Source: Caloramator sp. (lineage in GTDB: Bacteria > Bacillota > Clostridia > Clostridiales > Caloramatoraceae). From it: a stretch of 34,854 nucleotides of DNA. The stretch is from NCBI GenBank assembly GCA_026416875.1, contig JAOAEI010000009.1:1-34854 (forward strand). Reading direction: 5' to 3'. The position numbers and the translations under genes were made by a program. How positions within the stretch are numbered: the first letter of the stretch is position 1; every line of letters begins with the position of its first letter. Below are positions 1 through 34,854 of the stretch, in pieces. Under the pieces are notes generated by a model. The model ran no database searches and had not been told where the DNA came from. It saw only the letters and a program-made list of their open reading frames with translations.

Positions 1-15
1 TTCAAAAAAATAACT

Positions 16-21
16 TATAAT
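16..21 (+). promoter_or_regulatory. Probable -10 box of the cobalamin operon promoter
   Basis: A perfect TATAAT lies at 16-21, about 22 nt before the 5' side of the riboswitch P1 helix, so transcription would start near 28-30 and include the whole aptamer. The matching -35 element would fall just outside the left edge, so the promoter cannot be confirmed from this window. The surroundings are very AT-rich, which raises the chance of a random match. Confidence 0.45.
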
Positions 22-42
22 AATTTTAAAAGTAAATATTTC

Positions 43-195
43 CATCAAGGGTGCTCGTTAAGAGCTTAAAAGGGAAAGCGGTGAAAATCCGCTGCAGCCC
101 CCGCTACTGTATACGGCGACAAATCCAATACCCACTGGGAAACTGGGAAGGGTTGGAGGAGGAGGACCCGTGAGCCAGGAGACCTGCCTTTGATG
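43..195 (+). promoter_or_regulatory. Cobalamin (B12) riboswitch aptamer
   Basis: The canonical B12 box AGCCAGGAGACCTGCC is present at 173-188, together with the other conserved core segments: AAAGCGGTGAAAATCCGC around 75-92, GCAGCCCCCGCTACTGT around 94-110, and CCACTGGGAAACTGGGAAGG around 132-151. The closing P1 helix can be drawn between CATCAAGG (43-50) and CCTTTGATG (187-195) with one bulged U. The aptamer senses adenosylcobalamin or a related corrinoid. It is followed by an intrinsic terminator and then cobT, so ligand binding is expected to switch off the downstream synthesis and uptake operon. A further small stem, CCTTC/GAAGG at 205-219, lies in the expression platform. Confidence 0.96.
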
Positions 196-250
196 TTGGC
201 TAATCCTTCGGAGGGAAGGGAATGGCGTAATTAAAAAGAATTTGTAACTA

Positions 251-275
251 AAGCCTACCCTTGGTAGGCTTTTTT
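251..275 (+). terminator. Riboswitch-controlled intrinsic terminator
   Basis: AGCCTACC (252-259) pairs with GGTAGGCT (263-270) around a 3-nt loop and is followed directly by a run of Ts to 275. This is a textbook Rho-independent terminator between the aptamer and cobT. It is the likely OFF switch of the expression platform when corrinoid is bound. Confidence 0.9.
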
Positions 276-283
276 GTATATTA

Positions 284-309
284 ATGCTCCCAACCTTCGT
301 TGGGAGCAT
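284..309 (+). other. Second perfect hairpin in the cobT leader
   Basis: An 11-bp perfect stem (284-294 with 299-309) closes a CUUC tetraloop and is followed by TTTTG. It lies 8 nt after the T-run of the first terminator and ends 22 nt before the cobT ATG. It could be a weak second terminator, or a 5' stability element of transcripts that pass the first one. An in-frame ATG at 284 sits inside the stem and has no ribosome binding site, so it is not taken as the cobT start. Confidence 0.6.
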
Positions 310-331
310 TTTGTATGAAAAGGGGGATAAA

Positions 332-1405
332 ATGGAGCTTTTAAAAAAGACAATTGATAATATTAAACCACTAAATAAGACGGCTATGGAAAATGCTTGG
401 AAGCATATCGATAATTTAACAAAACCAATCGGTAGCCTTGGAATTCTGGAAGAAATCGGAGCGAGATTTTCAGGAATTACAGGCAAGCTTCACAATAAGG
501 TAAAAAAGAAAAATATAGTAATAATGGCTGCCGATAATGGAGTGGTTGAAGAGGGAGTAAGTTGTGCTCCAAAATTTATAACTAAAGTAGTTACGGAAAA
601 TTTCACTAGAGGAATAACTGGTGTGTGTATTTTGGCAAAACAGGCAGGTGCAGACCTTACGATAGTTGATATAGGGGTAGATGCTGACTTTAATAATCCA
701 AAGATTTTAAATAAAAAAATTGCTTACGGCACTAAAAATATTACAAAGGAAGCTGCCATGAGCTATGAGGAGGCTATAAGAGCAATTGAAGTTGGAATTG
801 ATGTGGTAGATAATCTGGTAATGGAGGGTGTTGATCTTCTAGGAACAGGGGAAATGGGTATAGGCAACACTACAACTTCTGCAGCTGTTTTATGTGCTTT
901 ATCAGGCTTATCTCCAGATATTGTTGTTGGTAAGGGGGCGGGTCTTACTGATGAGCAACATAAAAATAAGATCAATGTTGTTAAAAAAGCCCTTGAAGTG
1001 AATAAACCTGATAGTCATGATCCGATAGATGTTATTTCGAAGGTTGGAGGATTTGATATTGCAGGACTTACAGGTTGTTTTTTGGCCGCAGCTAAAAATA
1101 GAGTCCCAATAGTTATTGATGGATTTATTTCATCTGCAGCAGCACTTTGTGCTGTAAGATTAAATTCTTTAGTTAAGGATTATATATTTCCATCTCATCT
1201 TTCAGCTGAACCTGGAGCAATATATATGATGAAGGAGTTAGGACTAGAGCCAATGCTTAATTTAAAAATGAGACTAGGCGAAGGTTCTGGATGCCCATTG
1301 GCCTTTATGATAATAGAATCAGCTCTTGCAATAGTGAATGAAATGGGGACCTTTGAAGAGGCAAATATAGTAAACGACTTTTTAATAGATATAAGGGAAA
1401 AGTAG
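332..1405 (+). CDS. cobT: Nicotinate-nucleotide:dimethylbenzimidazole phosphoribosyltransferase CobT
   Basis: This 357-residue cytoplasmic enzyme activates the lower-ligand base (DMB or another benzimidazole/purine) with nicotinate mononucleotide to give alpha-ribazole phosphate. The N-terminal TKPIGSLG signature (about 30-37), the MGIGNTT segment (175-181) and the C-terminal LGEGSG motif are typical. With the ATG at 332 the catalytic Glu falls at residue 317, the same number as in the Salmonella enzyme, which supports this start; a GGGGG Shine-Dalgarno lies at 322-326. A longer in-frame start at 284 lies inside a hairpin and is rejected. It is the first gene after the B12 riboswitch and heads the nucleotide-loop module with cobU, cobS and cobC. 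Confidence 0.96.
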   Translation: MELLKKTIDNIKPLNKTAMENAWKHIDNLTKPIGSLGILEEIGARFSGITGKLHNKVKKKNIVIMAADNGVVEEGVSCAPKFITKVVTENFTRGITGVCILAKQAGADLTIVDIGVDADFNNPKILNKKIAYGTKNITKEAAMSYEEAIRAIEVGIDVVDNLVMEGVDLLGTGEMGIGNTTTSAAVLCALSGLSPDIVVGKGAGLTDEQHKNKINVVKKALEVNKPDSHDPIDVISKVGGFDIAGLTGCFLAAAKNRVPIVIDGFISSAAALCAVRLNSLVKDYIFPSHLSAEPGAIYMMKELGLEPMLNLKMRLGEGSGCPLAFMIIESALAIVNEMGTFEEANIVNDFLIDIREK

Positions 1406-1413
1406 GTGATATT

Positions 1414-1950
1414 TTGATAAGACTAATAAGTGGCGGTGTAAGATCAGGGAAAAGCACCTTTGCAGAAAAACTTTTGGAGAGAGAGGAAGATGTTGTTTAT
1501 ATTGCAACTATGAGACCTATTGATTCTGAAGTTGAGGAAAGAATAAGTTTACATAGACAAAGAAGAAAACCATCTTGGAGGACCTTTGAAGGAACATATA
1601 ACTTAAAGGATGCAGTTGGAAAGGAAAAGAATTATTTGCTTGACTGCTTAACTAATCTTATATCAAATATAATGTTTGACAAAACAAAGGACCTTAAGTC
1701 AATCGATTACAAAATGCAGCAAGAGATAGAAAATAAGGTCATGGAGGAAATTTCAGGTTTGATAAGAAGAGTTCGAGAAATAGATGGAAGTTTAATTATT
1801 GTAACTAATGAAGTTGGAATGTCTGTAGTGCCTGAAAATCACATTGCAAGGGTGTTTAGGGACATCCAAGGTAGGGTTAACCAAATGGCAGCCGCTTTAT
1901 CAGATGAAGTTTATATTGTATTTTTAGGAATACCCCTCAAAATAAAGTGA
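1414..1950 (+). CDS. cobU: Bifunctional adenosylcobinamide kinase / adenosylcobinamide-phosphate guanylyltransferase CobU
   Basis: The 178-residue protein phosphorylates adenosylcobinamide and transfers GMP to make AdoCbi-GDP, the substrate of CobS. The Walker A loop GGVRSGKS is at residues 7-14. His47 in ISLHRQRR matches the His that carries GMP in Salmonella CobU. The C-terminal TNEVGMSVVP and RDIQGRVNQ segments are also typical, and the length matches the family. The start is TTG at 1414, preceded by AGGTGAT (1404-1410). The stop overlaps the cobS start. Confidence 0.95.
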   Translation: MIRLISGGVRSGKSTFAEKLLEREEDVVYIATMRPIDSEVEERISLHRQRRKPSWRTFEGTYNLKDAVGKEKNYLLDCLTNLISNIMFDKTKDLKSIDYKMQQEIENKVMEEISGLIRRVREIDGSLIIVTNEVGMSVVPENHIARVFRDIQGRVNQMAAALSDEVYIVFLGIPLKIK

Positions 1951-2690
1951 TTAAGGCTTTTATTTTAAGTCTTCAATTTCTTACTCGGCTGCCATTAAAT
2001 TTTAAAGTGGATTTTGAGGAATCGACAATAAGAAAAATGACTTTTTTCTTTCCTATTGTTGGCTTGATTATTGCGATTATAATTAATATTCCCTTTATGA
2101 TAATTAAATTTAATAATGATTTAGCAGCACTTTTAACATTAATTTTGTGGGTTTTTGTAACAGGAGGGCTACACATCGATGGTCTTTCTGATACATGTGA
2201 TGGTTTTTTCTCTGGAAGGGATAGGGAAAGAATACTAGAGATAATGAAGGATAGTAGAGTAGGAACCTTTGGAGTAATCGCTGTTGTCCTTGATATTTTA
2301 ACTAAGTTTATTTTGCTAAAGAATTTATCAAGGGAGAATACATTAATTTGTCTTATTTTGGTTTTAGGATGGGCAAGATTGTTTGCTGCGTTTTTGTTTA
2401 CCTATGGTAAAAGTGCTAGAAGGGATGGACTAGGTAGTTTATTTACAGGAAAGGACAGGAAAGGTTACTTTATTTTATCTTTGATTTTATTTGGGGTTCT
2501 ATCGGCCTTTTTAGCTGGGTTTAGATTTTTTATATTATTTTCTGTTGGATTTTTAAATACCTTCTTTTTAATGAAATATTCTTATAAAAAGATAGATGGT
2601 TTAACAGGTGATGTTTATGGGGCATCTATAGAGTTAAACGAAATAATCCTTCTACTTTCATGGGTGGTGTTAGATTGGATTTATATTTAG
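1947..2690 (+). CDS. cobS: Adenosylcobinamide-GDP ribazoletransferase (cobalamin-5'-phosphate synthase) CobS
   Basis: This 247-residue polytopic membrane enzyme joins AdoCbi-GDP to alpha-ribazole (or its phosphate), the last large step of cobalamin assembly. The acidic signature DGLSDTCDG (78-86), followed by RERILEIMKDSRVGTFG, is diagnostic. Hydrophobic segments lie at about 36-55, 60-75, 110-125, 130-150 and 170-215. The start is GTG at 1947 in a GTGA overlap with the cobU stop, which implies translational coupling. The 3' end overlaps the start of cobC. Confidence 0.95.
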   Translation: MIKAFILSLQFLTRLPLNFKVDFEESTIRKMTFFFPIVGLIIAIIINIPFMIIKFNNDLAALLTLILWVFVTGGLHIDGLSDTCDGFFSGRDRERILEIMKDSRVGTFGVIAVVLDILTKFILLKNLSRENTLICLILVLGWARLFAAFLFTYGKSARRDGLGSLFTGKDRKGYFILSLILFGVLSAFLAGFRFFILFSVGFLNTFFLMKYSYKKIDGLTGDVYGASIELNEIILLLSWVVLDWIYI

Positions 2691-3268
2691 TTAGACACGG
2701 AGAAACGGAGGATAATGAGTTGAGGGTTTACTCAGGAAGGTTAGATAAAGATTTGTCTTTAAAGGGGACAAGAAATGTTAAAGCACTTAAAAGGGACTTA
2801 AAAGGAATAAAGTTTGAAGGATGCTTTTCTAGTCCTTCTAAAAGATGTCTTCAAACAGCGAATATTTTGTTTAAAGGTGATATTAAAATTGATGAGAGAT
2901 TAAGGGAAATGGATTTTGGTATATTTGAAGGTTTAAGTTACAATACAATTCTTGAAAGATTTCAAAGGGAAGTTATGGAATGGAATAGAGATTTTATAAA
3001 TTATAAAATTCCAATGGGAGAAAGTTTAAAGGAGTTGTATAATCGCGTAGAAGATTTTATTAATTCTTTAGATAAGAATGATGGAAAATTATTGATTGTT
3101 ACCCATGGGGGAGTAATAAGATGTTTTTTGTGCTATGTTTTTGGAGATATAAATTTTTTCTATAAATTTCAAGTAGAGCCTGCATCTTTAACTATTGTTT
3201 CTATTGATAAGGATTTTGCATTTATTAAGGGGCTTAATATAAGGCCAATTAATTTTAGGGGGAATTAG
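2675..3268 (+). CDS. cobC: Alpha-ribazole phosphatase-like histidine phosphatase CobC
   Basis: This is a 197-residue histidine phosphatase (phosphoglycerate mutase superfamily). The RHGE motif carrying the phosphorylated His is at residues 7-10, followed by an RCLQTA segment, [11 protein letters not shown] with the acid residue, and a second His in VTHGGVIR. In the cobalamin context the expected role is removing the 5'-phosphate from alpha-ribazole phosphate or cobalamin-5'-phosphate. The reading frame allows an ATG at 2660, but it has no ribosome binding site. A TTG at 2675 has GGGTGG at 2662-2667 and gives the compact [10 protein letters not shown] start, so it is preferred. The gene overlaps the end of cobS. 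The family has varied substrates, so the assignment rests partly on context. Confidence 0.88.
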
Positions 3269-3269
3269 A

Positions 3270-3986
3270 ATGAGAAAAACTATAATTTTAACTTTATTTT
3301 TATTATTTCAAATCTCAAGTATTGTTTATGCGATGCATATTTCGGAAGGTTTTTTACCTTTAAAATGGGCTATATTCTATTTTATTGTTTCAGCTCCGGT
3401 TATATTTTTAGGAGTAAAAAAAGTTATTAAGATTTCAAACAAGGATAAGGATTCAAAACTTTTATTGGCACTTTGTGGAGCATTTATATTTTTACTTTCG
3501 GCTTTGAAGTTACCTTCAGTTACAGGCTCTTGTTCACATCCGACGGGTGTAGGACTTAGCGCTATCGTGTTTGGACCTTTAGTTACTTCAGTTTTATCTA
3601 TGTTAGCACTATTATTTCAAGCAATATTTTTAGCTCATGGGGGGCTAACTACGCTTGGTGCAAATACCTTTTCAATGGGTATAATTGGACCTTTTGTTTC
3701 ATTTATAATTTATAGGCTATTAAAGGATAAAAATAAAAAGTTTTCAGTGTTTTTAGCAGCAGCTTTAGGGGATTTATCAACTTACGTTGTAACGTCAATT
3801 CAGCTTGCCCTTGCATTTCCATCTCAAAATGGTGGAATAGTTGCTTCGCTTGTAAAATTTATTGGCATATTTGCAATAACTCAAATTCCTTTAGCGATTG
3901 TTGAGGGAATATTTACTGTCATAATATTCGACTATTTATTTAAGGATGCCACGCAAAGTTTTAAATTATGGGGTGAAAAAATATGA
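3270..3986 (+). CDS. cbiM: Cobalt ECF transporter substrate-capture protein CbiM
   Basis: CbiM is the cobalt-binding membrane S component of an energy-coupling-factor transporter. The 238-residue precursor has an N-terminal signal peptide (about 1-21, ending VYA). Cleavage would expose MHISEGFLP, the conserved N-terminal Met-His whose amino group and His side chain bind Co2+. The later [10 protein letters not shown] segment is another family hallmark, and about six further membrane spans follow. The ATG at 3270 has an AGGGGGAA ribosome binding site. cbiN overlaps its stop, and cbiQ follows. No cbiO ATPase is present in the cluster. Confidence 0.95.
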
Positions 3987-4282
3987 GAAGAAATTGGGTT
4001 TTGGGAGTAGTAGCAAGTTTTATTATAATAGCGTCGCTGTTTATAGGCTCCCAAAAGGGCGACCTTGGTGGAGCTGACGATAAGGCACAGGATGTTATAG
4101 CAGAGGTTGCACCAGATTATAAGCCATATTTTAATAATCTGTTTGAACCTCCTTCAGGAGAAATAGAAAGCTTGCTTTTTGCATTACAGGCTGCAGGTGG
4201 AGCCTTTATTATAGGCTATGTTTTAGGAAGGAAGAAGAATGATAAAGGAGATAATATTGTTTTCAAAGAACAGCAAGGCTAG
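3983..4282 (+). CDS. cbiN: Cobalt transport accessory protein CbiN
   Basis: This small 99-residue protein has an N-terminal membrane span (about 5-22), an extracytoplasmic loop with the GADDKA and APDYKPYF motifs, and a C-terminal span (about 63-83) ending in a basic tail. This is the two-span topology of CbiN, which partners CbiM for Co2+ uptake. The start overlaps the cbiM stop as ATGA, so the two should be translationally coupled. Its last 44 nt overlap the first codons of cbiQ. Confidence 0.93.
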
Positions 4283-4937
4283 GTGGACTCATCCTATAGA
4301 AAAACTTTTTTTGTGTATTTTAATTATAGTTTTTAATGGATACTTTAAGAATATTTTTCAGTTTTTAGCTAACCTTATAGTTTTGAGTTTTCTTCATTAT
4401 AAATATGAAACTCCATTTATGAAAGTTTTAAAATATCTATTTACATTAACATTATTTTACATATTTAGCAGTATTGCTTTTATATTAGATGGAAATATTG
4501 CTTTGTTTTATTTGATGTGTTTTAGGGGGGTTATAAATTCCCTATCACTTACTTTTTTGATATTTACGACGCCATTGGATGATATTCTATTTATTATGTC
4601 AAAGAATAAAGCTTTAATTGATATTGTTGATATAACAAAGCTCATGGAAAGATTTATAATTCTCTTGGAGGATGAACTTTCAATAATGATTAAATCGGCA
4701 AAGTCTAAGGGGGGATTTGATAGCTATTTAGGAATGATTAATACCAGTGCAAAAATTGGAGCTTTGCTTTTTAAGAATATATTTTTTAAGTGGATGGAAA
4801 TTAAAATTTCAGTGGATTCTCGCTGTTATAATGGAAAGTTTACTTACTTTGATGTTAAGTTTAAAAAAAGTTTTCTTATAAGGGGATTGATAGTTTCATT
4901 GTTTATAATTGATTTGGTTATTTTAAAATACACATAA
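4239..4937 (+). CDS. cbiQ: Cobalt ECF transporter T component CbiQ
   Basis: This 232-residue protein has about five membrane segments between residues 22 and 120 and near the C-terminus. A cytoplasmic helical region near 130-185 contains the KSAKSKGG stretch, where T components have the Ala-Arg-Gly-like motif that couples to the ATPases. It would be the transmembrane energy coupler for CbiMN. The ATG at 4239 has AGGAAGG at 4225-4231. A TTG at 4257 with AAAGGAG upstream is an alternative that would shorten the overlap with cbiN. No cbiO follows; the next gene is an ECF S component, so this T subunit may depend on ATPases encoded elsewhere. Confidence 0.85.
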   Translation: MIKEIILFSKNSKARWTHPIEKLFLCILIIVFNGYFKNIFQFLANLIVLSFLHYKYETPFMKVLKYLFTLTLFYIFSSIAFILDGNIALFYLMCFRGVINSLSLTFLIFTTPLDDILFIMSKNKALIDIVDITKLMERFIILLEDELSIMIKSAKSKGGFDSYLGMINTSAKIGALLFKNIFFKWMEIKISVDSRCYNGKFTYFDVKFKKSFLIRGLIVSLFIIDLVILKYT

Positions 4938-4950
4938 AGGGGGAACATAA

Positions 4951-5451
4951 ATGGAAAATGTAAAGAAGTTTAATACTAGAAGAGTTACTTATACAGCAAT
5001 TTTGATTGCCTTATCTTTTGTAGGTTCTTTGATAAAAATTCAAGGTTCAATTGCCTTTGATTCAATGCCAGGCTATTTTGCTGCATTATTTTTGGGTCCA
5101 TACTTGGGTGGATTGGTAGCTTTGTTAGGGCATTTACTTACAGCGATCACAAGCGGTTTTCCTTTAACTATTCCTATGCATATTGTTATTGCTTTAGAAA
5201 TGTTTTTATTTGCTTATGTTTTTTCAATTACATATAAAAGGTTTAATCCGTATATGGCTGTTATCGTTGCTACAATTTTAAATGGTCCTTTTGCAGCTTT
5301 ACTTACTGTTCCGTTTTCAACTTTGTTTAAACTTCCATTTAACGGATGGCCGTTATTTTATGCTGTTCTTATTCCCCTTACAATTGCTTCATTTTTAAAT
5401 GCATTGTTGGCAGTTATAGCTTACAAATCACTTGAAAAAAGGATTTCATAA
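4951..5451 (+). CDS. ECF transporter S component, candidate alpha-ribazole transporter (CblT-like)
   Basis: This 166-residue, strongly hydrophobic protein begins with a short basic N-terminus, then the RVTYTAILIALSFVGSLIK type of first helix common in small ECF S components, and has about six membrane spans. Its place in a B12 riboswitch operon that also carries an alpha-ribazole kinase (8784-9527) makes a CblT-like alpha-ribazole importer the best guess, because CblS and CblT are known to work together in Firmicutes. A role for another corrinoid precursor such as a lower-ligand base cannot be excluded. It sits directly after cbiQ with no ECF ATPase nearby. The ATG is preceded by AAAGGGGG. 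Confidence 0.65.
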   Translation: MENVKKFNTRRVTYTAILIALSFVGSLIKIQGSIAFDSMPGYFAALFLGPYLGGLVALLGHLLTAITSGFPLTIPMHIVIALEMFLFAYVFSITYKRFNPYMAVIVATILNGPFAALLTVPFSTLFKLPFNGWPLFYAVLIPLTIASFLNALLAVIAYKSLEKRIS

Positions 5452-5465
5452 AGGAAGGTGAAATT

Positions 5466-5981
5466 TTGGATAAGGGATATATTCATGTTTATACTGGAAA
5501 TGGAAAGGGCAAGACTACAGCTGCCTTTGGTTTAGCTTTAAGGGCATTATGTGCAGGTAAAAAGGTTTTTATCGGTCAGTTTGTTAAGGGAATGGAGTAT
5601 AGTGAACTAAAAATAGTTGATTACTTTAAAAACGTTGAAATACATCAGTTTGGTAGGGGATGTTTTATTAGAAATCAACCCTCTAAGGAGGATTATGAAG
5701 CAGCAAGATTAGGACTTGGCAAAAGTAAAGAGGCAATGCTTTCAAATCAGTATGATGTGATTGTTCTTGATGAAATAAATATAGCTTTATTTTTTGGATT
5801 AGTTACCCTGGAGGAAGTTTTAGACTTAATAAAATTAAAACCAGAAAAAACAGAACTTATTTTAACAGGACGCTATGCTCCAAAGGAAATTATAGAGTGT
5901 GCTGACCTTGTTACTGAGATGAAGGAAGTAAAACATTATTACACAAAGGGTGTTATGGCAAGAAAAGGAATTGAATATTAA
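5466..5981 (+). CDS. cobO: Cob(I)yrinic acid a,c-diamide / corrinoid adenosyltransferase (CobO/BtuR type)
   Basis: This 171-residue cytoplasmic enzyme transfers the adenosyl group of ATP to Co(I) corrinoids. It belongs to the CobA/CobO/BtuR family: the P-loop GNGKGKTT is at residues 11-18, followed by FGLALRALCAGKKVFIGQFVKG, and the VIVLDEIN Walker B-like motif is near 96-103. The TTG start at 5466 has AGGAAGGTG upstream. It is placed between the transport genes and the corrinoid importer, consistent with adenosylating both imported and newly made corrinoids. Confidence 0.93.
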   Translation: MDKGYIHVYTGNGKGKTTAAFGLALRALCAGKKVFIGQFVKGMEYSELKIVDYFKNVEIHQFGRGCFIRNQPSKEDYEAARLGLGKSKEAMLSNQYDVIVLDEINIALFFGLVTLEEVLDLIKLKPEKTELILTGRYAPKEIIECADLVTEMKEVKHYYTKGVMARKGIEY

Positions 5982-5997
5982 AATAGGAGGGATCTAT

Positions 5998-6933
5998 ATG
6001 TTAACAAATAAGTTTAAAGCTTTAGTATTTAGTAGGATTTTAGCTTTTATATTTATATTCGTATCCTGTGCAAAAACTCAAACTCCAGAGGGAACTAACA
6101 CAAGTAAAGCTCAGTATCCTCTAAAGATAACTGATTCATATAACAGAGAAGTAACTTTAGATAAAAAACCTGAAAGGATTATTTCTTTAGCTCCCAATAT
6201 AACAGAAATAATAGCAGAATTAAATGCTACTGATAGATTAGTAGGAAGAACGGATTACTGTGATTATCCTGAAAATATAAAAACAATAGAATCTGTAGGC
6301 AGTTTAACTGATCCAAACATTGAAAAAATAGCTTCTTTAAAGCCTGATGTTGTTATCGCTTCAACTCATTTTAAAAAGGAAGTTCTTGAAAAATTAGAAC
6401 AGCTAAATATCAAAGTTGTAGTTCTTTATGGTCCCGAAAGCTTTGATGGAGTCTATGAAGTCATAAAGAAGGTTGGAGATGTTATCGGCGAACCAGATGC
6501 TGCAGGGAAAATTGTTGATGAAATGAAAAAGAAGGTTGATGATGTATTAAGCAAGGTTAAAGAGGCAAAGGATAAGCCAAAGGTTTATTATGTGATAAGC
6601 TATGGCAAATTTGGAGATTATACAGCAGGTGAAGGAACCTTTATTGATAACATGATCGAAATGGCAGGAGGAATTAATATAGCATCTGATGTAAAAGGAT
6701 GGCAATATAGTCTAGAAAGAATCGTAAAAAATGATCCAGATATTATTATTTGTTCTAAGTATTTTGATACTAAAAATGGTATTATGAATACTCCAGGATA
6801 TAAGGATTTAAGGGCAGTTAAAGAAGGAAAGCTAATCGAAATCGATAATAATCTTTTAGACAGACAAGGTCCTAGAATAGCTCAGGGTCTAGAAGAACTT
6901 GCCAAGATAATTCATCCAGAACTTTTTAAATAA
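5998..6933 (+). CDS. btuF: Corrinoid ABC transporter substrate-binding lipoprotein BtuF
   Basis: This 311-residue lipoprotein has an N-terminal hydrophobic segment ending in a lipobox-like FVSC (Cys around residue 22) and a Thr/Ser/Gly-rich linker. The two lobes of the BtuF/FhuD helical-backbone family follow: PERIISLAPNITEIIAEL, then GSLTDPNIEKIASLKPDVVIAS, then a long linking helix. The start is the ATG at 5998 with AGGAGG 10 nt upstream; a longer in-frame start at 5950 lies inside the previous gene. Family members also bind iron siderophores, but the B12 operon and the following btuC and btuD point to corrinoids. Confidence 0.88.
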   Translation: MLTNKFKALVFSRILAFIFIFVSCAKTQTPEGTNTSKAQYPLKITDSYNREVTLDKKPERIISLAPNITEIIAELNATDRLVGRTDYCDYPENIKTIESVGSLTDPNIEKIASLKPDVVIASTHFKKEVLEKLEQLNIKVVVLYGPESFDGVYEVIKKVGDVIGEPDAAGKIVDEMKKKVDDVLSKVKEAKDKPKVYYVISYGKFGDYTAGEGTFIDNMIEMAGGINIASDVKGWQYSLERIVKNDPDIIICSKYFDTKNGIMNTPGYKDLRAVKEGKLIEIDNNLLDRQGPRIAQGLEELAKIIHPELFK

Positions 6934-6953
6934 TTTTGAAAAGGGGACTTAAG

Positions 6954-7982
6954 ATGAATTTTAAAGGAGGATATAAAGCATTATTTATATTTTCAATTGT
7001 AGGATATTTTATTGCATTTATAATTGCCCTCATCGTGGGAACTACTTATATTCCTCCCATTGAAATTATTAAAACGATTTTAGGAAGATATCTTAATAAT
7101 ATAAAGGATTCATCAACTAACGCCCTTATCATATTTGACATAAGACTACCACGAATATTTTTGGCATCTTTAGTTGGTGCGATTCTTGCCTTTGTAGGTT
7201 CAATTTATCAATCTTTATTTAAGAATCCTATGGCAGACCCCTTTATTCTTGGAACTTCTTCAGGGGCTGCCTTAGGAGCCTCTATTGCTATTGTAATAGG
7301 TATAAATGAGCTTATCTTTGGCTTAAGTGGAGTAGCTCTTTTTGCTTTCTTTGGAGCAATACTGTCAACATTAATTGTATATAGAATAGGAAGCATAGGC
7401 AATAAAATATTAAATGTAAATCTTTTGCTTACTGGAGTTGCTGTGAGTTTTTTATTGTCCTCAGTAATTTCCTTTATAATGTTTTTAAATAGAAATCAGG
7501 TTGAAAGGATAGTATTTTGGACATTAGGAAGTGTTGCAGCTGCAAAGTGGGAGGACGTTTTATTTTTAACCTTTATCCTTGGAATAATTTTTGTAATAAT
7601 TTTTATTCGATATAAAGAACTAAATTTAATAAGCGTTGGAGAAGATACAGCTAAGAGTTTAGGGGTGGATGTTCAAAGGGTAAAAAAAACAATGCTCATA
7701 TTAACATCCCTTCTAGTTGCTTGTGCTGTTTCTGTTAGCGGAATTATCGGTTTTGTTGGCCTTGTTATGCCACACATAGTTAGATTTTTTGTAGGTCCTG
7801 ATATGAAAAAATGCATTCCCTTCAATCTAATATGGGGAGCAACTTTCATGGTAATATGCGATGCGCTGGCAAGGACTATATTATCTCCTGCTGAGATTCC
7901 TATTGGTGTTATAACATCCTTATTTGGTGGGCCATATTTTATACATCTTCTTATAAAGCAAAAGAGGAAGGTGCTATGGTGA
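6954..7982 (+). CDS. btuC: Corrinoid ABC transporter permease BtuC
   Basis: This 342-residue FecCD/BtuC-family permease is predicted to have about ten transmembrane helices. Family segments seen are FDIRLPRIFLASLVGA (about 61-76), KNPMADPFILGTSSGAALGA (about 89-108) and, near the C-terminus, GFVGLVMPHIVRFFVGPDMK, the region contacting the ATPase. The ATG at 6954 has AAGGGG upstream; a TTG at 6936 is the less likely alternative. It forms the membrane channel with BtuD and BtuF, and btuD starts within its last codons. Confidence 0.9.
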   Translation: MNFKGGYKALFIFSIVGYFIAFIIALIVGTTYIPPIEIIKTILGRYLNNIKDSSTNALIIFDIRLPRIFLASLVGAILAFVGSIYQSLFKNPMADPFILGTSSGAALGASIAIVIGINELIFGLSGVALFAFFGAILSTLIVYRIGSIGNKILNVNLLLTGVAVSFLLSSVISFIMFLNRNQVERIVFWTLGSVAAAKWEDVLFLTFILGIIFVIIFIRYKELNLISVGEDTAKSLGVDVQRVKKTMLILTSLLVACAVSVSGIIGFVGLVMPHIVRFFVGPDMKKCIPFNLIWGATFMVICDALARTILSPAEIPIGVITSLFGGPYFIHLLIKQKRKVLW

Positions 7983-8779
7983 GGGATACAGCAATAAACA
8001 TAAAAAATTTAAGCTTTTCCTTTGGCAAAGAAATTATATTAGACGATATTGGGTTAGAAATAAAAAAAGGGTATTTTTATTCAATAATCGGCCCTAATGG
8101 TTCAGGGAAGACAACTTTAATAAAACATATATCAAGGATTATAATGCCACCAGCTGATACTATTTTTGTCCAAGAAAAGGATGTTACTGAATATTTTCAA
8201 AAGGACTTTGCAAAAAAATTATCTTTAGTTCCTCAGGAAATAGAGGGAGAACATGATTTTACAGCCTATGAAATTGTGCTTATGGGAAGATATTGCCATC
8301 TTAAAATGTTTGAAGGCGAGACAAAAAAGGATAAAGAAATAGCCCTTTGGGCTATGAAGGTTACTAATACTCTTCATATTAAGGATAAGCCCTTTAAAAA
8401 TTTAAGCGGAGGAGAAAAGCAAAGAGTAATAATATCGAGGGCTCTTGCACAGGAGAGCGATATAGTTATATTAGATGAGCCTATCTCCCATCTTGATATA
8501 AATTATCAGATTGAGGTTTTGGATTTACTCCTAAAATTAAAGGAAGAGCTTAACATTACAATACTTTGTGTTTTACATGATCTTAATATGGCGGCACAAT
8601 ATAGTGACTATATAATAGCTATGAAGAATGGGAAAATAATAAAGATTGGAAATCCTAAAGAGGTTATAAATAAAAACTTAATTAAAGCGCTTTTTAATTT
8701 AGAAGTATCTGTTTTTACGAATCCAATTAACAATAGACCATTTATTATTCCATTGTCTAAATTTACACAAATTGGGTGA
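7976..8779 (+). CDS. btuD: Corrinoid ABC transporter ATP-binding protein BtuD
   Basis: This 267-residue ABC ATPase has Walker A GPNGSGKTT (39-47), the Q-loop in LVPQE (85-89), signature LSGGEKQR (143-150), Walker B IVILDEP (163-169) and an H-loop His in VLHDLN. It is closest in layout to the FepC/BtuD group that energises iron-siderophore and cobalamin importers. Its ATG overlaps the end of btuC by 7 nt, so the two should be co-translated. Its neighbours are the strongest evidence for corrinoid as the substrate. Confidence 0.9.
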   Translation: MVRDTAINIKNLSFSFGKEIILDDIGLEIKKGYFYSIIGPNGSGKTTLIKHISRIIMPPADTIFVQEKDVTEYFQKDFAKKLSLVPQEIEGEHDFTAYEIVLMGRYCHLKMFEGETKKDKEIALWAMKVTNTLHIKDKPFKNLSGGEKQRVIISRALAQESDIVILDEPISHLDINYQIEVLDLLLKLKEELNITILCVLHDLNMAAQYSDYIIAMKNGKIIKIGNPKEVINKNLIKALFNLEVSVFTNPINNRPFIIPLSKFTQIG

Positions 8780-8783
8780 TAAG

Positions 8784-9527
8784 ATGAAAATTGAAAGATT
8801 TAGAGATTTAACATTAATAGATTTAGATGAGGGAAAATATTTAGTTGTTGCATGTGATTCCTGTGGTGGAGTTGGTAGTAAGGAATTTGATGTTGTGAAG
8901 GCTGAAGCGGAAATAGTCGGTTATTATACTGCTTATGTCCCATTAGCGGAGGTTATATCAATAAAAGCACAGCCCATTACTATAATCGACACCCTTTCTG
9001 TTGAAATGGAACCCTATGGATTAAAAATAATAGATGGTATTAAAAAATTGGCAAATGAGGCTAATTTAGACGCTTCTATCATAAACGGCAGCACAGAGGA
9101 AAATTTTAAAACTGTGCAAACGGGAATCGGGGTTACGGTTATAGGATATCTTTTAAAAAACGATTTTCCAATAAAGACCAAAGAAGGGGATATTGCATTA
9201 ATTGTGGGCCTTCCAAAGGTTGGGCAAGAAGTCCTAGAGGATAAGGGTGAAATATTAACGATAAAAAAACTTATTGAAATTAGAACATTAAATTATATAA
9301 AAGAAATTCTTCCTGTAGGATCAAAGGGAATTTATCATGAACTAAAGGAGATAGAAAAATCTAATAATTTGAAATTGGACTATAACCATTTTATTGATAT
9401 AGATTTAAAAAAATCAGGAGGGCCTTCAACCTGTGCAATTGTTACGATAGAAGAGAAGTATTTGGAAGAATTTAAAAAAAAGGTTAGTATACCAATAAAC
9501 GTTTTAGGAAGATTTTATAGGGAGTGA
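8784..9527 (+). CDS. cblS: Alpha-ribazole kinase CblS (AIR synthase/PurM-like)
   Basis: The 247-residue protein has the fold signature of the AIR synthase/thiamine-phosphate kinase superfamily: an acidic, Gly-rich ACDSCGGVGSKE near residues 24-35, a middle TGIGVTVIG segment, and a GDIALIVGLPKVG stretch near the start of the second domain. Stand-alone members in B12 operons of Firmicutes are CblS, which phosphorylates alpha-ribazole to alpha-ribazole phosphate and bypasses CobT. The ATG at 8784 has GGGTGAT (8774-8780); an upstream TTG at 8772 lies inside btuD. Its natural partner would be the S component at 4951-5451. Assignment is from recognised motifs and context. Confidence 0.8.
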   Translation: MKIERFRDLTLIDLDEGKYLVVACDSCGGVGSKEFDVVKAEAEIVGYYTAYVPLAEVISIKAQPITIIDTLSVEMEPYGLKIIDGIKKLANEANLDASIINGSTEENFKTVQTGIGVTVIGYLLKNDFPIKTKEGDIALIVGLPKVGQEVLEDKGEILTIKKLIEIRTLNYIKEILPVGSKGIYHELKEIEKSNNLKLDYNHFIDIDLKKSGGPSTCAIVTIEEKYLEEFKKKVSIPINVLGRFYRE

Positions 9528-9531
9528 TTAG

Positions 9532-10980
9532 ATGAGAATAATGGTTCAAGGGACATCCTCCTCCTGCGGAAAAAGTATAACTGTAGCGGCTCTTTGTAGG
9601 ATTTTTAATCAAGATGGATATAGGGTATGTCCCTTTAAATCTCAGAATATGTCATTAAACTCCTATGTTGATGATGACGGATTAGAAATGGGAAGGGCTC
9701 AGGTTCTTCAAGCTCAAGCTGCAGGAATAAAACCAAGGGCATTTATGAATCCAATCCTTTTAAAACCTACTACTGATAGAAAAAGTCAGGTTATAATAAT
9801 GGGACGTCCTTTTAAAAACATGGATGCAGCAGAGTATTTTAGTTATAAGGTCTCCCTCAAGGATAGAATTAAAGAAATATATAAAAAAATAGAAGAAAAC
9901 TTTGATATAGTAGTTATCGAGGGAGCAGGAAGTCCTGCCGAGATTAATTTAAAGGACAATGATATAGTTAACATGGGTATGGCAGAAATAGCAAATTCAA
10001 AGGTTATTTTAGTTGCGGATATCGATAAGGGTGGAGTATTTGCTTCTATATATGGGACATATATGTTGCTTGATGAAGATGAAAGAAAAAGAATAAAAGG
10101 AATTATTATAAATAAATTTAGAGGGGATAAATCCCTCTTAAAAAGTGGGATTGAAAAAATAGAATCGTTAATAAATGTTCCAGTAATAGGGATTGTCCCT
10201 TATTTTAATTTAAAATTGGAGGACGAAGATGGTGCAGGATTTAGAAAGGAAAAAATCGATGGGGAGATAAACATCAGGGTTATAAATCTTCCAAGGATTT
10301 CAAATTTTACTGATTTTGATGCTTTTATGTTTGATGAAGATGTAAACATAAGGTTTATTGAAAAACCTAATGAAGTAGAAGGAGCAGATATGGTAATAAT
10401 ACCCGGCAGTAAAAACACACTTGAGGATTTAAGATGGCTCAAGGTTAGCGGATTTTATGAAAAGCTTTTAAATTTTGACGGTATAATATTTGGAATATGT
10501 GGTGGTTATCAAATGATGGGAAGGAAAGTTATCGACGAAGAAGGTTGGGAAACTATAAAGGGAGATGAGGAAGAAGGACTAGGCTTTTTTGAAACGATTA
10601 CCTTTTTATTAGGCGATAAAAAAACAAGAAATGTTACTGGACAAGCATTTGGAAAGAATATAAAGGGTTATGAAATTCATATGGGAAAAACAATAAACAA
10701 CAAAAATCCCTTTGTTGAAATATGTTTTGATAAAGAAAAATATTTAGATGGGGATTACAAGGAAAATAAATATTTTGGAACTTACCTCCATGGCATTTTT
10801 GATTCGGGGGAGTTTAGAAGTTTTATTTTAAATTTATTAAGAAGTAAAAAAGGGTTAACTATTAAAAAGTCCTTTGACTTAGAAGAAAAAAGGCAGGAGG
10901 AGCTTAATAAACTTGCTGAAATTTTTAGGCAAAACGTGGATATAAATTTTATATATAAACTCATGAAAGAGGAAGACTGA
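9532..10980 (+). CDS. cbiP: Cobyric acid synthase (adenosylcobyrinate a,c-diamide amidotransferase) CbiP/CobQ
   Basis: This 482-residue enzyme amidates the b, d, e and g carboxylates of adenosylcobyrinate a,c-diamide using ATP and glutamine. The N-terminal dethiobiotin-synthetase-like domain starts with VQGTSSSCGKS (5-15) and continues with CPFKSQNMSLNS and GRAQVLQAQAAG. The C-terminal class I glutaminase domain has Cys323 in FGICGGYQMMG and His420 in GTYLHGIF. The length matches the family, and it lies 4 nt after cblS. The ATG at 9532 follows GGGAGTGATT; a second ATG at 9541 is possible. Confidence 0.96.
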   Translation: MRIMVQGTSSSCGKSITVAALCRIFNQDGYRVCPFKSQNMSLNSYVDDDGLEMGRAQVLQAQAAGIKPRAFMNPILLKPTTDRKSQVIIMGRPFKNMDAAEYFSYKVSLKDRIKEIYKKIEENFDIVVIEGAGSPAEINLKDNDIVNMGMAEIANSKVILVADIDKGGVFASIYGTYMLLDEDERKRIKGIIINKFRGDKSLLKSGIEKIESLINVPVIGIVPYFNLKLEDEDGAGFRKEKIDGEINIRVINLPRISNFTDFDAFMFDEDVNIRFIEKPNEVEGADMVIIPGSKNTLEDLRWLKVSGFYEKLLNFDGIIFGICGGYQMMGRKVIDEEGWETIKGDEEEGLGFFETITFLLGDKKTRNVTGQAFGKNIKGYEIHMGKTINNKNPFVEICFDKEKYLDGDYKENKYFGTYLHGIFDSGEFRSFILNLLRSKKGLTIKKSFDLEEKRQEELNKLAEIFRQNVDINFIYKLMKEED

Positions 10981-10981
10981 T

Positions 10982-11908
10982 ATGACTGATATTTTGATAG
11001 GTTGTATTTTAGATTTAATATTTGGTGATCCGTATTGGTTTCCACATCCTGTAAAGTTAATGGGAAGGCTTATTGCCTTTGAAGAAAGGTTTGCAAGAAG
11101 GCTATTTAAAGGCAAGTCTTTGTATTTTGCAGGTTTTTTAATAGTTCTAATCAATATATCTTTGGCTTATTTTATTCCCTATTTTATTTTAAAGGCTTTA
11201 AGTTTTAACAGATATATTTTTCATGCTGTAAATATCTTTTTTATATATACTTTGGTAGCTGCAAAAAATTTAAGGGATGAAGCAGTTAAGGTATTAAATG
11301 CATTAAATATTTCTTTGGAGGAAGCAAGATATAAACTTTCCTTTATTGTTGGAAGGGATACAAAAAATTTGGATGAGGGGGAAATAATAAGGGCGACGGT
11401 GGAAACAGTTGCAGAAAATACCTCTGATGGGGTAATTGCACCTCTTTTTTATCTTTTATTTGGCACACCCTTTGGATTTGTTTACAAGATGGTAAATACA
11501 ATGGATTCTATGCTTGGATATATGAAGGAAGAATATAGATATATTGGTTTTTTCCCAGCAAAGACGGATGATGTTTTTAATTTTATTACAGCACGGATTA
11601 CAGGATTTTTGATGATTTTGTCAGGGATTTTTAGCTATGACGTTATATATGCTTTGAGAATAATGATAAGGGACCGAAAAAATCATAAAAGCCCAAATTG
11701 TGCTTATCCGGAGGGGGCTGTAGCTGGACTTTTGAAGGTAAGACTGGGTGGTGATAATTATTATTTTGGTGAACTTGTGAAAAAGCCTACGATAGGTGAC
11801 GCTGTTAGAGAACTTGAAAAGGAAGATATATTGCGAACTATAAAAATAATGTTTTCTACGGAATTAATATTTATAATTATCGCATTAGTGTTGAAAATTT
11901 ATTTTTAA
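10982..11908 (+). CDS. cbiB: Adenosylcobinamide-phosphate synthase CbiB
   Basis: This 308-residue membrane protein attaches aminopropanol phosphate to adenosylcobyric acid. Family hallmarks are the N-terminal DLIFGDPYWFPHPVKLMG, the central EIIRATVETVAENTSDG and APLFYLLFG motifs, and the later SPNCAYPEGAVAG segment. Hydrophobic stretches lie at about 45-65, 75-92, 150-165, 205-225 and 285-305. It starts 1 nt after the cbiP stop and precedes cobD and pduX, which supply its aminopropanol phosphate. Confidence 0.95.
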   Translation: MTDILIGCILDLIFGDPYWFPHPVKLMGRLIAFEERFARRLFKGKSLYFAGFLIVLINISLAYFIPYFILKALSFNRYIFHAVNIFFIYTLVAAKNLRDEAVKVLNALNISLEEARYKLSFIVGRDTKNLDEGEIIRATVETVAENTSDGVIAPLFYLLFGTPFGFVYKMVNTMDSMLGYMKEEYRYIGFFPAKTDDVFNFITARITGFLMILSGIFSYDVIYALRIMIRDRKNHKSPNCAYPEGAVAGLLKVRLGGDNYYFGELVKKPTIGDAVRELEKEDILRTIKIMFSTELIFIIIALVLKIYF

Positions 11909-11917
11909 GGAGGAAAC

Positions 11918-12955
11918 ATGATACACGGAGGAGATATATACTCGATAGGTAAAAAGGTTATAGATTTTTCAAGCAATATAAATCCCTTTGGAACTGTTGA
12001 AGGATTTAAGGAACATCTTTTTCAAAATTTTAACAGGGTTGAGGTTTACCCTGATATAAAATATAGAAACTTAAAAAAAAGAGTTGCTGAATATTTAGGC
12101 GTAGAAGAAAAAAATGTGATAGTTGGCAACGGTGCTGTTGATATTATAAACAATATAGTTTTGATGTTTAATAGGGTAGTTGTTTTTATTCCTTGCTTTA
12201 TTGAGTATATATTAAGACCTAAGTTATATAACAAAGATGTTTTAATGCTAAATCTTCAAAAAGACTTTACTTTAGATATAAAACTAATTTATGAAAATTT
12301 AAAACCATCTGACCTATTGATTTTGGGGAATCCTAATAATCCAACAGGGCTTAGGATTGAAAAGAATACTCTAATTGAAATTGCAAATTTAGTAGAGGAA
12401 AGAAGAGCATTTTTGCTGCTGGATGAGGCTTTTTTTGAGTTTTGTGATGGATACGATAGCATAAAGGAGTTAAAGGGATTTAAAAATATTTGTATTTTAA
12501 GAGCTGCTACTAAGTTTTTTGCATTACCAGGAATAAGGCTTGGATATGCTTGTGCTGATGAAAAATTTGTAAAAGAATATTCAAAATATGAGCTTCCGTG
12601 GACTGTGAATGCCTTTGCAGAACTTGCTGCTGAGGTTATTTTTAATGAAGGATATATAAAAAAGACTAAGGAATATATAAAGATTCAAAGGGATGATGTG
12701 TTTAATAGATTAAGCAAAATAAAAAACATAAAGCCCTTTAGATCCGATTGTAATTTTATGCTTATTAAGTTATTAAAGAAGGATGAGGAATACATATATG
12801 AAAGGTTATTAGAAAAAAATATATTGGTAAGGAAATGCTCAAGTTTTTATGGACTAGACAATACATTTATAAGAATAGCAATAAAGAGCAGAGAAGATAA
12901 TGAAGTTTTAATAAAGGAAATTAATAATATTTTAGGTGATGGTGATGAAATTTAG
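11918..12955 (+). CDS. cobD: L-threonine-O-3-phosphate decarboxylase CobD
   Basis: This 345-residue PLP enzyme (aminotransferase class I/II fold) decarboxylates L-threonine phosphate to (R)-1-aminopropan-2-yl phosphate for CbiB. It starts MIHGGDI and continues DFSSNINPFG, as is usual for CobD. GNPNNPTG (137-144), LLLDEAFFEF, and the PLP Lys199 in AATKFFALPG are visible. There is no C-terminal cysteine-rich extension. The ATG is preceded by AAGGAGG. Its 3' end overlaps the start of pduX, the kinase that makes its substrate. Confidence 0.93.
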   Translation: MIHGGDIYSIGKKVIDFSSNINPFGTVEGFKEHLFQNFNRVEVYPDIKYRNLKKRVAEYLGVEEKNVIVGNGAVDIINNIVLMFNRVVVFIPCFIEYILRPKLYNKDVLMLNLQKDFTLDIKLIYENLKPSDLLILGNPNNPTGLRIEKNTLIEIANLVEERRAFLLLDEAFFEFCDGYDSIKELKGFKNICILRAATKFFALPGIRLGYACADEKFVKEYSKYELPWTVNAFAELAAEVIFNEGYIKKTKEYIKIQRDDVFNRLSKIKNIKPFRSDCNFMLIKLLKKDEEYIYERLLEKNILVRKCSSFYGLDNTFIRIAIKSREDNEVLIKEINNILGDGDEI

Positions 12956-13736
12956 CTATCCAGGAAGCATTGGAGAAGTTCTTCAAGGCAGAGTAAAGGG
13001 CAAAGACATTTTAGTTTCCTTTCCGGTTAATCTTTTTACCCAGGTAGAATTAGTCGATAAAGCCTTAGATGATGATAATTATAAAGCTAAAGAATTTTTA
13101 AAAAATCTTCTAAGTGCTTGGGGAATAGAACAAAAAGTGCATTTTAAAATTAAATCCTCTATTCCAAAGGGCAAAGGCTTTGCCAGTAGCACTGCTGACC
13201 TTTGTGCGCTTTATCATTGCCTATTGAAAAAATTTATCAAAGCATATAACCAAGAGGAACTTATAAAGGAATTGGTAAAGATTGAACCTACTGACAGCAT
13301 TATTTTCAACAGAGCCTGTGCCTTTGAATATAAAAACGGAGGATATTATGAGGAACTTGGAGAATATCTTGAGTTTTATGTATGGGTTTTTGAGGGAGAA
13401 AAGGAAGTAGATACTATTGAATTTAATAAAAGCATAAAAACACCTTTGGCTGATGTTTCAGATTTGTTTGATGAACTTAAAGTTGCAATAAATAATAAGG
13501 ATATAAAAACTTTAGCACAGATTTCAACCGAAAGCATAATAAGAAATCAAAATAGGTTATTTTACCCAATCCTTGATGATTGCATGAGGATATGTAAGGA
13601 AAGAGGAGGATTAGGGTTAATAGGGGCCCATAGTGGTAATATGGTAGGCATAATATTTGAAAGTCCTGTATATTTAGATATAAATTTTAAAGGATACAAA
13701 TCATACCTTTTAAAAACATTAAAAAAAGCCTTTTAA
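12945..13736 (+). CDS. pduX: L-threonine kinase PduX (GHMP family)
   Basis: The 263-residue protein is a GHMP kinase: SYPGSIGEVLQG at the N-terminus and the ATP-binding PKGKGFASSTAD at 74-85. A C-terminal GGLGLIGAHSGNMVGIIF segment is the third GHMP motif. It phosphorylates L-threonine to L-threonine phosphate, which CobD then decarboxylates. GTG and ATG codons precede the chosen ATG at 12945, but AGGTGAT at 12934-12940 is best spaced for 12945. The gene overlaps cobD by 11 nt, a pairing that supports PduX over other GHMP kinases. Confidence 0.88.
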   Translation: MKFSYPGSIGEVLQGRVKGKDILVSFPVNLFTQVELVDKALDDDNYKAKEFLKNLLSAWGIEQKVHFKIKSSIPKGKGFASSTADLCALYHCLLKKFIKAYNQEELIKELVKIEPTDSIIFNRACAFEYKNGGYYEELGEYLEFYVWVFEGEKEVDTIEFNKSIKTPLADVSDLFDELKVAINNKDIKTLAQISTESIIRNQNRLFYPILDDCMRICKERGGLGLIGAHSGNMVGIIFESPVYLDINFKGYKSYLLKTLKKAF

Positions 13737-13746
13737 GGGGGATAAC

Positions 13747-15042
13747 ATGAAGGGAATAGTTATTGCAGCACCTAACAGCGGAAGCGGAAAAACTTTAATA
13801 ACCATGGGAATCATAAAAACTCTTAGAGACATGAATTATACAGTTTTCCCTTGCAAAGTTGGTCCTGACTATATAGATACTTCATTTTTAAAAAGAGTGG
13901 CAGGTAAAGAATCACAAAATTTAGATCCTTTTCTTCAGGGGAAGGAATATAAAACTTTAATAGATGAGGACTTAGATTTTTGTGTTATAGAAGGTGTTAT
14001 GGGGTATTTTGACGGTATATATAACACCTTTGAAAATTCTACATATAGCATAGCAAAGGATTTAAATTTAAATACCATCCTTGTTTATACCCCAAAGGGT
14101 GAAATGTTTAGCGTAGTTCCTAAAATTCAAGGAATGGTGAATTTCGACCCTAATATAAAAGGAATTATATTAAATAGGGTTTCTAAAAAATACTATTTAT
14201 TATTAAAGGAAATAATTGAAGGGTATGTTGGAATTAAGGTTTTAGGTTTTATTGAAGAAAATAAAGAGTTAGAAATAAAGTCAAGACATTTAGGATTAAT
14301 TCAAAGCTTAGAGATAGAAGATTTAGAGGAAAAGATAAGGAGGGTTTCAGAGGAGATTAAGAAAAATGTTGATTTAAGTGAACTTTTAAAATTAACAAAA
14401 GAAATTAACGTATCTAAGTCTAAGAATTTTTCTAAAACAAATTTTAAAGCAGCAATTGCGTATGATAAAGCTTTTTCTTTTTATTATAGAGAAAACATAG
14501 GTATTTTAAGTTCACTATTTGATGTTGAATTTTTTTCGCCAATTAAAGATACAGAATTACCAGATACTGACTTTGTCTATATTGGAGGAGGATATCCTGA
14601 ATTATTTAAAGATGAGCTTTCAGCAAATAAAAATATGTTAAAGTCAATAAGAGATTTTGTTGAAGATGGTGGATTTTTATTTGCAGAATGCGGGGGGCTT
14701 ATGTATTTAACGGAACAAATCGAAGACAAGGAGATGGTGGGGATATTTAAAGGGAAAACCCACATGACGGACAAGCTTCAAAATTTCGGATATGTGGAAG
14801 TTGAAATTGAAAGGGATTGCCTTATCGGAAAAAAAGGAGATAAATTTACAGCTCATGAGTTTCATAAATCAGTTGCGGAATTAAAACATGAAAAATTTTT
14901 AAAGGTTATAAAGGCTATGGGAAGTAGAGTAACAGGTTGTGGATATCAGAATATGAATGCCTTTGCATTATATCCCCATGTAAGTTTTTTTGGGAGTTTT
15001 AATATTCTTGAAAGCATTTTACAAAAGATGAAAGGAGAATAA
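13747..15042 (+). CDS. cbiA: Cobyrinate a,c-diamide synthase CbiA
   Basis: This 431-residue enzyme makes the first two amidations of (cobalt-)cobyrinate, at the a and c carboxylates, with ATP and glutamine. The N-terminal P-loop-like APNSGSGKT is at 8-16, followed by CKVGPDYID (36-44) and IEGVMGYFDG. The glutaminase domain has YIGGGYPE (278-285), the nucleophile Cys315 in AECGGLMYL, and the AHEFHKS and YPHVSFFGS His motifs. The ATG has AAGGGGG upstream. Confidence 0.95.
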   Translation: MKGIVIAAPNSGSGKTLITMGIIKTLRDMNYTVFPCKVGPDYIDTSFLKRVAGKESQNLDPFLQGKEYKTLIDEDLDFCVIEGVMGYFDGIYNTFENSTYSIAKDLNLNTILVYTPKGEMFSVVPKIQGMVNFDPNIKGIILNRVSKKYYLLLKEIIEGYVGIKVLGFIEENKELEIKSRHLGLIQSLEIEDLEEKIRRVSEEIKKNVDLSELLKLTKEINVSKSKNFSKTNFKAAIAYDKAFSFYYRENIGILSSLFDVEFFSPIKDTELPDTDFVYIGGGYPELFKDELSANKNMLKSIRDFVEDGGFLFAECGGLMYLTEQIEDKEMVGIFKGKTHMTDKLQNFGYVEVEIERDCLIGKKGDKFTAHEFHKSVAELKHEKFLKVIKAMGSRVTGCGYQNMNAFALYPHVSFFGSFNILESILQKMKGE

Positions 15043-15044
15043 AA

Positions 15045-15413
15045 ATGGAAGCAATTCTTTTAATAAGTCATGGAAGTAGGAGCAAGGAAGCTAGTAAAAC
15101 TTTTTTAAAAGTAGCTGAGGAATTTGAAGGATTTATGAATATAAAGGTTTTTACGGCTTTTATGGAGTTTAATGAGCCTAATATAAAAAAAGCTATTGAT
15201 GATATTTATAGGCAAGGGATTAAAAAAATAATAGTAATACCTTATTTTCTATATACAGGTGTTCATATTAAAGAGGATATACCAAATGAATTAAAGGAAG
15301 CAAGTAATGAATATGAAGATTTAATTATAGAATTTACAAAACCAATTGAATTTCATCCTTTAATTTTAGAAATCTTAAAGGAACGTTTTAATGGAGAAAG
15401 GAAGATTATATGA
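15045..15413 (+). CDS. cbiX: Short-form sirohydrochlorin cobaltochelatase CbiX
   Basis: This 122-residue protein is the short CbiX form, known from archaea and some bacteria, that works as a homodimer to insert Co2+ into sirohydrochlorin. His9 in LLISHGSR and His74 in LYTGVHIKEDIP match the two metal-binding histidines of characterised short CbiX proteins. It begins the ring-building block of the operon, and its stop overlaps the start of cbiC. A sirohydrochlorin ferro- or nickel-chelatase role is possible for this family, but the context favours cobalt. No separate cbiK is seen. Confidence 0.9.
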   Translation: MEAILLISHGSRSKEASKTFLKVAEEFEGFMNIKVFTAFMEFNEPNIKKAIDDIYRQGIKKIIVIPYFLYTGVHIKEDIPNELKEASNEYEDLIIEFTKPIEFHPLILEILKERFNGERKII

Positions 15414-16030
15414 TTTATCTTAAAGAACCTTTAAAAATAGAGGAAAAAAGCTTTGAAATAATAAAGTCCAATATAAAAAAGGAATTTAATTTGGAGGAAC
15501 TGCCAGTTGTTTTAAGGGCAATTCATGCTACAGGGGATTATGATTATGAAAATATAATAAGATTTAAAAATGAACCTATTAAAGCAGGAATAGAAGCTCT
15601 TAAAGATAAGGTTAGAGTTTTTACAGATACTAAAATGGCCTATGCGGGAATAAATAAAAAATTGCTTAAGATAATAGGAGCTTCAATATATTGCTATATT
15701 GATGAAAAGGAGATTTATGAAAATTCAAAGGAGAAAAATATAACCCGCTCTATGGCAGCTATAGATAAAGCTGTTGAAACAAATATAGAAATATTTGTAA
15801 TAGGCAATGCGCCGACGGCTCTTTTTAGGCTTTGTGAATATATTGAAAGAAAAATAATTTTGCCTAAATTAGTTATAGGTGTTCCAGTAGGTTTTGTTGG
15901 GGCTGAGGAATCCAAAGAGGTTCTGTATAGTTTAAATGTCCCATCAATTACCACGAAAGGAACAAAGGGGGGAAGTAATGTAGCAGCTGCTATATTTAAT
16001 GCAATTCTATATACGGTGGTGGGAAGATGA
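15410..16030 (+). CDS. cbiC: Cobalt-precorrin-8 methylmutase CbiC
   Basis: This 206-residue enzyme moves the C-11 methyl group to C-12, giving cobyrinate. His39 in LRAIHATGDYDYE is the expected active-site His of the CobH/CbiC family. FTDTKMAYAGINK and FVIGNAPTALFRLCE, followed by PVGFVGAEESKE, are typical family blocks. It overlaps cbiX and cbiD by ATGA junctions, so the three are probably translationally coupled. Confidence 0.95.
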   Translation: MIYLKEPLKIEEKSFEIIKSNIKKEFNLEELPVVLRAIHATGDYDYENIIRFKNEPIKAGIEALKDKVRVFTDTKMAYAGINKKLLKIIGASIYCYIDEKEIYENSKEKNITRSMAAIDKAVETNIEIFVIGNAPTALFRLCEYIERKIILPKLVIGVPVGFVGAEESKEVLYSLNVPSITTKGTKGGSNVAAAIFNAILYTVVGR

Positions 16031-17085
16031 CTGAATATGTAATTCATGAGGGAAAAAAGTTAAGATTAGGATACACAACAGGAAGTTGTGCAGCAGCTGC
16101 TACTAAGGCAGCTATATTAAAATTGTTGGGATTTGAACCTGAGTTTGTAGATATAAAAACGCCAGAAGGAAAAAATTTAACAATAAAGGTAAACGAATGC
16201 TTTATTGAGGGTGAATTTGCCGTAGCTTCTGTTACAAAGGATGCCGGTGATGACATTGATGTTACTGATAAGATAAAGATATATTCCAAGGTTAAGCTGA
16301 GGGATGATGGAAATATAATTATCGATGGAGGAATAGGAATAGGAAGATTTAGGGAGGATTCCCCCTTTGGCAAGAAGGGACAAGCTGCTATAAATAAAGT
16401 GCCAAAGGAAATGATTAAAGAAGCGGTTTTAGAAGTTTATTCAAAGGGTGCTGATGTATTGATTTTTGCTCCTGAGGGTGATGAAATTGCTAAAAGAACG
16501 TATAATCCAAGGCTTGGCATAGAAGGAGGAATTTCAATTATAGGGACTAAGGGGATAGTTTATCCTATGTCCGATGATGCGATGAAAAAGACGATTTATA
16601 TGGAGCTTGATATGATTATAAAAAAGAGTAATCAAGTAATATTTACATTCGGAAATCATGGTGAAGAATTTATAAAAAAAATTGGTATAAAAGGAGAAGT
16701 TGTAAAGACGTCAAATTATGTAGGAGATGCACTTTTATATGCAAAAGAAGTTGGATTTAAGAAAATTACTATAGTAGGCCATATAGGCAAAATGTGTAAG
16801 ATTTCAATAGGCGCTTTTAATACTCACAGTAAAATAGTGGATTCAAGGATGGAGTCCTTTGTGTATTATCTTGCAAAGAGAAGATGTCATTATGAAATTA
16901 TTGAAAAGGTTGAGAATTTTAAAACGGCAGAAGAAGCAGCAAATTATTTAAAAGAGAAGGGATATGAATTTTTATTTGATGATATGAAAAGAGGAATAAT
17001 AGAGAGAATTAAAAGTTATTTAAATAGTGAAGATATCGATATAGATGTCATAATTTATACCTTTAAAGATGGTAGGGTGGTGTAA
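16027..17085 (+). CDS. cbiD: Cobalt-precorrin-5B (C1)-methyltransferase CbiD
   Basis: CbiD, 352 residues, performs the C-1 methylation of the anaerobic route and is not homologous to the other SAM methyltransferases of the pathway. The N-terminal LRLGYTTGSCAAAATKAA and the VTKDAGDDIDVT, PRLGIEGGISIIGTKG and FGNHGEEF blocks are diagnostic. Its presence, with CbiG, marks the pathway as the oxygen-independent one. It overlaps cbiC (ATGA) and cbiE (TAATG). Confidence 0.96.
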   Translation: MTEYVIHEGKKLRLGYTTGSCAAAATKAAILKLLGFEPEFVDIKTPEGKNLTIKVNECFIEGEFAVASVTKDAGDDIDVTDKIKIYSKVKLRDDGNIIIDGGIGIGRFREDSPFGKKGQAAINKVPKEMIKEAVLEVYSKGADVLIFAPEGDEIAKRTYNPRLGIEGGISIIGTKGIVYPMSDDAMKKTIYMELDMIIKKSNQVIFTFGNHGEEFIKKIGIKGEVVKTSNYVGDALLYAKEVGFKKITIVGHIGKMCKISIGAFNTHSKIVDSRMESFVYYLAKRRCHYEIIEKVENFKTAEEAANYLKEKGYEFLFDDMKRGIIERIKSYLNSEDIDIDVIIYTFKDGRVV

Positions 17086-17663
17086 TGATTCTTGTTGGTA
17101 TAGGGCCTGGAAATATTAAATATGCAAGTCTTGAGGCAATAGAAACTATTAAAAATTCAAAGCTTGTTTTGGCCTTTTCAAGGTTAGGAAAAGGATTAGA
17201 AAATATAGCAAATGTAAAATATATACAAAAACTTGAGGATATATTAGATTATGATGGAGACTTTACTTTGGCTGTTTCAGGTGATCCTCTTTTATACAGT
17301 GCCTTTGATTTTTTGCAAAGAAAAGGGGTAAAAATTGATAGGATAATTCCATCTATATCATCTTTTCAATACATGATGTGTAAATTAAAAAAGAGTTGGA
17401 ACGATGCATTAATTTTAAGTTTTCATGGGAGAGAGGATGAATTAAGTAAAGTAAAAAGAAATGGTATAACAGTTATATTTACAGATTCAAAATATAATCC
17501 TTCTTTTTTTTCAGAAGCTTTATTAAATAAAGGATATAAAGGGAAAATTTATGCAGGATTTAATTTATCCTATGAAGATGAAGTTATTATTGAAAAGAAT
17601 ATAGGAGACTCTTTTGATCTGATATCTAATTTATGCATTTTGGTGGTGGAAGCATGTGGATAA
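17085..17663 (+). CDS. cbiE: Cobalt-precorrin-7 (C5)-methyltransferase CbiE
   Basis: This 192-residue SAM-dependent tetrapyrrole methylase begins ILVGIGPGN and has the LAVSGDPLLYSAF loop (about 64-76). It methylates C-5 and works with CbiT, to which it is fused in some organisms (CobL). Here the two are separate but overlap by 10 nt. The ATG at 17085 shares bases with the cbiD stop (TAATG) and has GGTGG just upstream. Confidence 0.93.
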   Translation: MILVGIGPGNIKYASLEAIETIKNSKLVLAFSRLGKGLENIANVKYIQKLEDILDYDGDFTLAVSGDPLLYSAFDFLQRKGVKIDRIIPSISSFQYMMCKLKKSWNDALILSFHGREDELSKVKRNGITVIFTDSKYNPSFFSEALLNKGYKGKIYAGFNLSYEDEVIIEKNIGDSFDLISNLCILVVEACG

Positions 17664-18193
17664 GGGATGAGGATTTCCTAAGGGGTAATGTTCCTATGAC
17701 GAAATTTGAAGTTAGGGCTGTTAGTTTGGCATATCTTGATTTATGTAGAGGCGACGTTTTACTTGATATAGGAGCAGGGACAGGTAGCATTTCAATTCAA
17801 GCTGCCATGTTTGGTGCAAGGGTTTTGGCTATTGATAGGGATGAAGAAGCTATTGAGCTAATAAAGATGAATAAACAAAAATTTGCTGTTGATTTAGAAG
17901 TAATAAAAGGCCATGCTGAGGATATTATAGAAAAATTGAATTTTAATAAATGTTTTATTGGAGGAACTGGAGGTAATCTTTTAAAAATAATAAAAGCTAT
18001 TGATAAAAATCAAAGCAACAAAATAGTTGTTGCAAATTTTATTAAGATTGAAAATTTAAGTTTGTTTATTAAAACCTTTAGGGAACTAAATTATGAAGTT
18101 GAGGTTACACAGGTTTCAATTTCAAAAATGGAAAATGACCTTTTAAGGGCTAATAATCCGGTTTTTATAGCAAGGGCTATAAAGGGCAGGTGA
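17654..18193 (+). CDS. cbiT: Cobalt-precorrin-6B (C15)-methyltransferase (decarboxylating) CbiT
   Basis: This 179-residue class I SAM methyltransferase methylates C-15 and decarboxylates the C-12 acetate. WIRDEDFLRGNVPMTK near the N-terminus is the CbiT signature. The SAM loop LLDIGAGTGSISIQ follows near 40-53, and the acidic AIDRDEEAIELI lies beyond it. The ATG at 17654 with GGTGGTGGAAG upstream is preferred over an in-frame start at 17633 inside cbiE. Confidence 0.95.
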   Translation: MWIRDEDFLRGNVPMTKFEVRAVSLAYLDLCRGDVLLDIGAGTGSISIQAAMFGARVLAIDRDEEAIELIKMNKQKFAVDLEVIKGHAEDIIEKLNFNKCFIGGTGGNLLKIIKAIDKNQSNKIVVANFIKIENLSLFIKTFRELNYEVEVTQVSISKMENDLLRANNPVFIARAIKGR

Positions 18194-18197
18194 TATT

Positions 18198-18851
18198 TTG
18201 AAAAAATTTTATGGAATAGGAATAGGTCCAGGAGATCCAGAGCTCTTAACATTAAAGGCTCTAAGAATAATAAAGGAAAGCGATATAATATTTGTCCCCT
18301 CTAGCAAAGGAAAGAGTTTAGCAAAGGATATAGTGAAGGAATATTTAGCTGGAAAACGAGTAGTTGAACTTAATTTTCCTATGGGTAAAGAAAATAAAAT
18401 TAATTATAAACAAGCAGCAGAGGTTATATATAAAGCTTTTAATGAAGTTGATGTAGCATGTTTTTTAACGTTGGGTGATCCTTTAACATATAGCACCTTC
18501 ATTTATCTTTATCAAGAAATTAGTAAATACGGAATTTATGTAGAAATAATTCCAGGAATAACATCATATAATGCTGCCTTTTCAAGGATTAAAATGCCTT
18601 TTGCAGTTAAAAATGAATCCATCTTAATAACTGATAAAAATATAGATTTAGATGAGATAAATTATATAGATAAAATAATTTTTCTAAAAGCAAATAACAA
18701 AAAGGATATTATAAAAAAATTAAATCAAAGGGGATTTAAAAGTTATTATGTTAAAAGATGCTTTTTAGAAGGTGAAGAGGTTTTAATGGATGAGGAAAAG
18801 ATAAAAAAGGATGAGGACTATTTATCTATATTGATATCGATTAAGGAGTGA
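18198..18851 (+). CDS. cbiL: Cobalt-precorrin-2 C20-methyltransferase CbiL
   Basis: This 217-residue SAM tetrapyrrole methylase methylates C-20 of cobalt-precorrin-2 (cobalt-factor II). GIGIGPGDPELLTLKALR at the N-terminus, LTLGDPLTYSTF (about 93-104) and EIIPGITSYNAA show the methylase fold. The PSSKGKSLA insertion near 36-44 is typical of CbiL/CobI. The TTG start at 18198 is preceded by AGGTGAT, the same arrangement as at cobU. Confidence 0.92.
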   Translation: MKKFYGIGIGPGDPELLTLKALRIIKESDIIFVPSSKGKSLAKDIVKEYLAGKRVVELNFPMGKENKINYKQAAEVIYKAFNEVDVACFLTLGDPLTYSTFIYLYQEISKYGIYVEIIPGITSYNAAFSRIKMPFAVKNESILITDKNIDLDEINYIDKIIFLKANNKKDIIKKLNQRGFKSYYVKRCFLEGEEVLMDEEKIKKDEDYLSILISIKE

Positions 18852-18855
18852 TTAT

Positions 18856-19608
18856 ATGGTTTATTTTGTCGGTGCAGGTCCAGGAGATGTTGATCTAATT
18901 ACAGTAAAGGGAAGAAAACTACTTGAGAAGGCAGATGTTGTAATTTATGCAGGTTCTTTAGTTTCAAAAGACCATTTGAAATTTTGCCGAAAAGATGTAG
19001 TTTTTATTGATAGCTCACGACTTACCCTTGAGGAAATTATAGAATATATAAAAAAATACGATGGGGAAGAAAAGATTATAGTAAGGCTTCATACAGGTGA
19101 TCCTACAATTTATGGGGCTATTGGGGAACAGATGGAGGAACTTGATAAATTGAACATAAAATATGAAGTAATTCCAGGGGTAAGCAGTTTTACTGCAAGT
19201 TGTGCAGTATTAAGAAGGGAATTTACTGTTCCAGATATTTCCCAAAGTATAATTATAACAAGGATATCTGGTAGAACTAATGTCCCAGAGGGGGAGGATT
19301 TAGAACTTTTGGCAAAGCACAAAACCTCTATGGCGATATTTTTATCGGTTCAAGACATAGATAGGGTTGTTGAAAAGCTAAAGAAGGGCTATGGAGACGA
19401 AGATATTCCTGTTGCTGTTATCTATAAAGCTACCTGGAGGGATGAAAAGATTATACTAGGAACTCTTAAGGACATTGCGGAAAAGGTTAGAAGGGAAGGA
19501 ATAAGCAAAACAGCTCAAATACTTGTGGGCAATTTTTTAACAAAATCTTCAAAAAGCCTTTTATATTCTAAGAACTTTAACCATGGATTTAGGGAGGCAA
19601 AGGAATGA
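18856..19608 (+). CDS. cbiF: Cobalt-precorrin-4 C11-methyltransferase CbiF
   Basis: This 250-residue SAM tetrapyrrole methylase has VGAGPGDVDLITVKG at the N-terminus, then VIYAGSLVS, VRLHTGDPTIYGAIGEQ (about 77-93) and EVIPGVSSFTAS. The YAGSL segment and the later ISRTNVPEGE-like block are characteristic of CbiF/CobM. It methylates C-11 in the anaerobic route. It ends in an ATGA overlap with cbiG, whose product acts on the CbiF product. Confidence 0.95.
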   Translation: MVYFVGAGPGDVDLITVKGRKLLEKADVVIYAGSLVSKDHLKFCRKDVVFIDSSRLTLEEIIEYIKKYDGEEKIIVRLHTGDPTIYGAIGEQMEELDKLNIKYEVIPGVSSFTASCAVLRREFTVPDISQSIIITRISGRTNVPEGEDLELLAKHKTSMAIFLSVQDIDRVVEKLKKGYGDEDIPVAVIYKATWRDEKIILGTLKDIAEKVRREGISKTAQILVGNFLTKSSKSLLYSKNFNHGFREAKE

Positions 19609-20555
19609 TAGCCTGCATTTATTTTACAAAAGATGGGGAAAAGATTGCAAGAAAATTAAAGGAAAATTATGGGAGTGTAGATATTTTTTCTAAGGAGAAT
19701 TTTAAAGAAAACATTGAAAAGATAATAAATTATGAACGGATAATTTTTATTTCTGCAGTTGGTATAGCTGTAAGGATATTAGCGCCTTATATAAAAAATA
19801 AATGGCAGGACCCAGCAGTATTGGTTATAGATGATAGGGGAAGATATGTAATTAGTTTGCTATCAGGACATTATGGGGGGGCTAATGAATTTTGCATAGA
19901 AGTAGCCCAAAAAATAGGTGCTATGCCTATTATTACAACTGCTTCAGATTCAAGGGGATTTAAGTCTTTTGATATTATAGCAAAGGAAAATAATATTTAT
20001 ATAGAAGATAAGGAAAGGTTGAAAAGGATTACATCGTTGATGATTGAAGGTAGAGCTATTTCTATATATTCAGCTGTAAATATAAAAATTGATTACCCAA
20101 ATATAACCGATGAAGGAGAAGCATTTGTCTACATCACATACCAAGATGATTTTTCTAAAAAAGAACCCTATTGTATACTAAGACCAAAGGTTTTAAATGT
20201 TGGAGTAGGGTGTAAAAAAGGGACAAGCTATGAAAAAATTAACTTAGCAATTCAAAGGGTTTTTAAAGAAAATAATTTAAGCATATTTAGCATAAGGACT
20301 ATTGGAACTTTAGATATAAAAAGAAATGAAGAAGGACTTTTAAGATTTGCCAAAGAAAGAAATGTTCCAATTGTCTTTTTTTCAAGGGATGAAATTAAAA
20401 AGGTTGAGGAAAAATTTCAAAAGAGTCCATGGGTTTATAAGAATTTTGGTATATATTCTGTAGCAGAACCTTGTGCATATCTTTTATCACCAAATATTAT
20501 TGTAAAGAAAAGGATTATAGAAGGAGTGACAGTTGCGGTTTCAAAGGAGGATTAA
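19605..20555 (+). CDS. cbiG: Cobalt-precorrin-5A hydrolase CbiG
   Basis: This 316-residue enzyme opens the delta-lactone of cobalt-precorrin-5A and releases the two-carbon fragment as acetaldehyde, a step unique to the anaerobic pathway. The N-terminal domain carries FISAVGIAVRILAPYIKNKWQDPAVLVID and LLSGHYGGANE. The C-terminal CobE-like domain begins near residue 195 (LNVGVGCKKGTS). It lies between cbiF and cbiH, as in many cbi operons, and overlaps cbiF by 4 nt. Confidence 0.95.
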   Translation: MIACIYFTKDGEKIARKLKENYGSVDIFSKENFKENIEKIINYERIIFISAVGIAVRILAPYIKNKWQDPAVLVIDDRGRYVISLLSGHYGGANEFCIEVAQKIGAMPIITTASDSRGFKSFDIIAKENNIYIEDKERLKRITSLMIEGRAISIYSAVNIKIDYPNITDEGEAFVYITYQDDFSKKEPYCILRPKVLNVGVGCKKGTSYEKINLAIQRVFKENNLSIFSIRTIGTLDIKRNEEGLLRFAKERNVPIVFFSRDEIKKVEEKFQKSPWVYKNFGIYSVAEPCAYLLSPNIIVKKRIIEGVTVAVSKED

Positions 20556-20556
20556 T

Positions 20557-21276
20557 ATGCCAAAGCTTTATATCGTTGGAATAGGTTCAGGTAAAAGGGA
20601 AGATATGACGTTAAGAGCTATAGAATGTATTGAAAAGTGTCAAGTTATAGTTGGATATGATTTTTATATAAAATTAATAGAAGAGCTTGTTAAAGACAAA
20701 ATCATAATAAAAACGTCTATGAAAAGCGAAGTTGAAAGATGCAAAATGGCTATAGAAAAGGTAAAGGAAGGATATGATACTTGTATTGTATCTTCAGGGG
20801 ATGCAGGGCTTTATGGTATGGCAGGTTTGATTTTAGAGCTTAATGCCGATATAGAATACGAAATCGTTCCTGGAATTACGGCTGCTTTTTTAGCAGCATC
20901 AAGCTTAGGTGCTCCAATAATGCATGATTTTTGTTCTATTAGCCTTAGTGATCTTTTAACTCCTTGGGAAATTATTGAAAAAAGGATTAGGGCTGCTGCC
21001 GAAGGAGACTTTGTTATAGCTTTATATAATCCAAAGAGTATGACAAGGATTGAAAATCTTAATAAAGCGCTGGAGATTCTTTTAACATATAGAAGCTCTA
21101 AAACTATTGTAGGCATTGTTAAAAATGCAAGAAGACCGGACGAAGAAAAGATTATAACTACCCTTGATAATATCAACACGGATTACGTGGACATGAAAAC
21201 GATTTTAATAGTCGGTAATAGGACAACTTATGTTAAAAATGGGTATATGATAACTCCAAGGGGGTATATTCTTTGA
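20557..21276 (+). CDS. cbiH: Cobalt-precorrin-3B C17-methyltransferase CbiH
   Basis: This 239-residue SAM tetrapyrrole methylase methylates C-17 with ring contraction. It shows VVSSGDAGLYGMAGLI-like and EIVPGITAAFLAASSLGAP blocks, followed by HDFCSISLSDLLTPW, the CbiH/CobJ signature. The N-terminal loop reads GIGSGKRED instead of the common GIGPG form. The ATG at 20557 has AAAGGAGG upstream; an in-frame start at 20533 lies inside cbiG and is rejected. The stop overlaps cbiJ by TTGA. Confidence 0.95.
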   Translation: MPKLYIVGIGSGKREDMTLRAIECIEKCQVIVGYDFYIKLIEELVKDKIIIKTSMKSEVERCKMAIEKVKEGYDTCIVSSGDAGLYGMAGLILELNADIEYEIVPGITAAFLAASSLGAPIMHDFCSISLSDLLTPWEIIEKRIRAAAEGDFVIALYNPKSMTRIENLNKALEILLTYRSSKTIVGIVKNARRPDEEKIITTLDNINTDYVDMKTILIVGNRTTYVKNGYMITPRGYIL

Positions 21277-22040
21277 TTTGGGTTATTGCAGGCACCTATG
21301 ATGCTAAAAAGTTTTTAGAAAGTATTCATGGCAAGGTAAATTATATAGCAACTGTTGCAACAGAGGAAGGGAAAAGGGAATTTTTTAAATTTAATGTAAT
21401 TAAGGCAAGGTTTAGTTATGAAGAAATGAAGAATTTTATAACGAAGAATAATATAGAGCTTATAGTTGATTTGTCTCATCCCTTTGCAAAGGAAGTTTCT
21501 TTAAATTCTAAAAATGCGGCAAGGGAATTAAAAATTAAATATATAAGATATTTAAGAAAGGAAACTGAACTTGATGGATGTATTGTTTTTAAAGATTTTA
21601 ACGAATGTGCCGAATATTTAAAGGATAAAGAGGGTAACGTTGTTTTTACAATCGGTTCAAACAATATTCAGGTTTTTGAAAAGGTAAAAAACAATAGAAG
21701 ATTTATTTATAGAATTTTACCTTCAGTAGACAGTATAAAAAGGTGCATATCTTTAGGTATCCCATTAAGTGATTTAGTAGCTATCAAAGGGGTATTTTCC
21801 GAGGAATTTAATGCTGCGTTTTTTAAAGAATTTAATGCTAAGTATGTGGTTATGAAGGATAGTGGAAGGGAAGGCGGAATTATACAAAAATTAAATGCAT
21901 GCAAAAAAATAGGAGCAATTCCTTTGGTTGTTTTAAGACCTGTGGAGGAAGGGATATATAGCATGGATGAAATACTTAAGTATGTTTTAAAAAGTGGTGA
22001 TGAAATTGTTTGGAGTAATAGGGATAAGTCCGACTATTGA
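21273..22040 (+). CDS. cbiJ: Cobalt-precorrin-6A reductase CbiJ
   Basis: This 255-residue NAD(P)H-dependent reductase reduces the macrocycle of cobalt-precorrin-6A. VIAGTYDAKKFLES at the N-terminus, LIVDLSHPFAKEVSLNS (about 65-81) and IKYIRYLRKE are typical of CbiJ/CobK. VMKDSGREGG near 200 is the C-terminal signature. The start is TTG at 21273, overlapping the cbiH stop, with AAGGGGG upstream. The last 41 nt overlap the start of hemA. Confidence 0.94.
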   Translation: MIWVIAGTYDAKKFLESIHGKVNYIATVATEEGKREFFKFNVIKARFSYEEMKNFITKNNIELIVDLSHPFAKEVSLNSKNAARELKIKYIRYLRKETELDGCIVFKDFNECAEYLKDKEGNVVFTIGSNNIQVFEKVKNNRRFIYRILPSVDSIKRCISLGIPLSDLVAIKGVFSEEFNAAFFKEFNAKYVVMKDSGREGGIIQKLNACKKIGAIPLVVLRPVEEGIYSMDEILKYVLKSGDEIVWSNRDKSDY

Positions 22041-23184
22041 TATAAAACTTAGGGAAAAATTATCAATAGTTGAAAAAAGAATTCCCCAAAAATTAGAGAT
22101 GTTGAAGGAATTTTGTGATGAGGTTGTTATTCTTAGCACCTGTAATAGAACTGAGGTTTATTTTTATAATAAAAATCATAATCTAGATGAAATGTTTAAG
22201 GTTTTAGGGTGGCAAGATTATAAGGATAATTTAATTTATTTAAGGGATTATGATGCTATTAAACATATATTTAAGGTTGTCTGTGGTTTTGATTCTTTGA
22301 TAATTGGAGAGGAGCAGATTTTAGGACAAGTAAAAAGAGCATATGAAATAGCAAAGGAAAATAAAACGTGTAAGAGAAATTTATCAAGGCTTTTTCTAAG
22401 GGCTATTTCTTGTGGTAAAGACTTTAGAAGAAGAACTAAATTATATATGTATCCTGTATCATCAGCATCTATTGTAGCTAACGAAGTTAAAAATAGGGGA
22501 ATTAAAAAGGTTTTAATACTTGGGTTTGGAGAGATAGGCTTTTTAACTTTTAAATATTTGCTATCCAAAGATATTGAAAAAATTATTGTAGCAGTAAGGG
22601 ATAAAAGTAAAGTTACCAATATGGAAAAAAAGGCAGTTTTTATAGAATTTAAAGATTGGAGAAGCTATGTCGAAGATGTTGAGTGTATAATCTCTGCAAC
22701 TTCAGCTCCACATCCTGTTATTAAGAAAGAGGATATTAATAAAGAAATGCTCATTTTTGATCTTGCAGTTCCAAGGGATGTGGAGGAGGATTTGAAATTA
22801 AAGGATGGTATCGTAGTTTATGATATAGATGATATATCTAAAATGAATGAAAATAATGTTAATTTGAGATATAAGATTATGCAGCGATATAGTTTTATCA
22901 TAGACAAGTATATAGAAGAATTTTTAAGGTGGGAAAAGATATCTGAAATCATCCCTTTAATTGAAAGGGTGCAGGGTGTAAGTTATAAAAATTATAAAGT
23001 AAGGCTGGACAAGTTTATTAAAAAGCATAGAAATAAGGATATAGACTTTGAAATGGCTGAATTTTTATTTAAAAGCGTTTCAGATTATTTTGCCCACAGG
23101 ATTATAAAGGCTTTAAAGGAAGAATATTTAGAGGGCAGGGGAGATGAATGTATAAGGATAATAGAAAAAATAATAAAGGAATAA
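22000..23184 (+). CDS. hemA: Glutamyl-tRNA reductase HemA
   Basis: This roughly 394-residue enzyme reduces glutamyl-tRNA(Glu) with NADPH to glutamate-1-semialdehyde, the first committed step of tetrapyrrole synthesis by the C5 route. The catalytic Cys48 sits in LSTCNRTEVYFY, SLIIGEEQILGQVK follows, and the NADPH-binding GFGEIG loop is near 172-177. A C-terminal dimerisation helix ends the protein. Three possible starts cluster in a GTGGTGATG run; the ATG at 22000 is chosen, and a TTG at 22006 is possible. It overlaps cbiJ by 41 nt and the next gene by 37 nt. Its position places ALA supply under the B12 operon. Confidence 0.94.
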   Translation: MKLFGVIGISPTIDIKLREKLSIVEKRIPQKLEMLKEFCDEVVILSTCNRTEVYFYNKNHNLDEMFKVLGWQDYKDNLIYLRDYDAIKHIFKVVCGFDSLIIGEEQILGQVKRAYEIAKENKTCKRNLSRLFLRAISCGKDFRRRTKLYMYPVSSASIVANEVKNRGIKKVLILGFGEIGFLTFKYLLSKDIEKIIVAVRDKSKVTNMEKKAVFIEFKDWRSYVEDVECIISATSAPHPVIKKEDINKEMLIFDLAVPRDVEEDLKLKDGIVVYDIDDISKMNENNVNLRYKIMQRYSFIIDKYIEEFLRWEKISEIIPLIERVQGVSYKNYKVRLDKFIKKHRNKDIDFEMAEFLFKSVSDYFAHRIIKALKEEYLEGRGDECIRIIEKIIKE

Positions 23185-23786
23185 GATATTTTGGAGTTAG
23201 CTTAATCCCACAAAAAATAAGGATAGGTATAATAGGTGGTGGTAGGGCAGGTCTTATTAAAACTAAATCCTTTTTGAAAAAGGGAGCTAAAGTTTATGTT
23301 CTTTCGAAGGAGTTTTTAAATGAATTTTATAGTTTAAAGGGAGATAATTTGCATTTGATAAGGGGAGAATATACATCTAATTTTATTTTAGACAAGCATA
23401 TTGTAGTTATAGCTTTAGATGGATCAATCAAGGAAAATATCATAAGGGATTGTGAACAAAATAGCAAGCTATATATCAGTTGTAGCAATTTTTTAAATGG
23501 GAATATGGTATCACCGGTTAATGTAGGGAGTAAAAATATATCTTTAAGTTTAAACACTAACTTAGGGAATCCTAAAGCAGCAGTTTTTTTAGCTCAAAAG
23601 GTTAAAAAACTTCTAGAGGAATATGATGATTTCATTGAATATACAAGCAATTTGAGGACACAATTAAATGGAAGAATAAAAGCAGATTTGATGGATTTTG
23701 TAAATAGCGATGATTTTTATTATTTTTACAAAAAAGGCTATTCAGAGGTTGTATTAAAGTTGTTTTTGGAGGGTAAATATGATTAG
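23148..23786 (+). CDS. Divergent precorrin-2 dehydrogenase / siroheme synthase N-domain homologue (SirC/Met8-like)
   Basis: The 212-residue protein follows the CysG N-domain/SirC/Met8 plan. A short lead-in RYFGVSLIPQK precedes a Rossmann NAD-binding IGIIGGGRAG (26-35) and the strand GAKVYVLSKEF, and a helical C-terminal half follows. The expected reaction is NAD-dependent oxidation of precorrin-2 to sirohydrochlorin, needed before CbiX inserts cobalt. In an ungapped comparison with E. coli CysG as I recall it, catalytic Asp104 aligns with Ser113 here and Ser128 with Thr137. Chelatase and perhaps dehydrogenase activity are therefore in doubt. No later in-frame start exists before the Rossmann domain, so ATG 23148 stands despite the overlap with hemA. 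It sits between hemA and hemC, a usual clostridial place for this family. Confidence 0.75.
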   Translation: MYKDNRKNNKGIRYFGVSLIPQKIRIGIIGGGRAGLIKTKSFLKKGAKVYVLSKEFLNEFYSLKGDNLHLIRGEYTSNFILDKHIVVIALDGSIKENIIRDCEQNSKLYISCSNFLNGNMVSPVNVGSKNISLSLNTNLGNPKAAVFLAQKVKKLLEEYDDFIEYTSNLRTQLNGRIKADLMDFVNSDDFYYFYKKGYSEVVLKLFLEGKYD

Positions 23787-24642
23787 GGTTGCAACTAGAA
23801 AAAGCGCTCTTGCAGAAAAACAGGCGGATATAATAATAGAAATAATAAGAGAAAGATTAGGTTTAGAATGTATAAAAAAATTTTATACGACTAAAGGAGA
23901 TAAAATTTTAGATGTATCATTAGAAAAAATTGGAGGGAAGGGGCTTTTCGTTAAGGAAATAGAAATTGCGCTTTTGAAAAAAGAATCTGATATAGCGATT
24001 CATAGTTTAAAGGATGTTCCAACTGAACTTGATGAGCCTTTCGAAATATCTGCAGTTCCTGTAAGGGAGGATGCTAGGGATGCCTTTATTTCTTTAAATG
24101 GTTTGACATTTCTAGAGCAAAGAAAAGGTGCAAGGATTGGCACAAGTAGTATCAGAAGGGCAAAACAGCTTTTAGTATTAAGAGAAGACATAGAAATAGT
24201 TCCTATAAGGGGAAATGTTAATACAAGGATTGAAAAAATAGAAAAAGAAAATTTAGACGGAATTGTTCTTGCTGCTGCTGGGTTGAAAAGATTGGGAATA
24301 GATGCTATTATAACAGAATATTTTGACATAGAAAAAATGGTTCCTGCCTGTGGTCAAGGAGCCCTTTGCATTGAAACTTTAAAGAATAGTGAAATTGCGG
24401 ATATAATGAAGGTTTTAAATAACGAAGATATTAGAATATGCGTTGAAGCAGAAAGGAATATTTTAAAACTATTAAATGGAGGATGCCATAGCCTAGTAGC
24501 TGCTCATGCAAGGACTGAGAGGAATTATATTTATATTGTTGGAGTAAATGAAACAGGAGGAAAAATAAAAAAGGCGGATATCGAAGGCAAAAAAGAAAGG
24601 TTTTTAGAACTTTCGAGTGAACTTGCTAAAAAACTTTACTGA
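23779..24642 (+). CDS. hemC: Hydroxymethylbilane synthase (porphobilinogen deaminase) HemC
   Basis: This 287-residue enzyme polymerises four porphobilinogens to hydroxymethylbilane. RVATRKSALAEKQA at the N-terminus, the active-site HSLKDVPTEL (75-84), GTSSIRRAKQ (121-130) and RGNVNTRI (144-151) are all present. Cys236 in NGGCHS is the attachment site of the dipyrromethane cofactor. The ATG at 23779 overlaps the previous gene by 8 nt, and the stop is 11 nt before the next start. Confidence 0.96.
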   Translation: MIRVATRKSALAEKQADIIIEIIRERLGLECIKKFYTTKGDKILDVSLEKIGGKGLFVKEIEIALLKKESDIAIHSLKDVPTELDEPFEISAVPVREDARDAFISLNGLTFLEQRKGARIGTSSIRRAKQLLVLREDIEIVPIRGNVNTRIEKIEKENLDGIVLAAAGLKRLGIDAIITEYFDIEKMVPACGQGALCIETLKNSEIADIMKVLNNEDIRICVEAERNILKLLNGGCHSLVAAHARTERNYIYIVGVNETGGKIKKADIEGKKERFLELSSELAKKLY

Positions 24643-24653
24643 TGGAGGAGAAT

Positions 24654-26120
24654 ATGGGCAAGGTATATTTAATAGGTGTTGGACCCTATGATGAAGGGTT
24701 AATAACCCTTAAAGCATTAAAGGCTTTAGAAAAATGCCATGTTGTTCTATACGACAGGCTTGTGAATGAAAATTTATTAAATTTTCTAAGGGAGGATTGT
24801 AAGATATTTTTTTGTGGTAAGGAAAGCGGCTGCCATTATAAAACACAAGAGGAAATAAACGATATGCTTGTAAAATTTGCCAAAGAGGGATATACGGTAG
24901 GAAGGATAAAGGGAGGAGACCCTTATGTATTTGGAAGGGGCGGAGAAGAGGCTTTAAGACTTAAGGAAGAAAATATTGAATTTGAAGTTATTCCAGGAAT
25001 AACTTCTGCAATAGCTGTTTTAAATTATGCTGGAATACCGGTAACTCATAGGGGAATATCCCAAAGTTTTCATGTTTTTACTGGCAATTCTGCAAAGGCT
25101 TTAACATATGATTGGAGGGTAATAGCAAAGCTTAATGGAACAATTATATTTTTGATGGGGCTTGAAAACATAGAATTTATTGTAGAAAACCTTTTAAAAA
25201 ATGGAATTGAACCTACAAGAGAATGTGCTGTTATTTCAAAGGGAACTTCAGCAAGACAACGGGTGATAGTATCAAGGGTTTCAGATATTGTTGAGAAGGT
25301 AAAGAGTGAAAAAATATATTCGCCTGCCTTAATTGTCATTGGTGAAGTTATTAATTTAAGGGAAAAGTTAAATTGGTTTGAAAGTAAACCTTTGTTTGGG
25401 AAAAGGGTTTGTATAACAAGACCAAAAGGACAAAGTCTTGAATTTAAGGAAAAACTTTTGGAGCTTGGAGCAGAGGTTGTAGAAACATATATTTTAAAAA
25501 TAAAACCTCTTGAAGAAAATTTAATAAAAAATTTAGATGATTTACATAGGGCTGATTATCTTTTGTTTACCAGTGCAAATGCGGTAAATATATTTTTTGA
25601 TTGCTTGATTAAGTTAAGGTATGATATCAGAAAAATAAAAGCGGTTTTTGGCTGTATTGGAGAAAAGACTGAAAAGGAACTTGTCCAAAGAGGGATTGTT
25701 CCAGAAATTGTTCCTGAACAATTTGTAGCTGAAGCTTTATATGACAAATTAATAGGACGAATAAAACAAAATGATTTAGTAATAATACCTCGTTCGAAAA
25801 ATGCAAGACCTTTTTTAAAGGAAGCTCTAGAGAAAAAGTGCAATTTAATTGAGATTCCTATATATGAAGTTGAAGAATTTTTTTCTCAAGATATTCTTTT
25901 GGAGGATATAGATTATTTTACCTTTACAAGCCCATCTACTGTTAAGGCTTTTATTAAGAATTTTGGAAAGGATTGTTTGATGAGTAAGAAGGTAGTTGCT
26001 ATAGGGCCAATAACTTCTAATGAGCTTTTAAGGAATGGGATTTCAAATTGTGTAGCACAAAAATATACCATAGATGGGATAATAGAAAAAATTCTTAAGC
26101 TGGAGGGATACGATGTTTAA
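24654..26120 (+). CDS. cobA-hemD: Fused uroporphyrinogen-III C-methyltransferase / uroporphyrinogen-III synthase (CobA-HemD)
   Basis: This is a 488-residue fusion. Residues about 1-240 are the SAM methyltransferase that methylates uroporphyrinogen III at C-2 and C-7 to precorrin-2, with [26 protein letters not shown] and [23 protein letters not shown]. Residues about 245-488 are uroporphyrinogen-III synthase, with [18 protein letters not shown] and [12 protein letters not shown]. The fused product channels hydroxymethylbilane toward corrin or siroheme. The ATG at 24654 with GGAGGAG at 24645-24650 is preferred over the ATG at 24642, which has no clear ribosome binding site. The first methylase loop (GVGPYDEG) departs from the usual GAGPGDPE form. 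Confidence 0.95.
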
Positions 26121-27081
26121 AAGGACTAGAAGACTAAGAAGGGATGAAAATATAAGGTCACTTGTTAGAGAGACAAGACTTTCTAAGGAGGATTTTATTT
26201 ATCCTATTTTTATCAAAGATGGAGAAAATGTTAAGGAAGAAATACGATCTTTACCTGGGATTTATAGATATTCTATTGATAGACTTGAGGAAATTTTGGA
26301 GAAAGTAGAAATGGCTGGCGTTAAAGGTATTTTGCTTTTTGGTATTCCAAAGGAAAAGGACGAATTTGGGAAAGATGCATACTCGGATGATGGGATTATC
26401 CAGAGGGCGGTTAGAAAAATAAAACAAATATCTAAGCTTTATGTCATAACAGATGTATGTATGTGTGAATATACAAACCATGGACATTGTGGAATAATTG
26501 ATAATGGTGATGTCGATAACGATAAGACTTTAGATTATCTTGAAAAAATAGCTCTTTCTCATGTTAAGGCTGGGGCAGATATGGTAGCACCATCAGATAT
26601 GATGGATGGTAGAGTCAAAAGAATAAGAAAAGCTTTAGATAAAGAGGGTTACGCAAACATTCCTATAATGGCTTATTCAGCAAAATATGCTTCTGCATTT
26701 TATGGACCCTTTAGAGAAGCTGCTGATTCTGCACCAAAATTTGGAGATAGAAAGTCCTATCAGATGGACCCTGCAAATGTTAGGGAGGCCATGTTAGAAA
26801 TTGCAGCGGATATAGAAGAGGGTGCAGATATAGTTATGGTAAAGCCAGCCATATCTTATCTTGATGTTATAAGATGGACAAGGGATAGATTTGATATTCC
26901 CGTTGCAGCATATAACGTAAGTGGAGAGTATGCTATGGTAAAGGCAGCTGCAAAGCTTGGATATATAGATGAGATAAAAATAATTATGGAAATATTGACT
27001 TCTATTAAAAGGGCTGGAGCAGATATTATAATTACATATCATGCCCTTGAGGCTGCAAAGTATTTAGGAGGGGGACAATGA
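26113..27081 (+). CDS. hemB: Delta-aminolevulinic acid dehydratase (porphobilinogen synthase) HemB
   Basis: This 322-residue enzyme condenses two ALA molecules to porphobilinogen. Schiff-base lysines are Lys191 in [15 protein letters not shown] and Lys244 in [11 protein letters not shown]. The cysteine cluster Cys116, Cys118 and Cys126 ([14 protein letters not shown]) points to a zinc-dependent form. The final [10 protein letters not shown] block is typical. The ATG at 26113 overlaps the previous stop, and the stop overlaps hemL by ATGA. Confidence 0.97.
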
Positions 27082-28352
27082 GAAGTGAATTGATATTTAA
27101 TGAATCAAAAAAGTATATGCCAGGAGGTGTAAATAGCCCAGTTAGAGCATTTAAAGGGCTTAATATTAATCCTCCTGTGTTAAAAAAGGGTAAGGGACAA
27201 TATGTTTATGATGAGGATGGCAAAGAATATGTAGACTATGTAGGTGCTTGGGGGGCGATGATATTAGGACATGGAGATGAAGATGTAGTAGAATTTGTTA
27301 AAAAAACTTTAGAAAACTCTATAGCCTTTGGCGCTCCTACTGAACTGGAATTGAAGCTTGCAAAACTTATTTGTGAAACGGCAGATGTTGAAATGATAAG
27401 GTTTGTAAATTCAGGTACGGAAGCTACAATGAGTGCTGTTAGGCTAGCAAGGAGTTATACAAAAAGAAATCTGATTGTTAAATTTTCAGGTTGCTACCAT
27501 GGGCATTATGATGGATTTTTAGTTTCAGCAGGATCAGGAGTTTTAACTCATGGTATACCTGGAAGTTCTGGGGTTCCAATTGATAGTGTAAAAAACACTA
27601 TTGTAGCTGAGTATAATGATATAGAGGGTATAAGGGAGATATTTAATAGTATGGGAGATAAAATAGCTTGCGTTTTAATCGAACCTATTGCTGGCAATAT
27701 GGGGGTTATTCCTGCAAAGAGAGAATTTTTAGTGGAGCTAAGGAAACTTTGCACTGAGTATGGAGCACTTTTAATTTTTGATGAGGTTATGACCGGGTTT
27801 AGAGTTGCATATAAGGGGACTAGAGAAATTTACGGAATTGAGCCTGACATTGTAACCTTTGGAAAAATAATCGGAGGAGGACTTCCATGTGGTGCCTATG
27901 CAGGTAGAAGGGAAATCTTGGAAAACTTATCTCCGTTAGGTTCTGTTTATCAAGCGGGGACGATGTCTGGTAATCCTGTTGTGATGGCGGCAGGATATGC
28001 AACAGTAAAGAAAATATATGATAACAGAAAAAGCTTTTATGAAAAATTAGAAAGGTTAGGGTTATTTTTTGAGGAAAAATTAAAATATGCTTTAAATAAA
28101 AAAGGTGTATCCTTTGTCTTAAATAGAGTTGGTTCTATGATGACAGTATTTTTTACTACACAAGAAAGGGTTGAAAATTATTTACATGTTAAAAAGTGTG
28201 ATGTAAATATTTATAATAAATTTGCTGAGGAAATGATAAAAATGGGTAACTATATTTCACCCTCTCAGTTTGAGGCGTTATTTTTATCAATAAAGCATAC
28301 GGAGGAAGATATTGAAAAGTTTGTTGAGGATATAGGCAAGATAAATTTTTAA
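27078..28352 (+). CDS. hemL: Glutamate-1-semialdehyde 2,1-aminomutase HemL
   Basis: This 424-residue PLP enzyme converts glutamate-1-semialdehyde to 5-aminolevulinate, completing the C5 route begun by Hem[12 protein letters not shown] (15-25), [15 protein letters not shown] (111-125), CYHGHYDG (139-146) and DEVMTGFR (235-242) are visible, and the PLP Lys263 lies in [11 protein letters not shown]. It is the last gene of the operon and is followed by a terminator-like hairpin. Confidence 0.97.
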
Positions 28353-28376
28353 GCCCCCAAAGGGGTCTTTTATTTT
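28351..28376 (+). terminator. Probable intrinsic terminator after hemL
   Basis: CCCC (28355-28358) pairs with GGGG (28362-28365) around an AAA loop. After one C-U mismatch the stem extends through A-A-G with C-T-T, and TCTTTTATTTT follows. It starts at the hemL stop codon. The stem is short, but its placement and T-tract support termination of the long cobalamin operon here. Confidence 0.65.
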
Positions 28377-28528
28377 ATCAGAATTAATTAATATTAAAAG
28401 AAATATTAAATAAAAATCTATTTTTTCAGAATAATAAGAATAAAACAAGTTATATTACTTTATATTGCTTTTGTATATAAAATTTTGGAGTATTAAAATA
28501 AAGTTATGTTTAAATTGGGGGCGATAGG
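28377..28528 (+). promoter_or_regulatory. AT-rich intergenic region with the presumed V-ATPase operon promoter
   Basis: About 150 bp of very AT-rich sequence separates the two operons. A candidate pair is TTGTAT (28471-28476) and TAAAAT (28494-28499) with 17-bp spacing; TATAAA at 28476-28481 is an alternative -10. None is strong enough to single out. GGGGG at 28517-28521 probably serves the first V-ATPase gene. I see no riboswitch or small ORF with a convincing start. Confidence 0.35.
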
Positions 28529-28846
28529 ATGGAAGAATTGGAAGGTATTATAAAAAACATAATCCATATAGATAAAAACGCTGTTGAGATGCGGGAAAGA
28601 TTTAAAAATGAAATTGAAAATAAAAAAAGACAGATAGAGGAGGAGATTGAAAGACTGAGAAGGGAACTTTTAGATGAAAGGTTAAGCCAAATCACAAAGG
28701 AAGAGGAAGAAATTCTAAATTTGGCAAAAAAGAAGGCAGAAGAATTAGTAACTGAAGCAGAAGAAACGGGGATTGAATTAGAAAAACGCTATTATAATAA
28801 AAAAGAAGATTTGCTAAATTCAGCCTTTAATGAATTGTTTAATTAG
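28529..28846 (+). CDS. V/A-type ATPase peripheral stalk subunit G/H
   Basis: The 105-residue, highly charged protein is almost entirely a predicted coiled coil rich in Glu, Lys and Arg (about 15-95), with no membrane span. This is the form of the stalk subunit called NtpF in Enterococcus, G in Thermus and AhaH in archaea. It pairs with subunit E to hold the catalytic head to subunit I. It is the first gene of the ATPase operon, 8 nt before subunit C. Low-complexity coiled coils align weakly, so the identity leans on position and size. Confidence 0.8.
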   Translation: MEELEGIIKNIIHIDKNAVEMRERFKNEIENKKRQIEEEIERLRRELLDERLSQITKEEEEILNLAKKKAEELVTEAEETGIELEKRYYNKKEDLLNSAFNELFN

Positions 28847-28854
28847 GTGATATT

Positions 28855-29901
28855 ATGGATAAGAATGCTACTTATGCTGCAGTTTCAGCAAAGGTTCATG
28901 CTATGATGGGGGAACTTTTGACGGAGGAGGATTACAAAAATATATTAAACTTAAGAAATCCTTCAGAAATTGCTAACTACCTTAAAGAAAGAACATCATA
29001 TAAAAAGGTATTTGAAGGTTTTAATATTAATGAACTCCACAGGGAACAGATAGAAATCGTCTTAAAAAAACACTTGATAGGTTATATTGATAAACTTATC
29101 CATTATTTTCATGGAGACATTAGAAATTTTATAAAATGCTTTTACATAAAATATGAGATATTTGACCTTAAGAATATAGCAAGAACTATTCATGTTGAAA
29201 AAAATTATGATGAGGTTAGAGAAAGCTTAATATTTGTAGGTAAATATAGATTTATAGATGTAGAAAAAATAATTAAGGCTAAAAAAGTTTCTGAGCTTAT
29301 TGAGGCTTTAGATGGGACGATTTATTACCCTTATGTAAAAAACTTAATAGATGGAAATGAGAGGGAAAATCTATTTAGGTTTGAGATGTCCCTTGATAGG
29401 GCATATTTTAATATACTTAAAGATAGTGCTAAAAAGCTTAGTAAAGCTGATAAAAGGGCCTTTAATGAGATATACGGAAGTTTGGCTGATCTTTTAAATT
29501 TGAAGTGGATATATAGGAGCAGGAAGTTTTTTAATTTAACGCCTGAAGAAATTTTTAACTATACAATAGATTTTGGCAATAAATTCAATTATGAAAGGAT
29601 TAAAGGTTTCTGCTACACGAAGGATATAGATGAGTTTTTATTAAAGGCAAAAAGCACTCCATATGAATTTTTATTTAAAGGAGACGAAAAGCAGGATATT
29701 TACATGGAAAGGCGAATAAACAGGTTTATGTATTATAAGATAAAAAAGATTTTATACTCAAGAAATTTAAATCTTTCAATAGTTCTTGCCTTTTTAGAAC
29801 TGAAGGAATTTGAGATATTTGATATTATCTCCATGTTAGAATGTGTAAGGTATGCCTTGAGTTTTGATGAGGCAAAGACTTACCTTATAAGAAATATTTA
29901 G
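28855..29901 (+). CDS. ntpC: V/A-type ATPase subunit C (AC39/d-like)
   Basis: The 348-residue soluble, mostly helical protein begins TYAAVSAKVHAMMGELLTEEDY, typical of the AC39/V-ATPase C family. It also has a FYIKYEIFDLKNIARTIH segment near 93-110, a conserved region of this family. It forms the socket joining the central rotor stalk to the membrane c ring. Its ATG is preceded by AGGTGAT. Its place before subunit I differs from the Enterococcus and Thermus orders, where it follows E. Confidence 0.9.
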   Translation: MDKNATYAAVSAKVHAMMGELLTEEDYKNILNLRNPSEIANYLKERTSYKKVFEGFNINELHREQIEIVLKKHLIGYIDKLIHYFHGDIRNFIKCFYIKYEIFDLKNIARTIHVEKNYDEVRESLIFVGKYRFIDVEKIIKAKKVSELIEALDGTIYYPYVKNLIDGNERENLFRFEMSLDRAYFNILKDSAKKLSKADKRAFNEIYGSLADLLNLKWIYRSRKFFNLTPEEIFNYTIDFGNKFNYERIKGFCYTKDIDEFLLKAKSTPYEFLFKGDEKQDIYMERRINRFMYYKIKKILYSRNLNLSIVLAFLELKEFEIFDIISMLECVRYALSFDEAKTYLIRNI

Positions 29902-29911
29902 GGGTGGGAAA

Positions 29912-31876
29912 ATGGCAGTAGCTCAAATGGAGATGATCAATATAATTGGTCATCTTGATTATTTAGACGAGGTCTGCAAAAGAATAGTCTTATCGGAATC
30001 CATCCACATGCTAAATGCAATAAATGAAATCAATGAAAACAATTTTCCAATAATGAATGTGGAAGATATAGATGCTTTAGTAAATATTAATTACATAAGG
30101 CCGTATAGTATTAAAAAAGATTATAAAGATATTGAGAAAAAATTTAATTCGATAGTTAATATTTTTAGTGCGAAGAAAAAGATAAGGCTTGATCATTTTA
30201 AAGAAGAATATAAGTTTTTGGAAGAGGAAGAATTTATAAATAACCTTTATGAAATGATAAAAGGAAAATCTGATGAATTTGAAAGCCTAAAAAGGGAAGA
30301 AGCAGAACTTGATCATTTAACAACTTATTTGATCCATTTAAAGGATTTAAATTTTAAGATAAATGACGTATTAAATATGGAATTTATTGATTTTAAGATA
30401 GGAAAAATAAACAAATATGACCTTCAAAAAGTAAAGAAAAACTATGAAAATATTCCAGGCATAGTTTTAAAAATATATCAAAATCCAGAATATTCATTTA
30501 TTTTAATTTTTTATCCAAAGGCCGTTGAAAATGAAATGATAAAGATATTAAACTCAATAAATTTTGAAGAGTTTAAGATAAAGTTTAATTTTGAAGGAAC
30601 TCCAAAGGATTGGCTTGCAGAAATAGAAAAAAGAAAGCAGGAGATAGAAAAAAGAATAAATGAGCTTACTGCTGAAATATCAGAGATTAGAGGATCTAAT
30701 TTAGATAGGATTGAGAAATTTTATTCAAGGCTTGTTATGGAAAATAAGATAGAAGAGATTAAACAAAACATTGCTGTAACTAATGAATTTTTTTACCTTT
30801 CTGGATGGATTCCTTCTGTGTTTAAAAGAAGAGTTAAAAGGAACTTAGAAGATTTAGAGGATAAGCTTATTATAATATATAAACCCATGAAGGAAATAAG
30901 GGAGGGGCTTGCACCTCCGACATATTTAAGAAATGGTTATCTTTTAAGGCCATTTGAAGCCATAGTTAAACTTTATGGGATTCCATCATATAATGAGCTT
31001 GATCCAACATCCTTTGTTGGGATAAGCTATATGCTTTTGTTTGGTGCGATGTTTGGAGATGTTGGCCAGGGAGTTGTTTTGTTTTTGATTGGTGAGTTTT
31101 TAAATAGAAGAAAAAGAAGGCCTAATCTTGGTGGAGTTTTGGCACGGCTTGGAATAAGCTCAACGTTTTTTGGCTTTATATATGGAAGCATATTTGGGTT
31201 TGAAGATGTTCTTAAAACATATGTAGTTAAACCTATGATTGAGATAGAGAAAATGCTGATTTATGCTATTGCCTTTGGGGTAATTTTACTCTCGGTGGGT
31301 TTTGTCTACAACCTTATAAATTGCTTTAGAAATAAAGACATTGAGGAAGGCTTATTTAGTAGAAATGGAGTTGCAGGATTAGCTTTTTATTGGCTTTTGC
31401 TTTACTACATCGTTGTAAAGGTTGAAAATATAAGTCCAATAATCTCAAGCGGTGCAATACTTTTTCTTTTGATTTTCAATCTTCTTTTAATCTTCTTTAA
31501 AGAACCTCTAACTAACTTAATTAAGGGAGAAAAAAGACTCTACAGGCAGTCAGCATCGGATTACTACATTGAGGAAGGATTTGGTATTTTTGAAACTTTA
31601 CTTAGCATTCTATCTAATACATTATCCTTTATAAGGGTTGGGGCCTTTGCAATAAACCATGTTGGACTATTTATAGCCTTTGAAACTCTCGCCGAAATGA
31701 TTAGAAATGGAGTTGCAAGTGCCTTAATGCTTGTTTTAGGAAATTTAGTAATTATAGGGCTTGAAGGCCTTATAGTATTTATTCAAGGCCTAAGGCTTGA
31801 ATACTACGAGCTTTTCAGCAAATTCTTTAAAGGAAATGGATACGAATACACACCGATAAGTATAAGGGGGTATTAA
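29912..31876 (+). CDS. ntpI: V/A-type ATPase membrane subunit I (a-type)
   Basis: This 654-residue stator subunit has two halves. The N-terminal half (about 1-340) is soluble, with coiled-coil stretches near 75-140 and 235-270, and binds the peripheral stalks. The C-terminal half has about seven or eight membrane helices, starting at the FVGISYMLLFGAMFGDVGQG region. Arg575 in SFIRVGAFAINH is the essential Arg that faces the rotor carboxylate. The stop lies 1 nt before the K subunit start. Confidence 0.95.
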   Translation: MAVAQMEMINIIGHLDYLDEVCKRIVLSESIHMLNAINEINENNFPIMNVEDIDALVNINYIRPYSIKKDYKDIEKKFNSIVNIFSAKKKIRLDHFKEEYKFLEEEEFINNLYEMIKGKSDEFESLKREEAELDHLTTYLIHLKDLNFKINDVLNMEFIDFKIGKINKYDLQKVKKNYENIPGIVLKIYQNPEYSFILIFYPKAVENEMIKILNSINFEEFKIKFNFEGTPKDWLAEIEKRKQEIEKRINELTAEISEIRGSNLDRIEKFYSRLVMENKIEEIKQNIAVTNEFFYLSGWIPSVFKRRVKRNLEDLEDKLIIIYKPMKEIREGLAPPTYLRNGYLLRPFEAIVKLYGIPSYNELDPTSFVGISYMLLFGAMFGDVGQGVVLFLIGEFLNRRKRRPNLGGVLARLGISSTFFGFIYGSIFGFEDVLKTYVVKPMIEIEKMLIYAIAFGVILLSVGFVYNLINCFRNKDIEEGLFSRNGVAGLAFYWLLLYYIVVKVENISPIISSGAILFLLIFNLLLIFFKEPLTNLIKGEKRLYRQSASDYYIEEGFGIFETLLSILSNTLSFIRVGAFAINHVGLFIAFETLAEMIRNGVASALMLVLGNLVIIGLEGLIVFIQGLRLEYYELFSKFFKGNGYEYTPISIRGY

Positions 31877-31877
31877 A

Positions 31878-32294
31878 ATGTTTATATTTGTTATATTAGC
31901 AACATTGGTAGTTATATTTACACTTACAAAGGGTGTTTTAGCTCTAAAGGGTAACATGAAAAAGGATGAGTTTAAAAATCATCTAAAGTTAAATGTATCA
32001 TCACTTGTTGCTATTTTAACTGCCTTTATAATAATGGCAATTCCTCAGGTTGCCCATGCTGCAGCTGAAGGAAACGGAGCGGCAGGGTTAGGATTTATTG
32101 CAGCAGGACTTAGCACAGGACTTGCAGCGATAGGTGCAGGATATGCTGTTGGAGCCGTAGGTTCATCTGCCCTTGGGGCCGTTTCGGAGGACCCTAAAAT
32201 ACTTGGTAAAACTTTGATTTTTGTTGGCCTTGCAGAAGGTATTGCTATATATGGGCTTATAATCTCAATAATGATATTAGGAAGATTAAGGTGA
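31878..32294 (+). CDS. ntpK: V/A-type ATPase rotor proteolipid subunit K
   Basis: This 138-residue membrane protein is the ion-carrying rotor subunit. The c-type hairpin occupies about 68-138: a Gly/Ala-rich helix, a polar SEDPK loop (103-107), and a second helix with the ion-carrying Glu120 in GLAEGIAIYG. Ahead of it are a hydrophobic segment (1-23), a charged stretch, and a second hydrophobic segment (41-60) ending AHAAAE, which could be a membrane span or a cleaved leader. In an alignment to a Na+-type F-ATPase c subunit, Ala87, Gly121 and Ile122 take the place of Na+ ligands, so H+ is the more likely ion. This is inference. Confidence 0.92.
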   Translation: MFIFVILATLVVIFTLTKGVLALKGNMKKDEFKNHLKLNVSSLVAILTAFIIMAIPQVAHAAAEGNGAAGLGFIAAGLSTGLAAIGAGYAVGAVGSSALGAVSEDPKILGKTLIFVGLAEGIAIYGLIISIMILGRLR

Positions 32295-32298
32295 TAGG

Positions 32299-32607
32299 AT
32301 GAAGATATTTTTAATTTCTGACAGCCATGATACTTTAGTTGGCATGAGACTTGCTGGAATAAAGGGTGTTTTAGTTTCTTCAAAGGAGGAGGCCGAAGCA
32401 GAGCTAAAAAAGATAATTAAGGATAAGGAGATTGGAATAATAGTTTTAACTGAGAGATTAGCTTCAAAGCTAAGACATACTATAAACGAGATAAAAGTTA
32501 ATCAGGAACTGCCGCTTATAATTGAAATTCCCAACAGGCAAGGCAGCACAAGGAATGATGATTACCTTGTTAAATATATTAAAGAGTCCGTTGGGATAAA
32601 AATCTGA
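32299..32607 (+). CDS. ntpG: V/A-type ATPase subunit F
   Basis: This 102-residue soluble protein of the central stalk has a Rossmann-like pattern: FLISDSHDTLVGMRLAGIKG at the N-terminus, IGIIVLTERLASKL in the middle, and PLIIEIPNRQGS near 71-82, all typical of V-ATPase F (NtpG in Enterococcus). It binds subunit D in the rotor. It follows K by 4 nt and precedes E. Confidence 0.93.
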   Translation: MKIFLISDSHDTLVGMRLAGIKGVLVSSKEEAEAELKKIIKDKEIGIIVLTERLASKLRHTINEIKVNQELPLIIEIPNRQGSTRNDDYLVKYIKESVGIKI

Positions 32608-32617
32608 GGTGATTTCA

Positions 32618-33184
32618 ATGGTAACCATTGAGGAAAAGATAAGGCTGTTTACAGAGCTTGTTTATCAAAAGATAGAGAAGGAAAATAAAGAGGAAATTGA
32701 AAGGTTTAACGAAAGTTTTAAAAATCTTTTAGAAGAAAAGAAAAGGGAATTTGAAGAGGAATTTAATAGGAAGAGGGAGGAAAGAATAAAAAAGGCCAAT
32801 GAGGAGGCGCAAAGAATCATATCAAAGGCAAGATATGAACAGAAAAGGATGCTTTTTAGAAAAAGGGATGAAATTTTTAATAGGTTTAATGAGGATTTAA
32901 AAGTTAAGTTAGAAGAATTTACCAAAAGCAATCAATATAAAGATTGGCTTTTGAATAGTTTGAAAAAAATTTTTGAAAACAAAAATTATAAGCTAATTTT
33001 AACCCATAAAGATTTTGAACTTTTAAAGCCTTATATAGGTGGATATAAAGTTGAATTTGATGATGGCTTAATTGGAGGATTTATTTTGGAGGATGAAAAT
33101 AGGATGAGAATAGACCATTCCTTGAAAGCGCTGATGGAAGATAAAAAGGAAAAAATTGGCCAGATACTTTTTTCTAATCTTTAG
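32618..33184 (+). CDS. ntpE: V/A-type ATPase peripheral stalk subunit E
   Basis: This 188-residue protein has a long charged N-terminal coiled coil (about 1-100, rich in Glu, Lys and Arg) and a compact C-terminal domain with YKVEFDDGLIGGFILEDE, the usual E-subunit ending that binds the catalytic head. ATG 32618 with GAGGTGAT upstream is preferred over the in-frame GTG at 32609. It forms the peripheral stalk with the G/H subunit encoded first in the operon. Confidence 0.92.
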   Translation: MVTIEEKIRLFTELVYQKIEKENKEEIERFNESFKNLLEEKKREFEEEFNRKREERIKKANEEAQRIISKARYEQKRMLFRKRDEIFNRFNEDLKVKLEEFTKSNQYKDWLLNSLKKIFENKNYKLILTHKDFELLKPYIGGYKVEFDDGLIGGFILEDENRMRIDHSLKALMEDKKEKIGQILFSNL

Positions 33185-33195
33185 GTGGTGGGATT

Positions 33196-34854
33196 ATGGA
33201 TAACGGAATTATAACATATATAAATGGTCCGGTTATTAAAGCAAGGAATATGAAAAACTTTAGAATGAGGGAAATGGTGGCGGTTGGCGAGAAAAAATTA
33301 ATAGGTGAAGTTATTTCAATTTATGAAGATTATGGAACCATTCAGGTCTATGAAGAAACCGCAGGCCTTAAAATTGGAGAATATGTTTATCCTACCGGCA
33401 AACCTTTATCCGTTAAGCTTGGACCTGGAATAATTGGAAATATATTCGACGGAATAGAAAGGCCCCTTAATAAAATAAAGGAATATAGTGGGAATTTCAT
33501 AAATGAAGGAATAGGACTTATCTCGATAGATCCTAACAAAAGGTGGAAGGTTAATTTCCTAGTAAAAGAAGGAGAATATCTTGAAGAAGGACAGCCCTTT
33601 GCATATGTTGAGGAAACGCCCCTTATAAAGCATTATATTATGGTTCCGCCTAAACTAAAGGGAAAGGTAACGTATGTAGCAAGGGAGGGTGAATACTGTA
33701 TTGAGGATGTTATTTTAAAGCTGCAGGATGATAGGGAATATGAAATTAAAATGTATCAGGAGTGGCCTGTTAGAATTCCAAGGCCTGTAAAAAGAAGGTT
33801 CCCAATCGAAAAACCACTAGTAACTGGTCAAAGGGTTATAGATACCTTTTTTCCCATTGCAAAGGGAGGAACTGCAGCAATCCCAGGAGGGTTTGGAACG
33901 GGGAAAACGATGACACAGCATCAGCTTGCAAAATGGAGCGATGCCGATGTTATAGTTTACATTGGCTGTGGTGAAAGAGGAAATGAGATGACGGAGGTTT
34001 TGGAGGATTTCCCAAAACTTATTGACCCTAATTCAAATCTTCCCCTCATGAATAGAACCATACTTATCGCCAATACATCTAATATGCCGGTTGCTGCAAG
34101 GGAGGCATCTATATATACAGGAATAACTATTGCGGAATACTTTAGGGATATGGGATATAATGTTGCCATCATGGCGGATTCAACATCAAGATGGGCGGAG
34201 GCTTTAAGGGAAATATCAGGGCGTCTTGAAGAAATGCCGGCAGAGGAAGGCTACCCTGCTTATCTTGCTTCAAGGCTTGCTGAATTTTACGAAAGGGCTG
34301 GATACGTTGAAACCCTTTCAGGCAAAGAAGCATCCGTTACGATTATTGGTGCTGTATCTCCGGCTGGAGGAGATTTCTCTGAACCAGTTACTCAAAATAC
34401 AAAAAGGTTTGTAAGTGTGTTTTTGAGCCTTGATAGAAACCTTGCCTATTCAAGACATTATCCGGCTATAAACTGGCTATCAAGTTATAGCGGCTATCTC
34501 TCCCTTCTTAATGATTGGTATAGGAAAAATGTAAGCGAAGATTTCTGTAAGCTGAGGGGAGAGATGTTAAAGGTTCTCCAGGAGGAGAATAAACTTTTAG
34601 AAATCGTAAAGCTTGTTGGGGAGGATGTTCTTCCTGATGATCAAAGGTTAATACTTGAAGTTGCAAAGCTAATTAAAATAGGCTTTCTCCAGCAAAATGC
34701 CTATCATCCTGAAGACACTTATGTTCCATTAAATAAGCAATACAATATGCTAAGGATGATTAAGCTATTTTATGATAAGGCACTATTTGCAATAAAAAAG
34801 GGAGTTCCAATAGGAAGAATAAGACAGATGAAGGGCGACAGTGAAATATTAAAG
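33196..34854 (+). CDS. ntpA: V/A-type ATPase catalytic subunit A (3' end beyond window)
   Basis: The catalytic ATP-hydrolysing/synthesising subunit is open to the window edge: 553 codons are visible out of the family's usual 580-600, so only a short C-terminal piece is missing. It shows the N-terminal [13 protein letters not shown] barrel, a non-homologous insertion domain near 110-190, the P-loop GGFGTGKT at 231-238 (Lys237), [13 protein letters not shown], and the [20 protein letters not shown] block. The ATG at 33196 follows AGGTGGTGGG. Subunits B and D are expected downstream. Confidence 0.96.

Follow-up and report, generated by a model that had tools for sequence, protein, structure and literature searches.

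A sirC-like gene of the clostridial PRK05562 family that lacks the catalytic aspartate of CysG

The question raised by this locus is what a homologue of the precorrin-2 dehydrogenases does when the aspartate essential for catalysis in CysG is missing. In the anaerobic route to cobalamin, precorrin-2 is oxidised to sirohydrochlorin, which receives cobalt from CbiK or CbiX and is then methylated by CbiL, as outlined in PMC7242693. CysGB and yeast Met8p are bifunctional dehydrogenase/ferrochelatases, and the account in PMC7018833 (Pennington 2020) describes the aspartate at the CysG Asp104 position as conserved in the bifunctional enzymes, its counterpart in Met8p being D144 in that numbering (Asp141 in the earlier, sequence-only reading of this DNA). 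That reading had identified the gene as a dehydrogenase homologue without this residue and had offered rearranged catalysis, a non-catalytic partner role and decay as explanations.

The window, by which we mean the whole stretch of 34,854 nucleotides analysed here, is a contig (JAOAEI010000009.1) of a Caloramator sp. genome of 2.03 Mb in 272 contigs that is 78% complete. The gene lies between hemA and hemC in a cluster with the cobA-hemD fusion, presumably hemB and hemL, and genes for anaerobic cobalamin synthesis. The principal genes are as follows.

15045..15413, + strand: small CbiX, a sirohydrochlorin chelatase of class II that is predicted to act downstream of sirC by inserting cobalt (PF01903, 100.9 bits against a cut-off of 22)
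18198..18851, + strand: cbiL, C20-methyltransferase, which would use cobalt-factor II (TIGR01467, 180.5 against 163.25 bits)
21994..23184, + strand: hemA, glutamyl-tRNA reductase (TIGR01035, 265.3 against 209.55 bits), its 3' end overlapping the start of sirC
23148..23786, + strand: sirC-like gene of the PRK05562 type, 212 aa (NF004045, PF13241, SirC 3dfz and fold matches)
23779..24642, + strand: hemC, presumably porphobilinogen deaminase, named from sequence and position; a homologue follows sirC in 56/59 loci
24642..26120, + strand: cobA-hemD fusion, uroporphyrinogen-III C-methyltransferase (makes precorrin-2) and uroporphyrinogen-III synthase (TIGR01469, 295.1 against 185 bits; NF004593 over residues 253-488, 116.1 bits, under its cut-off of 275)

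Family matches in the window comprise CobA-HemD, small CbiX, CbiL, CbiD, CbiJ, CbiG, CbiB, CbiA and CbiP. His9 and His74 of CbiX, which we take to be its catalytic histidines, are present in each of the 10 CbiX loci aligned. The protein falls short of the thresholds of the NCBIfam nickelochelatase models (91.2 against 120); cobalt is its probable metal given the cobalamin context. Downstream of hemL, positions 28529-33184 look by eye like the beginning of an operon for a V/A-type ATPase.

The sirC-like protein and its family

The open reading frame is intact, from an ATG at 23148 to a stop codon ending at 23786, and by sequence comparison its product is a homologue of CysG-N, Met8 and SirC. 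The protein scores 243.5 bits against NF004045 (PRK05562), over positions 1-215 of the 225 in the profile and above the cut-off of 181, and 48.6 bits against PF13241 (cut-off 22.1), and it remains below the thresholds of the CysG models (NF007922, 26.8 against 400 bits; TIGR01470, cysG_Nterm, 24.8 against 62.3). Among proteins of known structure, the closest in sequence is SirC of Bacillus megaterium (3dfz, phmmer E 4.7e-7). The GGGRAG loop occupies residues 30-35, as had been noticed from the sequence, and every position that is invariant in the family is retained. The protein resembles other members in score, gene neighbourhood and the missing aspartate, and differs from them by ordinary divergence only, with a rare serine at position 111 (1/79; mostly Asp or Asn). 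The gene is most likely an ordinary member of this clostridial dehydrogenase family.

Comparison of folds led to the same relatives. An AlphaFold2 model built from a 28-sequence alignment had a mean pLDDT of 80.2 and a pTM of 0.50; since this pTM is low and residues 118-122 fall below a pLDDT of 50, the S113-N119 loop is not placed in the model. The top Foldseek match was chain B of SirC (3dfz_B, E 2.2e-9), followed by CysG and Met8p entries. With VIA-align the model matched CysG over residues 11-212 (Z 16.0, rmsd 7.1 A), SirC over residues 12-209 (Z 14.3, rmsd 7.2 A) and Met8p over residues 10-161 (Z 12.4, rmsd 5.9 A); the high rmsd values and the low pTM may come from modelling an intertwined dimer as a monomer.

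Against an orthologue of 75% identity in the related genome G003, dN/dS for sirC was 0.16 by both NG86 and YN00, and NG86 gave 0.17 for hemA, 0.12 for hemC and 0.12 for cbiX; the sirC value indicates purifying selection and not decay. A search for a second sirC in the Caloramator genome, within the 78% represented, returned none. The one other PF13241 match (contig C205, 12134-12484, 20.2 bits) was rejected as a candidate, its gene being ThiF (NF006395, 216.3 bits against 159). A genome of the same genus that is 100% complete (G002) contains a single PF13241 match, the PRK05562 orthologue, and no other candidate for a precorrin-2 dehydrogenase.

The Asp104 column and the remainder of the site

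The two parts of the gene that bear on catalysis are the following.

23484..23504, + strand: codons 113-119 (S-N-F-L-N-G-N), equivalent by alignment columns to the CysG D104-A-P-K and SirC SSFS loops
23556..23573, + strand: codons 137-142, with T137 in the CysG S128 column and P142 in that of P133, the tetrapyrrole platform (family alignment; role of P133 from PMC7018833)

We aligned 89 distinct homologues (from 110 sequences) with the corresponding segments of SirC (3dfz) and CysG (1pjq). Eight homologues are of an Asp type, and two Peptoniphilaceae rows (L108 and L109, with Ala and Asn in the Asp104 column) were set apart, leaving 79 PRK05562-like sequences. In this alignment S113 shares its column with CysG Asp104 and a serine of SirC. 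Pairwise phmmer alignment paired SNFL with SirC SSFS ungapped; for CysG it placed one gap in the loop and set Asp104 opposite N114, off by one residue. No acid stands opposite Asp104 under either the family or the phmmer alignment. The assignments of Ser113 and of Thr137 made from the sequence alone were thus borne out, and threonine is also found at the latter position in SirC and in 7 of the 8 Asp-type sequences.

The family alignment likewise upheld the absence of the aspartate beyond this one protein. Column 113 holds Asp in all 8 Asp-type homologues, which come from the same order, and in none of the 79 PRK05562-like sequences, where the residues are S (36), T (18), K (6), E (4), A (4), Y (3), N (2), R (2) and H, I, V and G (1 each). 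As the aspartate is missing throughout the family, S113 is neither a chance substitution nor an isolated lesion. Searches of the literature returned no paper for 'PRK05562', nothing on the activity of any PRK05562 protein, and general papers only for precorrin-2 dehydrogenase with Clostridium; within the literature searched, this family-wide absence may be unrecorded.

The neighbouring acids, also reported missing by the sequence-only reading, are indeed absent from the window protein, which reads S111-C112-S113-N114-F115-L116-N117-G118-N119, although many relatives carry acids here: Asp in 35/79 at column 111, and Asp or Glu in 37/79 at column 114 and 42/79 at column 117. A conserved acid substituting for Asp104 was therefore rejected, these columns being variable and the window protein having Ser111, Asn114 and Asn117.

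Other residues of the site are strictly kept. CysG K27, P133 and R162, described in PMC7018833 as tetrapyrrole contacts or platform, correspond to K38, P142 and R170 by both phmmer and the family alignment, and these three, together with G30 and G32, are each found in 79/79 PRK05562-like sequences. A further tetrapyrrole contact of CysG, to ring A, is Asn101; its equivalent is retained in Bacillus SirC and in 8/8 Asp-type sequences, but all 79 PRK05562-like sequences have another residue here, in 76 cases I, L or V. The pocket therefore differs in this respect from that of SirC. In a PF13241 branch of four loci (L260, L261, L262 and L177, the last in genome G010), the platform proline is replaced by His, both in members that have the Asp and in members that lack it. 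In G010 the sirC-like part is preceded in frame by a cbiJ match within a single open reading frame of 405 aa, which may be a CbiJ-SirC fusion.

Two residues appear from the alignment to be PRK05562-specific. His84 (23397-23399) is present in 79/79 PRK05562 sequences and is another residue in 8/8 Asp-type sequences, and Lys or Arg at 143 (23574-23576), just after the platform proline, is found in 70/79 as against 0/8. A role for His84 as a new catalytic base was disfavoured on the structural model, in which the residue adjoins the start of strand 85-88; in Rossmann folds strands start on the side remote from the cofactor.

Distribution across Clostridia

A survey of 60 genomes (the Caloramator genome and 59 relatives) scored a gene as PRK05562 type when it matched the window protein with an E-value of at most 1e-25, and as Asp type when its PF13241 score exceeded 100 bits. 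The PRK05562 type was found in 36 genomes, the Asp type in 8, a broken gene in 1 and neither in 15, and the two types occurred together in 0/60. The Asp-type gene lies in the same slot, beside hemA and/or hemC, in 8/8 cases, and this shared slot and the lack of co-occurrence make the two types look like alternatives for one job. Gene neighbourhoods were taken from 64 loci of GTDB genomes, of which 59 named loci were counted (L108 to L112 left out; L110, L111 and L112 had no match): 48 have hemA as a neighbour, 56 have hemC and 46 have both, and a few of the 11 loci with non-adjacent hemA are near contig ends. In genome G016, assembled as one contig, sirC (C1:690305-690918) and cbiX (C1:698563-698870) are both in pieces, either because the pathway has been lost or because of sequencing errors.

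A class II chelatase accompanies the PRK05562 type in 35/36 genomes (full-length CbiX in 9 and CbiK in 26; the exception is G056), and CbiX or CbiK accompanies the Asp type in 7/8 (the exception is G048), as against 3/15 of the genomes with neither type. The idea that loss of the aspartate tracks a separate chelatase was thus unsupported as a discriminator, and a link of this kind is not demonstrated because chelatases are common to both types. The three genomes with a chelatase and neither sirC type detected have a strong CbiK match (G020:C320:1488-2258; G021:C2:16107-16877, L124; G037:C9:55629-56399, L122), and there CbiK may serve a different purpose, or the oxidation may proceed by other means.

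A wider sample of the class and phylum comprised 56 loci, giving 52 distinct homologue rows, all of which were kept; a search of the phylum with NF005222 placed 0/149 genomes over the cut-off, and its matches served solely as wider sampling. The Asp104 column holds D in 38/52 of these rows, and the 14 others have S (7), T (2), N (2) and M, H and E (1 each). On a quick tree of 95 rows, computed with the Asp104 column removed, with no bootstrap, and including 31 of the 79 PRK05562 rows, all 31 fall on one side of a branch with SH-aLRT 97, separated from the Asp-type homologues, and Bacillus SirC is placed apart from them. The D/non-D label changes at least 8 times across Clostridia on this tree, with gain and loss indistinguishable, so the aspartate has come or gone repeatedly.

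Proposed function and alternatives

Published biochemistry provides the precedent for interpreting this site. As described in PMC7018833, the substitution D104A abolishes both activities of CysG and D104N lowers both, and the B. megaterium enzyme SirC, a monofunctional dehydrogenase, has at the same position a serine that is dispensable for dehydrogenation (there citing Schubert 2008), its change to Asp not restoring chelation. The earlier premise that the aspartate is needed for dehydrogenation consequently stands for bifunctional CysG and fails for SirC, and rearranged catalysis is unneeded as an explanation. The window protein shares with SirC the fold, size, NAD loop, serine in the Asp104 column, threonine in the Ser128 column and platform proline; it differs in being only 19% identical in the fold alignment and in the lost Asn101 equivalent, which is the main respect in which PRK05562 departs from SirC. 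The resemblance to CysGB and Met8p extends to the fold and, for CysG, to the equivalents of K27, P133 and R162, but the protein lacks both the catalytic Asp and a fused methyltransferase half, and a separate CbiX is encoded in the cluster.

The window protein is very probably a monofunctional NAD-dependent precorrin-2 dehydrogenase with the function of SirC, belonging to the clostridial PRK05562 subfamily and feeding CbiX. Family membership, the kept site residues and the SirC precedent all support the dehydrogenase option raised from the sequence. Precorrin-2 from the neighbouring CobA-HemD would bind on the P142 platform, next to the Rossmann domain, with K38 and, from the other subunit of a predicted dimer, R170 holding it in place. 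NAD+ bound at the GGGRAG loop would take hydride at C15 and yield sirohydrochlorin, and a carboxylate base in the capping loop would be unnecessary, as in Bacillus SirC. The enzyme would lack chelatase activity of its own, and sirohydrochlorin would be handed over to CbiX, where insertion of cobalt would produce cobalt-factor II for CbiL.

Other explanations have to be weighed against this function. That the protein is a bifunctional dehydrogenase/chelatase in which an acid at column 111, 114 or 117 stands in for Asp104 would accord with the frequency of acids in these columns among relatives; we consider it very unlikely, as these acids vary across the family, the window protein carries no acid at any of the three positions, and a dedicated chelatase gene lies in the same cluster. 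A non-catalytic binder of precorrin-2 or sirohydrochlorin, acting as a partner of HemA or CbiX, is a still less probable reading. The adjacency of hemA in most loci and the loss of the CysG aspartate could be taken in its favour, but hemA lies elsewhere in 11/59 loci, SirC works without the aspartate as described in PMC7018833, the NAD-loop glycines and substrate residues are invariant, and the complete genome of the same genus offers no other candidate for the step.

Strict conservation of the substrate site, purifying selection and the absence of a second homologue contradict both the partner role and the suggestion that the gene has decayed and been replaced in function by another, and neither decay nor a non-catalytic role is well supported. 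The incompleteness of the Caloramator genome does mean that a second copy could be missing; nevertheless, the intact reading frame, the low dN/dS, the retention of all invariant family positions and the identity of the only other PF13241 match as ThiF make decay the explanation that we find hardest to credit.

Within the dehydrogenase assignment, we tentatively consider, as possible though rather doubtful, that PRK05562 represents a lineage of precorrin-2 dehydrogenases in its own right, which came to lack the chelatase acid independently of Bacillus SirC and rebuilt its pocket with His84, Lys/Arg143 and no ring-A asparagine. If this were true, the bifunctional site would have been reduced to a dehydrogenase on several occasions, slightly differently each time.

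The missing CysG aspartate is thus not the mark of a dead or odd enzyme, and most likely marks a dehydrogenase-only one. The NCBIfam family NF004045, at present termed 'NAD(P)-dependent oxidoreductase', could reasonably be called precorrin-2 dehydrogenase, and the repeated switches between Asp and non-Asp enzymes in Clostridia provide a natural set for testing the purpose of the acid.
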